NCBI RefSeq assembly: GCF_000184705.1 | Contig: NC_014831.1 | Span: 868,001-932,000, forward strand | Length of the DNA: 64,000 nt | Origin: Thermaerobacter marianensis DSM 12885 | GTDB taxonomy: Bacteria > Bacillota > Sulfobacillia > Thermaerobacterales > Thermaerobacteraceae | Direction: 5' to 3' | Shown here: one piece after another, positions 1 through 64,000 of the stretch | How the letters are laid out: every line of letters begins with the position of its first letter | Position numbering within the stretch: the stretch's first letter is position 1 | The notes under the pieces: generated by a model | Databases searched by the model: none | Told to the model about the DNA's origin: nothing | The model's input: the letters and a program-made list of their open reading frames with translations, nothing else | Program-made: the position numbers and the translations under genes

Positions 1-2
1 GG

Positions 3-68
3 AACAATGTGGCCGTGGGTCGCGAGGTGGCCGCGGTTCATGGGGAAAGGGCTGGGGTGAGGCGATAG
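3..68 (+). CDS. Possible 3' end of an unidentified gene
   Basis: An open frame runs from the window edge to a TAG at 66-68, encoding about 21 residues (NNVAVGREVAAVHGE followed by a short basic tail). It lies 24 bp before the epimerase and on the same strand. Only the tail is visible, so no function can be given. It could equally be open by chance in GC-rich DNA. Confidence 0.3.
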   Translation, partial: NNVAVGREVAAVHGERAGVRR

Positions 69-92
69 ATCCGGCTGGGGGCGGATGTCTTC

Positions 93-1061
93 GTGCGAGT
101 CCTGGTGACCGGTGCGGCGGGTTTCATCGGATCGCATGTCGTGGAGCGCCTGCTGAAGACCGGGAATGGCAACACGCCCGGCATGGAGGGCCTGCCGTCG
201 TGCGAGATCGTCGCCATCGATGACTTCTCGGCCGGTCAGGTCCGCAAGATCGGCGATCTGGCGGTCGAGCGGCTGGACGTCACCGAGGCGGCAGCGGTGG
301 CGGCGGTGTTTCGCGACTTCGGGCCCGAGGCCGTGATCCACCTGGCGGCCCAGGTCAGCGTCGAGCGGTCCCTGGAGCGGCCGGACCGGGACGTGGAGGT
401 CAACGTCTATGGCACCTTGAACGTCCTGCGGGCGGCGGTGGCGGCAGGGGCGCGGCGGGTGGTGTTCGCCTCGTCGGCGGCGGTGTACGGCAACCCCCAG
501 CGGCTGCCGGTGGACGAGGAGCACCCCCTGGAGCCCCTGTCGGTGTACGGCCGGTCCAAGCTGACGGCGGAATGGTTGATCCAGCAGTACGCCCGGGGGA
601 CGGGCCTCGAGGCGGTGATTCTCCGGCTGGGCAACGTGTACGGCCCGGGGCAACGGCCGGAGACGGGTCCGGTGGTGGCGCGGTTCTTCGTTGACGCACT
701 GCGGGGCGAGGGGCCGCTGATCCACGGCGACGGGCGGCAGACCCGGGACTTCGTGTACGTCACCGATGTGGCCCGGGCCTTTGCCCTGGCGCTGGTGGGA
801 CCGGCCGGGGTGGTGGCCAACATCTCCGGGGGCACGGCGACGGCCATCGCGGACCTGGCGGAGCGCATCCACCAGCTGGTGGAGGGGGCGCCCGCCCCCC
901 GGTACGGCCCGCCGCGGCCGGGCGACATCCGCCACAGCGTGCTGGACAACCGCCGGGCTCGGGAGCTCATGGGCTGGGCGCCACGGGTGAGCCTGGACGA
1001 GGGGCTGAAGGCCACGTACCGCTGGTACCGCCAGCAGGCGGTGGAGCGGGTGGCAGGGTAG
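93..1061 (+). CDS. NAD-dependent epimerase/dehydratase (UDP-glucose 4-epimerase type)
   Basis: A 322-residue cytoplasmic protein of the extended short-chain dehydrogenase family. It interconverts or dehydrates nucleotide sugars for polysaccharide or glycan synthesis, with tightly bound NAD. The Rossmann motif GAAGFIG is at residues 7-13, the active-site serines (FASS) at about 126-129, and the catalytic YGRSK (Tyr152, Lys156) is intact. Length is normal for GalE-like enzymes. The start is a GTG with only a weak ribosome site. The substrate cannot be told from sequence: GalE, GalE-like GlcNAc 4-epimerase and dTDP-glucose dehydratase relatives share these motifs. Nothing downstream clearly belongs to the same pathway; a possible gene end lies just upstream. 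Confidence 0.9.
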   Translation: MRVLVTGAAGFIGSHVVERLLKTGNGNTPGMEGLPSCEIVAIDDFSAGQVRKIGDLAVERLDVTEAAAVAAVFRDFGPEAVIHLAAQVSVERSLERPDRDVEVNVYGTLNVLRAAVAAGARRVVFASSAAVYGNPQRLPVDEEHPLEPLSVYGRSKLTAEWLIQQYARGTGLEAVILRLGNVYGPGQRPETGPVVARFFVDALRGEGPLIHGDGRQTRDFVYVTDVARAFALALVGPAGVVANISGGTATAIADLAERIHQLVEGAPAPRYGPPRPGDIRHSVLDNRRARELMGWAPRVSLDEGLKATYRWYRQQAVERVAG

Positions 1062-1069
1062 GCCATCGC

Positions 1070-1118
1070 TTCATCGGGCTCACCAGGTTCATCGGGCTCC
1101 CCCAGGCTCATCGGGACG
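1070..1118. repeat. Short tandem repeat, TTCATCGGGCT units
   Basis: Three imperfect tandem copies of an 18-19 bp unit (TTCATCGGGCTCACCAGG and variants) start at 1070, 1088 and 1107. They fill the spacer between the epimerase stop and the leftward small membrane protein, whose stop codon lies inside the third copy. No stem or run of T is obvious. It looks like a slippage-derived minisatellite. Confidence 0.7.
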
Positions 1119-1311
1119 TCCCCAGCCCCGCGAGCCACGCCACGACCGTCAGCGCCATCACGAAGGCCAGGCCGAGCAGCATGAGCAGCGTCTCGCGGAA
1201 GAGCTGCCACTGGGAGGGGTTGACCGTGGCCTCATCGGGGGTGTCGGGCGGCACCCCCATCAGGAAAACCTTCTTAAGGGAATCGAGGATGAACCGCCAG
1301 ACCTTGCGCAC
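1108..1311 (-). CDS. Small single-pass membrane protein, unknown function
   Basis: A 67-residue protein with an amphipathic basic N-terminus (MRKVWRFILDSLKKVF) and one strong hydrophobic segment at about residues 39-62, so it is probably anchored in the cytoplasmic membrane. I do not recognise a family. It is convergent with the epimerase and its stop codon sits in a short tandem repeat. The purine-rich upstream sequence includes an AGGAG-type ribosome site, which supports the ATG. Reality as a gene is likely but not proven. Confidence 0.55.
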   Translation of the reverse strand: MRKVWRFILDSLKKVFLMGVPPDTPDEATVNPSQWQLFRETLLMLLGLAFVMALTVVAWLAGLGTSR

Positions 1312-1540
1312 GTTCTGATCTCCTCTGCGTCCAACCTGTTGCGGTCTCTCGGACCGGAGACGGCGGCCACCGGCCGCTCGTCGAACAGTGTCAAGTTTTG
1401 TCGAACCCTAACTGAAGGAAGACGGTTCGGCATACAGGGCGGGATCCCTGTAGCCAATTTGGCTACCCCCGGGGAATTCGGTGGAAAATGCTAGGGCCGG
1501 TGGGTGTCCCCCTTGCTTCCAAGGGAAAGAGGGTGACGTG

Positions 1541-1766
1541 ATGGAGGCGGCCCCGTCCCAGGAGCCGGCTCCGCCGCCGGATGCCTGGTTCATCGTCCAG
1601 CGGCTCGAAGACCTGGGTGCCCGGATTGGGGAGGGATCTGGGGCAAGAGATCGACGCCCAGAACCGTGACCACCGAACGGTTCTTCTTGCCGTCGCGGGA
1701 ACGTGGATCACCTTCGTCGGTGCCATCCTCACGCTCTTCGGTGCCGTTGCCCGGCTTGCGCCGTAA
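1541..1766 (+). pseudogene. Small membrane protein gene interrupted by a one-base frameshift
   Basis: Reading from ATG 1541 gives a Pro-rich start followed by WFIVQRLEDLGARI. The frame then derails into a basic tail ending at 1669. The +1 frame continues sensibly as RDLGQEIDAQNRDHR and then a hydrophobic helix (residues about 53-71 of the fused product) to a stop at 1764-1766. Removing one G from the GGGG run at about 1627-1630 restores a 74-residue protein with a coiled-coil-like middle and a C-terminal membrane anchor. The upstream purine-rich GAGGGTG suits the ATG. It may be a true pseudogene, phase variation at a short G tract, or a sequencing error. No family was recognised. Confidence 0.6.
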
Positions 1767-1775
1767 TAACCTAGG

Positions 1776-2234
1776 TTAACCTAAATGAAGCCGGAAGTAC
1801 AGACCTTCGTCCCGCATGCCGGCGGAGCGGTAGAGCTGGTGGGCTACCTTCCGGTGGTAGCCCGATTCCAGGGTGATGCTCCAGCAGTTCCGCTCCCGGG
1901 CCAGCTCGAAGCCCCGCTGCAGCAGCGCCCGGCCGATGCCCAGGCCGCGGGCGGACTCCGTGACGATCAGGTCGGGGATCCACGCCTGGGGCCGCGTGTG
2001 GTTCAGGCGGTGGCGGAACTCGAGAGACATGAAGCCGACAACGCGGCCCTCCACCTCGGCCACCAGGGAGGCGGTGTCGGGGCGCCGGATGTGGTGCAGG
2101 TAGACCTCCCGGGCCGCGGGCTCGGCCTCCGGCGGCACGGCGGGGCGGCCGAGTTCTTCCAGCAGGCGGGTGACGGCTTCGAAGTCGCCGGGCTCGGCAA
2201 AGCGGATGGTGATGTCGGGGCGACCGGTGGTCAC
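1776..2234 (-). CDS. GNAT-family N-acetyltransferase
   Basis: A roughly 152-residue GNAT acyltransferase, transferring acetyl from acetyl-CoA to an unknown amine. The fold is clear: N-terminal ITIRFAEPGDFEAV, a central strand VVGFMSLEFRHRL, the acetyl-CoA P-loop in motif A (ARGLGIGRALL, the R-x-x-G-x-G/A pattern), and the late YRSAGMRDEGLYFRL strand. The GTG at 2234 is preferred because AAGGGAG lies eight bases upstream; an ATG at 2276 has its AGGAGG only one base away, too close to work. The gene is convergent with the frameshifted small gene, and the palindrome TAGGTTAACCTA (1772-1783) overlaps its stop. Confidence 0.85.
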   Translation of the reverse strand: MTTGRPDITIRFAEPGDFEAVTRLLEELGRPAVPPEAEPAAREVYLHHIRRPDTASLVAEVEGRVVGFMSLEFRHRLNHTRPQAWIPDLIVTESARGLGIGRALLQRGFELARERNCWSITLESGYHRKVAHQLYRSAGMRDEGLYFRLHLG

Positions 2235-2408
2235 GATCGGGGCTCCCTTCCAAACCGTTCGTTGCGTTCGTCTCATTCCTCCTGCGGGCCGGCGCGGCGG
2301 GCCGGCCCGCCGGCCCGGCGACCCGTCGATCCGGGGATCCGGCGGCGCGCCGCGCCGGGCGGCTGAAGGTCGGGGGGCCTGGCGGGCCGCCGGGTGCGGC
2401 CCGCCCGT

Positions 2409-3629
2409 CTAGCCGCCGTTCCCCTCGCCCGGTGCGCCGGCCGACCCCAGTGCTTCCCGGTACGCCGCCACCGGGTCCGCCGGCAGGTTCCAGCCGAAGT
2501 GTTGCAGCGTGGCGGCCAGGGCGCGGACGAACCGCTCGCCCTTCTCGGGCCGGGCGTTCTCGCCCATATGGCCGGCCCGCCAGACGCGCCCGGCGGCCTC
2601 GCCCCAGCTGCCGGCCATGAGGACGCCGTGTTCTTCCCACATGAACCGCCGGATGTCCTGCTCGCGGGGACGCAACTGGTCGGGGATGAGCCAGGCGGTC
2701 ACGGAGCGGGCGGCCGCCCGCGGCTCGGGGTACAGCTCGAGACCGGCCGCCTCGCCGGCGGCCCGGATGGCCCGCGCCAGCCGCTGGTGCCGCGCCAGCC
2801 GCGCGGCCTCGCCCTCGGCCAGGGCGTCCTCGACGGCCGTGTAGAGGGCGTAGACGTCCGAGGTCGACGGGGTGTAGGGGAACTCGCCCTTCTCCAGCCA
2901 GAGGTCCTTCCACAGCCGCAGGTTCAGGTAGACCCCGCGGATCGGGGTGCGGCGCCGCGCCATGGCCTCCCAGGCGGCGGGGCTGACGCTGAGGAAGGCC
3001 AGGCCGGGCGGGGCGGAGAGGGCCTTCTGCGAGCCGCCCAGGACCACGTCGGCGTGCCAGGCGTCGGCTTCCAGGGGCTCGGCGGCGATGGCCGAGACGC
3101 TGTCCATCACCGTCAGGATGCCGTGCTCGTGGAGGACGGGAAGGAGCTGGTCCACGGGGTTCGTCAGGCCGGTGGGCGTCTCGCAGTGGACCAGGGTCGC
3201 CAGCTTGAAGGGCCGCTGGTCCCGGAGGAACCGGCGCAGCGCGTCGGGATCCAGGGGCTGGCGGTCGGGGGCCGCGAAGACGGTGACCTCGGCGCCGTAG
3301 TCCCGGGCGAAGTCGGCGAACCCGTGGCCGTAAAGGCCGTTGGCCAGCGCGAGGACGCGGTCGCCGGGTTCGACCAGCGAGGCGATGGCGGCCTCGAGAC
3401 CCAGCAGGCCCTCGCCGGCGAGGATCAGGACGTCGCTCTGGGTATGCAGCAGTTCCTGCAGCCCGGCGCAGGTGGCGCGGTAGAGGGCGGCGAAGTCCGG
3501 GTCCAGGTCCGAGTTGGCCACGGGCAGGGCCATGGCCTCCCGGACGCGGGGCGAGACCTCCGTGGGGCCGGGGGTGAACACGAGCCGCTCTTCCAGGCGG
3601 CGGGCGAAGGCGAGAAGGTTCGGGTCCAT
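2409..3629 (-). CDS. Class V aminotransferase (alanine-glyoxylate / serine-pyruvate type)
   Basis: A 406-residue pyridoxal-phosphate enzyme. FTPGPTEVSPRVREAM near the N-terminus is the hallmark of the alanine-glyoxylate/serine-glyoxylate aminotransferase group. The PLP lysine lies in the DVVLGGSQKALSAPPGLAF stretch (SQK), with the PLP-contacting Asp in VMDSVSA upstream. The C-terminus carries the usual small domain ending MGENARPEKGERFVRAL. The ATG at 3629 is chosen over one eight codons earlier because AAGGAGG sits at ideal spacing. Likely roles are glycine, serine or purine catabolism; specificity cannot be read from sequence. It appears monocistronic. Confidence 0.92.
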   Translation of the reverse strand: MDPNLLAFARRLEERLVFTPGPTEVSPRVREAMALPVANSDLDPDFAALYRATCAGLQELLHTQSDVLILAGEGLLGLEAAIASLVEPGDRVLALANGLYGHGFADFARDYGAEVTVFAAPDRQPLDPDALRRFLRDQRPFKLATLVHCETPTGLTNPVDQLLPVLHEHGILTVMDSVSAIAAEPLEADAWHADVVLGGSQKALSAPPGLAFLSVSPAAWEAMARRRTPIRGVYLNLRLWKDLWLEKGEFPYTPSTSDVYALYTAVEDALAEGEAARLARHQRLARAIRAAGEAAGLELYPEPRAAARSVTAWLIPDQLRPREQDIRRFMWEEHGVLMAGSWGEAAGRVWRAGHMGENARPEKGERFVRALAATLQHFGWNLPADPVAAYREALGSAGAPGEGNGG

Positions 3630-3761
3630 GGTGAGTCCTCCTTGTCTTGGCACCGGCGGGGGCGGGAGAGCTTCAGCGCCCCCGGGCCGGCGGTCCCCAT
3701 CGAACCCATGTTAGCGCACAAGAAGCGTTGCGAGGGCTGGGGGCCGGGGACGGGGGGTGGC

Positions 3762-3845
3762 GACTTGCCCGGCCCGTTCCAGGACTTGCCCGGTCAGCTC
3801 AGGGACTTGGCCGGTCAGGTCAAGGGGCTGCCCGGTTGCTTCTGC
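3762..3845 (+). repeat. Four in-phase 21-bp repeats encoding a DLPGQLR-like heptad
   Basis: Four consecutive 21-bp units begin at 3762, 3783, 3804 and 3825. In one forward frame they read DLPGPFQ, DLPGQLR, DLAGQVK and GLPGCFC. The same frame stays open into the miniprotein at 3903-3986, and an ATG at 3708 (no ribosome site) could start a 92-residue product covering both. Conservation at amino-acid level with silent differences (ctc/gtc, ccc/gcc) hints at former or present translation, but this is inference. Confidence 0.6.
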
Positions 3846-3902
3846 CGTGTAGATTTGTTTGCCGTGTTGATTTGTTCGGCGCAGCGGGAGGAGGTGAGGG
3901 GG

Positions 3903-3986
3903 ATGCGGCGCTGGCTGGCGTGTGAGAGCGGGTGGTACTGGCTTTACGCGGCCGCGGGTGCGGCGGTCCTGCTGCTGTTGTCCTGA
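3903..3986 (+). CDS. 27-residue membrane miniprotein with strong ribosome site
   Basis: ATG 3903 is preceded at eight bases by GGAGGAGG, one of the best ribosome sites in the window. The peptide starts MRRWLACESGWYWLYAAAG and ends in a short run of V and L. It has a basic start, an aromatic belt and a hydrophobic segment, which fits a small membrane-inserted peptide. No family was recognised. An in-frame ATG at 3708 would extend it to 92 residues including the heptad repeats, but lacks a ribosome site. Confidence 0.5.
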   Translation: MRRWLACESGWYWLYAAAGAAVLLLLS

Positions 3987-3987
3987 C

Positions 3988-4047
3988 GTGCTGGCGGGGG
4001 GTCTCCCGGGTGCAGCCCTTGCCCTCCACCTCGCCCTGTCGGGGATT
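3988..4047 (+). pseudogene. Fragment matching the catalytic elbow of the esterase gene
   Basis: This 60-bp stretch matches 12650-12709 inside the esterase gene almost base for base. Allowing one small indel, about five positions differ, and 32 consecutive bases are identical. In the esterase it encodes VLAGFSRGAALALHLALSG, the nucleophile elbow. Here it lies between genes, directly after the miniprotein stop, with no esterase sequence on either side. It is best read as a leftover of a deleted paralogue or a short ectopic duplication. Confidence 0.65.
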
Positions 4048-4055
4048 CCGGGCCC

Positions 4056-4898
4056 TCAACCCGTGGCTTCGTCGCGGCTTGGCCTCGCCGACGGGTGCGC
4101 CAGACCCGCCGCGATCCGTGCAAAGGCCTCGGCCAGGCTGCCGCCACCCGCATACCGGGCGCGGATCTCGGCGGGCGGCGCCTCGGCGACCAGGCGACCC
4201 CGCAGCATCATGCCCAGCCGGTCGCACTGCTCGGCCTCGTCCATGTGATGGGTCGTCACCAGCACGGTCGTGCCGGTGTCGGCGAGGGCGTACATCGTGT
4301 CCCAGAAGGATCGCCGCACGCCGGGATCGACGCCGGAGGTCGGTTCGTCCAGGAGGAGCAGGGCCGGCTCGTGCAACACGGCGCAGGCGAAGGCCAGCCG
4401 CTGGCGCAGGCCCGCACCGAGGCTGGCGGCCCGGGTCCGGCGGTGATGCGTAAGCCCCGTGCGCTCAAGGAGCTCGTCGACGCGGCGGGCGAACCGCTCG
4501 CCCCGGAGTCCGTACACCCGCCCGTAGAAGAGGAGGTTCTCCTCGGCGGTGAGGTCCGGGTAGAGGCTGAACCGCTGGGACATGTACCCGACGCGGGCGC
4601 GGACGGCGGCGGCCTGCCGCGCTGGATCGAGGCCCAGCACGCGTGCGCGGCCCGTGGCGGGAACGAGTCCGAGCAGCGCCCGGATCAGGGTGGTCTTGCC
4701 GGCACCGTTGGGACCGAGCAGACCGTAGACCGCCCCCGCCGGCACCCGCAGGCTAACGCCGTCGACGGCGACGAAGTCGCCGAAGCGGCAGGTCAGGCCC
4801 TCCGTCTCGATGGCGAGGGCGTCCGCCGGCCGAGAGCCGGCGCCGGCTCCAGGGCTGCCTGCCTTGGCGGGAGCCGGACCGTGGACCGTATCCGTCAT
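4056..4898 (-). CDS. ABC transporter ATP-binding protein (second of two, efflux system)
   Basis: A 280-residue ATPase that would power export by the ABC-2 permease in the same operon. Walker A GPNGAGKT is at residues 62-69, the Q-loop at YMSQ, Walker B LLLLDEPTSGVD at about 186-197, and the switch histidine in TTHHMDEAE. The signature motif is degenerate: ASLGAGLRQ replaces LSGGMRQ, losing the first Gly of the signature. The first 28 residues are a Pro/Ala-rich extension. It starts 14 bp after the stop of the other ATPase, so the two are co-translated. It corresponds to one half of the two-ATPase YbhF-type subunit. Confidence 0.9.
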   Translation of the reverse strand: MTDTVHGPAPAKAGSPGAGAGSRPADALAIETEGLTCRFGDFVAVDGVSLRVPAGAVYGLLGPNGAGKTTLIRALLGLVPATGRARVLGLDPARQAAAVRARVGYMSQRFSLYPDLTAEENLLFYGRVYGLRGERFARRVDELLERTGLTHHRRTRAASLGAGLRQRLAFACAVLHEPALLLLDEPTSGVDPGVRRSFWDTMYALADTGTTVLVTTHHMDEAEQCDRLGMMLRGRLVAEAPPAEIRARYAGGGSLAEAFARIAAGLAHPSARPSRDEATG

Positions 4899-4912
4899 CG
4901 GTGCATCGCCTC

Positions 4913-5905
4913 CTAGGTCGGGTCGGTGGACCCTGGGGACGAACCGGCGCCGGTCCCGACGGCCGCGGCAGCCGCCGCGGTGGGGCCGACCTGCGAGAGC
5001 CAGAGGTAGGCATCTTCCAGCGTCGGCTCGGCCGGGAGGATCGTTGTGCCGGACGGGGCTTCGGGCGTGGGCGCGTCCGGTGCCAGGGCGAAGCGCACGC
5101 CTGCACCCACGATGCGGGCGTCGACCACGCCCGGAAGGCGCCGGGCTGCCTTGAGCAGCTGCCGCCGGCGACGGTGCGCGGTCGGGGCGGCCTCATGGCC
5201 CGGGGGATGCACGGCCGCGGGCTGCACGTCTGCCGCCGGTTGCAGGATCCCCATCCGGTACGGCACCCGGGCGCGGATCTCGGCCGGGCTCCCCGTGGCC
5301 AGGATCCGGCCTGCAGCCAGCAGGGCCACCCTCGGGCACAGTTCGGCCTCGCCGAAGTACGGCGTGGCGACCAGCACTGCCATGCCGTTCCGAGCCAGCT
5401 CGCGCAGCAGCTTCCACAGCTCATCCCGAGCCAGCGGGTCGACGCCGGTGGTGGGTTCGTCCAGCAGGGCGACGGCGGGCCGGTGGATCAGGGCACAGGC
5501 CAGGCCGAGCTTCTGACGCATGCCGCCGGACAGGTTCCGCGCCAACCGGTGGCGGAACGGGTCCAGGTCGGTCCACGCGAGCAGGCGCTCGGCCTCCCGC
5601 GAGAGCGCCTGGGGGTGCATCCCGTAGAGGCGGCCGAAGAAGGTCAGGTTCTGCCACACGGACAAATCGGGGTAGACGCTGCTGCTCCCCGCCAGGTACC
5701 CGATGCCGGCGGAGGGCCGTACGACCCGCCCGGCCGTGGGGGTGAGCACCCCGGCGGCGATGCGCAGCAGGGTCGTCTTGCCCGCGCCGTCGGGGCCGAT
5801 CAGGGCGGTCAGGGTCCCCGCCGGCAAGGCGAGGTCCACGTGGCGCAGGGCCTCGACGGCGCCGAAGCGGTGGCTCACCCCCTTGAGGCGCAACAACGCG
5901 TCCAC
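4913..5905 (-). CDS. ABC transporter ATP-binding protein (first of two, efflux system)
   Basis: A 330-residue ATPase with a complete cassette: Walker A GPDGAGKT (residues 37-44), signature LSGGMRQK, Walker B ALLDEPTTGVD. The usual switch histidine after it is replaced (VATPYFGEAE), so its site may be catalytically weak. That complements the neighbour with the degenerate signature but intact His. About 80 extra residues follow the cassette, ending in a DUF4162-like region. The GTG at 5905 follows AGGAGGG at seven bases; longer starts lack a ribosome site. Second structural gene of the tetR operon. Confidence 0.9.
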   Translation of the reverse strand: MDALLRLKGVSHRFGAVEALRHVDLALPAGTLTALIGPDGAGKTTLLRIAAGVLTPTAGRVVRPSAGIGYLAGSSSVYPDLSVWQNLTFFGRLYGMHPQALSREAERLLAWTDLDPFRHRLARNLSGGMRQKLGLACALIHRPAVALLDEPTTGVDPLARDELWKLLRELARNGMAVLVATPYFGEAELCPRVALLAAGRILATGSPAEIRARVPYRMGILQPAADVQPAAVHPPGHEAAPTAHRRRRQLLKAARRLPGVVDARIVGAGVRFALAPDAPTPEAPSGTTILPAEPTLEDAYLWLSQVGPTAAAAAAVGTGAGSSPGSTDPT

Positions 5906-6065
5906 CGCGCATCCCTCCTCCTCGCTTCCCGTCGTCATGTGCGCGGGCCGGTTCGTCCGCATCGGCCAGGCAGCGCTACCCGGGATGGGGCCGGTTCGTC
6001 CCGTCTCCCGGTCGGTTGGGTTCGGGGCCGGGTGTTGCAAGGTCCGGTTGGCAACCGAAGCCGGC

Positions 6066-7373
6066 TCACGCAGCGGTCAGGCGGCGCCGTAGCCGCACCG
6101 ACGCCAGGGTCACTAGCGCCACGCCGAAGAACGCCAGCGCCAGCGCGTTGGGCCAGAGCACGTCCAGGCCCTGCCCCTTTAAGAAGATGCCGCGGGCGAT
6201 GGGCACGAAGTAGGTGAAGGGCAGGACCATCGAGATCCACTGGATCACCCTGGGCATGGAGCTGACCGGGAAGATCAGGCCGGAGATCAGGATCTGCGGG
6301 AACATCACGAAGAAGGCCAGCTGCATCGCCTGCTGCTGATTCTCCGAGACCGTCGAGACGAGCACGCCGAGGCCGACGGTGCTCAGGAGGAACAGCAGGG
6401 TCAGCCCGGTGAACAGCGCCAGGCTGCCCGCCGGCTCGAGGCCGAACAGGGTGATCCCTGCCACGAGGACCAGCACGAAGTCGACGCCGGCCAGGACGAT
6501 GTAGGGCAGCAGTTTGCCGACCACTAGCTCGAACGGGCGCAGCGGTGTGACCGCCAATTGTTCGAGGGTCCCGTATTCGCGTTCGCGCACGATGCCCAGC
6601 GCCACCAGCAAGGTGGTGGCGAGCATCGTCACCATGCCCAGGAGGCCGGGGATCATCACCGGGGCGCTCTTGAGGTCGGGATTGTAGAGGATCTCCACGT
6701 CGGGCGCGAGGTTGGGCGGTTCCGGAAGATCGGCCGGGGCTACGTCGAGGGCGTCGACGTCGGGCGCCTGGAGGGTATCGGTCGGCAGGCCCATGGCGGC
6801 CAGCCGCTGCCGCAGGGGGGCCAGGCGTTCCTCCCACTGCGCCCTGAGGTTCTCCTCCAGTCGGGACCGCACGTCCTGCTCCACCTCGGCTTGCACGGCG
6901 TCCTGGATGGCGGCCTGCAGTTCGTCCTGGACCTCTTCCATGGCGTCCTGCAGCAGCCGGGCGCCGGCCTGGGCGCTGAACAGCTGGGAGCCGTCGAGCA
7001 GCGCCTGCATGCGGGCGGTGCTCCCTGGCTCGCCGAAGCCGGGGGGAAGGATCACGGCCATGTCGAGGGCGTCTTGGCGGATCTGCTGGCGGGCATGACG
7101 GTCGATCTCGGTCAGGGATGCCCCTTCGGGGAGGGGCAGTGCGACCGGCCGGAACTTCTTGTAGTCTCTGAGGGCCCCCGCCAGGATGCGTCCGGCCTCG
7201 GTGCCGCTGCGGTCGACCACGGCGACGCGCAGGTCGGAGACATCGAAGCTGAAGGCATAACCGAAGAGGAGCAGCCAGACCAGCGGGATGACGATGATCA
7301 TGGCCAGGGTCCGGTGATCGCGACGCAGGTGGATGAATTCCTTGGCCATGACCGAACCGATGCGGCGTCCCAC
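6066..7373 (-). CDS. ABC-2 type efflux permease (YbhS/YbhR-like)
   Basis: A 435-residue membrane protein of the ABC-2 exporter family. One transmembrane helix at about residues 24-45 is followed by a large extracytoplasmic domain (about 45-245) containing a charged amphipathic coiled stretch. Five more helices follow (about 255-430), with the family hallmark REREYGTLEQLAVTPLRPFELVVGKLLPY after the first. This is the layout of YbhS/YbhR, which export drugs and cationic compounds. The GTG at 7373 follows AGGAG; an ATG eight codons later is possible. Only one permease gene is present, so the transporter is probably a homodimer with two different ATPases. No membrane-fusion protein is present, as expected without an outer membrane. 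Confidence 0.9.
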   Translation of the reverse strand: MGRRIGSVMAKEFIHLRRDHRTLAMIIVIPLVWLLLFGYAFSFDVSDLRVAVVDRSGTEAGRILAGALRDYKKFRPVALPLPEGASLTEIDRHARQQIRQDALDMAVILPPGFGEPGSTARMQALLDGSQLFSAQAGARLLQDAMEEVQDELQAAIQDAVQAEVEQDVRSRLEENLRAQWEERLAPLRQRLAAMGLPTDTLQAPDVDALDVAPADLPEPPNLAPDVEILYNPDLKSAPVMIPGLLGMVTMLATTLLVALGIVREREYGTLEQLAVTPLRPFELVVGKLLPYIVLAGVDFVLVLVAGITLFGLEPAGSLALFTGLTLLFLLSTVGLGVLVSTVSENQQQAMQLAFFVMFPQILISGLIFPVSSMPRVIQWISMVLPFTYFVPIARGIFLKGQGLDVLWPNALALAFFGVALVTLASVRLRRRLTAA

Positions 7374-7389
7374 GGCGATCGCGCTCCTT

Positions 7390-8166
7390 TCACGAGCCGG
7401 CCTGCGACGGCCGTCCGGCCGCCTGCTCGGGTGCCACACCACGCCAGAACACGTCGGCAGCCTGCTCCAGCGCCCGCTCCAGGAGGCCGGGGAGGGGTGC
7501 GGGAGGCGGTTGGGTGGCCGGACGCGGAGCGCCGTCGGCAGGCTCCGCGCCGTCGTCAAGCTCTGCGCCGTCGTCATGCTCCGCGCTGTGACCCGGATCC
7601 GCGCCGTTTGCCTGTGCCTCCCCGTCGCCAGGCGCCATGCCATCCGGAGCGAGCAACAGATGCAACAGCACCTGGGACATCATGAGTCCCAAAAAGAGCC
7701 GGGCGGTCATGGCGGGGTCGACGGGACGCAGCCGTCCGCGTTCGACCTGCTCCGCCAAGTACCGGGTGAGGCCGTCGAAGACGGGACCCAGGACGCGTTC
7801 GCGCCAGAGGATCCGGAGCCTCGGGTGCCGCAGGCCGTCCGCGAGGAGCAACCGGGCCACGTCCCGGGTGGCATCGGACCGGAAGGCCCGCCCGATCTCG
7901 CGAGCCATGCTGCGGAAGAACTGCTCGGGCGGGGCATCGCCCGGGTCGGCCAGGAGCCGTCCCAGCGGCAGGGCGGGCGACTTCGCCTCGGCGACGGCGA
8001 GGAAGAGGTCCTCCTTGTTGCGGAAGTACCAGTAGATGAGACCGGGCGCGACCCCCGCCTCTTCCGCGATCTCGCGGTTCGATGCCCCCTTGAACCCCTT
8101 GCGGCTGAATACCCGAAAGGCGGCGTCGATGATCTGCTGGCGGCGGTCTGGGTGCGGGCGCTCCAC
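7390..8166 (-). CDS. TetR-family transcriptional repressor of the efflux operon
   Basis: A 258-residue TetR/AcrR regulator. The helix-turn-helix lies at about residues 7-55 (IIDAAFRVFSRKGFKGASNREIAEEAGVAPGLIYWYFRNKEDL), followed by a helical ligand-binding domain. The C-terminus has a low-complexity tail of repeated H/D-x-A-E and D-D-G-A units at about 200-235. It is the first gene of the leftward operon and stops 16 bp before the permease, so it most likely represses its own operon in the absence of a drug ligand. The start is GTG with a weak AAGGAA upstream. The palindromic operator lies 32 bp upstream. Confidence 0.92.
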   Translation of the reverse strand: MERPHPDRRQQIIDAAFRVFSRKGFKGASNREIAEEAGVAPGLIYWYFRNKEDLFLAVAEAKSPALPLGRLLADPGDAPPEQFFRSMAREIGRAFRSDATRDVARLLLADGLRHPRLRILWRERVLGPVFDGLTRYLAEQVERGRLRPVDPAMTARLFLGLMMSQVLLHLLLAPDGMAPGDGEAQANGADPGHSAEHDDGAELDDGAEPADGAPRPATQPPPAPLPGLLERALEQAADVFWRGVAPEQAAGRPSQAGS

Positions 8167-8197
8167 GGTCTGACCCCGTTCCTTGCCCGTTCCTTGA

Positions 8198-8213
8198 TTG
8201 ATTGATCAATCAA
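8198..8213. promoter_or_regulatory. Palindromic operator for the TetR-family repressor
   Basis: TTGATTGATCAATCAA is a perfect 16-bp palindrome centred at 8205/8206, with one extra TTGA unit on its left side (8194-8197). It lies between the tetR start (8166, leftward) and the rightward isomerase frame. Size, symmetry and AT-richness against this GC-rich background fit a TetR-family site. Autoregulation is inferred from position. Confidence 0.8.
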
Positions 8214-9260
8214 AATGGTAGGGGTTCGTCCGGATGGTGTCAACACCGGATCCATGCCGGCTGTGATTCGCCCCGTGAAACATGTGCTACGGCTGCTCAG
8301 AGCCGGACTCCGGTGTTTGTCGGCTGCGGTTCATCCCATTACCTGGCGCTGTACGGTGCCCACCTGGCACAGCAGCTGGCCAAGCGACCTGGGGCGGCGG
8401 TGACGGCCTCCGAAGCGTGGCTCGCCCCCGATGTCCATCTTTGGCCCTGGTCGAACCCCTTTGTTGTGGCCATCTCCCGCTCGGGGGCCACCACGGAGGT
8501 GGTTCGGGCCGTCCAGGTGGCCCGGCAGCGGGGCATCCCGACCCTGGCCCTGACCACCAATCCCGACGCCCCGCTGGTGCGGGAGTGCGACGCCAGCCTG
8601 GTGCTCGATCACGTGACCGAGCGGAGCGTGGTGATGACCCAATCCTTCGCCAACCTGCTGCTGGCGCTGCAGTACCTAGTTGCCCTGGGCGCAGGCACGC
8701 CCGCGGCCCACTCGTTTGAATCCCGTCTGCCCGCTGTCACCCAGGCCGTGGCGGACGTCTTTCCCCGGCTGGCGGAGGCGGCCCGCGAGGTGGTTGGTCG
8801 GGGGTGGCGGCGGTACGTTTTTCTCGGGACCGGTCCGCTTTACCCCGTGGCTTGCGAAGCGCGCCTGAAGGTCCAGGAAATGACGCAAGGGAAGGCCCAT
8901 GCGTTTGTGACGCTGGAGTTCCGGCACGGCCCGCTGTCCCTGGTCGACGGCGAAACCTGCGTCACCATCCTCACCACCCCGGCGACGGCGGCGCTCGATC
9001 GGGAACTGGCCGGCGAAGTGGCGGCGCTGGGCGCCCAGGTGGTGCTGGTGGGGCCGCAAGTCCGGGCGGGAGGTACGACCCGATCCTCGCCCGTGACGGG
9101 GGTGCCGCTGCCCGAGGGGCTTGAGGACGCCCACTATGCAGGGCTCGCCTTGCCGTTTCTTCAAGTTTTGGCCTTGGAACAAACCCTCCTCTTGGGCAAG
9201 AACCCGGACACGCCACGGCACCTGAGCCACGTGGTCACCCTGCACGATGACCAGGGTTAA
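8202..9260 (+). CDS. SIS-domain sugar-phosphate isomerase/deaminase, apparently N-terminally truncated
   Basis: The protein carries two SIS domains of the AgaS/GlmS-isomerase type: FVGCGSSHYLALYGA with ISRSGATTEVV in the first, and a second with LGTGPLYPVACEARLKVQEMTQGKAHAFVTLEFRHGP. It should act on an amino-sugar phosphate such as galactosamine-6-phosphate. Family members usually have 40-50 helical residues before the first SIS motif. Here that region (8202-8300) reads as nonsense in all frames. The only upstream start is a TTG inside the TetR operator, without a ribosome site. It is therefore probably truncated at the 5' end. The downstream DeoR and aldolase genes fit an amino-sugar pathway. 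Confidence 0.75.
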   Translation: MINQNGRGSSGWCQHRIHAGCDSPRETCATAAQSRTPVFVGCGSSHYLALYGAHLAQQLAKRPGAAVTASEAWLAPDVHLWPWSNPFVVAISRSGATTEVVRAVQVARQRGIPTLALTTNPDAPLVRECDASLVLDHVTERSVVMTQSFANLLLALQYLVALGAGTPAAHSFESRLPAVTQAVADVFPRLAEAAREVVGRGWRRYVFLGTGPLYPVACEARLKVQEMTQGKAHAFVTLEFRHGPLSLVDGETCVTILTTPATAALDRELAGEVAALGAQVVLVGPQVRAGGTTRSSPVTGVPLPEGLEDAHYAGLALPFLQVLALEQTLLLGKNPDTPRHLSHVVTLHDDQG

Positions 9261-9372
9261 ACGGCATCCCCGCGGGTTGAGCGATGGCTCGATCGGTCGG
9301 CGGCCCGCCACGGGTGTTCCTCGTTGCGGCCCACCCCAAGGGGGGACGACCCACCCAAAGGGGTGACGAAGC

Positions 9373-10143
9373 GTGAGTCAAGCGGCGTCACCGGATCGAC
9401 TGAATTCCGTGCTAGAAATTCTCCGCCAACGCGGGCGCATGCGGACCGCGGAGCTGAACCGGTTGCTGGGTGTAAGCGAGGTCACCGTCCGCCGCTATCT
9501 AAGCCGCTTGGAGAACGAGGGCAAGATCCGGCGTTATCACGGCTGGGCCGCCTCGGCGGACGAGCCGACGGTGGAGCGTTCCTTCCGGGAACGGGCACAG
9601 CAGGCCCTGGCGGAAAAGGAACGGATCGCGCGCCGCGCGGCCGCCATGGTCCCGGAGGGGGCCACGATCATGTTGACCGGCGGTACGACGACGGCCCGAG
9701 TGGTCGAGATGCTTCGCGGCCGGAAGAATTTGACCATCATCACCTCGGCCTTCAACATTGCGGCAGAGGTCGTCAACTGGGAACAATGCCGGTTGATCGT
9801 TTCCGGAGGGTTGGTCCCCGAAGGCTCGTACCAGATGATCGGTCCGACCGCGGTCTCCGCCGTGCAATCCCTCACCGCCGACATTGCGTTCATCGGTGCC
9901 AGCGGCGTGAGCCCCGAACACGGTGTGACCACCTCCGACGTCTTTGAGGCGGAGGTGGACGCGGCCATGGTGCGTGCGGCCCGTCGCGTGGTGGTGGTGG
10001 CCGATCGCCGGAAGCTGGGTCGCACGGCGCTGGCGGTGATCTGCCCGATCCAGGACGTCCACGTGTTGGTGACGGACAGCGGTGCCCCGCAGCCCATTTG
10101 TAAAACCCTGGAGGGACTCGGCGTCGAGGTCATTCGCGCCTAG
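9373..10143 (+). CDS. DeoR-family transcriptional regulator
   Basis: A 256-residue DeoR/GlpR-type repressor, typically released by a phosphorylated sugar. The N-terminal winged helix-turn-helix covers about residues 10-58 (MRTAELNRLLGVSEVTVRRYLSRLENEGKIRRYHG). The C-terminal sensor has the family signatures TGGTTTARVVEML and FIGASGVSPEHGVTTSDVFEAEV. The GTG at 9373 follows AAGGGGTG at six bases. It sits between the SIS gene and the aldolase and probably controls them. The upstream spacer has two CCACCC(C/A)AAGGGG-like copies (about 9329-9365) that could be its binding site. Confidence 0.92.
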   Translation: MSQAASPDRLNSVLEILRQRGRMRTAELNRLLGVSEVTVRRYLSRLENEGKIRRYHGWAASADEPTVERSFRERAQQALAEKERIARRAAAMVPEGATIMLTGGTTTARVVEMLRGRKNLTIITSAFNIAAEVVNWEQCRLIVSGGLVPEGSYQMIGPTAVSAVQSLTADIAFIGASGVSPEHGVTTSDVFEAEVDAAMVRAARRVVVVADRRKLGRTALAVICPIQDVHVLVTDSGAPQPICKTLEGLGVEVIRA

Positions 10144-10208
10144 GGATCTCAAGGTGATCTCGAGGTTCAGATCGTCCCCCGTCCCATATTCGTCAGGGGG
10201 TCGAGAGC

Positions 10209-11081
10209 ATGCTGGTGGATCCAAGGGAGCTACTTGCCGTCGCCCAGCAGGGAGGCTACGCCATTCCCGCGTTCAACGTCCATGGCCTTGACATGGTGCC
10301 GCCGCTGGTCGAAGTGGCCGAGGCCGAGCGAGCGCCTCTCATCCTTCAGGCCACGCGCAGCACCGTGGAGGCCACCGGGTGGGAGCCGCTGGTGGCCGTG
10401 GCGCTGGAATGCGCCCGTCGCGCCCGGGTTCCGGTGGCCTTGCACCTGGACCATGCGTCGGATCGGCAGCTGATCTATACCGCCATCCGGCATGGGTTCA
10501 CCTCGGTGATGGCCGACGGTTCCGCCCTGCCCTTCGACGATAACGTGGCCTTCACGCGTAGCGTGGTCGAAGTAGCCCACTTAGCCGGGATCCCCGTCGA
10601 GGGGGAGCTGGGGTACGTGCCCCGGCCAGCGACGGCGATGGCGCAGGATCCCGAGGCGGCCGGCGAAGGCCCGCCGGCCGACCTACTCATCCGCCCCGAC
10701 GAGGCGGAGGCCTTCGTGGCTGAAACGGGGGTCGACAGCCTGGCCGTGGCCATCGGAACGGTGCACGGCTTTTACCGGGGCACCCCCCGGCTGGACTTCG
10801 AACGGCTGGCGGCCATCCGTGCTCGGGTCCATGTCCCGCTTGTCTTGCACGGCGGATCGGGTCTTGCGGACGAGCATCTGGCCAAGGCCATTGTGCTGGG
10901 CATGGCCAAGGTCAACGTGGCCACCGAACTCAAGGCGGCGTGGTCCCAGGCGGTGCGTCAGGCGGTAGCCGAGAACGACGACATCGATCCCCGGCACGTT
11001 CTGCGTGCCGCCCGTAGGGCGCTGCAAACCGTGGCCGTGGCCTGGCTGCGGCGGTGCGGGGCGGTCGGCCGGGCCACGTGA
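10209..11081 (+). CDS. Class II fructose-bisphosphate/tagatose-bisphosphate aldolase family protein
   Basis: A 290-residue zinc aldolase cleaving a ketose bisphosphate to dihydroxyacetone phosphate and an aldehyde. LHLDHASD holds the catalytic Asp and first zinc His. Further zinc ligands are in TVHGFYRG and LVLHGGSG, and GMAKVNVATEL binds the phosphate. Length matches GatY/KbaY/FbaA. With a SIS isomerase and DeoR regulator next to it, tagatose-1,6-bisphosphate aldolase of an N-acetylgalactosamine-type route is the favoured guess, but glycolytic FBA cannot be excluded. ATG 10209 follows AGGGGG. Confidence 0.92.
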   Translation: MLVDPRELLAVAQQGGYAIPAFNVHGLDMVPPLVEVAEAERAPLILQATRSTVEATGWEPLVAVALECARRARVPVALHLDHASDRQLIYTAIRHGFTSVMADGSALPFDDNVAFTRSVVEVAHLAGIPVEGELGYVPRPATAMAQDPEAAGEGPPADLLIRPDEAEAFVAETGVDSLAVAIGTVHGFYRGTPRLDFERLAAIRARVHVPLVLHGGSGLADEHLAKAIVLGMAKVNVATELKAAWSQAVRQAVAENDDIDPRHVLRAARRALQTVAVAWLRRCGAVGRAT

Positions 11082-11220
11082 GATACCGGGTCCGGATCTT
11101 GCCTTGGTTGGGCTGCGCCGGTGATGCTTTTCTGGACGGGGCCGGATACGCCCTTTTCAGCACGCTGGGTGAGCGCGGACAAAGCGCGCATGCCCAAGGG
11201 AAGGAGCGTCATCAACGACG

Positions 11221-11760
11221 GTGTCGGTGTTATGGGACATCTTCATTGCCTTCACGCGGGCCAACCTTCTGGGTTACGGCGGCGGCCCGTCGGTCATCCC
11301 GTTGATCGAGGCGGAAGTGGTCGATACCTACCACTGGATGACGGCATCGGAGTTCGCCGATACGCTGGCCATCGGAAACGCCCTGCCTGGGCCCATTGCC
11401 ACCAAGCTGGCTGCCTATATCGGCTACCAGGTGGCCGGCGTGCCGGGGGCCGTGGTGGGGGTGTTGGGGACGGTTCTACCCACCGCCATCCTCATGGTGG
11501 TCCTGGCCGTCATGCTCCTTCGCTTCCGCGATGCGCCGTTGATCCAAGGCGCGATCAAAGGGGCCAAGGCCGTGGTGTGGGTCCTGTTCCTCCTGCTGGT
11601 GTTCGACTATATGTCGTTCGTCCGGCCCGACCGGTCGGGGTGGGTGGCGACGGCCATCGCCGTGGCCACCTTGACGGCCATTCACATTCAAATGTTTAAG
11701 GTTCACCAAGCGGTCGCCATTGCCGCGGGGATCGTACTCGGTGCGTTGTTCTTGCGGTAA
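11221..11760 (+). CDS. Chromate transporter, single CHR-domain half protein
   Basis: A 179-residue integral membrane protein of the ChrA family (CHR domain). The pattern FTRANLLGYGGGPSVIPLIEAEVV, GNALPGPIATKLAAYIGYQVAG and GTVLPTAILM is characteristic. It has about five to six membrane helices. Short CHR proteins usually occur as adjacent pairs that assemble with opposite topology; no partner is next to this one. The GTG start has AAGGAG 14 bp upstream, an unusually long spacing. Chromate or sulfate export is the family role; the actual substrate here is unknown. Confidence 0.85.
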   Translation: MSVLWDIFIAFTRANLLGYGGGPSVIPLIEAEVVDTYHWMTASEFADTLAIGNALPGPIATKLAAYIGYQVAGVPGAVVGVLGTVLPTAILMVVLAVMLLRFRDAPLIQGAIKGAKAVVWVLFLLLVFDYMSFVRPDRSGWVATAIAVATLTAIHIQMFKVHQAVAIAAGIVLGALFLR

Positions 11761-11784
11761 CGACACCCCCACTCCCGGGTGTCG
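11761..11784 (+). terminator. Hairpin after the chromate transporter gene
   Basis: CGACACCC (11761-11768) pairs perfectly with GGGTGTCG (11777-11784) around an 8-base loop, directly after the stop codon. There is no T run, so it may stabilise the 3' end or give weak termination. The esterase ribosome site follows immediately. Confidence 0.5.
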
Positions 11785-11803
11785 GTAAGAGGGGGGTGCA
11801 GCG

Positions 11804-12064
11804 GTGACAGCCTTCGATCGACTGGCCTCGCGGGTGTTCGAGCTCTACCAGCGCCGGCAATACCGGCAGGCCCTGGATCTCCTTGACGCGGTGACAGCCT
11901 TCGATCGACTGGCCTCGCGGGTGTTCGAGCTCTACCAGCGCCGGCAATACCGGCAGGCCCTGGATCTCCTTGACGCGGTGACAGCCTTCGATCGACTGGC
12001 CTCGCGGGTGTTCGAGCTCTACCAGCGCCGGCAATACCGGCAGGCCCTGGATCTCCTTGACAAG
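11804..12064 (+). repeat. Triplicated 87-bp (29-codon) unit at the start of the esterase gene
   Basis: Three tandem copies start at 11804, 11891 and 11978, each beginning with GTG. Copies one and two are identical over all 87 bases; copy three differs only in its last few bases, where it joins unique sequence. The unit encodes VTAFDRLASRVFELYQRRQY and nine further residues, a TPR-like helical hairpin. The length keeps the frame. Perfect identity implies very recent duplication or ongoing copy-number change. Confidence 0.97.
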
Positions 12065-12985
12065 GAGGGGGTCGGTCACCCGGAACAGGCCTGGCACATC
12101 GGATATTGGCGGGTTTGTTTGCTGACGCGCCTGGGCGACGCGGAGGCCGCGTTGACCCATTTGGAGCAACTGCTCGACCAGGGCCTGTGGATTCCCGTGA
12201 CATGGTTACGCAACGACCCCGACCTGGCCGGGCTTCGGGGCCATCCCCGCTTCGAGCGGGCGGTCGCGGTGTGCGAACAACGTCAGATCGAAGCGCAACG
12301 AATGGTCGTGCCGCGGCGCGTCCTCCTGTTCCCCGAAGGAACCGCTCTACGTCCCGAAGGTACCGCGCTCAACCAGGGCAGCGGGTCCGCCCCGCCGGGC
12401 CGGAATTCCGTCCCGGTCCTGATCGCGCTGCACGGCAACGCCGAGAACGCCGCCAGGGCGGCGGACTGCTGGCGCTTCGTGGCCTCCCGGGGATGGGCCC
12501 TTCTGGCCCCTCAGTCGACCCAGGTCATGGGTCCGGATGCCTACCACTGGGACGATCTCGACCGAGGTGCACAGGATGTCCTGTACCATTACCGGTCGGT
12601 GCTCGACGATGCGGCTGCCCCGGGGGTTTCCCTCGATCCCAAGCGGGTGGTGCTGGCGGGGTTCTCCCGAGGTGCAGCCCTTGCCCTCCACCTCGCCCTG
12701 TCGGGGGTTCTACCTGCCCGGGGTGTCATCGCCCTTGCGCCCCACCTGAGGGATTGGAGCTACATGGAAGGCCTTCTGGAGCCAAGCCCTCGCAACCCAG
12801 GCCTCCGGGCCTACTTCTGGGCCGGGTCTCGGGACGAACCGGCCGTCCGCATGAGCGAGGACGTGGCCCGGTGGATGGAGGCGGCGGGCCTTACGGTACG
12901 GGTCGAGGTCGTCCAGGGGGCCGGGCACTTCTACCCGCCCGACCTCGAGGCGCGCATCGCACCGCTGCTCGCCGCGTGGCGGTGA
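11804..12985 (+). CDS. Alpha/beta-hydrolase (carboxylesterase/phospholipase type) with triplicated N-terminal helical repeat
   Basis: A 393-residue protein. Residues 1-87 are three identical 29-residue helical repeats (FDRLASRVFELYQRRQYRQA), a TPR-like array continuing with less similar helices to about 165. Residues about 205-393 form a serine hydrolase: oxyanion region LIALHGNAEN, nucleophile Ser288 in GFSRG, probable acid Asp344 (GSRDE) and His375 (GAGHFYP). This is the dienelactone hydrolase/phospholipase-carboxylesterase group; substrate unknown. The GTG start follows AGGGGGG. Internal GTGs at 11891 and 11978 open each repeat but lack ribosome sites. Confidence 0.88.
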   Translation: MTAFDRLASRVFELYQRRQYRQALDLLDAVTAFDRLASRVFELYQRRQYRQALDLLDAVTAFDRLASRVFELYQRRQYRQALDLLDKEGVGHPEQAWHIGYWRVCLLTRLGDAEAALTHLEQLLDQGLWIPVTWLRNDPDLAGLRGHPRFERAVAVCEQRQIEAQRMVVPRRVLLFPEGTALRPEGTALNQGSGSAPPGRNSVPVLIALHGNAENAARAADCWRFVASRGWALLAPQSTQVMGPDAYHWDDLDRGAQDVLYHYRSVLDDAAAPGVSLDPKRVVLAGFSRGAALALHLALSGVLPARGVIALAPHLRDWSYMEGLLEPSPRNPGLRAYFWAGSRDEPAVRMSEDVARWMEAAGLTVRVEVVQGAGHFYPPDLEARIAPLLAAWR

Positions 12986-13158
12986 TGCGCTGCGGAAGGG
13001 TGCGAGCAGTGGCGGGAAGTGCAAGGACGGGGCGGTGTAAGGACGACCCCGGCCGAGGGGCAATCTAGGGAGGGTCCGAATTCCTCTGAGCCGTCAGCCG
13101 CAGGTACGGCGACCGGCCCCGGGTCTCGGGAAGCCGTCGCAAGTTGCAAGGACGCCCC

Positions 13159-14340
13159 ATGACCGGACGACCACCGCACCCAACCCCTCAGGCATCGCCC
13201 GCAGCGCCGCGGAGCAGGGGGCGCCGTGCTGCACCGTCGCCCCAGGCGCCGGCGGGGGAGGGGTCGCATTCGGCTGGCGGGACGGCCCCCTCCTCCCCAG
13301 CGGACCGCGAGGCGGCGACGGCGGGTGCCGGCTCCGGCACCATTTGGGGTGCGACCCTCCAGGTGGGCGGCGTCCGGCTGCATCTGGGCTTCGTTGCCAT
13401 CTGCCTCTCGGAGCGCGACTGCTCGCCTGCCGGCTCCATGACGGTGGCGGCCGCGTCGCGCCTCGACCCCGAAGCCCGTCGCTACCGCCTGCGCGAGATC
13501 GCCCGCCGCAACCTGGACAACACCCTGCGGATCCTGTTCTTCCTCAAGGCCCACGGCATCCGCCTCTACCGGATCTCGGCCAACCTGATCCCCCTGGCGA
13601 CGCATCCGCTGACCTCCGGCTGGTCGTGGTGGGACGAACCGGACCTGCGCGCCGTAGGGACCAGGATCGGCCGCACGGCCAGGGAGACGGGCGTCCGCCT
13701 GAGCTCGCACTTGCCCGAGGTGTGCGGGGCCGGCAGCGAGAGCCAATTTCGCTGGCTCCAGGCCTACTTGGACTACCACCGCCGCCTGTTCGACCTCCTG
13801 GACCTGGACGAACGGGCCAAGATCGTGATCCACGTGGGCGGGCGCGGCGGCCGCGGGCGGGCGGGGCTCCCGGCGCTGGTCGAGACGGCGGCCCGCCACC
13901 TGGATCGGCTGGACGAGTGGTCCCGGTCCCGGCTCGTGCTGGAGAACGACGACCGGACGGTGGACCTGGTCACAGCCCTTGACCTGGCCGAGCGGTTCGA
14001 CCTGCCGGTGGCCTTCGACTGGCACCATCACGTCTGCTGTCCACCGCCCGGCTTTCCCGACCCCCGCAGCGCCGACGGCGTGGCGGCCCTTGAACCCCTG
14101 GTGGCCCGCGCCTTCCGCCTGTGGCGCGACCGCCCGCCCAAGATCCACCTTTCGAGCCCGCGGGATGGCAAGAACCCTCGGGCCCATGCCGATTATGTGG
14201 ACCCAGCCTTCATCGCGCCGCTGCTCGAGGTTCTGGCCCGCCTGGACGTCGGGGAAGTCGATGCGATGGTCGAGGCCAAGAAGAAGGACCTGGCCCTGTT
14301 CCGGTTGGTGCAGGATTTCACTGGCGGGCGAAAGGGATGA
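13159..14340 (+). CDS. uvsE: UV damage endonuclease UvsE/UVDE
   Basis: A 393-residue metal-dependent nuclease that nicks DNA 5' to UV photoproducts, an alternative entry to excision repair. Family landmarks appear in order: HLGFVAICLSERDCSP, GIRLYRISANLIPLATHP, HVGGRGGRG, the metal ligands in LENDD, DWHHH and PKIHLSSPR, then HADYVD and the closing VEAKKKDLALFRLVQDF. The first 60 or so residues are a Pro/Ala/Ser-rich extension. The ATG at 13159 has AAGGA six bases upstream; a TTG five codons earlier is a weaker choice. It appears to be a single-gene unit. Confidence 0.93.
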   Translation: MTGRPPHPTPQASPAAPRSRGRRAAPSPQAPAGEGSHSAGGTAPSSPADREAATAGAGSGTIWGATLQVGGVRLHLGFVAICLSERDCSPAGSMTVAAASRLDPEARRYRLREIARRNLDNTLRILFFLKAHGIRLYRISANLIPLATHPLTSGWSWWDEPDLRAVGTRIGRTARETGVRLSSHLPEVCGAGSESQFRWLQAYLDYHRRLFDLLDLDERAKIVIHVGGRGGRGRAGLPALVETAARHLDRLDEWSRSRLVLENDDRTVDLVTALDLAERFDLPVAFDWHHHVCCPPPGFPDPRSADGVAALEPLVARAFRLWRDRPPKIHLSSPRDGKNPRAHADYVDPAFIAPLLEVLARLDVGEVDAMVEAKKKDLALFRLVQDFTGGRKG

Positions 14341-14543
14341 CTGCAATATCATGCGACGAGCACGCGAAGCCTGGCGCGATGGGGACGACGCCTGGGCTGC
14401 GTACAACTTGCCTGGCATGGCAGGCTGGCGGAGTGTGACGCTCTCACGCCTCTGCAGGGTCCTCCACCGCCCATACCGAACTCTCCATTCAGCGTACCGC
14501 TCCGCATCGCTCGACCCGATCCGTCTCTAGGGAGGTATCGAGC

Positions 14544-15704
14544 TTGCCAGCCCTGGACTACTACCGCGTCGCCGATCTCTTCACCCCCGAGGAACGCCTG
14601 ATCCAGGAGGAGGCCCGCCGCTTCCTCGAGGCCGAGGCGGCGCCCCACATCGCCCAGTGGTGGGAGGAGGGCACCTTCCCGCGCCACCTGATCCCCCGCT
14701 TCGGCGAGCTCGGGTTCCTCGGGTCGAACCTGCCCGAAGAGTACGGCGGCGCCGGCGCCAGCAATGTGGCCTACGGTCTCATCATGTACGAGCTGGAGCG
14801 CATCGACTCGGGTCTGCGCAGCTTCGCCAGCGTGCAGAGCTCGCTGGTGATGTACCCGATCTACCGCTACGGATCGGAAGAACGGCGGCGGGAATACCTG
14901 CCCAAGCTGGCCCGGGGCGAGATCGTCGGCTGCTTCGGCCTGACGGAGCCCGACGGCGGCTCGGACCCGGGCTCCATGAAGACCCGCGCCCGCAAGGACG
15001 GTTCGTCCTACGTGATCACCGGCCGGAAGATGTGGATCACCAACGGCAACATCGCCGACATCGCGGTGATCTGGGCCAAGGACGACGAGGGCGTGATCCG
15101 CGGGTTCATCGTGCCCACCGACACCCCGGGGTTCCGGGCGCGGGAGATCAAGCACAAGGCGAGCCTGCGGGCTTCGGTGACCTCGGAGCTCATCCTGGAC
15201 GAGGTCCGGGTCGATGCGGCCCAGATGCTGCCCGAGGCCCGCGGGCTCGGCGCCGCCCTCAGCTGCCTGACCCAGGCGCGGTACGGCATCACCTGGGGGG
15301 CGGCGGGGGTGATCGACGCGGTCTTCCACGAAGCCTTGGAGTTCGCCCGGCACCGCATCACCTTCGGCCGGCCCATCGCCGAGCGCCAGCTGGTGCAGGC
15401 GAAGCTGGTGGAGATGGTCGAGTCCCACACCCAGGCGCTGCTGATGTCCTGGCGGCTGGGCAAGCTCAAGGACGAGGACAAGCTGACCTACGCCCAGGTA
15501 TCGCTCGCCAAGCGCAGCAACGTGCGGGCGGCGCTCCAGGCAGCCCGCAGCGCCCGCGAGATCCTGGGCGGCAGCGGCATCACCCTGGAGTACGCGGCCA
15601 TCCGCCACATGCTGAACCTGGAGACCGTCGACACGTACGAGGGCACCTACGACATCCACACGCTCATCGTGGGCCGCGACGTAACGGGGATGGGCGCCTT
15701 CTAA
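14544..15704 (+). CDS. gcdH: Glutaryl-CoA dehydrogenase-type acyl-CoA dehydrogenase
   Basis: A 386-residue FAD enzyme that oxidises, and in the GcdH subgroup decarboxylates, an acyl-CoA. CFGLTEPDGGSDPGSMKT is the flavin/substrate motif of glutaryl-CoA dehydrogenase. ILGGSGITLEYAAIRHMLNLETVDTYEGTYDIHTLIVGRDVTG carries the catalytic Glu (TYEGTYDIH). Length is typical. The TTG start at 14544 follows GGGAGG at eight bases. No electron-transfer or lysine/tryptophan degradation genes are adjacent, so the pathway is inferred from family only. The 14341-14543 spacer shows nothing definite. Confidence 0.9.
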   Translation: MPALDYYRVADLFTPEERLIQEEARRFLEAEAAPHIAQWWEEGTFPRHLIPRFGELGFLGSNLPEEYGGAGASNVAYGLIMYELERIDSGLRSFASVQSSLVMYPIYRYGSEERRREYLPKLARGEIVGCFGLTEPDGGSDPGSMKTRARKDGSSYVITGRKMWITNGNIADIAVIWAKDDEGVIRGFIVPTDTPGFRAREIKHKASLRASVTSELILDEVRVDAAQMLPEARGLGAALSCLTQARYGITWGAAGVIDAVFHEALEFARHRITFGRPIAERQLVQAKLVEMVESHTQALLMSWRLGKLKDEDKLTYAQVSLAKRSNVRAALQAARSAREILGGSGITLEYAAIRHMLNLETVDTYEGTYDIHTLIVGRDVTGMGAF

Positions 15705-15785
15705 GACCAGGGCGCCAGGTCGGCGGGATTCGCTTCCGGTTCCACACCCATGGGGCCCGGTGCCACAGGGCGCGCCGGGCTCCAC

Positions 15786-16073
15786 CTATGCCTTGGAGAG
15801 GCACCGGTCGTCGGTTACAGCCCGATGATGGCCGGCCCCCTGCCGCCCCTCCTTGATCGCCTGGCGGACCGCTTCTTCGTCAAGCAGCCGCCGCGCTCGA
15901 ACGAGATGCCCGACCTCCTTGAGGGTGGTGCGCTTGGGAAGCACGCGGAGCCGCAGCTCCCGGTCGTGCACGATCTCAAGGAGAAGGTGGTCCCCCTCGG
16001 CAATGCGCAGCTGCTCCCGGACGGTCTTTGGAAGCGTGATCTGCCCCTTTGGCAACACTTTGACCACGGCCAC
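15786..16073 (-). CDS. AbrB/SpoVT-fold antitoxin-like DNA-binding protein, orphan
   Basis: About 95 residues. The swapped-hairpin AbrB domain is clear at the N-terminus: VAVVKVLPKGQITLPKTVREQLRIAEGD, then HLLLEIVHDRELRLRVLP. A helical region (LKEVGHLVRARRLLDEEAVRQAIKEG) resembles the toxin-binding arm of VapB/MazE-type antitoxins. No PIN or MazF toxin lies on either side, and the last 17 residues look like run-on. GTG 16073 is chosen by homology with the antitoxin at 41869; a TTG at 16097 with AAGGAGG eight bases upstream is an equally good initiator. It may act as a stand-alone regulator. Confidence 0.8.
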   Translation of the reverse strand: MAVVKVLPKGQITLPKTVREQLRIAEGDHLLLEIVHDRELRLRVLPKRTTLKEVGHLVRARRLLDEEAVRQAIKEGRQGAGHHRAVTDDRCLSKA

Positions 16074-16256
16074 CCGAGACTCACCTCCCCCTTTCAAGCG
16101 AACCGCCTCCTTCTAGAGTTGTCGAGTCCTACGATTCGTCATCATTCCTACCACCATTCGAGGCTATGCCTAGCCTGCCAGCTCTAATTCGCCAAGTGGG
16201 GGGAAGTGACCTGGGCGGCCTGCCGTGAAGGGGTCGACAGATAACTGCTGGGAGCT

Positions 16257-17396
16257 TCACTCGTCACCCAGCAGGCCGAAGTCGCCCTCCCATCGCCGGA
16301 TGATCCCCACGGGACAGCGCTGCTCGCCCTGGCCCAGGGGGTTGTCCCGCAGGATCGCCAGGAGCAGGCGCCAGGGGAAGGGGTGGGAGCTGGCGCGGAT
16401 GGTGCCGCCGTTGTCGTTGATGTCGACGATGTGCATCGGCGCGCCCAGGGCCTGGGCCAGTTCCGCCGCGATGGCCATGGCCTCGGCCCGGCGCAGGGGC
16501 GGGATCACCCACCCCTCGTAGGGGCTCCCTGCGCGCATGCCGTCCAGGGACCGGGCGCCCGTCCCCGCCACGTGGTAGAACACGCCGCGGATGCCCAGCG
16601 GCCGGGTAAGCGCTGCCGCGGCCGCGGCCGCCAGGATGCGCAGGCGCCCCGTCTCCTCGATGGCCACCTGCATCTTCTGGGGCACCGACAGGCCCGGGCC
16701 CCAGCCCGTGGGACGGACGTACCGGGCCAGCAGGGTGGCCATGCGGCCGGGTTGCACCCGGTGGGCGGGGATCATCCGCCCGCGGGCGGCGATGACCGCC
16801 GTCTCGCTGATGATCGCGTGGTCGCCGGGACGCAGGTGCGGCGCCAGGTAGCGCCGCAGCGCGGTGGCCAAATCCTCACCCCGCTGGAACCAGTGGGTGC
16901 GGACGACGATGCGCTCATAGGCGTAGGGGCCGACTCGTACCCGGGTGATGAACACCTCGCCCTCGCGGGGCGTGGCCGGTGCAGCAGGGACCCGCCCCAC
17001 GGCTGCGGCAGCGTCCGCCCCAGCCTTCGGCGCCCGGTCCTTCTCTCGGGCCGGTTCGTCTCCGGGATCGGTTCCCGGATCGCCGGGTTCGATACCCGGT
17101 TCGCGCCAGGGCTGGGCCGGTGTCTCCGGTTCGGGCCGCGGGTAGACCGCGGGTTCCACCACCTCGGCAGGGGCCACCACGGTTTCAGGCTCCTCCCGCG
17201 GCCAGCGGTCCGGACCCACGTCGGGGCGCGGCAGGGTGGCGGGCTCGCGACCCGGGAAGGTCAAGGGCTCGCCGGGGAGGCGCGCCCGGGGCGCGGTTTC
17301 CGCCTCCAGGGCCGCGCTGGAGGGGACGGCGCCGGCAAGGGGCATGCCTGGTTGATCCATGGTATGGGCCGGGCTGCCGGTGGGTTCGGCTGGCAC
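16257..17396 (-). CDS. F420-0:gamma-glutamyl ligase (CofE)-like protein with Pro-rich N-terminus
   Basis: A 379-residue protein. Residues about 1-140 are a low-complexity Pro/Glu/Gly stretch with repeated E-P-G and D-P-G units. The rest matches the F420 ligase fold: TRVRVGPYAYERIVVRTHWFQRGEDL, GDHAIISETAVIAARGR, GLSVPQKMQVAIEETG, then GTGARSLDGMRAGSPYEGWV and HIVDINDNGG. CofE adds glutamates to coenzyme F420, but similar proteins occur in Bacillota with no known F420 pathway, so function is open. GTG 17396 has AGGAGGTGG at ideal spacing. It is the leftward partner of a divergent pair with the HAD gene. Confidence 0.75.
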   Translation of the reverse strand: MPAEPTGSPAHTMDQPGMPLAGAVPSSAALEAETAPRARLPGEPLTFPGREPATLPRPDVGPDRWPREEPETVVAPAEVVEPAVYPRPEPETPAQPWREPGIEPGDPGTDPGDEPAREKDRAPKAGADAAAAVGRVPAAPATPREGEVFITRVRVGPYAYERIVVRTHWFQRGEDLATALRRYLAPHLRPGDHAIISETAVIAARGRMIPAHRVQPGRMATLLARYVRPTGWGPGLSVPQKMQVAIEETGRLRILAAAAAAALTRPLGIRGVFYHVAGTGARSLDGMRAGSPYEGWVIPPLRRAEAMAIAAELAQALGAPMHIVDINDNGGTIRASSHPFPWRLLLAILRDNPLGQGEQRCPVGIIRRWEGDFGLLGDE

Positions 17397-17823
17397 GACG
17401 GTCCACCTCCTGCCAAAGACCGCAAGAGCGCGCAAGTTTCTGCAAGCTCCCATCGGCGGCTTTTGGCGGCTTTTCGTGAACAGCCGCGGGTTGGCGCCCA
17501 GTTAGTCTGGCCTGCTTGGGCCCAGCTCATGCGGACGCGGAGGGCGCGGGGCGGGCCCGGCATGGTCGCCGCCCCGACCCGACGACGCCGCGGCGGCGCC
17601 CCCACGCCGGCGCAGCCGCGACGACCCACCAGCCTCCGGCGTACCCCCCGGGTCCCGGTGTGCCCGCCAGGGCTGGTGGGCTCATGCAGGCCGGCTCGCG
17701 CGTCCAGCCCGGGGCGCCCACCGCCCGTCAAGCCCGGCGCGCCCGCGAGGTCTTGGCTCCCTGCCCGGCTTGGCAGGGGTTCGGTTATACTGGCAGGAAG
17801 AGGCTGGTTGAAGGGAGGGCAGG
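17397..17823. other. Divergent intergenic region
   Basis: A 427-bp spacer between the leftward F420-ligase-like gene and the rightward HAD gene. A TATACT at 17786-17791 sits 33 bp upstream of the HAD start and could be its -10, but no matching -35 is seen at normal distance. Long frames across it are compositional shadows. Nothing else is recognised. Confidence 0.4.
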
Positions 17824-18921
17824 GTGGTGCCGGACGCCGAAGCCCCAGATGCCGGATGCCAGGACGCCCCATCGATCGGGGGGGCTGCGCCCGCCAGCGC
17901 CGCCGGGGAACTTGCATCAACCGCCGGGCCCTCTTTTGCCGGAGACGCCCCTCCGTCACCGGGGGGCAGGGCCGGGGCGGCAACCGTCTCCGCCGCACCC
18001 ACGTCCACCGGGGTGGTGGCGGCCGAGCCCCAGGCCAAGTCCGCGCCGGCCGCCGGCCGGGCCGGCGGGCCGCAGATCCTCCAGGGCCCCGGCGGCTCGC
18101 GGATCCTCCAGGGCCCCGGCGGCCCGATCGAGGCCGTGCTCTTCGACCTGGACGGCACCCTGCTGGAGCTGGACATGGACCGGTTCCTGCCCGTGTACCT
18201 GCAGCGGCTGGCGGCCTGGGTGGCGGACCTGTTCGACCCGGAAGACTTCCTGCGCCAGCTGATCCGGGCCACCACGGCCGTGATGCAGAACCGCGACCGC
18301 TCACGCACCAACCACGAGCTGCTCTACGAGGTGCTGTGGGCGGGGCTCGATCCGGCACGGCACCCCGGCGCGCGCCGCGAGCAGCGGCAGGCGGCCCTGG
18401 CGCGGTTCGACCGGTTCTACCGCGAGCAGTTCCCCCAGCTGCAGTTCATGGCCCGGCGGCGGCCGGAGGCGGCAGCGGTGGTCGACGCGGCCCGTGCCCG
18501 GGGATGGAAGGTGGTGCTGGCGACGAACCCCATCTTCCCCTGGCTGGCCATCGCGGAGCGCCTGCGCTGGGCCGGACTCGAACCGGACCGGTTCGACCTG
18601 GTCACGGTGCTGGAGAACATGCACAGCTGCAAGCCCCAGCCGGACTACTATCTGGAGATCGCCGGTCGCATCGGGGTCGAACCCGGCCGCTGCCTGATGG
18701 TGGGCAACGACCTGCGGGACGACATCGCCCCGGCGCGGGTCGCGGGCATGGCGGTGTACGTGGTCGAGGGGATGGTGCTGCACGAGGGCGAGCCGGGGGC
18801 GGCGGGCGCGCCCCGCGGCACCCTGGGTCATTTGCTTCAACAGTTTGGCAAATCCGGCGGGACCGGTAACATTTTTGCAAACCAAGCGACCTTGCACGGC
18901 AACAACGCCGCACTACAGTAG
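17824..18921 (+). CDS. HAD-superfamily hydrolase (phosphatase)
   Basis: A 365-residue protein. Its first 95 or so residues are low-complexity and include a doubled ILQGPGG unit. The HAD domain follows with all four motifs: VLFDLDGTLLELD (nucleophile and acid Asp), VVLATNP (motif II), CKPQPDYY (Lys of motif III), and MVGNDLRDDI (motif IV). This is a phosphoglycolate-phosphatase/PpaX-like arrangement with a helical cap of type C1; substrate unknown. A GTG start follows GGGAGGG. A strong intrinsic terminator lies about 265 bp downstream, suggesting a longer 3' end or a small RNA there. Confidence 0.85.
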   Translation: MVPDAEAPDAGCQDAPSIGGAAPASAAGELASTAGPSFAGDAPPSPGGRAGAATVSAAPTSTGVVAAEPQAKSAPAAGRAGGPQILQGPGGSRILQGPGGPIEAVLFDLDGTLLELDMDRFLPVYLQRLAAWVADLFDPEDFLRQLIRATTAVMQNRDRSRTNHELLYEVLWAGLDPARHPGARREQRQAALARFDRFYREQFPQLQFMARRRPEAAAVVDAARARGWKVVLATNPIFPWLAIAERLRWAGLEPDRFDLVTVLENMHSCKPQPDYYLEIAGRIGVEPGRCLMVGNDLRDDIAPARVAGMAVYVVEGMVLHEGEPGAAGAPRGTLGHLLQQFGKSGGTGNIFANQATLHGNNAALQ

Positions 18922-19186
18922 GAATTGGCCGGACCGGCCGGGAGGCAATGGCCTCATCGCTCTGCTTGCTTCGTCGATGCACCCCTGGCGGCCGGCCGCG
19001 ATCATGACCAGGTGAACGCCACGGTGCGGCGGTCGGAACCCCCGCCGCGCGGCGCCCGGGCCGGTTCACGCGGAACTGCCCATCCGCTGCCCTCCCCGGG
19101 AACCCAACCGGCCCCTGCTGCACACCCGCCCTCCCCGGAACCCACCGGTGTGCGGCGCCGCGAAGGACCGTCGGCACCTGGTACGA

Positions 19187-19217
19187 AGCCCCGCGGAACC
19201 CCGCGGGGCTTTTTTTG
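19187..19217 (+). terminator. Intrinsic terminator
   Basis: AGCCCCGCGG (19187-19196) pairs perfectly with CCGCGGGGCT (19201-19210) around a four-base loop, followed by an unbroken run of seven T. It is the clearest rho-independent terminator in the window. It closes transcription from the HAD gene, or acts as a leader attenuator about 310 bp before cydA. Confidence 0.95.
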
Positions 19218-19526
19218 TGCGAATTCGCGCCAAGAGGTGAATCCTACGGACGGCACCGGACTGCGCCGGGCGGCCGCCGGGCCGCTGCCGCCGGGGCCGG
19301 ATGCGGGCAGGGCCGCCGCCGGGGGCCGTAGAGGAAAAGTCGCCCCCGGACCCCGCTCTGGAACGGAACCCGGCCGGAGCCCCGCCTCGGGCGTCGAGCC
19401 CGGCGGAAGCCCGGTTGCGGACCCGGGACCGGCCGCCAGCCCGGCTCCGGGTCCCGGACCGATGGCAGCCGCCCCCGCGCCCCGCTTACGGTGAAGAAGG
19501 CGCGGGGCGCGAAAGGAGGCCGAGCC

Positions 19527-20951
19527 GTGGATTCCCTTCTCGCCGCCCGCCTGCAGATGGCCATCTCGCTGGGGTTCCACATGATCTTCGCCTCCCTGGC
19601 CGTGGGCATGCCCTTGCTCATGCTCATCGCCGAGGGGCTGTACCTGCGGCGCCGGGACCCGCGCTACCTGGAGCTGGCCCGCACCTGGGCCAAGGTGACG
19701 GCCATCACCTTCGCCATCGGTGCCGTCAGCGGCACGGCCCTCTCCTTTGAGCTCGGCCTGCTCTGGCCGGCCTTCATGGAGCTGGCGGGACCGGCCACCG
19801 GGGCCGCCTTCACCCTGGAGGGTTTCGCCTTCTTCACCGAGGCCATCTTCCTCGGCCTGTACCTCTACGGGTGGAACCGGCTGTCGCCGCGGGCCCACTG
19901 GTTGACGGGCATCCCCGTCGCCATCAGCAGCGCCGCCTCCAGCGTGCTGGTGGTGGCGGCCAACGCCTGGATGCAGAACCCCGTGGGCGTCGAGACGCTC
20001 CTGAAGGAGCCGCACCGGTTCGACCCGGTGGCGGCGCTCTTCGGCAACCCGGCGTGGCCGGTGATGGCGGTGCACTCCACCCTGGCCTGCTACGCGGCCA
20101 CGGCCTTCATGGTGGCGGCGGTGTACGCCTGGGCCGCACTGCGCGGGCACCGGGATCCCATGCGGCGCAGCGCCCTGCGCATCGCCCTGGCCGTGGGGAC
20201 GGTGGCCGCCCTGCTGATGCCCATCACCGGCGACGCCAGTGCCAAGTTCGTCGCCCGCAACCAGCCCGTCAAGCTGGCGGCCATGGAAGCCCAGTTCGGG
20301 ACGGAGGCGGGGGCGCCCCTGCGCATCGGCGGGCTGCCCGATCCGGAGACGCGCCAGGTTCCCTTCGCCGTGGAGATCCCCGGCATGCTGAGCTGGCTGG
20401 CTTACGGCGACACCCGGGCGGTGGTCCAGGGGCTCGATCGGGTGCCGCGGGACCTGTGGCCCAACGTGCCCGTGACCCACATCGCCTTCCAGGTGATGGT
20501 GATCGCCGGGGTGTTGATGGTCCTGGTGTCGGCCTGGTACTGGTGGGCGGTGTGGCGCCGGCGCGGCACCGGGCAGAACGTGCTGGACGACGGCCGGCTG
20601 ATGCGCGCCCTGGTGGCGGCGGGGCCCCTGGGCATCGTGGCCCTGGAGGCGGGGTGGATCGTCACCGAGGTGGGGCGCCAGCCCTGGATCATCCGCGGGG
20701 TGATGCGGACGGCGGAGACGGTGACGCCGGCGCCCGGCGTGGTGACGACCCTGGTGGCCTTCACGCTGCTCTACGTGCTGCTGAGCATCACCCTGGTGTG
20801 GCTCTTGCGGCGCATCGGCCACCAGCCGGTGCCCGGCGTGACGGCGCCGGCGGGGTCGGGAGGCGGGCCGGGCGCGCCACTGGCCGAGGGGGCGGGGCCG
20901 GCGCGGGGGGCGGGCGCCGAGGATGGCGGCGCCAGGGTGCCGGCGGAGTAA
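19527..20951 (+). CDS. cydA: Cytochrome bd-type quinol oxidase subunit I
   Basis: A 474-residue integral membrane subunit that binds haems and quinol and reduces O2 to water. His18 (LGFHMIF) and His183 (AVHSTLACY) are the expected haem ligands, Met324 (AFQVMVIAG) the third. GRQPW at 383-387 is the family signature. The periplasmic Q-loop is short, as in Gram-positive and cyanide-insensitive oxidases. The C-terminus has a Gly/Ala tail of about 40 residues. The GTG at 19527 has AAAGGAGG at seven bases. It is followed by cydB; the cydDC assembly transporter is not in the window. Confidence 0.97.
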   Translation: MDSLLAARLQMAISLGFHMIFASLAVGMPLLMLIAEGLYLRRRDPRYLELARTWAKVTAITFAIGAVSGTALSFELGLLWPAFMELAGPATGAAFTLEGFAFFTEAIFLGLYLYGWNRLSPRAHWLTGIPVAISSAASSVLVVAANAWMQNPVGVETLLKEPHRFDPVAALFGNPAWPVMAVHSTLACYAATAFMVAAVYAWAALRGHRDPMRRSALRIALAVGTVAALLMPITGDASAKFVARNQPVKLAAMEAQFGTEAGAPLRIGGLPDPETRQVPFAVEIPGMLSWLAYGDTRAVVQGLDRVPRDLWPNVPVTHIAFQVMVIAGVLMVLVSAWYWWAVWRRRGTGQNVLDDGRLMRALVAAGPLGIVALEAGWIVTEVGRQPWIIRGVMRTAETVTPAPGVVTTLVAFTLLYVLLSITLVWLLRRIGHQPVPGVTAPAGSGGGPGAPLAEGAGPARGAGAEDGGARVPAE

Positions 20952-20975
20952 AGGCGAGTAAAGGCGACGGGGCAG

Positions 20976-22205
20976 GTGGTGGCCGTGCCCGTGATGACGG
21001 GCGATCCCGTGCCGGAGACGGTGGTGGCGGTGGTCCTCATGCTGGCGCTGACGGCCTACGCCGTCCTGGCGGGGGCCGACTTCGGCGGCGGCGTGTGGGA
21101 CCTGTTGGCGCGCGGGCCCCGGGCCGAGGCCCAGCGACAGGCCATCGCCCGGGCCATGGGGCCCGTGTGGGAAGCGAACCACGTGTGGCTGATCTTCGCC
21201 CTGGTGCTGCTGTTCACCGCCTTCCCGCGGGCCTACAGCAGCCTGGGGGTGGCCCTGTTCGTCCCCTTCCATCTGGTGCTGGCGGGGATCGTGCTGCGGG
21301 GCGCCGCCTTCGTCTTCCGGGCGCCGGCGGCCACGGCGTCGGGGCCGCAGCGGGCGTGGGCCAGCGTGTTCGGGGCGGCCAGCACCATCACGCCCTTCCT
21401 TTTGGGTGCCACCCTGGCGGCGGTGTCGTCGGGGGGCATCCGGGTGGCGGACGACGGCGCGGTGACCGTCAACGCCGTCTACGCCTGGTTCAGCCCCTTC
21501 TCGCTGCTGGTGGGAGCGCTGACGGTGGCGCTGTTCGCCTACCTGGCGGCCGTGTACCTGGCGGTCGAGACTGGCGGCGAGCTGCAGGAAGACTTCCGCC
21601 GCCGCGCCCTGGGGGCCGGCGTGGCGGTGGCGGTGCTGGCCGCGGTGCTGCTGCCCCTGGCCCCGCGCACGGCGCCCCACCTGTGGGAGCTGGTGTCGGC
21701 GCGGGGCCGGCTGCTGGTGGCGACGGGGGCGGTGCTCGCCATCCTGTCCGGGTGGCTGGTGTGGCAGCGCCGCTTCCTGCTGGCGCGGGTGGCGGCGGTG
21801 GCCGAGGTGGTGGTGCTGCTCTGGGGGTGGGCCCTGGGGCAGTGGCCGTACCTGATCTACCCCGACGTGACGGTGTTCAACGCGGCGGCGCCCGATCCCA
21901 TCCTGCGCTTCGCCCTCTGGGCGACGCCGGTGGGCCTGCTGATCCTGATCCCGTCACTGTGGCTGCTCTTCGCCGTGTTCAAGGGGGAGAACCCGCAGGC
22001 GGGCGAGCCCGCGGGGGCGCTGGACCCGAGGCCGGGCCGGGTCGTGGGGGCGCTCGAACCGAGGCCGGGCCGGGCCGCCGCGGCGCCGGAGCGCGGGCGG
22101 GTTGCGCCCGCCGAGGCGCCTGACGCCGGCGGCGCGCCCCGCCTCACGGCTGCTTGGTGGTCGCGGCGGCTGCGTTCGTCCCGCCGGTTGCCGGACCGTC
22201 CTTGA
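20976..22205 (+). CDS. cydB: Cytochrome bd-type quinol oxidase subunit II with C-terminal extension
   Basis: A 409-residue integral membrane partner of CydA. AYAVLAGADFGGGVWDLL and WEANHVWLIFALVLLFTAFP are diagnostic for CydB, and eight to nine helices follow. The conserved part ends around residue 340 (LFAVFKGENPQAG). The last 70 or so residues are an Arg/Pro-rich extension containing two copies of an 11-residue unit (GALDPRPGRVV). This tail overlaps the end of the convergent LCP gene by 62 bp, so the ancestral stop may have been lost. Several start codons (20976 GTG, later GTG/ATG) are possible; the first is given. Confidence 0.95.
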   Translation: MVAVPVMTGDPVPETVVAVVLMLALTAYAVLAGADFGGGVWDLLARGPRAEAQRQAIARAMGPVWEANHVWLIFALVLLFTAFPRAYSSLGVALFVPFHLVLAGIVLRGAAFVFRAPAATASGPQRAWASVFGAASTITPFLLGATLAAVSSGGIRVADDGAVTVNAVYAWFSPFSLLVGALTVALFAYLAAVYLAVETGGELQEDFRRRALGAGVAVAVLAAVLLPLAPRTAPHLWELVSARGRLLVATGAVLAILSGWLVWQRRFLLARVAAVAEVVVLLWGWALGQWPYLIYPDVTVFNAAAPDPILRFALWATPVGLLILIPSLWLLFAVFKGENPQAGEPAGALDPRPGRVVGALEPRPGRAAAAPERGRVAPAEAPDAGGAPRLTAAWWSRRLRSSRRLPDRP

Positions 22206-23121
22206 TCCCCAGGTCGGCCAGGACCTGGTTGGTGGCGGGCCAGTCGACCTCGTAGTAGTAGATCCCGTTCAGCATGATCCCGCGGCCCTTGACCATGCCC
22301 CGCTTGATGCCGTCCAGGTTCGTCCCCCAGGCCAGGCGCGCCAGGGCGACGGCGTCCCGCAGGCCCATGTCCGTCTCCACGTAGCGGTTGATGATGGCCA
22401 GGGTCTGGGGCAAGTCCAAAAGGGTCATGCCGGCCTTGAGCTGCTTGGCCACGTCGATCAGGAACTGCTGCTGGCGGCTGGCGCGGCCGAAGTCGCCGTC
22501 GGGGTCGTTGTAGCGCTCCCGCAGGTAGGCGAGAGCCAGCTGGCTGTCCATGGTATGGCGGCCCTTCTCCAGGAACCGCCCGTCGTCGAGCCGAAGGTCG
22601 TAGGGCACGTCGACCTCCACCGGCCCCAGCACGTCGATGAGCTTCAAGAACCCGGGCATGTCGATGCGCGCCCAGTGATGGACGGGGATGCCGAAGTTCT
22701 CCGCCACGGTGCGGGTGGCCAGCTCCACGCCGCCGAAAGCGTGGGCGTGGGTGATCTTGTCCAGGCCGTGGCCGGGGATCTGGACCCGGCTGTCCCGGGG
22801 GATGGAGAACATCGCCACGTCCCGGGTGGACGGGTCGATGGACACCAGGATCATGGTGTCGGACCGCGTCTGGGCCCCTTCCTGGCGGGCGTCGATCCCC
22901 AGCAGCAGGATGTTCACCCGCTCCGGACGAACCGGCGCCGCGGGCACGGGAGCGCCGCCGCTCACCGGCTCGGGCGCGGGCGCCACCGGCTGCTCCGGTG
23001 CGGTGAGTTCGTAGCCGGCGAAGTAGGCGACCGCCAGGCCGGCGGCCAGGGCGCCGAGGCCGGCGAGCCAGGCCAGGGTGCGCAGGATGCGGCGTCGCCG
23101 CGGTCTGCCAGAACGAACCAT
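22144..23121 (-). CDS. LytR-CpsA-Psr (LCP) family cell-wall glycopolymer ligase
   Basis: A 325-residue membrane-anchored enzyme. An N-terminal basic patch and one helix (about residues 12-38) precede an extracellular LCP domain. ILLLGIDARQEG, RSDTMILVSIDPSTRDVAMFSIPRDSRV and FGRASRQQQFLIDVAKQL are the conserved blocks that bind a polyprenyl-phosphate glycan and Mg. LCP proteins attach teichoic-acid-like or capsular polymers to peptidoglycan, supporting a Gram-positive envelope. ATG 23121 has GAGGG upstream. Its 3' end overlaps the cydB tail on the other strand. Confidence 0.95.
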   Translation of the reverse strand: MVRSGRPRRRRILRTLAWLAGLGALAAGLAVAYFAGYELTAPEQPVAPAPEPVSGGAPVPAAPVRPERVNILLLGIDARQEGAQTRSDTMILVSIDPSTRDVAMFSIPRDSRVQIPGHGLDKITHAHAFGGVELATRTVAENFGIPVHHWARIDMPGFLKLIDVLGPVEVDVPYDLRLDDGRFLEKGRHTMDSQLALAYLRERYNDPDGDFGRASRQQQFLIDVAKQLKAGMTLLDLPQTLAIINRYVETDMGLRDAVALARLAWGTNLDGIKRGMVKGRGIMLNGIYYYEVDWPATNQVLADLGIKDGPATGGTNAAAATTKQP

Positions 23122-23413
23122 ATCCCATCCCTCACAGCCGGCCTGCAGGAGCCGCCGCCGGCCTCACGAAAATTGGGTGGTCAACTTCTCCTTCACTACG
23201 ACATCATGTAGACGGATCCACGGGGGCCTTCGGAAAATTCTTCCCGCGCGATCCTTTTCACGATCACCATTGTAGCGCACGACATGGCAAGCCGGGGGCT
23301 GGCCGGTGGGAGCCGGGGGAGTGCGTCCCGCCGCAGGCTCCGGGGGCGCGTGTTGCGGGGTGCGGGCAGGGAGACCCCGCTCCGTGATGGACGTGGCGTG
23401 GGGAGTTGGGGGC

Positions 23414-25072
23414 ATGAGGCTGGACAGTGGGGGGACGGCGCCCGTGGGGGCGGGTTCCGTTCCCTCCGGCACGGGAACCGCCGGGATGAACCGGCCGGAG
23501 GCCGGCTGGATGGCGGGGGTCGCCGCCTTCCTCGCGGCCCTGGCGGCGATCCACGCGGTGGCGGACTGGGTCGAGGTCTGGGCCCTGGCGCCGCTGGCCC
23601 CGGTCCTGGTGGCCCGGCGCTGGGGGTGGAGGGCGGGGGGCCTGGCAGCCGCCGCCGCCCTGGTGACCATGGCGGCGGTGCTGGCGGTGATGGCCGAGGG
23701 GCCGGACGGCTGGCGGCTGTGGGTGGCCCAGATGGTGGTCATGGCAGGGTTGGCGGCGCCGGCCGGCTGGCGCCGGCCGGCGGGCAAGCCGGCCCGCGGC
23801 CGGGCGGCGGGCGATGCGGCGGGCGCCACGGCTCCAAGCGGCGTGGGGGGCGATGCCGCAGGCGATGGGGCGGGTCACGGCACGGGCCCAGGGGGTCCCG
23901 GCGCGGCCCGGCCGGCGCCGGTCCCCGAAGCGGCCGGGCCCGGCCCGGCCGCTTCGTCCGGAGGCGGGGCCGGGCCCGTGCCGGCCGGTTCGTCCGGAGA
24001 CGGGGCGGCCCTGGCGGCATCCCCCGGGACGCCCGCCGGCCAGCCGCTGGACGAAACGGAGCTGCACGTGCTCTACGCCTGCACCCACGCCCTGAACAAG
24101 GTGACCAGCGTCGACGATCTGATCCGGGAGTTCAACAACCTGCTGTCGGCCCGGCTGGGCTATCCCTACCTGGCGCTGTTGCTGGTCCAACCCGACGGGT
24201 CGCTCCGGCTGGCGGCGGCTCCCCTCTATCCCGAAGAGGTGCAGGGGCTCGTCCTCGCCAAGGGACAGGGGATCTGCAGCGTCGTGGTGGAGACCGGCCA
24301 GCCGGTGATCGTCGACGACGTCACCCAGGACCCGCGCTACTACCCCGGGCTGAAAGGGGCGCGGTCCCAGATCGCCGTCCCCGTGCTGCAGAACGGGAAG
24401 GTGGTCGGGGTCCTCAACGTGGAATCGCCCCACCCGGCCGCCTTCGGCCGCCGCGACCTGCGGCTGCTGACCGCCATTGCCGACGAGGTCGCAGTGGCCC
24501 TAGAACGGGCGCGGCTGCTCGAGCGGGTCGAACAACAGGCCATCACCGATCCCCTGACGGGCCTGTACAACCGCACCTACCTGGTGGAGCGGCTGCGGGA
24601 GGAGGGCGAGCGGGCCGCCCGTTACGGCCGGCCGCTGTCGTTGCTGTTCATCGACCTGGACGACCTGAAGGTGATCAACGACCGGCTGGGCCACGACGCC
24701 GGCGACCGGGTGCTGGTGCGGGTCGCCCGGGTGCTGCGGGAGGCCTGCCGCTCGGTGGACTTCGCCGCCCGCTACGGCGGCGACGAGTTCGTGGTGGTCC
24801 TGCCCGAGACGGGGCCGGAGGGGGCCATGGCCGTGGCCGCCCGGATCCAGCAGCGCCTGGCCGAACAGACCAGCCCCCTGGCGGCGGGCCTGGGGGCGAG
24901 CATCGGGTTGGCGGCGTATCCTGCGCATGCCCGGGACTGGACCGAGCTGCTGCGCCTGGCCGACCAGGCGATGTACGGGGCGAAGCGTCGCGGCAAGGGG
25001 CGGGTGGGGTGGTTCGGCCCGCCGGGCCAGCCGGGCGCGACGGCGCCCGTCGGGGAGGAGGGAGAGCCGTGA
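23414..25072 (+). CDS. Membrane-anchored GAF-GGDEF diguanylate cyclase
   Basis: About 552 residues. Several hydrophobic helices (about 30-115) lead to a Gly/Ala/Pro-rich linker (about 118-210). A GAF sensor domain (about 215-365; GQGICSVVVETGQPVIVDDV, IAVPVLQNGKVVGVLNVESP) precedes the GGDEF domain (about 378-535). The active motif GGDEF is at 455-459. Arg446-Asp449 (RSVD) lies five residues before it and forms the product-inhibition I-site, so an active, feedback-controlled c-di-GMP synthase is likely. The ATG at 23414 follows GGGAG at eight bases; earlier starts lack a site. The stop overlaps the next start (GTGA), so both are translationally coupled. Confidence 0.9.
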   Translation: MRLDSGGTAPVGAGSVPSGTGTAGMNRPEAGWMAGVAAFLAALAAIHAVADWVEVWALAPLAPVLVARRWGWRAGGLAAAAALVTMAAVLAVMAEGPDGWRLWVAQMVVMAGLAAPAGWRRPAGKPARGRAAGDAAGATAPSGVGGDAAGDGAGHGTGPGGPGAARPAPVPEAAGPGPAASSGGGAGPVPAGSSGDGAALAASPGTPAGQPLDETELHVLYACTHALNKVTSVDDLIREFNNLLSARLGYPYLALLLVQPDGSLRLAAAPLYPEEVQGLVLAKGQGICSVVVETGQPVIVDDVTQDPRYYPGLKGARSQIAVPVLQNGKVVGVLNVESPHPAAFGRRDLRLLTAIADEVAVALERARLLERVEQQAITDPLTGLYNRTYLVERLREEGERAARYGRPLSLLFIDLDDLKVINDRLGHDAGDRVLVRVARVLREACRSVDFAARYGGDEFVVVLPETGPEGAMAVAARIQQRLAEQTSPLAAGLGASIGLAAYPAHARDWTELLRLADQAMYGAKRRGKGRVGWFGPPGQPGATAPVGEEGEP

Positions 25073-25419
25073 TCGTCCCCCTGGAGACGGTGGCCGACCT
25101 GGAGCGGGCCCTGCGGGATCCGCAGCCGGTGATGATCTTCAAGCACAGCACCGCGTGTCCCATCAGCGCCAGAGCCTACCGCGCCTTCCGCCAGTTCGTC
25201 GCCCGGCAGCCGGCGGCGGCGCGGTACTACCTGGTCCAGGTCATCGAGCAGCGGCCCTTGTCCAACGAGATCGCCCGGCGCCTCGGCGTTCCCCACGCCT
25301 CCCCCCAGGTGCTGCTGTGGCACCGGGGGGCCGTGCGGTGGCACGCTTCCCACGGTGCCATCACCGAACGGGCCCTGGCCACGGCCCTGGCGGCGGTAAG
25401 GGCGCCAAGAAGGATATGA
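25069..25419 (+). CDS. ytxJ: Monothiol bacilliredoxin (YtxJ/BrxC family)
   Basis: A 116-residue thioredoxin-fold protein. VMIFKHSTACPISARAYRAF contains the single active cysteine in the T-x-C-P-I-S motif typical of YtxJ. SPQVLLWHRGAVRWHASHGAIT is the cis-Pro region and closing strand. The family handles bacillithiol mixed disulfides, so bacillithiol use is implied. GTG 25069 overlaps the TGA of the GGDEF gene and has GGAGGAGGG upstream. A very stable hairpin begins at its stop codon. The pairing of a c-di-GMP enzyme with a redox protein is unusual. Confidence 0.9.
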   Translation: MIVPLETVADLERALRDPQPVMIFKHSTACPISARAYRAFRQFVARQPAAARYYLVQVIEQRPLSNEIARRLGVPHASPQVLLWHRGAVRWHASHGAITERALATALAAVRAPRRI

Positions 25420-25449
25420 GCCCGCCCAGGGCGAAGGCGGGCTCATATC
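25413..25449 (+). terminator. 14-bp perfect hairpin at the ytxJ stop codon
   Basis: GATATGAGCCCGCC (25413-25426) pairs without mismatch with GGCGGGCTCATATC (25436-25449) across a nine-base loop. The ytxJ TGA lies inside the left arm. No T run follows. It may be a rho-independent-like terminator, an mRNA 3'-end stabiliser, or a protein-binding palindrome. The rest of the 25450-25744 spacer shows nothing else recognisable. Confidence 0.7.
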
Positions 25450-25744
25450 GGAACCACACGGCTGGTGAAGGCGAGCCGGTACCGCGGACCGCGACGGTGC
25501 GGGGCACCAGGGAGCGCTGGGCGCCGCGGCGGTACCGCGTACCAAGAGGGGCGTGGCTGCCTTCGGGCCAGGCCGCGTGGTGGGGCAGTTGATGAGAAGA
25601 ATTGGACGCGGGACGACCAGTCCCTGCCGCCCGGCGGAAATTCTCTCAAAATGCCAGTCCGCTGCGGTGGTGCCCCGTTCCACCGGGGGACCACCGGCCA
25701 AGGGCGGTGGCCGGTTCGACCGCGCACGGCAGGGGGTGCGGCCT

Positions 25745-26542
25745 TTGGAGCTGGGGTTGCAGGGCAAGGTGGCGCTGGTGACGGCGGCCAGCCAGGGCCT
25801 GGGCCGGGCCATCGCCGGCCAGCTGGCGGAAGAGGGCATGCACGTGGCGATGTGCAGCCGCTCGGCCGAGCGGGTCCGGGAGGCGGCGGCGGAGGTGGCC
25901 CGGCGCGCCGCCGGCCGGGACGGGCGGGTGGAGGCCTGGGAGGCCGACGTGGCCGTCCCCGAGCAGGTCGAGGACCTGGCCCGCCGGGTCGAACAGGCCT
26001 TCGGCCGGCTGGACGTGCTGGTCTGCAACGCCGGCGGCCCGCCGCCGGGGGACTTCTTCGACGTCACCGAGGCCGACTGGGAGAAGGCGTTCCAGCAGAA
26101 CCTGATGTCGGTGGTGCGGCTGGTGCGGGCCTGCGTCCCCTTGATGGAGCGGTCCGGGGGCGGCACCATCGTCACCATCACCTCCACCTCCATCAAGGTG
26201 CCGCTGCCCCGGCTGATCCTGTCCAACGTGATGCGGGCCGGCGTCTATGCCCTGGTCAAGAGCCTGGTGCCCGAACTGGCGGCCCGCAACATCCGCATCC
26301 ACACCGTGGCGCCCGGCCGGATTGACACGGGGCGGGTGCGCAGCCTGGACGAGGACCTGGCGCGCCACACGGGCCGCAGCGTGGAGGAGGTCCGCCAGGG
26401 CTTCTACCGGCAGATCCCCCTGGGCCGGTACGGAGAGCCCGAGGAGTTCGCCCGGGTGGTGGCCTTCCTGGTCTCCGACGCGGCCCGCTACCTGACGGGG
26501 CAGGCGGTGTTCGTCGACGGCGGGATGATGCGGGCGCTTTAG
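25745..26542 (+). CDS. Short-chain dehydrogenase/reductase lacking the usual catalytic Tyr
   Basis: About 265 residues. The cofactor motif TAASQGLG replaces TGxxxGxG, NAGGP is the structural Asn motif, and the closing LVSDAARYLTGQAVFVDGG is standard. The catalytic Ser is in TITSTSIK. Where YxxxK is expected, the sequence is LPRLILSNVMRAGVYALVKSL, so the Tyr is absent. A subgroup annotated as 3-oxoacyl-ACP reductase-like shows the same SN-x-x-R-A-G-V pattern, so this is a family trait, not a mutation. Chemistry is therefore uncertain. The TTG at 25745 fits AGGGGG at nine bases; GTG 25736 is an alternative. Confidence 0.88.
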   Translation: MELGLQGKVALVTAASQGLGRAIAGQLAEEGMHVAMCSRSAERVREAAAEVARRAAGRDGRVEAWEADVAVPEQVEDLARRVEQAFGRLDVLVCNAGGPPPGDFFDVTEADWEKAFQQNLMSVVRLVRACVPLMERSGGGTIVTITSTSIKVPLPRLILSNVMRAGVYALVKSLVPELAARNIRIHTVAPGRIDTGRVRSLDEDLARHTGRSVEEVRQGFYRQIPLGRYGEPEEFARVVAFLVSDAARYLTGQAVFVDGGMMRAL

Positions 26543-26600
26543 GTTTAGGGCGGGGCGGCCGGGGCGGTGGGGCGACCCGGCCGCCCGCAGGAGCGGCAGG

Positions 26601-26636
26601 GCCCGGGAGGTGGTCTCTCCCGGGCTTCTTCCTTCT
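26601..26636 (+). terminator. Intrinsic terminator after the SDR gene
   Basis: GCCCGGGAG (26601-26609) pairs with CTCCCGGGC (26617-26625) around a seven-base loop, followed by the T-rich tail TTCTTCCTTCT. It lies about 60 bp past the SDR stop. The remaining spacer to 26853 shows no further structure. Confidence 0.85.
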
Positions 26637-26853
26637 CGCCGGCCTCGCTGCGCGCGAACCTCCTTCCGCCGGCGCCCCCCCTTCGGCCGGCTGCGCTGCC
26701 GGGCCTTGTCGTCCTCGGCAGGCCATCCTGTGGATGGTGGCGGTGCCGGGCCGGCCGTGAACGGGCCGGCGCCGGGGACCGCCCGGGGACGGCGACGCGG
26801 GCGGCCACCGCCGCAACCCGGGGCGGGCCGTGCGATCATCGGGGGGCGAACCG

Positions 26854-27780
26854 GTGAACGGTCCGGCATGGGGCGAGGCGGCCCTGTGGGCGTTCCTGGC
26901 AGCCAGCAGCGGCTTTCTGGGCTGCCTGGGCGGCCTGTTCCTGCCGCTGGGGAGAAAGATCCTGGCCGCGGTCATGGCCTTCGGCGCCGGGGCCCTGCTG
27001 GGTGCCGTCGCCTTCGACGTGGTGCCCAGTGCCCGTGGGCGGGGTGGCCCGGGGCCGGCGGTGGCCGGGTTCCTGGCCGGTGCGCTGATCTTCACCCTGG
27101 TGGACTTCGCCCTCGACCGCCGGGGAGCGGCGGGGCGCAAGCACAGCGGGGTCGAACCGGCGCCTCCGCCACGGCCGACGGCGGCGGCGGGCCCGGGGGC
27201 GGGCGCCGCCGCGAATCCGCGGGGGGAGAGGGCGGCGGACCCGGGGGTGGGCGCGGTGGCCCCTCCGCAGGCGGCCACGGGAACGGGCCCAGGGGCGGGG
27301 GCGGCCTCCGGCCCGCGGGGCTCGGGGCTGGCCGCGGCCACCGGCCCGCGGGCGGGTGCAGCGTGGGCCATCCTGGCCGGGGCGGTGCTGGACGGCATCC
27401 CCGAAGCCTTTGCGCTGGGCGTCGACCTCTACGCCGGCCACGGCATCAGCCTGGCGCTGGTGGCCGGCATCTTCCTGAGCACCTTGCCGGAAGGCCTGTC
27501 GGGTTCCGTGGGGATGAAGCGGGCCGGGTACAGCGGGCGCTTCATCGCGCTGCTGTGGGCCGCCGTGGCCGTGGTCGCCGCGCCCGCGGCGGCGGCCGGG
27601 TTCGTCCTGGCGGAGCGGCTGGCGGGGGTCACCGAGGCGGTGATCCTCGCCCTGGCAGGAGGCGGCGTGGTGGCCATGGCGGCCGACACCCTGACCCCGG
27701 AAGCCTACCGGGAAGGCGGCAACGTGGTCGGCCTGATCACGGCCCTGGGGATGATCTTGAGTTTCATCCTGGCCGGGTAG
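26854..27780 (+). CDS. ZIP-family metal transporter
   Basis: About 308 residues, eight predicted helices. Three helices precede a long Gly/Ala/Pro-rich loop (about residues 92-175), where ZIP proteins normally carry a His-rich loop; here it has almost no His. Helix IV reads AVLDGIPEAFALGV and helix V LSTLPEGLSGSVGM, which are the metal-site helices with Asp in place of the usual His (HNxPEG). GGGVVAMAADTLTPEAY closes the family pattern. Uptake or export of Zn, Fe or Mn is the family role, and the altered ligands suggest different specificity. The start is uncertain between GTG 26854 and GTG 26830. Confidence 0.8.
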   Translation: MNGPAWGEAALWAFLAASSGFLGCLGGLFLPLGRKILAAVMAFGAGALLGAVAFDVVPSARGRGGPGPAVAGFLAGALIFTLVDFALDRRGAAGRKHSGVEPAPPPRPTAAAGPGAGAAANPRGERAADPGVGAVAPPQAATGTGPGAGAASGPRGSGLAAATGPRAGAAWAILAGAVLDGIPEAFALGVDLYAGHGISLALVAGIFLSTLPEGLSGSVGMKRAGYSGRFIALLWAAVAVVAAPAAAAGFVLAERLAGVTEAVILALAGGGVVAMAADTLTPEAYREGGNVVGLITALGMILSFILAG

Positions 27781-27845
27781 GCCAGTTGATGGAACGAGAA
27801 GCAGAGGGAGGAAAATCCACAGAACCTGACGAAAAGGGGAAGGAG

Positions 27846-27864
27846 TTCTTCCCACCGGGAAGAA
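27846..27864. other. Short hairpin in the spacer before the amino-acid symporter
   Basis: TTCTTCCC and GGGAAGAA form a perfect 8-bp stem with a three-base loop in the 27781-28064 spacer. The spacer is less GC-rich than its surroundings and includes AAAAGGATCGC, which also occurs (as its complement) upstream of the LCP gene near 23250. No known riboswitch core was recognised. It may be a leader or terminator element. Confidence 0.45.
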
Positions 27865-28064
27865 ATCCGTGCAAAAGGATCGCCTTCCGTCCTTCTGCAT
27901 GCGCTTGATGTCCGTCTGGCGCGTCCCGCCGCACCGGACTTCTTCGCGCGCACTCATGCTTCCTGCGGCTCGACCGGGCGGGGCCGGCGTGGGCAGCCGG
28001 CCCGCCCGGCCCGGAGCCGGGTTCGTCCCGGGACGGGGCCAGGCAACGGGTAGGGGGGATTGAC

Positions 28065-29477
28065 GTGGAGGGGTTTTGGGGAACCCTGGCGGCCCTCCTC
28101 AGCGCCGCCAGCGACTTCGTGTGGGGACCGCCGATGCTGGTCCTCATCGTCGGTACGGGCCTGTTCCTCACGATCCGCTTGCGGGGCTTGCAGTTCCGTG
28201 AGCTGGGATATGCCTTGCGCCTGGCCTTCAGCCGCCGGCAGGACCAGGGTTCGGAGGGCGACGTCAACCACTTCCAGGCGCTGATGACGGCGCTGGCGGC
28301 CACGGTGGGCACGGGCAACATCGCCGGCGTGGCGGCCGCGGTGACCCTGGGCGGCCCGGGTGCCGTGTTCTGGATGTGGGTGACGGCGCTGGTCGGCATG
28401 GCCACCAAGTACGCCGAGGCGATCCTGGCCGTCACCTACCGGGTGCGCAACGCCCGCGGCGAGATGGCGGGGGGGCCCATGTACGCCCTGGAGCGCGGGC
28501 TCGGGCAGAAGTGGCTGGCCGTGATGTTCGCCCTCTCCGGGGCCATCGCCGGCTTCGGCATCGGCAACACGGTGCAGGCCTACGAGGTGGCCAACAACAT
28601 CCAGCAATACTGGGGCGTCCCCAGCTGGATCACGGGCCTGGTGATGGCGGTCCTGACGGGGCTGGTGATCCTCGGAGGGATCAAGTCCATCGGCCGGGTG
28701 ACCGCCGTGCTGGTGCCCTTCATGGCGCTGTTCTACGTCATCGGCGGCCTGATCATCCTGGCGCGGCACCTCGACGCCGTGCCGGGCGCCATCGCGCTGA
28801 TCTTGAGCCACGCGTTCACCGGGGAGGCGGTGGGCGGCGGCGTGGTGGGGGCCGGCGTGCGGGAGGCCATCCGCTGGGGCGTGGCCCGCGGCGTCTTCTC
28901 CAATGAGGCCGGTCTCGGCAGCGCGCCCATCGCCGCGGCCGCCGCCAAGACCGACATCCCCGCCCGCCAGGCCCTGGTCTCCATGACCGGAACCTTCATC
29001 GATACCGTCGTGGTGTGCTCCGTCACCGGGCTGGTCCTGGTGGCCACGGGCATGTGGCAGCAGGCGGATCCCCAGACCCTGACGGGGGCGCAGCTGACCA
29101 CCCGGGCGTTCGAGGTGGGCCTGCCGGGCCCCGGCGGGTTGATCGTGGTCGTCGGGCTCATCCTCTTCGCCTATTCCACCATCCTGGGCTGGGCGTACTA
29201 CGGCGAGAAGTGCTTCGAGTACCTGTTCGGCACGCGCGCCATCACCGTGTACCGGGCTGTGTGGACGGTGGCGGTGTTCGCCGGCTCCGTGGCCACCTTC
29301 GGGATGGTCTGGGACTTCGCCGATGTGATGAACGGGCTCATGGCCGTGCCGAACCTCATCAGCCTGCTGGCCTTGAGCGGCGTGGTGGTGCGCGAGACCG
29401 AGCGCTTCTTCGCGACGGGCCGTCAGGTGGTGCCCGGATCCGGCCAGCAGGCGGTGGCGCCGGGAACCGGCGACTGA
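28065..29477 (+). CDS. Sodium:alanine/glycine symporter (AGCS family)
   Basis: A 470-residue membrane protein with about 10-11 helices. [42 protein letters not shown] and [18 protein letters not shown] are the signature blocks of AGCS carriers, which import alanine or glycine with Na+. Length is normal. The GTG start follows a G-rich stretch. It seems monocistronic, with 578 bp of unassigned DNA after it. Confidence 0.95.
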
Positions 29478-30055
29478 CCCGTGGGCAACTTTTCCCCGCG
29501 GCTGCGTATGGATGGGGTGAGGCCGGGGCGGGGCCCGGGCGCCGGGGCCCACGCCACCGCCCGCCCCCGCCACCGGCCGGTCCGGGCACGGCCGCACGCC
29601 TCACGGTGGTTGGAGGGGGTGGACCGGATGGCGGCGGCAACGGCCACGGAGCCGTCAAGTACGGGGTCGACCCGGTTCCAGGGGCCGCGTTCCCGGGGAC
29701 CCGGTCGGGGCCGGGGATTGCCGGTCCGGCGCCTGCAGCGGGCCAAGGACCCGGCGGGCCGCCAAGGGGGGATGGGGTTCCGATTGCTCGCGGGCACGCC
29801 GTCTGGTCGCGCCGGGGGATCCACGGGATCCCGCCGCGCGGGCCGCCGCGGGTCCGGGATGCCGCCGCGAGGGCTGGGTCGCTCCGGCACCCTCCGACCG
29901 GCCGCCCGTACCGATCCGACAACGCCCACGGCCCTTCCCCGTCACGGCGCCTCCGGACGGGGTTTGTTGTTTCGGGCGGGGGACCCGTGGCTTGTTGCTG
30001 GGGCGGGGCGGCCGGGTTGCGCCCGGGCCAATCCGGTCCTGAGGGGTGACCTGCG
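29478..30055. other. Unassigned 578-bp GC-rich spacer
   Basis: No credible gene, hairpin-plus-T terminator or RNA is seen. Open frames here have extreme Arg/Gly/Pro composition and no family resemblance. It separates the symporter from the AtuA-led operon and probably holds that operon's promoter, which I cannot pick out by eye. Confidence 0.5.
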
Positions 30056-31564
30056 ATGACCACCGGCACCGGTGCGCGCCGGACCAGCGGTCGGCCGCGG
30101 GCCGAGGTACGGCTGCTGGCGCCCACCGGGCACCTGGGTTTCACGCCCCTGGAGAAGGACAGCTTCCTGGCGGGCCTGGAGCGAGACCCCGACTTCGTGG
30201 TGGCCGACTCCGGCAGCTGCGACATCGGGCCCTACCCGCTGGGTGCCGACCAGCCGGCGAGCCCGCCGGCCTGGCAGTACCACGACCTGGAGCTCCTGCT
30301 GGTGGAGACCCGGCGCCGCGGGATCCCGCTGATCATCGGCTCGGCTTCGGACACGGGGACGCGGCGCGGCGTCGACCTCTACGCCCGGATGGTCGCCGGC
30401 ATCGCCGACCGCCACGGCCTGCCGCCCTTCCGCCTGGCGTGCATCTATTCCGACGTGCCGCTGGAGCGGCTGCGGCGGCTGCTGGACGCGGGGGTGCCCA
30501 TCCGCGGCCTGGACGGCCGGCCCCCCCTGAGGCCCGCCGACCTGGACCGCACCTCCCGGGCGGTGGCAGTGATGGGTGCGGAGCCCATCGTGACCGCCCT
30601 GGACGCAGGAGCGGACGTGGTGATCTGCGGCCGGGCCAGCGACGCGGCGATCTTCGCCGCCCCGGCCCTCTGGTGCGGGATGCCGGCCGCCACCGCCTAC
30701 TACGCCGGCAAGGTGCTGGAGTGCGCCTCCTTCTGCGCCGAGCCCTTCATGGCCAAAGAGTCGGTGCTGGGCATCCTGCGCCCCGGCGAGGTGGTGGTGG
30801 AGCCCATGCACCCCGCCCAGCGGTGCACGCCGGCTTCCCTGGCGGGGCACGCCCTCTACGAGCGGGCCACGCCCTTCTTCGAGCACGTGCCGGCGGGCGT
30901 GCTGGACATGCGGGGGTGCGTCTACCAGGCCCTGGACCAGCGCCGCACCCGGGTGACGGGCTTCCAGTTCCGGCCCGCGGCGTCGTATGCCGTCAAGGTG
31001 GAAGGGGCGGGGCCCGTGGGGGAGCGGTTCCTGGCGCTGGCGGGCCTGCGGGACCCCGAGCTGGTCCGGCGGGTCGACGAGGCCGTGGCCTGGGCCCGCC
31101 GCAAGGTGGCGGAGCGGTACGGCACCGCCGGCTACGAGCTCTACTACCACGTGTACGGTCGCAACGCCGTCATGGGGGAGATGGAACCGGAACCCCGTCC
31201 CGGCCACGAGGTGGGGCTCGTGGTGGAGGTGGTCTGCCCCGATCCCGACCGGGGCCGGGAGATCTGCACCATGGCCGCCCGGCAGCTGTTCTACGCCCGG
31301 ATGGAGGGACGAACCGGCACCGCCGGCCGCGCGGCGCTGATGACCGACGAGGTGCTGCGGGCCCGGCCCGCCTACCGCTGGACGCTGAACCACGTGGTAC
31401 CGTTGGACGATCCGCTGAGCTGGTTTCCCATGACTTTGCGCTGGGTCGGGGCGATGCGCCCGGCGGGGGTGCCGGTCGGTGCCGGGGCGGGACGAACCGG
31501 CCCGGGCACCGGCGTGACCGGCCACCCCAGGGTAGGGGAGGCAGCCTGGCATGCGCCTGCGTGA
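30056..31564 (+). CDS. AtuA-like (acyclic terpene utilization, DUF1446) protein
   Basis: A 502-residue cytoplasmic protein of the AtuA/DUF1446 family. It begins RLLAPTGHLGFTPLEKDSF and contains VVADSGSCDIGPYPLG, IIGSASDTGTRRG, ADVVICGRASDAAIFAAPALWCGMP and CTPASLAGHALYE, which are conserved in these proteins. AtuA takes part in citronellol/geraniol breakdown in Pseudomonas; most relatives are uncharacterised. The last 30 or so residues are Gly-rich and carry two copies of the dispersed 9-mer nearby. It overlaps the DUF4387 gene by 14 bp and heads an operon with ABC transport genes. Confidence 0.85.
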   Translation: MTTGTGARRTSGRPRAEVRLLAPTGHLGFTPLEKDSFLAGLERDPDFVVADSGSCDIGPYPLGADQPASPPAWQYHDLELLLVETRRRGIPLIIGSASDTGTRRGVDLYARMVAGIADRHGLPPFRLACIYSDVPLERLRRLLDAGVPIRGLDGRPPLRPADLDRTSRAVAVMGAEPIVTALDAGADVVICGRASDAAIFAAPALWCGMPAATAYYAGKVLECASFCAEPFMAKESVLGILRPGEVVVEPMHPAQRCTPASLAGHALYERATPFFEHVPAGVLDMRGCVYQALDQRRTRVTGFQFRPAASYAVKVEGAGPVGERFLALAGLRDPELVRRVDEAVAWARRKVAERYGTAGYELYYHVYGRNAVMGEMEPEPRPGHEVGLVVEVVCPDPDRGREICTMAARQLFYARMEGRTGTAGRAALMTDEVLRARPAYRWTLNHVVPLDDPLSWFPMTLRWVGAMRPAGVPVGAGAGRTGPGTGVTGHPRVGEAAWHAPA

Positions 31565-31970
31565 CCTCGCCACCACCATCCGCAGCAAGAACGCCGGCGT
31601 CGACCTGATCACCTTCGACATCCTGTTCCCGTCGGAGGAGGCCTATCGCCGGGCCTGCCGGAGCCCGGTGCTGACCCCGGAGTCCATCTGCCGGCTGCTG
31701 AACATCGGGCCCGACCGCCTGTACTGCTTCGTCCGTTTTGACCCCGCTCGGGCCATCAAGTTCACGGTCCGGCGGCGCAGACCGGCCGGTGGACCAGGCG
31801 AGACCGACGTCTTCGGGAGCCAGCAGTACGGGCCCCTTCTGGACCTGGAGGTGGAACCCGACCCGGCCGCCCCGCCGGAGCCGCCCCGGCAGGAAGCGTC
31901 CTTGGTGGGTGCGGGGACCCGCGGGGGGCCGGGGGAACGGCGGGGGAGCGCAGGGATGGGGGAACGGTAG
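31551..31970 (+). CDS. DUF4387 protein
   Basis: A 139-residue protein. The first 105 residues match DUF4387: RLRDLATTIRSKNAGVDLITFDILF, then VLTPESICRLLNI and FDPARAIKFTVRR, closing GSQQYGPLLDLEVE. DUF4387 proteins habitually accompany AtuA-like proteins, and here the start lies inside the AtuA-like frame, so the two are likely partners or subunits. Activity is unknown. The C-terminal 30 residues are low-complexity. The next gene starts 56 bp on. Confidence 0.85.
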   Translation: MRLRDLATTIRSKNAGVDLITFDILFPSEEAYRRACRSPVLTPESICRLLNIGPDRLYCFVRFDPARAIKFTVRRRRPAGGPGETDVFGSQQYGPLLDLEVEPDPAAPPEPPRQEASLVGAGTRGGPGERRGSAGMGER

Positions 31971-32026
31971 CGAGAGCCGCCGGGGGCGGGCGGTCACCGC
32001 CCGCCCCCGGGGAAAGGGGGAGGCCG

Positions 32027-33751
32027 ATGGTCGGCGGCAGGAAGGGTTTGCCCTTGGGATGCGGCCGGGGATCCGGCCGCGGGCAGGGGGAGATGGGCAG
32101 CGGCACGCCGGGTGGGCCCCGGCGCCGGGCCGGCGGCTGGGCCGGCGGGGCCCGCTCCGGGGCCCGCGCCGGGGCCGGGCGCGGGAGGGTCCTGGCGGTG
32201 GTCCTGGTCCTGGTCCTGGCCCTGATCGCCGCCGGGTGTACCGCCGGCAGGCAGGAGCAGGCCGGCGGCGAGGCCGGTTCGTCCGAGGGGAAGGTGCTGA
32301 CCCTGACCCTGGACGGGGCCAAGAACCGCGAGGCGGAGCTGCAGGTCATCGCCCAGTACCTGAAGCAGGTGGGCATCGACGCCCAGGTGCGGGTGTGGGA
32401 GTACCAGACGCTGGTGGCCGAAGCCCAGAAGGGCACCCGCGAGGCCTACGCCACCGACTGGGGCAGCGCCACCTTCACCCCGGTGGACCTGGCGGTGCCC
32501 AAGCTCGAGACGGGCGGCCGCGGCAACTACTCGTTCTACTCCAACCCCGAGGTGGACCGGCTGTTCAAGGAGGCGGCGGCCACCACCGACGAGGCCATCG
32601 CCCTGGAGGCGTACAAGCAGGCGCAGCAGATCCTCTACCAGGACGCGCCGTGGATCTTCGGCTATTACCTGGACGCCATCGAGGCGGCATCGGCCAAGGT
32701 GAAGAACTGGCAGCCCTCCATGGACAGCCGGATCAACCTGCACGACGTGGAGCTGGAGGGCGGCGACACCCTGGTGGTGGGCCTGCGGGCGGACCGCATC
32801 CTCTCCCTGGATCCGGCGGCCTACCGGGACCGGGACACGGAGACGGTGATCCGGAACATCTACGACGGCCTGGTGACCCGCACCCCTGACGGCCGGGTGG
32901 TGCCGGAGATCGCCGAGTCGTGGGAGCAGCCGGACCCGACCACCTACGTGTTCAAGCTCCGGCGGGGCATCAAGTTCCACAACGGCGAGGACCTGACGGC
33001 CGACGACGTGGTCTACACCTTCGAACGCATCCTGGCCGACGACGGCCTGGACGGCCAGCCCTCGCCGCGCAAGGGCCTGGTGGAGCCGCTCCAGTCCGTC
33101 GAGAAGATCGACGACTACACGGTGCGGATGAAGCTGGCCAACCCGTCGGCCGCGTTCCTCCAGCTGCTGGTGCACACCCAGATCGTGCCCAAGGACTACG
33201 TCGAAGAAGTCGGCAGTGCGGGCCTGTCGCAGCGGCCCGTGGGGGCAGGGCCCTTCCGCTTCGTGGAGGGCACCCTGGACGGGCAGATCGTGCTGGAGCG
33301 GTTCGACGACTACTACGGCGGTTCACCGGACCTGCCGCCCGTCGGTCCGGCCAAGGTCAAGCGGGTGATCTTCCGCATGATGCCGGAGCCGGCCACCCGT
33401 ATCGCCGCCCTGCAGAACGGGGAGGTCCACATCATCCAGGAGGTGCCGCCGGACCTGGTGGCCCAGCTGGAGAACGATCCCGACGTGCAGGTCAAGGTCA
33501 CCCAGGGGACGCGGCTCTACATGATCGAGCTCAACACCCAGAAGCTTGCCGACCCGCGGGTGCGCCAGGCGCTGAACTACGCCATCAACTGGGACGAATT
33601 GCTGCAGGAGCTCTACAAGGGGCACGCCCACCGGGTGGCGACGGCCATGCTGCCCAGCGGCTTCGGCTACGACGAGAGCCTGAAGCCCTACCCCTACGAC
33701 CCGGCGAAGGCGAAGCAGCTGCTGCAGGAGGCGGGGTACAAGGTCGACTGA
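32027..33751 (+). CDS. Circularly permuted family-5 ABC substrate-binding lipoprotein
   Basis: A 574-residue solute-binding lipoprotein. A basic, Gly-rich leader (1-53) and hydrophobic stretch (55-70) end at lipid-bearing Cys71 (LIAAGC). The family's order is reversed after that. Residues 89-244 are what normally forms the C-terminal third (QYLKQVGIDAQVRVWEYQTL, TDWGSATFTPVDLAVPKL, GNYSFYSNPEVDRLF, KVKNWQPSMDSRINLHDV). Residues 246-574 are the normal N-terminal two-thirds (LRADRILSLDPAAYRDRD, GLVTRTPDGRVVPEIAESW, FKLRRGIKFHNGEDLTADDV) and stop at DPAKAKQLLQEAGYKVD, exactly where the missing part would continue. Each block occurs once and total length is normal. It is followed by two cognate permeases. 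Confidence 0.92.
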   Translation: MVGGRKGLPLGCGRGSGRGQGEMGSGTPGGPRRRAGGWAGGARSGARAGAGRGRVLAVVLVLVLALIAAGCTAGRQEQAGGEAGSSEGKVLTLTLDGAKNREAELQVIAQYLKQVGIDAQVRVWEYQTLVAEAQKGTREAYATDWGSATFTPVDLAVPKLETGGRGNYSFYSNPEVDRLFKEAAATTDEAIALEAYKQAQQILYQDAPWIFGYYLDAIEAASAKVKNWQPSMDSRINLHDVELEGGDTLVVGLRADRILSLDPAAYRDRDTETVIRNIYDGLVTRTPDGRVVPEIAESWEQPDPTTYVFKLRRGIKFHNGEDLTADDVVYTFERILADDGLDGQPSPRKGLVEPLQSVEKIDDYTVRMKLANPSAAFLQLLVHTQIVPKDYVEEVGSAGLSQRPVGAGPFRFVEGTLDGQIVLERFDDYYGGSPDLPPVGPAKVKRVIFRMMPEPATRIAALQNGEVHIIQEVPPDLVAQLENDPDVQVKVTQGTRLYMIELNTQKLADPRVRQALNYAINWDELLQELYKGHAHRVATAMLPSGFGYDESLKPYPYDPAKAKQLLQEAGYKVD

Positions 33752-34014
33752 CGGACCAACGCGGCGGTCGCCGGGCCGTGGCCTGACCCTGCGCGGCGCG
33801 CGCGGAAGAACCGGCGAGCCCGGGCGGTGCAGGGGCCGGCATGGGAAGGGCCCCGGGGGCGGCGCAGGATGGGGCCCGGCCGGTGGTTGCCAGGATGGGG
33901 GCCGCCGGCGCGCGACGGCCCGAGGTGTGCCGGCCGGGGGGCACAGTGGCCCGCGGGCGCGGCGGCCCGGGGGCGCGGTGGCCGCAGACCGTGACGGGAC
34001 GGGGAGGTGACGCG

Positions 34015-35034
34015 ATGCGCGGCGGGTGGGTCTTGCGCCGGGTGGCCATGGCCCTGCCCCTGGCGGTGGGGATCGTGCTGGTGAGCTTCATCCTGCTGCG
34101 GGTGATGCCGGGGGACCCCGTGGACATCATGCTCCGCGGAGGCGGCACGTCCAGCGAAGAGGAGGCCCGAGCCCTGGCCCGCCAGCTGGGCCTGGACCAG
34201 CCGCTTCCCGTGCAGCTGGCCCGGTTCGTGGCCGACCTGGCCCGTGGCGACCTGGGCGAGTCCATCCGCAGCCGCCAGCCGGTGGGGCAGATGCTGCGGG
34301 CGACCCTGCCCGCCACGGTGGAGCTGGCCCTGGCGGCCCTGGTCTTCGCCGTCGCGGTCGGGGTGGCGCTGGGCGTCCTGGCGGCCACCCGCCGCGGCTC
34401 CTGGCTGGATCGGGCCGTCATGGCCGTGGCCTCCCTGGGGGTCTCCATGCCGGCCTTCTGGTTCGGCATCGTACTGATGCTGGTGCTGGCGGTGGGGACG
34501 GGGTGGCTGCCCACCTCGGGGCGGATCGCCTCCCAATACGCCGGCACGGTGCCCTGGCGTACCGGGTTCCTCCTGATCGACACGCTGCTGGCGGGGAACG
34601 GGGCCGCCTTTCGCTCCGCCGTCGCCCACCTGGTGTTGCCGGCGGTCACCCTGGGGGCCGAGCTGGCGGCGGTGGTGGCCCGGGTCACCCGCTCCAGCAT
34701 GCTGGAGGTCCTGGGGGCCGAGTTCATCCGCACGGCACGGGCCAAGGGGCTGCACGAGCGGCGGGTGATCCTGGTCCACGCCCTGCGCAACGCCCTGATC
34801 CCCACCGCCAGTGTGGTGGGCCTGCAGGCCGGGGTGCTGCTGGGCGGCAACATGATCGTCGAGACGGTGTTCAGCTGGCCGGGACTGGGGCGGCTGGTGG
34901 TCGAGGCCATCTTCGCCCGGGATTACCCCGTGGTGCAGGGGGCGGTGATGGTCTACGCCCTGACGTTCCTGGTGATGAACCTGCTGGTCGATCTGGCGTA
35001 CACGTGGCTGGATCCGCGCATCCGGGAGGCGTAG
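34015..35034 (+). CDS. ABC transporter permease, DppB/OppB type
   Basis: A 339-residue permease with six helices. The N-terminal LRRVAMALPLAVGIVLVSFILLRVMPGDPV and the EAA-loop region EFIRTARAKGLHERRVILVHALRNALIPT are typical of DppB. The ATG at 34015 has GGGGAGGTGA upstream; the open frame before it is composition only. It pairs with the permuted binding protein and the DppC-like permease. No ABC ATPase genes are in the operon, so shared ATPases elsewhere must power it. Confidence 0.93.
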   Translation: MRGGWVLRRVAMALPLAVGIVLVSFILLRVMPGDPVDIMLRGGGTSSEEEARALARQLGLDQPLPVQLARFVADLARGDLGESIRSRQPVGQMLRATLPATVELALAALVFAVAVGVALGVLAATRRGSWLDRAVMAVASLGVSMPAFWFGIVLMLVLAVGTGWLPTSGRIASQYAGTVPWRTGFLLIDTLLAGNGAAFRSAVAHLVLPAVTLGAELAAVVARVTRSSMLEVLGAEFIRTARAKGLHERRVILVHALRNALIPTASVVGLQAGVLLGGNMIVETVFSWPGLGRLVVEAIFARDYPVVQGAVMVYALTFLVMNLLVDLAYTWLDPRIREA

Positions 35035-35241
35035 GGGGCCGGGAACCGGGTACCTGGGCCGGCCGGGACCGGGCCGGGGCCCGGGGATGGAGCCCAAGCC
35101 CGGGGACGGGCGCCGCGGACGGGGGCCGGGCGCGGACGCCGGGGATCGGGCCGGGGCCCGGGGAGGGGCCCGGGACCGACGCCGGGACCCCCGGGGCGAG
35201 GGGGCCCAACGGGACCTGGGACCGGCGGAGGAGGGTCGGAG

Positions 35242-36405
35242 ATGGCCGATACGGGAGACGGATTCGAAGGGGTGGTGCGGCGGGAGGAACCGGCCGCGGC
35301 GCGGGAACCCGACGCGGTGCCCGTCCGTCCGGCGGTACCCCGGCCGGGTTCGTCCGGCAGGGGGGTATGGGCCGTGACCGGTAGCACCTGGCCGGCCCCG
35401 GGCGCCCATCCGACCGTCCCGCCGATGGGCTCCGGCCCCGGGGATGCCGGTCCGGGCTCTGGCCGTGGCCCCGGCCCCGGTGGCCCGTCCCCCGGTTTCG
35501 GAGGGACGCCGGCCCCTGGCGCAGCCCCGGTCCCCGCTGCGTGGTGGCGGGCATGGCGGCGCCACCCCCAGGTGACCATCGGCCTGGTGGTGGTCCTGCT
35601 GTACGTGCTGGCCGCCCTGACCGCACCGTGGCTGGCCCCTTACGACCCCGAAGACTTCACCCTCAGCGCCCGGCTGGCCCCACCGGCCTTCCTGCCCGGC
35701 GGCCAGCCCGAGCACCTGCTGGGCACCGACCGGGTGGGCCGCGACCTGCTGACCCGGATGCTCTACGGGGCCCGGGTGTCCCTTCTGGTGGGGGCGGCCG
35801 CGGTCACGGTGGCGGGGGTGGTGGGGTCGGTGCTGGGCGCCGTGGGCGGCTACGCCGGCGGCCTGATCGACCAGGTGCTCTCCCGGGCGGCCGACCTGCT
35901 GATGGCCTTTCCGTACCTGCTCTTCACCATCCTGATGATGGGGATCCTGGGGCCCGGCATCGGCAACCTGATCCTGGCCCTGACCTTCAAGGCATGGGTG
36001 GAGTTCTTCCGGGTGGCGCGAGGCCAGGTGCTGGCGGAGAAGGCCAAGCCCTACGTGGAGGCGGCCCGGGCCATCGGCCGCAGCCACGCCGGCATCCTGG
36101 CGCGGGAGATCCTGCCCAACATTCTGCACGCGCTGCTGGTGGTGGCCACCCTGCGGGCCGGCTACATGATCTTGATGGAGGCGTCCTTGAGCTTCCTGGG
36201 CATCGGCGTCCCCCCCGACGTGCCGGCGTGGGGCTCCATGGTGGCCGAGGGGCGCGACTACCTGGGCACGGCCTGGTGGGTCTCGACCCTGCCCGGCCTG
36301 GCCGTGCTGGTGCTGGTGCTGGCGGTCAATACCCTGGGCGACGGGCTGCGGGAGATGCTGGACCCGCGGCTGCGGGTGGAACGGCTTGAAGGAGGCAGCC
36401 GGTAG
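35242..36405 (+). CDS. ABC transporter permease, DppC/OppC type, with long N-terminal extension
   Basis: A 387-residue permease. Residues about 1-100 are a Gly/Pro-rich extension; the start is supported by GGAGGAGGG eight bases before ATG 35242, so the extension is probably translated. The core has the DppC pattern: GTDRVGRDLLTRMLYGARVSL, EAA-loop EAARAIGRSHAGILAREILPN, and FLGIGVPPDVPAWGSMVAEGRDYL. It forms the membrane channel with the DppB-like partner. A copy of the dispersed 9-mer lies in the extension (35347). Confidence 0.92.
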   Translation: MADTGDGFEGVVRREEPAAAREPDAVPVRPAVPRPGSSGRGVWAVTGSTWPAPGAHPTVPPMGSGPGDAGPGSGRGPGPGGPSPGFGGTPAPGAAPVPAAWWRAWRRHPQVTIGLVVVLLYVLAALTAPWLAPYDPEDFTLSARLAPPAFLPGGQPEHLLGTDRVGRDLLTRMLYGARVSLLVGAAAVTVAGVVGSVLGAVGGYAGGLIDQVLSRAADLLMAFPYLLFTILMMGILGPGIGNLILALTFKAWVEFFRVARGQVLAEKAKPYVEAARAIGRSHAGILAREILPNILHALLVVATLRAGYMILMEASLSFLGIGVPPDVPAWGSMVAEGRDYLGTAWWVSTLPGLAVLVLVLAVNTLGDGLREMLDPRLRVERLEGGSR

Positions 36406-36578
36406 TCTGCCGCCCGGGCGGGACGAACCCGCCGCATCGGGCCCGCACCGGCCGGAACGGAAGCGCTCCGGCCGGTTCCCCCGACATTCCGCCGGCCGCG
36501 CCGGCCCCGCCGGCGGCGGGCGGCGGGGCGCGACACCGGGGGCTGTGGTCGCTCAGCAAATCGGGAGATGATGCAGCC

Positions 36579-37688
36579 ATGGCGATGCCCGTCATCGGCA
36601 TCGCGGCATCGGTGGAAGTCATGACCCCCGCCGCTCGCGGCGGGGGTTCGTCGCCGGTAAGGGGGGCGGGACGGGCCGTGGGCGGGACGGGATCTGCCCC
36701 GGCCTCCCACCCTCTCCACGGCCGGTGGCCCCCACCAGCCATGGACCCGCCTCGTGGACCGGCGGCCGGGGTCGACCCCGGCTCCGACCCGGCCGTCGCA
36801 CCCAGGTCCGCGCTGGAACGGGGATGCAGTCCGGCCCCGGCGTCCGGATCCGGGGCCGGGCCGGGAGGCGGGTCGGCCCCGCGCCCCGCCGAGGACGCCG
36901 AGGGGCCGGTTCCCATCGCCGCCGTCCTGCCCATGACGTACGTCGAGGCGGTGGCGGCAGCGGGCGGCCTGCCGGTGATCCTGCCCGTGGCAGGCCCGGA
37001 GGTGGCGGTGGATCCTTGGCTGGACCGGCTGGACGGCCTGGTGGTGCCCGGGAATTATCCCTTCCTTCCTGCGGACCTGCGGGCGCTGCCGGGGCTGCGG
37101 GAGCAGGCGCCGCGCCGGTATGACTCCGACGTGGCCTGGTTGCGGGGTGCCCTGGCGCGGGGAATGCCGGTCTTGGCCATCTGCCGCGGCATGCAGACCC
37201 TCAACGAGCTCTTGGGCGGAACGTTGACCCGGCGCGTTCATCCGCCAGGGTCCCACCTGCAGGCGGGGCCGGGCCTCACGGGCGGCCACGGCCTGTGGGT
37301 CGAACCCGGCTCCCGCCTGGCGGCTTGCCTTGGCGGTCGCACCCGGCTGCGCGTCAACAGCTACCACGTGGCGGCCGTGCGCCAGGCGGGCCGGGGGTTG
37401 CGGGTCAGCGCCCGGGCCCAGGACGGCGTGGTGGAGGCCATCGAAGGGACGGGCGAGGTCTTCGTCCTCGGGGTCCAGTTCCACCCCGAGCTGATCTGGC
37501 GGGACGAACCGGCCCTGGCGGGCATCTTCACGGGCCTGATCGAGGCGGCGAGGGCGTACCGGGACGGCCGGTCACGAGCGCGCCCGGCGCGAGAGCCGGT
37601 CGAAATGGAGCCGGCTGGGCCGGGTGCGGTGGTGCCGGACCCGGCGGCGGACCAGGCCGTGGTCGCGGCCGGCACGCTGCAGGCTTGA
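36579..37688 (+). CDS. Class I glutamine-amidotransferase-like hydrolase (peptidase C26, PuuD type) with a 95-residue insertion
   Basis: A 369-residue hydrolase related to gamma-glutamyl-GABA hydrolase. The first strand (MPVIGIAAS, residues 3-11) is separated from the second conserved block (MTYVEAVAAAGGLPVILP, about 119-136) by a Gly/Pro/Ala-rich insertion of about 95 residues. In PuuD these are about 20-30 residues apart. The catalytic Cys202 (AICRGMQTLNELLGG) and His302/Glu304 (GVQFHPEL) are intact. The insertion lies before the core fold and may be a flexible loop. ATG 36579 follows GGGAG. As last gene of the AtuA/ABC operon it may cleave a gamma-glutamyl compound imported by the transporter; that is inference. 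Confidence 0.88.
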   Translation: MAMPVIGIAASVEVMTPAARGGGSSPVRGAGRAVGGTGSAPASHPLHGRWPPPAMDPPRGPAAGVDPGSDPAVAPRSALERGCSPAPASGSGAGPGGGSAPRPAEDAEGPVPIAAVLPMTYVEAVAAAGGLPVILPVAGPEVAVDPWLDRLDGLVVPGNYPFLPADLRALPGLREQAPRRYDSDVAWLRGALARGMPVLAICRGMQTLNELLGGTLTRRVHPPGSHLQAGPGLTGGHGLWVEPGSRLAACLGGRTRLRVNSYHVAAVRQAGRGLRVSARAQDGVVEAIEGTGEVFVLGVQFHPELIWRDEPALAGIFTGLIEAARAYRDGRSRARPAREPVEMEPAGPGAVVPDPAADQAVVAAGTLQA

Positions 37689-37811
37689 CCGGCCGTCACG
37701 CTGCAACCCGCCCGCCGGCGCCAACCGGTTGCCGGCCGCAAGCGCGTGGGGCTCGGGAAGGCGGCCGCGCTCCGAAACGAGGACGTTGGTGTCGAGAACG
37801 ATCGCTTTCAC
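37689..37811 (-). pseudogene. Truncated PIN-domain toxin (VapC-like remnant)
   Basis: A GTG at 37811 overlaps the antitoxin stop (the classic vapBC arrangement) and begins VKAIVLDTNVLVSE, the first strand of a PIN nuclease with the catalytic Asp. After about 14 codons the similarity stops and the frame becomes Arg-rich low-complexity, running into the 3' end of the C26 hydrolase gene on the other strand. The rest of the PIN domain (about 110 residues) is missing, so the toxin is dead and the antitoxin is orphaned. Confidence 0.75.
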
Positions 37812-38107
37812 CGGTTGCGTTCACGGCGGCTTTCCTCAATGACCGCCTCGATCTCGTCGAGACCCAGCCGGTCCAAGCCCCGCTGCCGGGCGTGCTCCGT
37901 CATACGCCCTACGGCGAGCAAGGCTTGGGCCTGGTGGATCACTTGCAAGGTTTCATCGAGATTGTCACCATCGATGCCGACCAGTAGGGCCTGAGGCTCT
38001 CCGTTGGAGGTGACCACGGCGTGCTCGCCTTTCCGGAGGGCCCGCCAAATGGCCTTCCCTTTCAACCGGAGATCGCGGATCGTCACGAATCGGAGCACCG
38101 CGTTCAC
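37808..38107 (-). CDS. Phd/YefM-type antitoxin
   Basis: A 99-residue protein. VTIRDLRLKGKAIWRALRKGEHAVVTSNGEPQALLVGIDGD is the DNA-binding Phd/YefM fold. The remainder is helical (LDETLQVIHQAQALLAVGRMTEHARQRGLDRLGLDEIEAVIEE), suitable for toxin contact. Its stop overlaps the start of the truncated PIN gene. It may still bind its own promoter or neutralise another PIN toxin. Confidence 0.85.
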   Translation of the reverse strand: MNAVLRFVTIRDLRLKGKAIWRALRKGEHAVVTSNGEPQALLVGIDGDNLDETLQVIHQAQALLAVGRMTEHARQRGLDRLGLDEIEAVIEESRRERNR

Positions 38108-38565
38108 CCCCTGCCGATGTGTGTACGTATCGTAGCATCACGGTGTCACAGCCACCATCCGAGTTGAAAGCACCTTCCGCTGCCGCGCGATGAGCCGTCG
38201 CTCTGCCGGCGCCGTGCGAGAACGGTCAAAAGGGCAGGGGCGGCCGTTGCTGCTACCGCGGCGGCCCGGGCCGGGGCACGACCGAAAGCCGGGAGCGTCG
38301 CCGGGGAGGGCCGGCGCCGGAAGGCGGCCCGTTGGACCGACGGTACCGCCCCCGGTGCCTGCTCGGCCATCCCCCGTTGCGGACCCAGGAAGACTGGCGG
38401 CCCACGGCGAACCCCTCCAGGAAATGGACGGCCGGTTGTTGCGATGGCATCCACCGTTGCTCCGCCAAGTCGTCGCACCGGGCTGCGGCTTGGCGGACGT
38501 CCGGTGGTGCCGGTCCCGGCGCGTTCGAACACGGAATTCCGCCGATCCCTAAGGAGGGAGTCCTG
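38108..38565. other. 458-bp spacer upstream of the amidohydrolase
   Basis: No convincing gene. TGTGTACGTATCGTAGCATCA just upstream of the antitoxin (about 38119-38139) is AT-richer than its surroundings and may hold its promoter. GGTGGTGCCGG near 38501-38511 vaguely recalls a T-box core but lacks the conserved ACCGCGG context. The AAGGAGGGAG of the downstream gene ends the region. Confidence 0.4.
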
Positions 38566-39822
38566 GTGTCCGCGCTTCCTGCCCCCTGGGGCCCGCGCCT
38601 CGAGGCACTGTTCAGCACCATGGTGGCCTGGCGGCGCCACCTGCATCAGTACCCCGAGCTGTCCTTCCAGGAGGTGGAGACCCCGCGCTTCATCGCCGAG
38701 CGGCTGCGGGAGGCGGGCATTGCCGTCCGCACCGGGGTCGGCGGGCGCGGGGTGGTGGGCGTGATCGAGGGGGCCCGGCCGGGCCCGACCGTGGCCCTGC
38801 GGGCCGACTTCGACGCCCTGCCCATCCAGGACGAGAAGGACGTGCCCTACCGGTCGCGGGTCCCGGGCGTTATGCACGCTTGCGGTCACGACGCCCACAC
38901 GGCGACCCTGCTGGCGGTGGCGCGGGTCCTGGCGGATGAACGCCAGCACCTGCGGGGCCGGGTGGTGCTGATCCACCAGTTCGCCGAGGAGGTGGCGCCG
39001 GGAGGCGCCAAGCCCATGATCGAGGACGGGTGCCTGGACGGAGTCGACGTGATCTTCGGCACCCACCTGTGGACGCCGATGCCCGTGGGCCGGGTGGGCT
39101 ACTGCCCGGGCTACGCCATGGCCGCTGCCGACCGTTTTGAGATCGAGATCCTGGGCCAGGGGTGTCACGCCGCGGCGCCGCACCAGGGGGTCGATTCCAT
39201 CCTGGTGGCAGCCCAGGTGGTCACGCAGCTGCAGCAGGTGGTGGGGCGGATGATCGACCCGCTGGAGCCGGCGGTGGTGTCAGTGGGGACGCTGCACGCC
39301 GGTACGGCCTTCAACGTGATCCCCGCCACCGCCACCCTGGCGGGGACGGTGCGGACCTTGAGCCCCGCGGTGCGGGACCGGATGGAGACCCTGCTCGAGC
39401 GGCTGGTGCGGGGGACGTGCGACGCCTATGGGGCCGGATACCGGTTCAAGTACGAGCGCGGCTACCCGGCCCTGTTCAACCACGAGGACATGACGGCCTT
39501 CGCGGCCGAGGCCATCGGCCGCTACGCCGGCGTCGAGGCCGTGGAGCGGGTGGCGCCGGTGATGGGCGGCGAGGACTTCGCTTACTACCTCGAGAAAGTG
39601 CCGGGCTGCTTCTTCTTCACGGGGGCAGGGAACCCGGAGGTGGGGGCGTCGTACCCCCACCACCACCCGCGCTTCGACATCGACGAGCGGGCCATGCTGG
39701 TGGCGGGCCGGGCGCTTTTGGCGGTGACGCTGCGGTACCTGCTGGGCGACGAGGAACTCGAACGGCGGGCTGGGGCCGTGTTGGACGGCGGACTGGGCCG
39801 GGGGTCTGGGGAGGAAGGGTGA
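38566..39822 (+). CDS. M20-family amidohydrolase (N-acyl amino acid / aminoacylase type)
   Basis: A 418-residue metal-dependent amidase of subfamily M20D, releasing amino acids from N-acyl or amide precursors. WRRHLHQYPELSFQE starts the domain. Metal-site residues are in ACGHDAHTATLL, FAEEVAPGGAKPMIEDG (active Glu) and HLWTPMPVG. The dimerisation domain contains GTLHAGTAFNVIPATATLAGTVRTL, and EDFAYYLEKVPGCFFFTGAG closes it. GTG 38566 has AAGGAGGGAG upstream. Substrate is not predictable; hippurate, indole-acetyl-amino-acid and acyl-amino-acid hydrolases share these motifs. Confidence 0.93.
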   Translation: MSALPAPWGPRLEALFSTMVAWRRHLHQYPELSFQEVETPRFIAERLREAGIAVRTGVGGRGVVGVIEGARPGPTVALRADFDALPIQDEKDVPYRSRVPGVMHACGHDAHTATLLAVARVLADERQHLRGRVVLIHQFAEEVAPGGAKPMIEDGCLDGVDVIFGTHLWTPMPVGRVGYCPGYAMAAADRFEIEILGQGCHAAAPHQGVDSILVAAQVVTQLQQVVGRMIDPLEPAVVSVGTLHAGTAFNVIPATATLAGTVRTLSPAVRDRMETLLERLVRGTCDAYGAGYRFKYERGYPALFNHEDMTAFAAEAIGRYAGVEAVERVAPVMGGEDFAYYLEKVPGCFFFTGAGNPEVGASYPHHHPRFDIDERAMLVAGRALLAVTLRYLLGDEELERRAGAVLDGGLGRGSGEEG

Positions 39823-39922
39823 CGCCTGGCCGGGTGGGGGGGCTGCCAGCTGGGTGAGATGGGTGCAAGCCCCCGAGCGGGCCGGGCGCCAGCGGGTCGA
39901 AAGACGGCCCGGGGGTTCCCCG

Positions 39923-40387
39923 TCAGGGTGGCCCGGGCGCCAGGAAGAGGGCATGGGGGCACACGCTGGCCTCCATCACCGCGGCCGGGGCTGGTTCCAC
40001 CCGGTCGAAGGCGCAAGTGCCCTTACGGTTGTAGTGGCAACCGTGGGACACGCACAACGGCCGGTAGAGGCCCGGGGCGGGGGCCGTGTCCGGTGCCGGG
40101 GCCGCCCCGCGGGCCGACGTCGTCCCCAGGGCCGGGTTCATCCGGGCTCGTTGCGCCCGGACGAACGCGGCCACGTAGCGCTGCCAGGGGAGCCAGAGCC
40201 CCGGCAGCGGCGCGGGGGTGGGACGGAGCGGGAGGTCGGAGGCGGCGCCCGGCTCCCCGGCGGCCGGGAGGATTGCGTCCGGGCGGGGGGATGCCAAGCG
40301 GGCCGTGTCCAGGTGGGGGGATGCCCAGGGTCCCCTGGGCTGGCGGGGGGACGGCGCGTTCCGCGGCTTGGGCGCCTCAGGTTTCAT
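39923..40387 (-). CDS. Small Cys/His-rich (DUF1540-like) protein coupled to nuoB
   Basis: A 154-residue product. ATG 40387 overlaps the nuoB stop by 11 bp, so translation is probably coupled. The first half is Pro-rich with one Trp-rich amphipathic stretch ([20 protein letters not shown]). The end, [21 protein letters not shown] and then SVCPH, has the spacing C-x4-C-x-YN-x-x-G-x-C of DUF1540-type zinc or metal-binding domains. Long frames on the opposite strand are less plausible. I infer it is real from the motif and the overlap; function unknown. Confidence 0.55.
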
Positions 40388-41429
40388 GGGCCACACCGAT
40401 CTTCCGCACCTTGTCCTGCAGCTTGAGGATGGCGTGGACCAGCGCCTCGGGGCGCGGCGGGCAGCCGGCCACGTAGACGTCAACGGGGATGATCTTGTCC
40501 ACGCCGTCCACCACGTTGTAGCCCTGGTAGTACGGCCCGCCGTTGGTGGCGCAAGCACCCATGGAGACGACGAACTTGGGCTCGGCCATCTGGTCGTAGA
40601 GGGTCTTGACCACCGGCGCCATCTTCTCCGTGACCGTGCCCGAGACGATCATCAGGTCCGCCTGGCGCGGCGAGGCGCGGAAGACCGAGCCAATGCGGTC
40701 CAGGTCGGTGCGGGTGCCGCCGGCGGCCATCATCTCGATGGCACAGCAGGCCAGGCCGAAGAGCAGATACCACATCGAGTTGGCCCGGCCCCAGTTGACC
40801 AGCTCCTGGAGCCGGGTGGTCAGGATACCCGGCAGCCACTGCCACACGCCCGGGATGCGCATGGAGGGATGGGCGTCCAGGCGGCGGATCACGTCGGGCT
40901 CCAGCTCGTCCTCCTGGGAGAAGCGGGGCCCTTCGCCGGCGGGGGCCCCCGTCACCTCCGGCTCGGGGCTCTGGGCGGTGATGGCCCGCACCCGGGCTTG
41001 CCGCTCCCGCATCGCCTCCGAAGTGGCGGGCCGGGCGCCCTGGCCGCTGACGGGCGTGGGGTACGGCTTGGATTCGGCGCGGCGTACGGCGGCGCGGAGG
41101 TCGCCGGTGCGGCCGTCTCCTTCCCGTGCGCTGAAGCTGGCGCCGGGGCCGGTGGACCGTTCCCCCTCGCCGGAGCCGGCGCCGCCGGCGGTGGTGGAAC
41201 CGGTGACCGGCGCCCGGGTGCCGTGGCCGGCGGTGGAACGGGTCGTGGGAGCGCGGGTGCCTTGATCGGCCGGGGAACCGGCCGTGGTGGCCCCGGGGCC
41301 ACCGTCGGCGCCGGGGCCCCCTGCGGTCCGGGAGCTGGGGCCCGGCGCATTGGGTCCGTCACCGTGGCGGTCCCCGCCGTCTCTCGCGTTCTCGGGAGGC
41401 CCGGAGGTGCGGTCGCCGTCCTGGGGCAT
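40377..41429 (-). CDS. nuoB: NADH-quinone oxidoreductase subunit B with about 195-residue extension
   Basis: A 350-residue protein. The NuoB domain occupies about 195-350 and ligates iron-sulfur cluster N2, the last before quinone. Cys228 and Cys229 ([12 protein letters not shown]), Cys293 ([12 protein letters not shown]) and Cys323 ([10 protein letters not shown]) are all present. Before it lies a disordered Gly/Thr/Ala-rich extension with repeated TRAP-T-T/GHGTRAP-like units (about 58-76). Most NuoB proteins have fewer than 50 residues there. ATG 41429 has GAGGTGA at good spacing, so the extension seems genuine. No other nuo gene is in the window, so this copy is isolated. Confidence 0.93.
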
Positions 41430-41677
41430 CGGATCACCTCGCAGTCCAACAGAGTGCTGACGAATTCGGCCCCGCGCTGGCCAGTTCCGGCGCTGCAGCC
41501 GGCGCCCGCGACCGCGGTTGCGGCCGCAGCTGCGGCCGCGGGCGGTGGTGGCGCGCCCGGCAGTCCCCGCCCCAGGCGCCTGCGGGCCCCAGGCGCAAGC
41601 GGAGGAGACGGGACGTACCGTCGCTTCCGAGTATGGCCAGAATGGGACAAGGCCTTACGCGGACCAGATGCCTTCCG

Positions 41678-41695
41678 GGACGAACCGGACGAACC
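41678..41695. repeat. Tandem copy of the dispersed GGACGAACC element
   Basis: Two head-to-tail copies of GGACGAACC (41678-41686 and 41687-41695) lie in the spacer between nuoB and the antitoxin. The 9-mer recurs 32 times in the window, in both orientations (full list under findings). This is the only perfectly abutting pair; 54214-54231 is a near-copy pair inside hemY. Confidence 0.9.
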
Positions 41696-41769
41696 GGCCG
41701 TACCGCCACGACGTCGCCTGCCGGCGCGGTGGAAAGAATAGGGTCGACAGATCGCCTCTGGTGCGCTAC

Positions 41770-41816
41770 GGTAAGGAAGAAGGCTTGGAGTAAGAAAGAC
41801 GCGACGTATCCTTACC
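41770..41816 (+). promoter_or_regulatory. Promoter flanked by an inverted repeat, toxin-antitoxin operon
   Basis: TTGGAG (41785-41790) and TATCCT (41807-41812) are 16 bp apart and form a reasonable housekeeping promoter. GGTAAGGA (41770-41777) and TCCTTACC (41809-41816) form an exact 8-bp inverted repeat that spans it, with the right arm covering the -10. This is the expected arrangement for autorepression by the AbrB-type antitoxin. Confidence 0.6.
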
Positions 41817-41868
41817 CAAGGGGTTTGACCTTGCGGGGGTGCTACCGATGCGTGGGGAGGGACCGATC

Positions 41869-42135
41869 GTGGCCGTGGCCAAGGTGACGGCCAAGGGCCA
41901 GGTCACCATTCCCGGCGAGATTCGTGAGCGCCTGGGAATTGCCGAAGGGGATGCGGTTTTGTTCGAGCAGGTCGGGCAGACGGTGACGATGATCCCGATC
42001 AAGCGCCGCAATCCCCTGGAGTTGATCGGCATCCTACCAGCCACCCGACCGTATCCGGGTACGGATGCCATCCGGCGCGAGGTTCGGGAACGGCTCGTGT
42101 CCGCGACCGGCGTTGAGGAGACTCGGAATGAGTGA
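41869..42135 (+). CDS. AbrB-type antitoxin of a VapBC-like pair
   Basis: An 88-residue antitoxin. VAVAKVTAKGQVTIPGEIRERLGIAEGDAVLFEQ is the swapped-hairpin AbrB/VapB DNA-binding domain. The C-terminal half (IGILPATRPYPGTDAIRREVRERL) is the toxin-binding arm. The GTG at 41869 follows GGGGAGGGA; an ATG seven codons earlier is less well placed. Its last 8 bp overlap the PIN toxin start, so the pair is coupled. The operator-promoter lies about 50 bp upstream. Confidence 0.88.
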   Translation: MAVAKVTAKGQVTIPGEIRERLGIAEGDAVLFEQVGQTVTMIPIKRRNPLELIGILPATRPYPGTDAIRREVRERLVSATGVEETRNE

Positions 42136-42538
42136 GAGGGCTTACGTTGACGCCAACGTCCTGCTGCGGATCTTGACCAACGATCCGCCGCAAATGGTCG
42201 ATAGAGCCCGAAAGTTGCTGGCGAGCGTGGCACGAGGGGAGATCACCCTCGTCGTCGAGCCGGTCGTGATGGCAGAAATGGTTTGGGTGCTGTCGTCGTA
42301 CTATAGATTCTCCCGGCAACAGATCGGACAGGCTCTTCTCGAGTTGTGCGAGACCGATGGGTTTGAGGTGAAGGACAAAGCCGTCATCCTTCAGGCGCTA
42401 CGGTCTTACGTGAAATCCAACGTGGACTTCATCGACGCCTACCTGGCCGCACGGTGCAACGACGAGGGTTGTCCCGTATACACCTTCGATAAGGACCACT
42501 TTCAGAGGCTTTCAACGACCTGGCTGGTGCCGGAATGA
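42128..42538 (+). CDS. PIN-domain ribonuclease toxin (VapC type)
   Basis: A 136-residue PIN nuclease. The acidic metal site is complete: Asp in AYVDANVLLRIL, Glu in VVMAEMVWVL, Asp in NVDFIDAYLAARC and Asp in VYTFDKDHFQRL. VapC toxins cleave specific RNAs (often tRNA or rRNA) and are held inactive by the adjacent antitoxin. ATG 42128 overlaps the antitoxin end (ATGAGTGA). Unlike the locus at 37.8 kb this pair is intact. Confidence 0.92.
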   Translation: MSERAYVDANVLLRILTNDPPQMVDRARKLLASVARGEITLVVEPVVMAEMVWVLSSYYRFSRQQIGQALLELCETDGFEVKDKAVILQALRSYVKSNVDFIDAYLAARCNDEGCPVYTFDKDHFQRLSTTWLVPE

Positions 42539-42575
42539 CGCTCGCCCTCGATCCGGCAACGAAGCGGAGCGCCGA

Positions 42576-42597
42576 GGGGGGTGACTTGTCACCCCCC
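42576..42597. terminator. 10-bp inverted repeat between convergent genes
   Basis: GGGGGGTGAC and GTCACCCCCC form a perfect 10-bp inverted repeat separated by TT, midway between the stop of the PIN toxin and the stop of the convergent luciferase-like gene. With a two-base centre it could be a cruciform or protein site rather than a simple RNA hairpin. A bidirectional termination role is inferred from position. Confidence 0.55.
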
Positions 42598-42672
42598 TGC
42601 AGCCCGTCCGGGATGCCGGAGAGGCTTCCTGCCTACGCCCCGCGCACCGGGCGGACGCCGACGGGGACCGCC

Positions 42673-43785
42673 TCAACGGGAAGCGGGCCGGAGGTCAGGG
42701 TGTCCCTCGGTGCCGGCGGCTCCCTCACCGCCACCGTGGCCTTCACCGGTTCCCTGGCCCTTGCGCAACGCCTTGCGCACCGCCGGCGCCACCTTCGTCC
42801 CCAGGAGCTCGATGGCCCGCAGGACCTTCTTGTGGGGCAGCGTGCCCACCGTGAGCTGCAGCAGGAAGCGGTCGTGGTGGAACAGCTCGTGCTGGTAGAG
42901 GATCTTCTCGATGACCTCCTCCGGGTTGCCGACGAAGTCCGCGCCGTGCAGCGACCGCGACCACTCGAACTGCTCCCGGGTCAGCGGCCCCCAGCCCCGC
43001 TCGCGGCCCAGCCGGTCCATGACCTCCTTGAACGCGGGGAAGGCCGTGTCCGCGGCGTCCTTCGACGTGTCGGCGATGAACCCGTGGGAGTTGATGCTGA
43101 GCCGCGGCACCGGATGCCCCGCCTCCCGCGCCGCCTGCCGGAAGATCTCCACCAGCGGCCGGAAGCGCGCGGGGATGCCGCCGATGATTCCCAGCGCCAT
43201 GGGCAGGCCGAGGCGCCCCGCCCGCACCGCCGACTCCGGCGTACCGCCCACGGCGATCCACACCGGGATCGGGTTCTGGATCGGCCGCGGATACACGCCC
43301 CGGTCGCGGATGGGCGGCCGGAACTTCCCCGACCAGGTCACCCGCTCCGACTCCCGCAGCTTGAGCAAGAGGTCCAGCTTCTCCTCGAACAGCGCGTCGT
43401 AGTCCCGCAGGTCGTAGCCGAAGAGGGGGAAGGACTCGATGAAGGAGCCGCGCCCCACCATGATCTCGGCCCGGCCGCCGGAGATCAGGTCCAGGGTGGC
43501 GAACTGCTGGAACACCCGCACGGGGTCGTCGGAGCTGAGCACGTTGACGGCGCTGGTCAAGCGGATCCGCCGGGTGCAGGCCGCCGCCGCGGCCAGCACC
43601 ACGGCGGGTGCCGAGACCACGTAGTCCGGGCGGTGGTGCTCGCCGACGCCGAAGACGTCGAGCCCCACCTGATCGGCCAGCTCGATCTCCTCCAGGAGGC
43701 GCCGGATGCGCTCGGCGGGGCTGATCAATTGCCCGGTCTCGGGGTCGGTGTTGCGGTCGCCGAAGCTGTAGATGCCGATCTCCAA
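42673..43785 (-). CDS. LLM-class (luciferase-like) flavin-dependent monooxygenase
   Basis: A 370-residue TIM-barrel oxidoreductase using [90 protein letters not shown] and [15 protein letters not shown] are typical of the alkanal-monooxygenase-like LLM group. About 25 low-complexity residues end it. The TTG start at 43785 follows AGGGAGG. Substrate unknown; many relatives oxidise sulfonates, nitriloacetate or long-chain aldehydes. Confidence 0.9.
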
Positions 43786-44240
43786 GGGTGGCCCTCCCTT
43801 GCTGGCGGCGCGCCCGGGCCCGCCGAGCGGGGGCGTCTCAGTGCAGGACGAACCGGCCGGGTCGCCGAGACCGTTGCCCGTTGCCGCTGCGGATTCTGCC
43901 CGAACCCGGGCCCTGCCCGGTGGTGGTGCCCGCCGGGGGTGGCCGTGGCGCCGCCTGCCCCGGGTGGTGCGCGGTGCGGTTCCAGTCTGCCCCGGGGGCT
44001 GGTTCTGCCGAACATCAAGTTACTTTAAAAAAGTTAGGTTAGGCAAGACCGATTTGGCACGTCTGGCGAGGGCCTGCCGGGGAGCGGGATGCGGCCCCTG
44101 GGGGCCGGCGCGCCGCTCCCAGGCGTCCTGCCCTGCAGGTGATCGAGGCCCGCATGCGAACACTTGCAACAACGGCATGGAACCACGGCAAGCAGCCACC
44201 GGCAAGGACGCCACCGGCCGGCCGAGAGGAGGAGAGCAGG
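43786..44240. other. Upstream region of glyA with an AT-rich island
   Basis: A 455-bp divergent spacer. ACTTTAAAAAAGTTAGGTTAGG at about 44022-44043 is strikingly AT-rich for this genome and includes the ACTTT/AAAGT inverted repeat and a doubled GTTAG; it may carry promoters for either gene. One dispersed GGACGAACC element lies at 43846. No glycine, THF, ZTP or SAM riboswitch core was recognised before glyA. Confidence 0.45.
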
Positions 44241-45518
<1,278 letters not shown>

Positions 45519-45744
45519 GCGCGGGCCGGATGGCCCGCGGTGGCCCCGCCTGCCCCCGCTGGCGCTCCGCAGGGAGGCCGGAGCGCGAAAGGCGGGTGAG
45601 CCCGTTCGAGCCGGGGATGGGTGCGGGGTGCCCCGCATGGCCGGGAAGGGCCCGGGCGGCGGGCAACCGGCAAGGCAACGGGGTTTCTGACACGATGCGC
45701 TCATCCAAGATGCGCGCACCGGTGGCGGATGCAGGAGGGACACG

Positions 45745-46521
45745 GTGACCGCGGGAGCACGCGTAGACGTCCACAGCCACCTGCTGCCGGGCCTCGACGA
45801 CGGCGCTGCGGACTGGGACGAGTCCCTGGCCCTGGCTCGCGCTGCCGTGGCCGACGGCACGGCGGAGCTGATCCTGACGCCTCACATCTACCCCGAGGTC
45901 TACGACAACCGCCCCGAGACCATCCGCGCCCTGACGGCGGAGTTCCAGCGCCGCCTGGACGCGGCCGGCGTTCCGCTCAGGGTGCGGCCGGGCAGCGAGA
46001 TCTTCCTCATGCCCCAGACGGCCATGCAGTGGCGGCGGGGCGAGGTGGTGCCCCTGGGCGGGGAGGGACCGTACGTCCTGGTGGAGTGGAACATGATCGC
46101 CCTGCCGCCCTACGTCGAAGGGGTGCTCTTCGACCTGCAGGCGGCGGGGGCGGTCCCGGTCATCGCCCACCCCGAGCGCTACCTGCCCGTGCAGCGGCGT
46201 CCCCAGTGGTTGGTGCCGCTGGTGGAGCGGGGGGTGTGGCTGCAGATCACGGCCTCCAGCCTGCTGCGGCCGCGCAAGGATCCGGCGCGGCGGGTGGTCG
46301 AGTGGCTGGTCCGGCGGGGCATGGTGCACCTGGTCGGCTCGGACGCCCACAACGCCCAGCGCCCGCCGCGACTGGCGGAGGCGTACCGGGTGCTGGAGCG
46401 CCTGCCCGGTGGCGGCGAGACCCTGGTGACGGTCGCACGAGCCACGGCCGCCGTGCTGGCGGGGGAGCGCATCGACCTGCCGCGGCCGGCGGCGCCGCGG
46501 CGGCGGCGGTTCTGGTTGTGA
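45745..46521 (+). CDS. CpsB/CapC-type PHP-fold protein-tyrosine phosphatase
   Basis: A 258-residue manganese-dependent phosphatase of the CpsB/CapC/YwqE family, which dephosphorylates the tyrosine kinases that control capsule or exopolysaccharide assembly. VDVHSHLLPGLDDGA, LILTPHIYPEVYDNRP, RPGSEIFL, PVIAHPERYLPVQ and LVGSDAHNAQRPP supply the metal-binding His, Asp and Glu residues in order. GTG 45745 follows AGGAGG. The kinase partner is not in the window. Its final codons and stop are part of a 26-bp direct repeat. Confidence 0.93.
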   Translation: MTAGARVDVHSHLLPGLDDGAADWDESLALARAAVADGTAELILTPHIYPEVYDNRPETIRALTAEFQRRLDAAGVPLRVRPGSEIFLMPQTAMQWRRGEVVPLGGEGPYVLVEWNMIALPPYVEGVLFDLQAAGAVPVIAHPERYLPVQRRPQWLVPLVERGVWLQITASSLLRPRKDPARRVVEWLVRRGMVHLVGSDAHNAQRPPRLAEAYRVLERLPGGGETLVTVARATAAVLAGERIDLPRPAAPRRRRFWL

Positions 46522-46595
46522 GGTCACGGCAACGCGGCCCCGTACATGCCGGGGCCGGAAGGGCGCCACGGCGGCGGTTCTGGTTGTGAGGTCAC
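46502..46595. repeat. 26-bp direct repeat duplicating the end of the phosphatase gene
   Basis: GGCGGCGGTTCTGGTTGTGA plus GGTCAC occurs identically at 46502-46527 and 46570-46595, a 68-bp period. The first copy holds the last codons and stop of the phosphatase gene; the second overlaps the stop of the convergent panD. The flanking GGCGCC(G/A)CGG is partly shared as well. It records a small local duplication. Confidence 0.9.
46536..46556. terminator. Hairpin between convergent cpsB-like gene and panD
   Basis: GGCCCCG (46536-46542) pairs with CGGGGCC (46550-46556) around a seven-base loop, inside the spacer bracketed by the 26-bp direct repeat. No T run. Plausible bidirectional terminator. Confidence 0.5.
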
Positions 46596-46966
46596 AGCAC
46601 GGCGGGCTGCTCCCGTACCTCCAGGATGCGGTTGCCCTCACCCAGGATCACGACGCGGCCGCGGAAGCCGGGGATCTCGTCGGGTGCGAGCTGCGCGTAG
46701 GCGATCACGATCACCTGGTCCCCCGGATGAACCAGCCGGGCGGCGCCGCCGTTGGCGCCCAGCACGCCGGAGCCGGCCGGACCGGGGATCACGTAGGTCT
46801 CGAAACGGGCGCCGGTGGTGACGTTGATGACCTGGACCAGCTCGCCGGGCAGGATGTCCGCCGCGGCCAGGAGGTCCCGGTCCACCGTCAGGCTGCCCAC
46901 ATAGTGCAGGTTCGCCTCGGTGATGGTGCCGCGGTGCAGCTTGGCGCGCATGAAGGTACGGAGCAC
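46592..46966 (-). CDS. panD: Aspartate 1-decarboxylase proenzyme
   Basis: A 124-residue proenzyme making beta-alanine from aspartate for pantothenate and coenzyme A synthesis. It self-cleaves at Gly24-Ser25 ([10 protein letters not shown]) to form the pyruvoyl cofactor. [38 protein letters not shown] are conserved, and length is normal. The GTG at 46966 is indicated by homology; the upstream G-rich GGGGCAAGG is a modest ribosome site. panB and panC are not nearby. Confidence 0.96.
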
Positions 46967-47133
46967 GGCCTTGCCCCCTTGGCCACACGGTCCTGGACAG
47001 GTTACCGGAGGTTGCCCGGTCACCGTGTTACCAAGGCAACACTGTAGCAGAACAACGCGGCGACGGCACGGCACTTGCGGGGCGGGACGGGGCGAGCGCC
47101 GGCGCAAAGGACTCGGATGGGGGAAAGGAGTCG

Positions 47134-47559
47134 ATGGCCGCAGTGGCCTACTGGCTGGTCAAGACCGAGCCGTCGGTGTACAGCTACGCCGACCTCGAGC
47201 GCGAGGGGACCGATTACTGGGACGGTGTCCGCAACAACCTGGCGCAGAAGCACATGAAGGCGATGCAGCCGGGGGATCTGGTGCTCGTGTACCACACGGG
47301 CAGCGAGAAGCAGGCGGTAGGGGTGGCCGAGGTGGTGCGCGGGGCCTACCCGGACCCCACCGACCCGACCGGGCGCTGGGTGGCCGTGGACCTCAAGGCG
47401 CGCCTGCGCCTGCCGCGGCCGGTGACCCTGGTGCAGATCAAGGCGGACCCGGCCTTCAAGGACTGGGAGCTGGTACGCAACTCGCGCCTGTCGGTCATGC
47501 CGGTGCCGGAGCCGCTGTGGGAGCGCATCATGCGCATGGCGGGGCTGGGTTCGGTGTAG
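47134..47559 (+). CDS. EVE-domain protein
   Basis: A 141-residue single-domain EVE (PUA-like) protein. [62 protein letters not shown] is highly characteristic. EVE domains bind modified bases in DNA or RNA, often 5-methylcytosine-type, and turn up in restriction and RNA-modification settings. No modification enzyme is adjacent. ATG 47134 has AAAGGAG. Its stop is three bases from the stop of the convergent ispH. Confidence 0.94.
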
Positions 47560-47562
47560 GCG

Positions 47563-48471
47563 TCAATCGCACGCCCTCACCGCGGCCGGTTCGTCCGGCT
47601 CGTAGGCCTCCAGCCACTCGATCACCCGCCGCGTGATCTGGCTCGGGGTGGACGAACCGGCGGTGACGGCGACGCGCCGGGCGCCCTTGAGCCACGTCGG
47701 GTCGATCTGCTCCACGCTGTCCACCAGGTAGGCCGGCTTGCCGGCGATCTCCCGCACCACCTGGACCAGCCGGTTGGAGTTGTTGCTGCGCCGGTCCCCC
47801 ACTACGATCACCACGTCGGCGTCCCGGGCCTGGCGCACCGCAGCTTCCTGGCGCAGCTGGGTGGCTAGGCAAATCTCGTTGTGGACCTCGGCGTGGGGGT
47901 AGCGCTCCAGCACCGCGCGGATCAGCGCCTCGGTGTCCCACTTGCTCAGGGTGGTCTGGGTGACCACGGCGACCCGCGGCGTGGTCGCCGGGTCCAGGGG
48001 CAGGGCGTCCAGGTCGTCCGCCGTCTCGATCAGGTGGACGTGCCCGGGCGCCTCGCCCATGGCCCCCTCGGGTTCGGGGTGGCCCTTCTTCCCGATGTAG
48101 ATGATCTCGAACCCCTTGGCCACGCGGTCCTTGATCAGCTCGTGGGTGCGGGTGACGTCGGGGCAGGTGGCGTCGATCCAGGTGAGCCCCTTCTCGATGG
48201 CCCGCCGCCGCACCTGGGGCGCGATGCCGTGGGCGGTGAAGATCACCGTGCCGCGGTCGACCTTCTCCAGCAGCGACAGCCGGTCCTCGCCGTCCAGGGT
48301 GTGGATGCCCTCCTGGGCCAGTTCCTCCACCACGTGGCGGTTGTGGACGATCATGCCCAGGATGTAGATCGGCCGGGGCAGGGTGGGGTCGGCGGCGGCC
48401 CGCCGCGCCAGGGCGATGGCGTCGACCACGCCGTAGCAGTAGCCGCGGGGCGAGATCTTGATGACTTCCAT
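47563..48471 (-). CDS. ispH: 4-hydroxy-3-methylbut-2-enyl diphosphate reductase
   Basis: A 302-residue iron-sulfur enzyme, last step of the MEP isoprenoid pathway, yielding IPP and DMAPP. Cluster cysteines Cys12 (PRGYCYGV), Cys103 (DATCPDV) and Cys201 (NEICLATQ) are present, as are the substrate-binding FTAHGI and SSTPSQ motifs. This is the Gram-positive LytB type. The ATG at 48471 has ATAGGAGG upstream, which excludes a start seven codons earlier. No other MEP genes are near. Confidence 0.96.
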
Positions 48472-48798
48472 GCGATGGCCTCCTATGGACACGCCGGCCC
48501 CGGACGCCGGGTGCCGTCACCCGGAGGAACCGCGCCAAGGGCTGGATCCGCCGGGTCTGCCGCGATGCCGGGGCGGCTGTCCGGTCCCGGTCCCAGTATA
48601 GATGAACGGGCGGGACGGAAGTAGCCTGGGCCTCTTGCCCCGCGCGGGTTGCCGGACACCATGGGCCGGCGGGGGCGGCAGGAGCCGGCGGGGCGGGAGG
48701 GGCCAGCGCGGGTGGCCCGGGCCGCCAACGGAACCGACGCCTGGCGGACGTTGGATTGGATCGGATCGGCATGACATTCTGTCAGAAACCAGTTGGAC

Positions 48799-48827
48799 TT
48801 GCAGCGGCGGTGGAAATGTGTTATTAA
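48799..48827 (+). promoter_or_regulatory. Promoter of the glycine-betaine transporter leader
   Basis: TTGCAG (48799-48804) and TATTAA (48822-48827) are separated by exactly 17 bp, in an AT-richer patch between ispH and the proV-like gene. Transcription would begin near 48834. An intrinsic terminator follows within 70 bases, before the first gene. The 48472-48798 stretch shows no gene. Confidence 0.7.
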
Positions 48828-48868
48828 AACAAGAGGTTGCAGTTCCCAATTCACCGGCGAATGCCTAC

Positions 48869-48902
48869 AACCGGACCGGCAGGCTGAACAGTCCGGTTTT
48901 TT
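48869..48902 (+). terminator. Leader terminator upstream of the glycine-betaine operon
   Basis: AACCGGAC (48869-48876) pairs with GTCCGGTT (48891-48898) around a 14-base loop, followed by a six-T run. It ends about 145 bp before the proV-like start and about 70 bases after the predicted transcription start. It fits either an attenuator controlling the osmoprotectant operon or the end of a short RNA. Confidence 0.85.
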
Positions 48903-49046
48903 GTTTCCCCTGCAAGGCCAGGGCCTTCGATGGCCTGCACCTCAAGCAGCGTGCCTCCCAATGCACAGGCGGCGCCCGCTTGGCGCCTGCTCGTCGCGCG
49001 CTGGCTGTTCCATTCCCGACGCACCGCAAGGGGGGTGAGGCAACGC

Positions 49047-50408
49047 GTGGCCCGCATCGTCGTCGAGGACGTCTACAAGATCTTCGGGCCGCGGCCCCGC
49101 GAAGTCCTGGAGCTGGCCCGCGCGGGCCGTTCCAAGGGGGAGATCCTGAAGGCCACCGGTCACACCCTGGCCGTGGCGGGGGCCGGGCTTGAAATCGACG
49201 CGGGCGAGATCTTCGTCATCATGGGCCTGTCGGGCAGCGGCAAGTCGACCTTGTTGCGCTGCCTGAACCGGCTGGTCGAACCCACCGCGGGCCGCATCCT
49301 GCTGGACGGCCGGGACATCACGGCCCTCTCGCCGCGGGAACTGCTTCAGGTCCGGCGGGAGCGGTTCGCCATGGTGTTCCAGCATTTCGCCTTGCTGCCC
49401 CACCGCACGGTGCTGGGCAACGTGGAGTACGGCCTGGAAATCCGCGGGGTCGAACCGGCCCGGCGGCGCCGGCGGGCCCTGGAGGCCCTGGAGGCGGTGG
49501 GCCTGGCCCAGTGGGCCGACAGCTACCCGGGCGAGCTGTCCGGCGGCATGCAGCAGCGCGTCGGCCTGGCCCGCGCCCTGGCCACCGACGCCGACATCCT
49601 CCTGATGGACGAGGCGTTCAGCGCGCTGGACCCGCTGATCCGGCGGGAGATGCAGGACGAGCTCTTGCAGCTTCAGGCCGAGCTCCACCGCACCATCGTG
49701 TTCATCACCCATGACCTCAGCGAGGCCCTCAAGCTGGGCGACCGCATCGCCATCATGCGGGACGGCCGGATCGTCCAGGTGGATACGCCCGAGGGGATCC
49801 TGGCCCGGCCGGCCGACGACTACGTGGCCTCCTTCACCGAGGACGTGGACCGCAGCAAGGTCTTCACGGCCCGCAACGTGATGCGGCGCCCCGAGACGGT
49901 GCGGGAGAGCGACGGGCCGCGGGTGGCGCTGCGCAAGATGGAGGAACTGCAGCTCTCGTCGGTGTTCGTGGTCGACCGGGAGCGCCGGCTGCGCGGCCTG
50001 GTGACGGCCGACGACGCCCTGGAGGCGGCGCGGCGCGGCGACCGGACCCTGGCCGGCGTGGTGCGCGGGGACGTGCCCACGTGCCAGCCCGACACCACCC
50101 TGTACGAGCTGATTCCCACCATCGCTCGGACGCCGTGGCCGGTGGCCGTGACCGACGAGCGCGGCCGGCTGGTGGGCCTGGTGGCCCGGGTCCAGGTGCT
50201 GGCGGGCATGGCCGGCCAGGTGCGGGTCGAGGGCGCCGGCGCCGGCGGCCGGCCCGGTTCCGGGGGCGGGGTGGAAGGGGGCGAGATCCCCGCAGGCACC
50301 GGAAGGGGCGGCTCCGGGGGCGCGGCTGCGCGGAACGCTCAAGGGGAGCCGGACCGGCCCGGGTCCGGGGAAGGAGGTGAGGTGAGCGTTGCCGGCGGGG
50401 AGCGTTGA
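49047..50408 (+). CDS. proV: Glycine-betaine/proline ABC transporter ATPase with CBS pair
   Basis: A 453-residue ATPase of the OpuAA/ProV type, energising uptake of osmoprotectants. [16 protein letters not shown], Walker [10 protein letters not shown], the Q-loop [21 protein letters not shown], signature [15 protein letters not shown], Walker [17 protein letters not shown], and His in [10 protein letters not shown] are complete. Two CBS domains (about residues 285-400) would sense ionic strength. A Gly-rich tail of 50 residues ends it. GTG 49047 follows GGGGGGTGAGG. Its end overlaps the permease start, and the leader has a terminator, so supply may be controlled by attenuation. Confidence 0.95.
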
Positions 50409-51282
50409 GGTGAACGTGCCCCTGGGGGAGTGGGCGGAAGCCCTGATCTACTGGCTGCTGGATTCGCTGGATCCCGTGTGGGATGGCCTCTCCGCTGCCG
50501 TCAGCGGCCTGGTGGAGGCTGCCATGGCGCTTTTGCTGGGCGGTCCGGCGCCGGTGGTGATCGCCGTGCTGGCCGGGCTGGCCTGGTGGTTGCGCGGGCG
50601 CGGGTTCGGCCTCTTCACGGCGGCCGCGTTCGTCCTGATCTGGGCCATGGGCGAGTGGGAGGCGGCCATGCAGACCCTGGCCCTGGTGCTGGCGGCCACG
50701 GTGGTGGCCGTGGCCATCGGCATCCCGGCAGGCATCGCGGCCAGCCGCTCGCCTGTGTTGCGGGCGGTGCTGCGGCCGGTGCTGGATCTGATGCAGACCC
50801 TGCCGGCCTTCGTCCACCTGCTGCCGGCGGTGCTGTTCTTCGGCGCCGGCGTGGTGCCGGGGCTGCTGGCCACGGTGGTCTTCGCGGTGCCGCCGGCCAT
50901 CCGGCTGACGGACCTGGGCATCCGCCAGGTGCCAGCCGACGTGGTGGAGGCCGGCCGCGCCTTCGGCTCGACCCCCAACCAGATCCTGCGCAAGATCCAG
51001 CTGCCCCTGGCGCTGCCCACCATCATGGCCGGGGTCAACCAGGTGATCATGCTGGCCCTGTCCATGGTGGTGATCGCCGGCATGGCGGGGGCGCCGGGGC
51101 TGGGCGCCGAGGTGGTGCGTGGCCTGACGGCCCTGGACATCCCCCTGGGGGTGGAGTCCGGCCTGGCCGTGGTCCTGCTGGCGGTCTATCTCGACCGGAT
51201 CACCGAGGGCCTGGCCGGCCGGGTCTCGCGCCAGCGCGCCCGCCCGCAGGCGGGGGGTGCGGGGGCGGCCCGGGCGGCCTGA
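50389..51282 (+). CDS. proW: Glycine-betaine ABC transporter permease
   Basis: A 297-residue permease of the OpuAB/ProW type with about seven helices. [83 protein letters not shown] and the EAA-loop [28 protein letters not shown] are diagnostic. A TTG at 50389 behind AAGGAGGTGAGG is preferred; it overlaps the ATPase gene by 20 bp. GTG 50410 is the alternative. Confidence 0.94.
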
Positions 51283-51383
51283 TGCAGGACCCCGCCCAAG
51301 ACAGAGCGAGGTAGAGTTCACGGATCTCCGCTCCGGCGGTGCCGGAGCGGGCTGAACACCATCCTTCCTGCGGAGGTGAGGTC

Positions 51384-52325
51384 ATGGGTCAGGGACCGGC
51401 CCGGCGGCGAGCACGCAAGCGCGGACTGCAGAAGGTGGTGGCGGTGCTCGCCACCCTGTCGGCGCTGCTGCTGGCGGCTTGCGGCGGTGGCGCCGGGGGC
51501 ACGGGCGCGCAGGACGACAACGGTGGCGGTAGCGGTGACAAGGGTCGCATCGAGATCGGCTACATCCCGTGGGACGAGGACATCGCCGTCTCCTACCTGT
51601 GGAAGCAGCTGTTGGAGGAGAAGGGGTACGAGGTCACCCTGACCCAGGTGGAGGTGGCGCCCCTCTTTGCCGCGGTGGCCAACGGCAGCATCGACCTGTT
51701 CATGGACGTGTGGATGCCGTCGACCCACGGCCAGTACATGGACCGGTTCGGCGACCAGGTGGAGGTCCTGGGCACCTGGTACGACCAGGCGGACCTGGGG
51801 CTGGCCGTGCCCGACTACGTCGCGGCGCGCAGCATCGAGGACCTGACGCAGTACGCGGACCGCTTCGGCAAGCGCATCGTCGGCATCGAGGCGGGCGCGG
51901 GCCTGATGCGGGTGACCCGCGAGAGCGCCATGCCCGGCTACGGCCTGGAGGACTGGGAGCTGGTGCAGAGCAGCACGCCCACCATGCTGGCCGAGCTGGA
52001 CCGGGCGATCCAGAACCAGGAGTGGATCGTCGTCACCCTGTGGCGCCCCCACTGGGCCTTTGCCAAGTACGACATCCGCTACCTGGACGACCCCCAGGGC
52101 CTGATGAACCCCGAGGGGGCGGAGCAGATCCAGATCATCGCCCGGGAGGGCTTCCGTGACGACTTCAGCGAGGTCGCGGCGTGGCTGGGCAAGTTCAAGC
52201 TGACCAGCGAGCAGTTGGCCCGGCTGGAGGCGGCCATCCAGGACCACGGCGCGGACCAGCCGGAGAAGGGCGTGCAAGCCTGGCTGGAGGAGAACCGCGA
52301 CGTCGTGGACGCATGGCTCCAGTGA
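51384..52325 (+). CDS. proX: Glycine-betaine-binding lipoprotein
   Basis: A 313-residue OpuAC-type binding protein. A basic start and hydrophobic stretch end in the lipobox LLLAACGGG, so it is a membrane-anchored lipoprotein, followed by a Gly/Asp linker. IEIGYIPWDEDIAVSYLWKQLLEEKGYEV, GSIDLFMDVWMPSTHGQYM, and IVVTLWRPHWAFAKYDIRYLDDP carry Trp residues of the aromatic cage for the trimethylammonium group. ATG 51384 follows GGAGGTGAGG. It completes the three-gene uptake system. Confidence 0.95.
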   Translation: MGQGPARRRARKRGLQKVVAVLATLSALLLAACGGGAGGTGAQDDNGGGSGDKGRIEIGYIPWDEDIAVSYLWKQLLEEKGYEVTLTQVEVAPLFAAVANGSIDLFMDVWMPSTHGQYMDRFGDQVEVLGTWYDQADLGLAVPDYVAARSIEDLTQYADRFGKRIVGIEAGAGLMRVTRESAMPGYGLEDWELVQSSTPTMLAELDRAIQNQEWIVVTLWRPHWAFAKYDIRYLDDPQGLMNPEGAEQIQIIAREGFRDDFSEVAAWLGKFKLTSEQLARLEAAIQDHGADQPEKGVQAWLEENRDVVDAWLQ

Positions 52326-52458
52326 GGGCTTCCCAAGCCCCGGTCGCCCGCCGGTGCCCGGTCCCGGCGGCGCCCCGGCCCCAGACCACCCCCGGGTGCG
52401 CGCCCGAGGCAGGGGACACGCTGGATGTGTTAACGTGGCCTGGGAGGCGGGAACAGTC

Positions 52459-53541
52459 ATGGATGAAGCGGTGAACCGGAACCCGAAGGCCGGCGTCGCG
52501 GGCGTCAGGGGCACGGCCCGGCCCGCCGCGCAGGACGGGACCGGCCGGGACGGTCCGGGTCGGGGCGACCTGGTGGCCCTGCTGGTCATGGCCTATGGGA
52601 CGCCGCAGAGCCTGGACGAGGTGGAACCGTACTATACCCACATCCGGCACGGGCGCCCGCCGACGCCGGAGCTTCTGCAGGAGCTGATCGACCGGTACAA
52701 GGCCATCGGCGGCAAGTCCCCGCTGCACGAGATCACCGAGGAACAGGCGCGCCGGGTCGCCACGACGGTGGCCGGGCGCCTGGGGCGGCCGGTGGAACCG
52801 TTCGTCGGATACCTGCACATTGCGCCGTTCATCGCCGACGCCGTGGAGCGCATGGCGGCTGCCCGGCCCCGGGACGCCGTGGGCCTGGTCCTGGCGCCCC
52901 AGTACTCGGCGGCCAGCGTCGCCCTGTACCAGCAGGCCGCCCGGGAGGCGCTGGAGCGGCACCCGGAGGCGCCGGCCGTGCACTTCATCGACCACTTCCA
53001 CAACCACCCCGGGTTCGTCGCCGCCCTGGCGCGCCGCGTGGAGTCGACCCTGGCGGGGCTGCCGGCGGACCGCCGGGAGGGGGCCGTGGTGATCTTCACC
53101 GCCCACAGCATCCCCCAGCCCGTGGTGGACCGTGGCGACCCCTACCCGCGCCACGTGGAGGAGACCGCCGCCAAGGTGGCCGCGGCCGCGGGCGTGGGCC
53201 GGTGGCGCGTCGCCTACCAGAGCGCCGGCCGGACGGCCGACCCGTGGCTTGGTCCTGACGTGACCGACGTGATCCGGCAGCTGGGCCGGGAAGGGGCACG
53301 GGCGGTGGTCGCGTGCCCCGTGGGCTTCGTGGCGGACCACCTCGAGGTCCTGTACGACCTGGACATCGAGGCGCGGCAGGTGGCGGAGGAGGCGGGTCTG
53401 GCCTTCGCCCGCACGCCGTCGCTGAACGCCGACGCCGACTTCATCGAGGTGCTGGCGGATCTGGTCCTCGACCGCCTCGGGGCGACGCGGCACGAGGCCG
53501 CGGCGGCCGGCGCGCGGCCGGAAGGGCAAGAGGGGCAGTGA
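52459..53541 (+). CDS. hemH: Ferrochelatase (coproporphyrin type likely)
   Basis: A 360-residue chelatase inserting Fe into a porphyrin. VALLVMAYGTPQSLDEVEPYYTHIRHGRPPTPELLQELIDRYKAIGGKSPL is the N-terminal family block, VIFTAHSIPQ holds the metal-site His, and GFVADHLEVLYDLDIEA the catalytic Glu. Its pairing with a HemY-type oxidase is the Gram-positive pattern, where coproporphyrin is the substrate. About 35 extra residues precede the domain; ATG 52459 follows GGGAGG. It is followed directly by the oxidase; hemE is not present. Confidence 0.95.
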   Translation: MDEAVNRNPKAGVAGVRGTARPAAQDGTGRDGPGRGDLVALLVMAYGTPQSLDEVEPYYTHIRHGRPPTPELLQELIDRYKAIGGKSPLHEITEEQARRVATTVAGRLGRPVEPFVGYLHIAPFIADAVERMAAARPRDAVGLVLAPQYSAASVALYQQAAREALERHPEAPAVHFIDHFHNHPGFVAALARRVESTLAGLPADRREGAVVIFTAHSIPQPVVDRGDPYPRHVEETAAKVAAAAGVGRWRVAYQSAGRTADPWLGPDVTDVIRQLGREGARAVVACPVGFVADHLEVLYDLDIEARQVAEEAGLAFARTPSLNADADFIEVLADLVLDRLGATRHEAAAAGARPEGQEGQ

Positions 53542-53546
53542 GCCCC

Positions 53547-55088
53547 ATGGCGGCTGCGACGGCGTCCGGCGGCGCGGCGCCGCGGGTGGCGGTGGTCGGG
53601 GGCGGCATCGCCGGGCTGGCGGCCGCCCTCCGCTTGCTGGAGACGGCCCGGGCCCGCGGTGCCCCCTGCGACGTTCAGGTCATCGAGGCGGACGGCCGGG
53701 TGGGCGGGAAGGTCCGTACGGAGCGAACCGGGGGCTTCGTCATCGAGCAGGGGCCCGATTCCCTGGTCGCCTCCAAGCCCCACGGCATCCAGCTGGCCCG
53801 GCACCTGGGCCTCGACGCGGATCTGGTAGCGCCCGGTCCCGCGGCCGGGCGCACCTTCATCGTGTGGAACGGGCGCCTTCAGCCCATGCCGCCGGGGTTC
53901 GCCCTGGGCGTGCCGGTCAGCGCCCGGGCGCTGTGGTCGTCGCCGCTGTTCGGCTTCGCGGGCAAGCTGCGGGCCAGCCTGGAGCCGTTCATCCCGCCGC
54001 GCCGGGACGGGGCCGACGAGCCCGTGGCCGCGTTCCTCCGGCGGCGCCTGGGCCGGGAGGTGACGGAGCGCCTGGCGGCACCGCTGCTGGCGGGCGTGGC
54101 CAGCGGCGACCCTGAAGTCCTGAGCATCCAGGCCACCTTCCCGCAACTGGTCCAGCTGGAACGGGAGTTCGGCAGCCTGGTGCGGGGGATGGCCCGCCAG
54201 CGGCGGACCGGTGGGGCGAACCGGACGAACCGGCGTTCGGCGGTGGCCGCCGCGGCAACCCAGCCGGGGGAGCGGGGGGCGGGCGGTTCCCCCGCCGCCG
54301 GGGTCCGCACGCCCTTCGTGACCTTGCGGGGCGGGCTGGGCCAGCTGGCCGCAGCCGCCGCCCAGCGGATCGAAGCGCTGGGCGGCCGCATCATCACGGG
54401 CGCCCGTATCACGGCGATCGAACCGGTGTCCACCCCCGGCACCGCCGGGGGAGCGGCAGGGGGGCCCACGGGCTACCGGCTGACCGCCGCGGACGGCAGC
54501 ACCCAGGTGGTCGACGGCCTGGTGCTAGCCGTCCCGGCCTGGGCGGCGGCCAGCCTGGTGGAGCCCTTCCTGCCCGCCGTGGCCGAGCGGCTGGCGGCCA
54601 TCCCCTACAAGCCGACGGCGGTGGTGGCCCTGGCCTACCCGGAGGAGCGGGCAGGGCGCCTGGACGGCAGCGGCTTCATCGTCCCCCCGGGCGAACGACG
54701 GTTCATCACCGCCTGCACCTGGGTCTCCAGCAAGTGGCCCGGCACGGCGCCGCCGGGGATGGCCCTGCTGCGGGCCTTCGGCGGCCGGCCGGGGGAGGAC
54801 CCGCTGGTTCTTCCCGACGAGGAGCTGGTAGCGCGGGTGCGTGCCGACCTGGCAGAACTGGCGGGGGTGGAGGGCGAGCCCGCCCTGGTGCGGGTCTACC
54901 GCTGGCCGCGGGCCATTCCGCAGTATCCCGTCGGGCACCTGGACCGGATGGCGGCGGTGCGGGCGGCGCTGCAGGAGCACCCGCGGCTGGTCTTGGCCGG
55001 GGCGGGCTACTTCGGGATGGGCGTGCCCGACTGCATCCGCCAGGGGGAGGCAGCCGCCGAGGCCCTCTGGGCGGTGCTGCAGGGCTAG
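53547..55088 (+). CDS. hemY: Coproporphyrinogen/protoporphyrinogen oxidase (HemY type)
   Basis: A 513-residue FAD enzyme that oxidises a porphyrinogen to a porphyrin. RVAVVGGGIAGLAAALRLLE binds FAD, followed by EADGRVGGKVRTERTGGFVIEQGPDSL. TLRGGLGQLAAAAAQR and GAGYFGMGVPDCIRQGEAAAEAL are the other conserved blocks. A linker of about 30 residues (roughly residues 217-250, between GSLVRGMAR and TPFVTLRGG) carries two head-to-tail copies of the dispersed 9-mer. ATG 53547 has AAGAGGGG 11 bases upstream; the GTG at 53538 overlaps the hemH stop but is too close to that site. It is an operon with hemH. Confidence 0.95.
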   Translation: MAAATASGGAAPRVAVVGGGIAGLAAALRLLETARARGAPCDVQVIEADGRVGGKVRTERTGGFVIEQGPDSLVASKPHGIQLARHLGLDADLVAPGPAAGRTFIVWNGRLQPMPPGFALGVPVSARALWSSPLFGFAGKLRASLEPFIPPRRDGADEPVAAFLRRRLGREVTERLAAPLLAGVASGDPEVLSIQATFPQLVQLEREFGSLVRGMARQRRTGGANRTNRRSAVAAAATQPGERGAGGSPAAGVRTPFVTLRGGLGQLAAAAAQRIEALGGRIITGARITAIEPVSTPGTAGGAAGGPTGYRLTAADGSTQVVDGLVLAVPAWAAASLVEPFLPAVAERLAAIPYKPTAVVALAYPEERAGRLDGSGFIVPPGERRFITACTWVSSKWPGTAPPGMALLRAFGGRPGEDPLVLPDEELVARVRADLAELAGVEGEPALVRVYRWPRAIPQYPVGHLDRMAAVRAALQEHPRLVLAGAGYFGMGVPDCIRQGEAAAEALWAVLQG

Positions 55089-55102
55089 GCGAGCCGGGAT
55101 CG

Positions 55103-55132
55103 CCGGGGGCGCCGTCCCGGTGGCGCCCCCGG
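55103..55132. terminator. Bidirectional hairpin between hemY and the sugar dehydrogenase
   Basis: CCGGGGGCGCC (55103-55113) pairs perfectly with GGCGCCCCCGG (55122-55132) around an eight-base loop. The two flanking genes converge on it, one ending at 55088 and the other at 55177. No T run is present on either side. Confidence 0.65.
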
Positions 55133-55176
55133 CCCCGCGGTGGCCGAACCGCCCGGGGACGGGCGCGGAACCGGGG

Positions 55177-56604
55177 TCAACCCACCGGGCAGGCGCGGAG
55201 GATGCGGTCGTCCCCCGGGACCGGCTCGCCGCGCCCGTCGCGGTTGCTGGTGCCGAAATAGATGCAGCCGTCGGGTCCGACTTGAACCGCCCGGATGCGC
55301 CCGTACTGGCCCTTGAACAGCACCTCTTCTTCGACCACCCGCGTGCCCGACGGGTCGAGGCGCACGCGGTGCAGGTGACGCCCCGGACTGTCGGGCTGGA
55401 ATCCCAGGGTCCCGAAGAACAGGCTGCCGTCCCAGGCCCGGACGGGGCCGCGGTAGAAGGCCGCGCCGGCCGGTGCGATGATCGGATCGTAGCTGCGCAG
55501 CGGCGGGGTGAAGCGCCCCCCGTGGCTATCGGGGGCCACGGCCTCGGGCCAGCCGTAGTTGGCGCCCGGCTCGATACGGTTGACCTCGTCCCAGGCGTCG
55601 GGGCCGTGCTCCACGGCGAACAGCCGGCCCGTGGCGGGGTCGAAGGCGAGACCCTCGGGGTTCCGGTGGCCGTACGAGTAGACGGGATTGTCGGGACCCA
55701 GCGGGTTGTCGCGGGGCACGGTGCCGTCGGGGTTCAGGCGCAGGATCTTCCCGTGCAGGCTGCGCGGGTTCTGGGCCTGCTCCGCCGCGCGGGCATCGCC
55801 GGTGGTGAGGTAGAGCTTGCCGTCGGGGCCGAACTCCAGCTGCCCGCCGTCGTGGATGGCCGAGGCGGGGATGCCGTCGAAGATCACCCGGCGATCGGTC
55901 AGCCGGGGGCCGGTGCCGCCGCCCGCCGCCGCTTCCGTGCCGGGGTCGAACCGGAACCGCAGGACGCGGTTCACCACGGCACCGCGCCCGCGGGCCTGGT
56001 AGGTCTGGTAGACGTACACGTAGGGCGGGTCCGGAAACCCGGGGTGGAGGGCGATGCCCAGCAGGCCGCTCTCCCCGATGGCCACGGTATCGGGCAGGGT
56101 GGTCAGGGGGATCACCCGGCCGCCGTCCAGCAGGTTGATCCGGCCGGGCCGTTCGGTGAAGAACAGCCGTCCCTGCGGATCGAAGGCCATGTCCCAGGGG
56201 ACCTGGAGGCCCGAAGCGACTTCCTCGACGCGGAGGGCCACCGTGCCGCCGCCCGGCCCCGGGTCGCCCGGACCGGTGCGGCCTCCTCCACGACCGGTCG
56301 GTTCCGTGCCCCCATCCCCGGCCGGTGGCCCACCGGCCGGCGCCGCAGCCGGTTCCTCCGCGCCCGGACCCGGCGCCGTTCCGGTATCGCCGCTTGCGGG
56401 AAGGGCGACCGGGCCCGTCTCGCCGCCGCTCCCCGGCGCGCCGGGCGTCAGGGCAAGCCAGGCCAGCACGCCGGCGGCCACCAGCAGCACCACCCCGGCC
56501 GCCACCAGGCCCCGGTGTCCGGGACGGGCGCCGGAAGCCCCCGTACCGCGCGACCGGCGCGGGTTGGGTGAGCGTGGGCCATCGGGCGGGCGGCGCGACG
56601 TCAT
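55177..56604 (-). CDS. Membrane-anchored glucose/sorbosone dehydrogenase-like (PQQ-type) protein
   Basis: A 475-residue protein with an N-terminal helix (about 33-52), a Gly/Pro linker to about 122, and an extracellular six-bladed propeller of the GSDH family. Conserved pieces include LQVPWDMAFDPQGRLFFTERPGRI, GLLGIALHPGFPDPPYVYVYQTY, IHDGGQLEFGPDGKLYLTTGDA, SYGHRNPEGLAFDP and EHGPDAWDEVNRI. Soluble aldose dehydrogenases of this family use PQQ and calcium. The ATG at 56604 has GAGGGGG upstream, and a GGACGAACC element immediately precedes the ATG (56605-56613). Confidence 0.92.
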   Translation of the reverse strand: MTSRRPPDGPRSPNPRRSRGTGASGARPGHRGLVAAGVVLLVAAGVLAWLALTPGAPGSGGETGPVALPASGDTGTAPGPGAEEPAAAPAGGPPAGDGGTEPTGRGGGRTGPGDPGPGGGTVALRVEEVASGLQVPWDMAFDPQGRLFFTERPGRINLLDGGRVIPLTTLPDTVAIGESGLLGIALHPGFPDPPYVYVYQTYQARGRGAVVNRVLRFRFDPGTEAAAGGGTGPRLTDRRVIFDGIPASAIHDGGQLEFGPDGKLYLTTGDARAAEQAQNPRSLHGKILRLNPDGTVPRDNPLGPDNPVYSYGHRNPEGLAFDPATGRLFAVEHGPDAWDEVNRIEPGANYGWPEAVAPDSHGGRFTPPLRSYDPIIAPAGAAFYRGPVRAWDGSLFFGTLGFQPDSPGRHLHRVRLDPSGTRVVEEEVLFKGQYGRIRAVQVGPDGCIYFGTSNRDGRGEPVPGDDRILRACPVG

Positions 56605-56910
56605 GGACGAACCCCCTCGACCCAAAACTTCGGGGTCGGGGGGCCGGTTCCTGGTGGCCGGGTCCTGCGGGCCAAGGCGGCCCTTCCCTCCACGGCGCCC
56701 AAGCCTGGACGGCTGCTGTGGCCGGTCTGGCTCGCCGGCCCCCGCGGGGGCCGGGCCCGGCCCCCGCCAGGGCGGGACGCCGTTGGGTTGCGAAGAGCGT
56801 CGAGGTCGGGTCCGCGGTGGGGTTCGGGCCGGGCGCCGGCTGTGGGGACCGTCAGGGGTGGCCACGCTCGGTGCGTGATGGTAGGACGTGGTCACGGGAG
56901 GTCGGGTTTC

Positions 56911-57162
56911 GTGGAGCATGTGGGCATCCGCCAATTCCGGGATCGGCTGACGGCGTACCTCCGCCGGGTGCGGTCGGGGGAAACCCTCGTGATCGTGGAC
57001 CGCAAGACGCCCATTGCCCGCTTGGGTCCCGCGGTGCCAGAGCTTGAAGGCCTGGCCGATCTCGCAGCCCAAGGGCTGGTCGAGTGGGGGGGCGGCAAGC
57101 CGCAAGGGGCGGCTCAGCCGCCGCGTGTCCGCGAAGGCCGCGTTTCCGATCTGGTGGTGTAG
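56911..57162 (+). CDS. Phd/YefM-type antitoxin, orphan
   Basis: An 83-residue protein. VEHVGIRQFRDRLTAYLRRVRSGETLVIVDRKTPIARLGP is the Phd/YefM DNA-binding domain; the tail VREGRVSDLVV resembles toxin-binding ends of VapB antitoxins of PIN systems (typically E-G-x-V-S-x-L-V). No toxin gene follows: the next gene is a convergent Fur regulator four bases away. GTG 56911 follows GGGAGG. Loss of a partner toxin is inferred. Confidence 0.82.
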   Translation: MEHVGIRQFRDRLTAYLRRVRSGETLVIVDRKTPIARLGPAVPELEGLADLAAQGLVEWGGGKPQGAAQPPRVREGRVSDLVV

Positions 57163-57165
57163 AGG

Positions 57166-57765
57166 TCACGTCGTGCCCGTTGCGGGGCGGGCCCGCGCCG
57201 CGGCGTGCTGGCAGTCCGGGCACAGGCCCGTGAAGACCAGGGACCGGCCCACCAGGACGAACCCGGTGCGCTCCGTCACCTCTTCCTCCAAGCGGTCCAG
57301 CTGGGGCAGGATGACGTCTTCGACCCGCCCGCACTGGCGGCAGTGCAGGTGGACGTGCAGGTGCGGATCGCCGTCGAAGTGCTCGGCCTCTCCGGGCAGG
57401 ATCACCCGCCGCGCCAGCCCCAGTTCCACCAGCAGATCCAGGGTGCGCCTCACGGTGGCCACGCTGGCCAGGGGCATGGTCCCGGCCAGGGCGGCGTGGA
57501 CCTCCTCCACCGTGGGGTGGTGGTGGCGGGCGGTGAAGTCCTGTAGGCAGCGGTAGACCGCCAGGCGCTGGGGCGTCAGGCGCAGGCCGGCGTCGCGCAG
57601 CCGCCGGGCCAGGCGCGCCGCGGGGGCACCCAGCGGTTCCCGGTCGCGCTGCGGCCGGCTGCACCGGTCGGTCTCACCGGCGACCCGCCGGGCGGTGGCC
57701 GGGGGCCGGTTCGTCCGGCCGGGTTGCGCTTCCGCGTCCTGGGGGTGCTGGGGTTTGGTCGGCAT
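57166..57765 (-). CDS. Fur/PerR-family metal-dependent regulator
   Basis: A 199-residue repressor. The winged helix covers about residues 52-115 (LRLTPQRLAVYRCLQDFTARHHHPTVEEVHAAL, SVATVRRTLDLLVELGLARR). HFDGDPHLHVHLHCRQCGRVED supplies the regulatory metal site, and CRQCG with CPDCQ form the structural zinc site. The first 50 residues are a disordered extension with one copy of the dispersed 9-mer. ATG 57765 follows GGAGGG. PerR, Fur and Zur cannot be told apart with confidence; the HHHP and HFDGD motifs lean towards PerR. Confidence 0.92.
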   Translation of the reverse strand: MPTKPQHPQDAEAQPGRTNRPPATARRVAGETDRCSRPQRDREPLGAPAARLARRLRDAGLRLTPQRLAVYRCLQDFTARHHHPTVEEVHAALAGTMPLASVATVRRTLDLLVELGLARRVILPGEAEHFDGDPHLHVHLHCRQCGRVEDVILPQLDRLEEEVTERTGFVLVGRSLVFTGLCPDCQHAAARARPATGTT

Positions 57766-57851
57766 CCTGGGAGCCCTCCTCCCTTCCTCTATCATGGCGC
57801 CGGCGCCTGATCCGGTCCTGAGGTTCACCTGAGTGCCGGCTGAGCGGGCTT

Positions 57852-57905
57852 CTCAGGGACCGCTCAGATGGCGCTCATTTGGGCCTCAGCGTCACCCTCC
57901 ATGCT
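57852..57905 (+). promoter_or_regulatory. Four 11-bp-phased CTCAG repeats upstream of doxX
   Basis: CTCAG, CTCAG, CTCAT and CTCAG begin at 57852, 57863, 57874 and 57885, exactly 11 bp apart, on one face of the helix. CATGCT at 57900-57905 lies 15 bp from the last repeat start, the same offset as TAAACT in the second array at 60979-61021. Direct repeats of 11 bp are the standard binding arrangement for OmpR/PhoB-type regulators, one of which is encoded two genes downstream. Confidence 0.75.
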
Positions 57906-57929
57906 GGAGCCGGAAGGAGGCGATGGGCC

Positions 57930-58541
57930 ATGGCGACGGCAGGAGGTGTGGGTGCCATGAAGCCGGCCCGGACGGTCGAAGGCATCAAGCAGCAGCACGG
58001 CGTGTTCACCGAGCCGCCCGTGGTGCGGTGGCTGTTCAGCGACACCCGCTCCGCCTGGATCTGGCTGGTGCTGCGGGTGTGGCTGGGGTGGCAGTGGCTG
58101 GAGGCGGGGCTCAAAAAGGTGGGGAACCCGGCCTGGACGGGCGATCAGGCAGGCGCCGCGGTGGCGGGGTTCCTGAAGGGGGCGTTGGCCAAGACCACCG
58201 GTGAGCATCCGGACGTGCCGGCCTGGTACGCGTGGTTCATCGAGCGGGTGGCCCTGCCCAACGCGCCGATCTTCGGGCATCTGGTGGCGTACGGCGAGGT
58301 TCTGATCGGCGTGGCGCTGATCCTGGGCCTGTTCACCGGCATCGCGGCCTTCGCCGGCAGCTTCATGAACGCCAACTTCCTCTTCGCCGGCACCGTGAGC
58401 ATGAACCCGGTGATGTTCATCGTCGCCACGTGGCTCGTGCTGGCCTGGCGGGTGGCGGGCTGGTACGGCGTCGACCGCTGGGCGCTGCCGGCCCTGGGGA
58501 CGCCCTGGCAGCCGGGTGCGGTGTTCGAGCGGCGGCGCTAG
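57930..58541 (+). CDS. DoxX-family membrane protein
   Basis: A 203-residue protein with four helices. LVLRVWLGWQWLEAGLKKVGNPAWTGD, GHLVAYGEVLIGVALILGLFTGIAAFAGSFMNANFLFAGTVSMNPVMF are typical of the DoxX/DoxD group (thiosulfate:quinone oxidoreductase small subunit and MhqP-like proteins). Redox or electron-transfer role is likely but not specific. ATG 57930 follows AAGGAGG. An 11-bp-phased regulator array lies just upstream and a 15-bp hairpin just downstream, so it forms its own transcription unit beside the two-component genes. Confidence 0.88.
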   Translation: MATAGGVGAMKPARTVEGIKQQHGVFTEPPVVRWLFSDTRSAWIWLVLRVWLGWQWLEAGLKKVGNPAWTGDQAGAAVAGFLKGALAKTTGEHPDVPAWYAWFIERVALPNAPIFGHLVAYGEVLIGVALILGLFTGIAAFAGSFMNANFLFAGTVSMNPVMFIVATWLVLAWRVAGWYGVDRWALPALGTPWQPGAVFERRR

Positions 58542-58557
58542 GAGCAATCCGTAATCC

Positions 58558-58590
58558 GTGACGGCGCCGGCCCCTGGCCGGCGCCGTCAC
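58558..58590 (+). terminator. 15-bp perfect hairpin after doxX
   Basis: GTGACGGCGCCGGCC (58558-58572) pairs without mismatch with GGCCGGCGCCGTCAC (58576-58590) across a three-base loop, 17 bp after the doxX stop. It is very stable but not followed by T residues. Confidence 0.75.
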
Positions 58591-58699
58591 GCCGGGCGGG
58601 AGCGGCCCGGTGCGCCCGGACCGCACCCACCGTGCGCCCGGCTTCGGCGGAGAGAAAGGGGCACGCCCCATGCGCAGTGGTAGCAGGCGTCGCGCTGGA

Positions 58700-58729
58700 T
58701 TGACCGCCGCCCGGCCCCCCGGTGACAAT
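58700..58729 (+). promoter_or_regulatory. Predicted promoter of the two-component operon
   Basis: TTGACC (58700-58705) and GACAAT (58724-58729) are 18 bp apart, about 55 bp upstream of the response-regulator start. No CTCAG array overlaps it, so basal transcription of the regulator may be constitutive. Confidence 0.6.
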
Positions 58730-58783
58730 GGGAGGCGGAACCGGCCGCGGCGGCGCCGCGGTCTTCGCCCGGGGGGAAACCGA

Positions 58784-59458
58784 GTGGACCGGATCCTGGT
58801 GGTGGACGACGACCCCTCCGTCACGAGCCTGCTCAAGCGCGGCCTGGCCTACGAAGGTTTCGCCGTCGACACCGCGGCGTCCGGCGAAGAAGCCCTGAAG
58901 ATCGCCCGCGAGCAGCCGCCCGATCTGGTCATCCTGGACATCATGATGCCCGGCATGGACGGCATGGAGGTCTTGCGCCGGCTGCGGGCCGCCGACCCCG
59001 AGCTGCCCGTGCTGTTCCTGACGGCCCGGGACGCGCCCGCCGACCAGGTGCGGGGTCTGGAGGCCGGGGCCGACGATTACGTGGTCAAGCCCTTCACCTT
59101 CGAAGTCCTGGTGGCCCGGGTGCGCGCCCTGCTGCGCCGGCGCCAGGCGGAGCGGCCCCAGGTGCTGCGCTTCGCCGACCTGGTGCTGGACACCGGCACC
59201 TACACCGCCCGGCGCGGCGACCGGGAGATCCATCTGACGGCCCTGGAGTTCAAGCTCCTGCACGAGTTCATGCTCCACCCCCGCCAGGTGCTGAACAAGG
59301 ACCAGCTCCTGGAGCGGGTGTGGGGCTACGACTTCGGCGGCAACGCCAACGTCCTCGAGGTGTACGTCAAGCAGCTGCGGCAGAAGCTGGAGGCGGAAGG
59401 CGAGCCGCGGCTGATCCACACCGTCCGGGGCGTCGGCTACGTGCTGCGGGAGGGATGA
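58784..59458 (+). CDS. OmpR/PhoB-family response regulator
   Basis: A 224-residue regulator. The receiver has acidic DDD at 8-10, phospho-acceptor Asp52 (VILDIMMPG), Thr80 and Lys102 (DDYVVKPF). The C-terminal winged helix (about 125-222) contains [34 protein letters not shown] and [22 protein letters not shown]. It resembles MprA-type regulators. GTG 58784 follows GGGGGGAAA. Its stop is next to the kinase start. The CTCAG arrays at 57.85 kb and 60.98 kb are its likely targets. Confidence 0.95.
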
Positions 59459-59461
59459 GCG

Positions 59462-60931
59462 CTGCCTCTGCGCTGGCGGCTGGTGGTCTGGTTCGGCGCC
59501 GTCATGGCGGTGGTGGTGCTGGTGGGCTCCATGGCCAGCTACGCCTTCCACGCCCGCGCCCACTACGAGGCCATCGACCGCGCACTGCTCAACGCCGCCG
59601 CCGCCACCGCGGCGGATCCCGCAGCCAGCGCCCACCTGGGCCACCTGACGGCCCGGCAGGGCGTGGCCATGACGCTGCGGGTGTACGACGCGGGCGGGCA
59701 GCTGGTCCAGCGCCTTCCTGACGACGCGGCGCCGGCGGTGGACCCGCGGGTCGTGCTGGCCCGGCCGGCGGGCCCAGCGTACGGGTTCTTCCCGGGGCTG
59801 GCGCCGTCCATCGTCGACGTGCCCCAGGGCATCACGGGCGCCTTCGCCACCCTCCACGACGGGCACCAGCGGTGGCGGGTGTTCGTCCACCCCGTGGAGC
59901 GGGGCGGTGATGCGACGGGCGCCGGTCCCGGGTACGTGGTGGCGCTGGCGCCCTTGGGGGGCCTCGACGCCTCCATGGCCGACTTCCGCGTCCTGCTCAC
60001 GGGCCTGGGCGCCCTCGGCCTGGTGGTGGCGGTGGCAGGCAGCTGGGCGGTGGCGGGAAGCGCCCTGCGCCCCGTGGCCCGTCTGACCGAAGCGGCCCGG
60101 GCCATCGCCGCGTCCCGCGACCTCTCCCGGCGCGTCCAGGCCGCCGGCCGGGACGAGCTGGCCATGCTGGCTGCCACCTTCAACGAGATGCTGGAGAGCA
60201 TCGAGACGGCCTACCGCCTCCAGCAGCGGTTCGTGTCCGACGCCTCCCACGAGCTGCGGGCGCCGCTGACGGCCATCCTGGGCAACCTGGACCTGTTGCG
60301 GCGCCGGCCCGACCTGCCCCCGGAGGAACAGGCCCAGGCCCTGGAGGAGGCCCGCCGCGAGGCCGAGCGCCTCAGTCGCCTGGTGGCCGACCTGCTGGCC
60401 CTGGCGCGGGCCGACGCCGGTGTGCCCCTGGTCCGCAAGGCGGTGGACGTGGACGCCGTCGTGCTGGACGCCTTCCAGGAGGCGCGGCGGCTGGCCAAGG
60501 GGCAGCAGCTGGTGCTGGATCCCCTGGAACCGGTCCGGATCCAGGGAGACGCCGACCGGATCAAGCAACTGCTGTTGATCCTGCTGGACAACGCCATCAA
60601 GTACACGCCCGCCGGCGGCCGGATCGTCCTGGGCCTGCAGGACGCGGGCGGCGACGCGGTGCTGACCGTGGCCGACACCGGGGTGGGGATCCCCGCCGCG
60701 GACCTCCCCCACGTCTTCGAGCGGTTCTACCGCGCCGATCCGGCTCGCAGCCGCGATCCCGGCGGCACGGGCCTCGGCCTGCCCATCGCCCGGTGGATCG
60801 TGGAGCAGCACGGCGGCAGCATCGCCATCGACAGCGCGCCGGGGCAGGGGACGACGGTCACCGTCCGCCTGCCGGGCACGGGGGCGGGGGCGGTGCAGGG
60901 GGCAGGGGCCGCCACGGCGGCGGCGTCCTAG
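59462..60931 (+). CDS. Sensor histidine kinase, probable CTG start
   Basis: About 489 residues. One helix near the N-terminus, an extracytoplasmic sensor (about 35-170), a second helix (about 175-200), HAMP (LRPVARLTEAARAIAASRDLSRRV), phospho-acceptor His263 in SDASHELRAPL, and ATPase boxes LLDNAIKYT, DTGVGIPA and GTGLGLPIA. The sequence LPLRWRLVVWFGAV that kinases of this group usually open with is in frame only if translation begins at CTG 59462, which has GGGAGGG at seven bases. A GTG at 59483 lacks any ribosome site. Three bases separate it from the regulator stop. Confidence 0.93.
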   Translation: MPLRWRLVVWFGAVMAVVVLVGSMASYAFHARAHYEAIDRALLNAAAATAADPAASAHLGHLTARQGVAMTLRVYDAGGQLVQRLPDDAAPAVDPRVVLARPAGPAYGFFPGLAPSIVDVPQGITGAFATLHDGHQRWRVFVHPVERGGDATGAGPGYVVALAPLGGLDASMADFRVLLTGLGALGLVVAVAGSWAVAGSALRPVARLTEAARAIAASRDLSRRVQAAGRDELAMLAATFNEMLESIETAYRLQQRFVSDASHELRAPLTAILGNLDLLRRRPDLPPEEQAQALEEARREAERLSRLVADLLALARADAGVPLVRKAVDVDAVVLDAFQEARRLAKGQQLVLDPLEPVRIQGDADRIKQLLLILLDNAIKYTPAGGRIVLGLQDAGGDAVLTVADTGVGIPAADLPHVFERFYRADPARSRDPGGTGLGLPIARWIVEQHGGSIAIDSAPGQGTTVTVRLPGTGAGAVQGAGAATAAAS

Positions 60932-60978
60932 GCGGCTTCGCTTCCCCGTCCCGCCGTCTTCATCGTTGCGGGTCGCTT

Positions 60979-61021
60979 CTCAGCCGATCCTCAGGTTGCC
61001 CTCAGGTTCCTCCGCTAAACT
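60979..61021 (+). promoter_or_regulatory. Three 11-bp-phased CTCAG repeats with -10, upstream of the reductase gene
   Basis: CTCAG begins at 60979, 60990 and 61001 (11-bp period), the last two extended to CCTCAGGTT. TAAACT at 61016-61021 is a plausible -10, and there is no -35, as expected where a PhoB-type activator replaces it. The repeats are the same word and period as those before doxX. Rest of the 60932-61246 spacer: nothing further. Confidence 0.75.
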
Positions 61022-61246
61022 GGACCCTCTGGAAGAACCGGCCACCCGCGGCCCGGCCGCCGTCTCCGCGGCGCGCCCGTCCGGCGCCCGCCGCGCCCTC
61101 GTACCCCAGGGGGCGGAAGCGGCCTGAGCGCGGGGGCGGCGGCACCCCCCGCCGTGGGCGGCCCGCGAGCGCAAGGCCGCCAGGGGGAGCGGGGACGCCG
61201 CCTTCCCGCGCCATCGCCCCGGGTGGCCAGGAGAGGGGAGACCGCG

Positions 61247-62641
61247 GTGGTGAGCGCAGGCAGCGGCGGAGCGGAGCCGATGGAGGTCAACGGGCGCCCG
61301 GCGGGCCGGCCCGGCCCCGGGCAAGGCGCGGGAGCGGTGGCGGCACGGCGGCAGAACGCGGCCACGGGCCCGGCGCCGGAACGGGCGCAGCGCACCGGCC
61401 AGGAGGTGACTGACCCGCAGGCGGTTCGTCCCAGCCCCTCACCCCGGAGTGCGAGTTCCGATCCCGGGGAGGACGGCCACGACGGCACCGTGTACGACGT
61501 GGCCATCGTGGGCGGCGGCCCGGCGGGCCTGTTCGCCGCCTTCTACGCGGGGCTGCGGGGCATGAGGGCGGTGCTCATCGAGGCGGCGGGCCAGCTGGGC
61601 GGGCAGCCGGCCCTGGTCTACCCGGAGAAGTGGGTCTACGACGTGGCGGGCTTTCCCCGGATCCGGGCCGGGGAGCTGGCGGAGCGGCTGATCGAGCAAG
61701 CCTTGCGCTTCGGTCCGGACGTGCGGCTGAACACCCGGGCCGAGAGCCTGATGCCGGAAGGGGTGGCGGGGGAACCAGCGGGCGAGCGGCCCGGAACCGG
61801 CGCTGCCGGGGAGGAACCGGCGGGGCAGGACGGCCCGGCCGGTGCCGGCTCCCCACCGGTGGACCCGGCCCGGACGCCCGGCGGCTGGGCGGCAACTGCG
61901 GGCGGGGCACCGGGTGGCGCGGCGGGGCGTCCGGAGCCGGTGGCCTACCGCCTGGGACTGGCCGGGGGCGGGTTCGTCCGCGCCCGGGGCGTGGTGGTGG
62001 CCGCCGGGCTGGGCGCCTTCACCCCGAAGCGGCTGCCGGCGCCGGGTCTGGACCGCTGGGAAGGCCGGGGTCTGAGCTACGGCGTCCGCCGCCTGGACGA
62101 CCTGCGGGGCAAGCACGTGGTCATCGTGGGCGGCGGCGACGCGGCGGTGGACTGGGCCCTGATGGCGGTGGACGTGGCGGCCTCCGTCACCCTGGTCCAC
62201 CGGCGGCGCCAGTTCCGCGCCCTGGAGGAGAGCGTCCGGGCGCTGAAGGAGAGCCCCGTTCGCCTCGAACTGGACGCCGAGGTGGTGGAGGCCGGCGGCA
62301 GCGACCGGCTGGAGTGGGTCCGCGTGGCCCGGAAGGCGGAAGGCACCGCCGTGGAGCTGGCGTGCGACGTGCTGGTGCCGTGCCTGGGCTTCAAGGCCGA
62401 CCTGGGTGGCCTCGCCCGATGGGGCTTTGCGGTCGAGGGCCACGAGATCGTCACCGGCCCGGCGGGCGAGACCACGCTGCCGCGGGTGTACGCCGTGGGC
62501 GACGTGGCCCGTTACCCCGGCAAGATCAAGCTGATCGCCGTGGGCTTCGCCGAGGCCGCCATGGCCATCAGCCACCTGAAGACCCGGCTCGACCCGGCGG
62601 CCAGCCTGCAGCCGGCCCACAGCAGCGAGCTGCGGCTGTAA
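61247..62641 (+). CDS. Ferredoxin-NADP+ reductase, thioredoxin-reductase-like type (YumC-like)
   Basis: A 464-residue flavoprotein. FAD motif VAIVGGGPAGLFAAFYAGLRGMRAVLIE (GGGPAG at about 89-94), GQLGGQPALVYPEKWVYDVAGFP, NADPH motif VVIVGGGDAAVDWALM, HRRRQFRALEESV, and VYAVGDVARYPGKIKLIAVGFAEAAMA match bacterial type-2 ferredoxin/flavodoxin-NADP reductases. There is no redox CxxC, so it is not a thioredoxin reductase. An 80-residue N-terminal extension and a Gly/Pro insertion of about 50 residues split the usual layout. GTG 61247 follows GGAGAGGGGAG. The CTCAG array upstream suggests control by the adjacent two-component system. Confidence 0.92.
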   Translation: MVSAGSGGAEPMEVNGRPAGRPGPGQGAGAVAARRQNAATGPAPERAQRTGQEVTDPQAVRPSPSPRSASSDPGEDGHDGTVYDVAIVGGGPAGLFAAFYAGLRGMRAVLIEAAGQLGGQPALVYPEKWVYDVAGFPRIRAGELAERLIEQALRFGPDVRLNTRAESLMPEGVAGEPAGERPGTGAAGEEPAGQDGPAGAGSPPVDPARTPGGWAATAGGAPGGAAGRPEPVAYRLGLAGGGFVRARGVVVAAGLGAFTPKRLPAPGLDRWEGRGLSYGVRRLDDLRGKHVVIVGGGDAAVDWALMAVDVAASVTLVHRRRQFRALEESVRALKESPVRLELDAEVVEAGGSDRLEWVRVARKAEGTAVELACDVLVPCLGFKADLGGLARWGFAVEGHEIVTGPAGETTLPRVYAVGDVARYPGKIKLIAVGFAEAAMAISHLKTRLDPAASLQPAHSSELRL

Positions 62642-62737
62642 GCGAGGGCGCAGCCGGCGCGCCCGCCCGCCGTCCCGGGCAGGCGCGGGGCCGTCAACCC
62701 GGCGGGCCGCGACCCGAACGGGGGAGGGAGGCCGGGG

Positions 62738-64000
62738 TCAAGGGGCCCGGGACCCCGGCGGCCGCCACGACGGGGGAAGTCCGAACATCCGGGCGGCGTC
62801 CGGGGTCCGGGCCACCAGGTCGGACCGGTCGATGGCCCGCAGGCTGTCCTTGCCCAGGGCGCGGGCGGCCTCCGCCATCTCCAGGGTACAGGCACGCAGG
62901 AAGTTGGCCACCGTCCGCGCCCCGTCTTCCGGGTTGAACCGGCCGGCCAGCCGGCCGGTGGCCCACACCAGCTGGGTGATGGGTTCGAAGGGGATCGCCT
63001 TGCTCAGCTGGCCGTGGGTGGCTGCCATCATCACCACGGTGCCCAGGTAGACGGCGTCGGCCCCCAGGGCCAGGGCTTTGAGAGCCTCCCCCGGTGTGCG
63101 CAGGCCGCCGCCGACGATCAAGCTAACCTGCTGCCGGACGCCCGCGGCCTCCAGCAGGGCGACGGCCCGGACCAGGGCGTGGAGGGTGGGGATGCCGAAG
63201 TCGTCCGCCAGCACGGGCGGCGTTTCGCGGGTGCCCCCCTCCGACCCGTCCAGGGCGATGACGTCGGCGCCGGCTTCCACCACCGCCAGGAGATCGCGTT
63301 CCAGGTCGTGGGTGGCCACCAGCTTCACGGCCACCGGCGCTCCACCCGTCCACCGGCGCAGGCGCTCGATCAGGTCCCGGAAGGCCTGCGGATCGCGGCT
63401 CTCCGGCAGGGGAGCGTCCAGGATCATGTGCTCGGCCCCTTCTCCCCCCATGAGCGAGCGCGCCTCGGCCGGAATGCGGTCGGTGCGGATCCAGCGCCCC
63501 AAGCCGGCCCGGGCCCCGTGGCCCAGGCGGATCTCGACCATGCTGGCCCGGGCCAGCTGGCCGGGGTCGCGGTTCCAGGAGGCGCCCGTGAACTGGAGGA
63601 TCAGCGGCCCGCGGGAATCCAGGAGCTCCGGCAGGACGGGGCCGGAGCCGGCGTTGTACGCCGTACCCGCCATGTGCGCCCCCCGTGCCAGGGCCAGGGC
63701 AAAGGCCTTGTTGACCCCCACGCCGTAGCCCATGGCGCTGACGAGGAGAGGCGTCTCCAGCCGCAGCGGGCGGGCGGCCCGGGGCCCTATGACCGTGGAG
63801 GTGTCGATCCGGGCCTCGGGGGGCAGGGGTGGACGCGCCAGCTGGGCAGGGTTGAAGGCGACGTCCTCCCAGCGGCTGACCCGGGTGAGGCCGCCCAGGG
63901 GCCGCTCCAGAAGCTCCCCCTTGTCCGCCCGCAGCTCGACCTCCAGCAAGGTGGTGGGGGGCACCCTGGTCATGCCGATCACCAGGTCCCAGAGGTTCTC
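62738..64000 (-). CDS. FMN-binding glutamate-synthase-domain protein, 5' end beyond the window
   Basis: At least 420 residues of a GltB-like alpha/beta barrel. Conserved parts include TPLLVSAMGYGVGVNKAFALALARGAHMAGTAYNAGSGPVLPE, VAVKLVATHDLERDLLAVVEAGADVIALDGSEGGTRETPP and SLIVGGGLRTPGEALKALALGADAVYLGT. This stand-alone FMN domain lacks the glutaminase part; relatives occur in archaea and Bacillota with unproven roles. Reading on to the window edge adds ENLWDL in frame, resembling the NLWEL that relatives have before this point, so the true start is probably outside. Confidence 0.88.
   Translation of the reverse strand, partial: ENLWDLVIGMTRVPPTTLLEVELRADKGELLERPLGGLTRVSRWEDVAFNPAQLARPPLPPEARIDTSTVIGPRAARPLRLETPLLVSAMGYGVGVNKAFALALARGAHMAGTAYNAGSGPVLPELLDSRGPLILQFTGASWNRDPGQLARASMVEIRLGHGARAGLGRWIRTDRIPAEARSLMGGEGAEHMILDAPLPESRDPQAFRDLIERLRRWTGGAPVAVKLVATHDLERDLLAVVEAGADVIALDGSEGGTRETPPVLADDFGIPTLHALVRAVALLEAAGVRQQVSLIVGGGLRTPGEALKALALGADAVYLGTVVMMAATHGQLSKAIPFEPITQLVWATGRLAGRFNPEDGARTVANFLRACTLEMAEAARALGKDSLRAIDRSDLVARTPDAARMFGLPPSWRPPGSRAP

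Follow-up and report, generated by a model that had tools for sequence, protein, structure and literature searches.

The window, a 64-kb stretch of the Thermaerobacter marianensis genome, carries a gene for a predicted α/β-hydrolase whose 5′ end consists of three letter-identical, head-to-tail copies of an 87-bp unit (Table 1). Of the 35 rows that TRF returned for the window, this array (11801-12061; period 87, 3.0 copies, 100% matches, 0% indels) is much the strongest, at a score of 522, and direct comparison of the copies revealed that the 87-bp periodicity halts exactly at both ends. The original prediction of a triplicated 29-codon unit is confirmed in slightly stronger form, as copy 3, which had been described as nearly identical, matches copies 1 and 2 over all 87 bp. 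It had seemed imperfect because the register counted from GTG (11804-12064) ends in codon AAG instead of GCG. As proposed, an in-frame GTG is present in every copy and the reading frame is kept throughout. Copies 2 and 3 lack a Shine-Dalgarno-like sequence, and we therefore rejected them as internal start sites.

Table 1 Features of the repeat array and its surroundings, in window coordinates
Feature	Position	Strand	Remarks
Esterase relic	3988-4048	+	62 columns, 94% to the gene's own nucleophile-elbow segment (12650-12710); far (left) edge of the gene block
Gene block, ~7.7 kb	4049-11782		Not at the same site in the two single-copy congeners
Shine-Dalgarno-like AAGAGGGGGG	11787-11796	+	5′ of copy 1 only; counterpart visible in relatives
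Repeat copy 1, 87 bp	11801-11887	+	Holds start GTG (11804) with ribosome-binding site
Predicted α/β-hydrolase (esterase), 393 aa	11804-12985	+	Open frame, Pfam, alignment
Repeat copy 2, identical to copy 1	11888-11974	+	Internal GTG without Shine-Dalgarno-like sequence
Repeat copy 3, identical	11975-12061	+	Runs into conserved rest of esterase gene; aligns with the relatives' single copy
Inverted repeat CTCCTT-GAC-AAGGAG	12053-12067	+	Array stops exactly after the GAC loop; stem appears in fold

The unit has no other occurrence in the 2,844,696-bp one-contig genome. Scanning 984 kb (464 kb of the same genome, 500 kb from two congeners and 20 kb from a third) for arrays of at least two exact copies with a period of 15-1000 bp, we found eight. 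Apart from the 87-bp triplication, all have short periods (19-35 bp) and about 2-2.5 copies. On this 984-kb sample, we rejected the idea that the genome is rich in exact long tandem repeats in general. A new promoter near the array was also rejected, with 0 promoter-like sites found at 11000-12200 (0.2 expected). Our literature search returned nothing specific to the esterase gene, and we make no claim that the array is absent from print.

The encoded protein combines an N-terminal helical domain with a hydrolase domain containing conserved Asp and His, as is found in PF22316 hydrolases, and esterase is the activity predicted from its sequence. PF22316 (ABhydrolase-like_N) matches residues 64-165, starting within copy 3 (43.2 bits, cut-off 27), and several α/β-hydrolase Pfam models score above cut-off. 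The G-x-S-x-G motif reads GFSRG, and S288, G290, D344 and H375 are invariant in the family alignment; judging from the fold, Ser288, Asp344 and His375 form a candidate catalytic triad. Copy 3 fits the PF22316 family profile and structure and, on the alignment, is the ancestral N-terminal helical hairpin. Because it is copy 3 that aligns with the relatives' single copy, copies 1 and 2 are read as additions, together contributing 58 residues; a one-copy version of the hydrolase would measure 335 aa.

Among solved structures, the best match across the full length of the single-copy protein, including the N-terminal helical domain, is an uncharacterised hydrolase from B. cereus (PDB 5f2h; hmmsearch E 3.3e-49; Foldseek rank 1), which corresponds to the single-copy form of the esterase and not to the tripled form. 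In domain arrangement it superposes poorly on our model, with a Foldseek rmsd of 28 (TM 0.49-0.55). Pfam, this solved relative and the structure model support the prediction of an esterase-type hydrolase with an N-terminal domain of helical-hairpin type. The TPR-like label that had been given to the N-terminal arm holds only loosely. The TPR models ANAPC3, SRP_TPR_like and TPR-S match at E 0.03-0.05, all under the Pfam cut-off, and the period is 29 residues, as against the 34-residue helix-loop-helix-loop of a TPR. The protein departs from TPR in both period and profile, and is therefore not to be filed as such. Over the helical region, the esterase profile also picked up designed pentatricopeptide-repeat proteins (E 2e-6).

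We used AlphaFold to predict the structures of the one-copy and three-copy proteins, with alignments made shallow by a supply of only four database relatives besides the window sequences. The one-copy model (mean pLDDT 89.3, pTM 0.87) contains helices at residues 3-16 and 20-33. In the three-copy model (mean pLDDT 75.3, pTM 0.63), helix B of one copy continues into helix A of the next, giving fused 26-residue helices at 20-45 and 49-74, drawn at low confidence. The first 60 residues score about 51-66, and part of the hydrolase domain likewise becomes less confident. As the alignments are shallow and the added copies have no relatives in them, the drop in pLDDT is a weak argument, which neither demonstrates misfolding nor supports a well-formed arm.

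Copy number and divergence among relatives

Two of the three congeners hold the esterase gene, each with a single copy of the unit (G003 and G002, 93% and 90% protein identity, respectively), and the third (G001) is without it. Between species, copy number is therefore 3 versus 1 and 1, with one genome per species. This comparison of orthologues had been suggested with the original prediction, and gave one copy in both congeners holding the gene. In genome contigs, a single-protein query found nothing and an alignment query found 30 loci. We then surveyed 20 rows, including the T. marianensis esterase, for a second unit upstream; G472 (L134) has the same sequence as L052, leaving 18 distinct PF22316-type relatives. 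None of the 18 has a second unit, compared with a score of 119 for the T. marianensis esterase against a shuffle maximum of 37. L086, L137 and L049 have fewer than 14 upstream residues, too short for a 29-residue copy, and were unscored. For L132-L137, the match start was assumed; their sequences look consistent with this assumption, and a check was made on L132. The survey excluded 8 family matches below the Pfam cut-off (2 + 6), the frame-broken L053, L050 (the same protein as the counted G030) and the other loci of the 30-locus set.

The copies show 0 differences from one another, against 9 in 87 positions between the unit and the single copy of either G002 or G003, the pattern of a recent intragenic tandem amplification. 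At the sites that differ from G002 and G003, all three array copies are identical to one another. Between the esterase gene and that of G003, the nearest relative, there are 51 differences in 1,008 positions. A triplication dating from the G003 split should by now show about 9 differences across 174 repeat sites, and none was seen (P about 1.5e-4). Since the congeners are single-copy and none of the 18 relatives has a second unit, we conclude that the triplication is a recent, lineage-specific, in-frame gain. The very recent expansion that had been proposed is thus upheld; gene conversion, offered as another source of identity, is superfluous because a single-copy ancestor accounts for it.

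Lineage-specific substitutions are over-represented in the 5′ unit. The first 84 bp of copy 3, counted from GTG, carry 8 lineage-specific substitutions versus 31 in the other 924 bp (Fisher P 0.012, uncorrected for several comparisons), and nowhere in the gene are such substitutions packed more densely than in the first part of the unit (8 in 55 bp). Rather than simple drift, this excess could reflect adaptation or the acquisition of a divergent 5′ end in place of the original. Synonymous divergence of the esterase gene is 0.13 and 0.11 from G002 and G003, respectively, the lowest in a neighbourhood where the other genes compared with these two genomes range from 0.17 to 0.56, and dN/dS is fairly high, at about 0.3 (11978-12985). 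On these sequence comparisons, the low synonymous divergence suggests exchange between species.

Gene order around the array

In G002 and G003, the esterase gene directly follows the aminotransferase-side region. In T. marianensis, the two are separated by the gene block, encoding two ABC ATPases, an ABC permease, TetR, a SIS-domain sugar isomerase, DeoR, a class-II aldolase and a chromate transporter. The right edge of the block lies about 20-35 bp from the array. At its other edge is the esterase relic, a trace of an earlier esterase copy or of a rearrangement; its 62 columns contain 4 differences, including 2 indels. As the array adjoins the block and the relic marks its far side, we take the locus to be prone to rearrangement. 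The relic has decayed and the repeats are without differences, so the triplication is probably younger than the rearrangement.

The transporter part of the block also lies near the acyl-CoA dehydrogenase gene in G001, the congener without the esterase. There, the operon (L048, 12599-14336) seems partly degraded relative to that of T. marianensis, with one ATPase at 67% protein identity and the permease matched over 216 codons only. More widely, gene content between the class-V aminotransferase and acyl-CoA dehydrogenase genes (3990-14540; L048, L027, L029) differs in each of the four Thermaerobacter genomes, the contents being the transporter block, the esterase, UvdE and, in G001, an Mrr-like nuclease. 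Because of these differences, the locus seems to be a variable one. Beside the esterase gene is a single chromate-transporter domain gene (11221-11760); short ChrA proteins are usually paired, so a partner gene could have disappeared from the junction.

Repeat junctions and origin of the array

The junction between copies, CTTGAC-GCGGTG, has no base in common with either flank. We rejected microhomology at the junctions, as the periodicity ends exactly at both sides, and we rejected the TGAC near both breakpoints as an explanation, as the junction retains eight extra bases. The CTCCTT-GAC-AAGGAG inverted repeat at the array's end may have been a stalling site, with unremarkable folding energies. 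Fold z-scores of 0.50, 0.53 and -0.96 (the last for the whole stretch) were not significant, and strong single-strand structure of the unit was rejected. Bacterial end joining requires Ku, which is encoded in all four Thermaerobacter genomes; its presence makes end joining possible and proves nothing.

On the basis of these observations, we propose that a single-copy PF22316-type α/β-hydrolase gene underwent, in the T. marianensis lineage only, an 87-bp in-frame tandem duplication at its extreme 5′ end. The breakpoints fall 3 bp ahead of the start codon and within the CTCCTT-GAC-AAGGAG palindrome, with no bases in common. Because the junctions are blunt and without microhomology, we infer illegitimate joining, perhaps through fill-in and blunt end joining of a staggered break. 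The two identical copies would then have become three via homologous unequal exchange or replication slippage, and an unequal exchange between the first two copies would naturally yield the second identical junction. As 87 bp is divisible by three and copy 1 keeps the ribosome-binding site on its 5′ side, the product would be a hydrolase with 58 extra N-terminal residues, expected to form two more copies of the first helical hairpin. The open frame and intact catalytic core point to a change that was most likely tolerated, not selected, and that could be reversed by recombination. We consider the account as a whole, a recent in-frame duplication followed by expansion to three and probably tolerated rather than selected, to be likely.

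An array of letter-identical copies might also have been made or miscounted in assembly or finishing, with the genome holding one copy or two, and Illumina reads of the sequencing period were short. Errors in tandem-repeat counts are documented in finished bacterial genomes, including a collapse in B. anthracis and differences in M. capricolum (PMC2397507), and at 261 bp the array nears the mean 454 read length for T. marianensis of about 314 bp (216.6 Mb in 689,185 reads; PMC3035304). However, expansion requires the CTTGAC-GCGGTG junction, which is missing from any single-copy genome, and there is no microhomology to prompt an assembler to create it. The finished genome is described as resting on 91x 454 and 340.8x Illumina coverage with a finishing step for mis-assemblies (PMC3035304), a depth at which many 454 reads should cross one junction. 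Given the need for the junction sequence and the reads expected to span it, at least two copies are very likely and exactly three is less certain. We therefore find an assembly expansion improbable and take the triplication as real as sequenced, although the actual copy number may be lower (one or two) or higher than three.

Of the biological alternatives, the original prediction suggested a possible tunable spacer, its copy number varying between cells and lengthening the N-terminal arm with the catalytic domain undisturbed. As a selected arm, such a spacer would have a variable copy number, every unit adding to a helical N-terminal rod by which the hydrolase is positioned or oligomerised. 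In its favour, one unit makes up an entire helix-turn-helix, the three-copy AlphaFold model draws the fused helices described above, and intragenic repeats differ among strains in other bacteria (PMC2639597). Yet that arm is itself predicted at low confidence, the rest of the three-copy model is also less confident (overall, 89 falls to 75 once copies 1 and 2 are included), none of the 18 relatives has extra units, and the Legionella arrays described in the same source were unchanged during passage (PMC2639597). On these predictions, the spacer reading is not favoured, and we hold a selected arm to be unlikely. A bolder version would see a repeat domain at birth, with added units extending a staircase of fused 26-residue helices, unlike the side-by-side stacking of TPRs, into a rod, carried by a thermophilic esterase, whose length would follow copy number and be reversible. 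From helix geometry, such a rod would gain about 20 angstroms per unit; we regard this as a long shot. The triplication could instead be a by-product of the rearrangement that placed the 7.7-kb block upstream, a complex event leaving the 62-bp relic and a damaged, re-copied 5′ end. The array's start so close to the edge of a block absent from both single-copy congeners, the relic at the other edge and the substitution cluster in the first part of the unit are consistent with this. A relic that has already decayed next to repeats with no differences makes the triplication look younger, however, and we think a common origin doubtful.

Comparison with known repeat systems

A recent in-frame duplication expanded to three copies is an ordinary type of mutation, here caught unusually fresh and with no sign yet of usefulness. 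Repeat proteins are thought to arise by amplification of helical hairpins, and most examples are old and diverged. At this locus, single-copy orthologues are available for comparison with identical copies and a legible junction, and the mutational step and its immediate folding cost could therefore be measured directly. If the change is merely tolerated, it still provides a clean datum on the survival of in-frame events.

The esterase array adds a new example to a known kind, in which a helical hairpin has recently been amplified. For TPR proteins, such amplification of one hairpin was described by Zhu et al. (2016), who also built a design from a natural hairpin in triplicate (PMC5074805). 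Compared with the TPR arrays described there, the esterase period is 29 and not 34 residues, its model has no inter-repeat loop, the hairpin is at the N-terminus of an enzyme, and the copies have 100% DNA identity, with single-copy orthologues at hand. The intragenic repeats reported from Legionella pneumophila resemble the esterase array in lying in frame within bacterial genes and having units divisible by three; some of these units are 87 bp and some are polymorphic between strains (PMC2639597). Most of the Legionella arrays listed in that source have diverged (about 58-94% identity, with one 21-bp array at 100%), whereas the three copies of the esterase array are identical.

Follow-up and report, generated by a model that had tools for sequence, protein, structure and literature searches.

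Organization of the locus

We analysed a window of 64,000 nucleotides from Thermaerobacter marianensis DSM 12885; all positions below are those of the window and, unless stated otherwise, all features lie on its forward (+) strand. An open reading frame of 574 amino acids extends from 32027 to 33751. The Shine-Dalgarno-like sequence AGGGGGAGG, read directly at 32015 to 32023, lies 3 nucleotides upstream of the ATG. The protein starts with a long signal peptide (32027 to 32239) that ends in the lipobox AAGC (residues 68 to 71); the lipidated cysteine, Cys71, is encoded at 32237 to 32239 and is also present in the aligned permuted relatives. It is followed by a flexible linker leading to the first strand (32240 to 32290), for which the constraint is relaxed (dN/dS of 0.4–0.7 against relatives). 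The mature protein is then composed of two blocks, hereafter the C-block (residues 89 to 244, positions 32291 to 32758) and the N-block (residues 246 to 574, positions 32762 to 33748), the latter ending with LLQEAGYKVD just before the stop codon.

Two permease genes follow. The first encodes a DppB-type protein (34015 to 35034; Pfam BPD_transp_1, 144.6 bits), its reading frame being open from 33841 with a likely start at 34015, and the second a DppC-type protein (35242 to 36405; Pfam BPD_transp_1 and OppC_N). The ribosome site, lipoprotein signal and cognate permeases that a first-pass annotation had assigned to this gene are thus all in place. Unlike that of most relatives, the Thermaerobacter importer operon (permeases at 34015 to 36405) has DppB and DppC without adjacent DppD and DppF; 16 matches to DppD/F-like ATPases were found in the genome and none within the 64-kb window. 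The ATPases are likely shared from elsewhere in the genome.

Three further genes are recurrent neighbours: those of an AtuA-family protein (30056 to 31564; Pfam AtuA) and of a DUF4387 protein (31551 to 31970; Pfam DUF4387) upstream, and that of a peptidase C26, similar to gamma-glutamyl-GABA hydrolase (36579 to 37688), downstream. The AtuA and DUF4387 genes (30056 to 31970) overlap by a few bases, and the pair adjoins the importer in several phyla. The peptidase C26 gene scored 99 bits against NCBIfam PRK11366, below the cut-off of 266. Farther away, on the reverse strand, the gene at 40377 to 41429 encodes a NuoB-like protein with a long N-terminal extension which, judged from the translation, is rich in Pro, Thr and Gly; its start codon may be misplaced.

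The two segments of the family-5 fold are in swapped order

The first-pass annotation had claimed that the usual order of family-5 solute-binding proteins is inverted here, the C-terminal segment preceding the N-terminal one. Phmmer matches of the two segments to PDB chains bear this out. Against 5u4o_A, query residues 261 to 571 matched chain residues 57 to 359 (143 bits), and query residues 92 to 243 matched chain residues 366 to 520 (60 bits); the same swapped pattern was obtained with 6ofq_A and 1uqw_A. Among solved family-5 chains are E. coli DppA (1dpe/1dpp), YliB/GsiB (1uqw) and a B. anthracis protein (5u4o). The Pfam profile PF00496 (SBP_bac_5) recognized the protein with 302 bits (cut-off 32.4) in two stretches, and in a search of the whole genome the gene at 32027 to 33751 was the only one in which the tail of the profile (275 to 359) lay upstream of its head (2 to 282). 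The ten other SBP_bac_5 genes of T. marianensis were all co-linear with the profile. HMMs made for each block agreed: the C-block scored 248 bits, and the N-then-C order was found in nine of these ten genes, the C-block being undetected in the tenth. A co-linear reading of both segments is rejected by the swapped phmmer matches and by the genome-wide order of the profile.

In canonical terms, the C-block corresponds to the second half of lobe 2 (domain III) together with the C-terminal piece of domain I, and the N-block to domain I, domain II, domain I again and the first half of domain III. Each block is present once, nothing is missing and the mature length, 504 amino acids, is normal for the family, as had been proposed. 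We also built a profile from 45 permuted proteins and ran it against solved chains: it retrieved the same chains, and none of the 60 listed gave a full-length match in a single stretch. The standard N-to-C order usual in family 5, a topological and not a homology criterion, is thus replaced by C-block then N-block, while both halves are homologous to one parent, are swapped, occur once each and share its predicted fold, as in a natural circular permutant. Taken together, these results show that the product of the reading frame is a circularly permuted family-5 (DppA/OppA-type, cluster C) lipoprotein.

The junction is the most constrained part of the protein

We then compared the linker with that of unpermuted sisters. 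In the latter the conserved mature part begins with GGTIVIAL or similar and ends with NMHRVKL or INLHDVGL. In the permuted proteins INLHDVxL runs into GDTxVVG with few residues in between, the new C-terminus consists of LLxEAGY plus a few residues, and the new N-terminus is the next strand, KxLxLxID. The T. marianensis junction reads LHDVELE-G-GDT (32744 to 32776) and connects what are canonically the C-terminus and the mature N-terminus; the junction coordinates of the first-pass annotation, near 32290 and 32760, were right.

Both blocks are under purifying selection (dN/dS of 0.15–0.25 for the C-block and 0.15–0.20 for the N-block), and the strongest constraint, with a dN/dS of 0–0.08, was measured in a stretch of 36 residues around the junction. 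These values bear on whether the gene could be a remnant, that is, a C-terminal fragment fused to a C-terminally truncated gene whose product is non-functional or folds only as fragments. Each block alone is indeed an incomplete fold, and the ATPase genes are absent from beside the Thermaerobacter operon. Against a remnant stand the selection on both blocks, strongest at the junction, the conservation of the operon, the highly confident single-chain model described below and a frame that is open in nearly all relatives. The low dN/dS and the intact frames in relatives lead us to reject a pseudogene, which we consider very improbable. In one relative, genome G011, the C-block of the permuted gene carries an in-frame TAG (L012:1333-3070 and L040:5180-6917, apparently the same sequence).

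Predicted fold and position of the lipid anchor

AlphaFold2 gave for the permuted protein a model with a pLDDT of 94.6 and a pTM of 0.89; the canonical sister from Caldanaerobacter subterraneus (L066) reached 93.9 and 0.89. Short elements aside, the helix and strand lists of the two models are cyclic shifts of each other. With a sequential aligner, the permuted model matched 1uqw_A over 316 residues (Z of 27.9, 2.0 Å) and the canonical one over 471 residues (Z of 44.9, 1.7 Å); the Foldseek TMq values to this chain were 0.58 and 0.90, respectively. Comparison of the models made the N-block equivalent to mature residues 1 to 342 of the 507 of DppA. In the permuted model the aligner spanned only residues 160 to 491, a limit that a permutation would impose and that we do not take as a sign of a new fold. 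The three-domain, bilobed cluster C fold is thus a prediction, and the assignment to the same fold draws on how confident the models are, on the order of their elements and on alignments of part of the chain. The prediction is a confident single chain in which joining the old termini is sterically feasible, as the first-pass annotation had judged.

One may ask whether the protein is instead a domain-swapped dimer, in which lobe 2 would be completed by lobe 1 of a partner chain. AliC, a cluster C protein, was crystallised as an intertwined dimer (PMC11192437), and the very short linker of the permutant could favour swapping. The predicted monomer, however, is confident throughout and its junction has no low-confidence linker, which would argue against swapping, and we regard such a dimer as unlikely.

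In AliD, lobe 1 is made of residues 29 to 296 and 583 to 617 and lobe 2 of the single contiguous segment 297 to 582; both canonical termini are in lobe 1 (PMC11192437), which agrees with the earlier statement that the two termini of the family share a lobe. Domain III of EppA is likewise contiguous (PMC7312458). Judged by these AliD and EppA landmarks, the loop that was cut belongs to lobe 2 and the old termini belong to lobe 1; the lipid anchor would accordingly have passed from lobe 1 to lobe 2.

The permuted form is old and widespread

The same order was sought in related genomes and was found in the genus, the family, the class and across five phyla. All three other genomes of the genus that were searched, as well as one genome of the same family, contain the permuted order (83–92% identity over the mature protein), and other families of the class have it at about 55–65% identity. 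When the permuted protein L015 was used as a query, 21 of 154 genomes of the class gave a strong match, near full-length and co-linear in the matches listed. About 50 distinct permuted sequences were collected from Bacillota, Armatimonadota, Deinococcota, Thermodesulfobacteriota and Myxococcota (NCBI phyla), many of the genomes being metagenome bins with taxonomy as deposited; within the Bacillota, a scan of species genomes located permuted members in Moorella mulderi, Limnochordaceae and Fermentithermobacillaceae. Cultured isolates carry the order as well, for example Moorella mulderi DSM 14980 (L035).

For a single genome, two family-5 genes joined chimerically during assembly or cloning are a general possibility, and we found nothing else in favour of such an artefact. 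The same junctions are present in other genomes of the genus, in cultured isolates such as M. mulderi DSM 14980 and in dozens of metagenome assemblies; this recurrence across independent assemblies refutes an artefact, whose probability we consider practically nil. The permuted form is old. Dozens of assemblies made independently, among them those of cultured isolates, show this order, so that it is neither a misassembly nor a chance event. Conservation across phyla, purifying selection and operon context also support the earlier suggestion that the protein is probably functional.

Two members stand apart. L029 (1330-3198) encodes a permuted family-5 protein whose branch is very long; it has diverged too far to be placed and is possibly a further lineage. 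In a metagenome-assembled genome of the Desulfobacteraceae (L060:7932-13238), a permuted binding protein forms the N-terminal part of a protein of 1769 amino acids that also contains three SBP_bac_3 domains, HisKA, HATPase_c and a receiver domain. Dpp genes were not detected near L060, and the permuted domain is apparently used as a sensor.

Unpermuted sisters occupy equivalent operons

The same subfamily exists in normal order in Caldanaerobacter subterraneus (L066), Thermoanaerobacter (L065) and Syntrophomonadaceae (L076, L077), with block scores of about 450–500 and 155–220 bits. Permuted and unpermuted proteins are about 60% identical in the N-block and about 50% in the C-block. Both forms are found in similar operons (binding protein, DppB, DppC and usually DppD and DppF), and genes for AtuA, DUF4387, peptidase C26 and a GntR regulator recur around permuted and unpermuted genes alike. 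Among the matches listed for 299 genomes of the phylum, none showed both forms of the subfamily together, which fits an orthologous replacement, orthology by position being our inference.

The chain order appears to have changed several times

Trees were built on blocks restored to one order, L029 being left out of the later ones. The main permuted clade (support 100/99) has as its sister the canonical clade of Thermoanaerobacteraceae, with more canonical sequences below. The permuted lineage L015 branches outside this pair (support 92/76), and a single permuted clade within the main subfamily was rejected (p = 0.0018). A distant DppA-like clade (L016, L017, L023, L025, L135 and L136) has its cut in the same loop; a common origin with the main permuted clade was strongly rejected (AU p about 1e-40), and this clade was permuted independently. 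Within this clade, the canonical L030 and L138 group with the permuted L017 (88/90), and in a focused tree a single permuted clade gave a weak p of 0.0365, so that the order may have changed again there.

Arginine 383 and aspartate 436 of DppA bind the termini of the dipeptide (PMC12136057). In the L016 to L025 rows of the DppA-like permuted clade their equivalents are kept, and the permuted scaffold of this clade would for that reason keep the known ligand site.

For the main subfamily, the permutation could have been gained once, in an ancestor that included the L015 lineage, with a later reversion of the Thermoanaerobacteraceae clade. On the rooted tree this history costs the same number of changes as two gains. 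It requires, however, that the chain was permuted again at precisely this position, L015 is placed at only 92/76, and the DppA-like clade needs an event of its own anyway; we consider a single gain with reversal possible but the less favoured history. We lean instead towards the loop that follows the LLxEAGY helix being a recurrent permutation site, with at least three switches of order (main clade, L015 and DppA-like clade), possibly including reversals. Such switches would have given a natural set of proteins that occupy equivalent operons but differ in chain order, with the anchor moving between lobes.

Discussion

We conclude, with a probability of about 0.93, that the product of 32027 to 33751 is a functional, naturally circularly permuted binding lipoprotein of a Dpp/Opp-type ABC importer. 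The sequence shows its canonical C-terminus linked by a few residues to the canonical mature N-terminus, with the new termini in the loop that separates the LLxEAGY helix from the following strand; the fold predicted for the chain is the two-lobed one usual in cluster C. The lipid anchor would hold lobe 2, with lobe 1 as one contiguous segment inserted into a split lobe 2, and the ligand would be caught between the lobes by Venus-flytrap closure and handed to DppB and DppC. The gene may have arisen by tandem duplication and in-frame fusion followed by loss of the outer halves, which would have placed the signal peptide ahead of the second half of lobe 2. A duplication intermediate (N-C-N-C) was not found in this analysis.

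As the unpermuted sisters have similar operons and shared sequence motifs, the ligand class is probably theirs. In a by-eye alignment with the DppA-like clade (precursor numbering), the column of D436 is non-acidic in the T. marianensis protein and that of R383 is ambiguous; since D436 binds the peptide amino group in DppA, something other than a dipeptide may be bound. As a guess from the neighbouring C26 and AtuA genes, the ligand could be a gamma-glutamyl or carboxylate compound.

Family 5 is among the commonest families of binding proteins, and to our knowledge its chain order has hitherto been taken as fixed. With DppA/OppA-type proteins (PF00496, cluster C) the T. marianensis protein shares both blocks, the predicted elements, the lipoprotein signal and the DppB/DppC operon; these proteins have their termini in lobe 1 and the standard order, whereas its own termini would be in lobe 2 and its blocks are swapped. 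The first-pass annotation knew of no natural permutation in this family, and we found no earlier report of one in the open-access literature, outside which most subscription journals lie; permutation is known in other clusters of binding proteins. TpMglB-2 (Tp0684) of Treponema pallidum is a natural, lipid-anchored circular permutant that has kept its function and for which a "Type Ic/Cluster Bc" was proposed (PMC4990184). Natural permutation of a lipid-anchored substrate-binding protein is common to both cases, but TpMglB-2 has a type I (cluster B) sugar-binding fold, another cut and a poor sequence match in the moved part, whereas our protein is a cluster C, family-5 protein in which both blocks are clearly homologous and which has close homologues in unpermuted form; it matches cluster C family-5 proteins and is thus no member of Type Ic/Cluster Bc, a type marked by a type I sugar-binding fold with permuted N-lobe strands. 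Circular permutation was also described among glycine betaine-binding proteins (2B4L and others), molybdate-binding proteins and CysB (CPSARST, PMC2395249). These are smaller proteins with less than 24% identity, related by structure comparison, in contrast to the present subfamily, whose two forms are about 50–60% identical per block.

Co-linear domain scanners and structure aligners under-describe permuted family-5 proteins. The tolerated permutation site could serve for engineering biosensors from family 5, and the natural pairs of permuted and unpermuted proteins in equivalent operons make the effects of chain topology and anchor position on ligand capture and docking testable.
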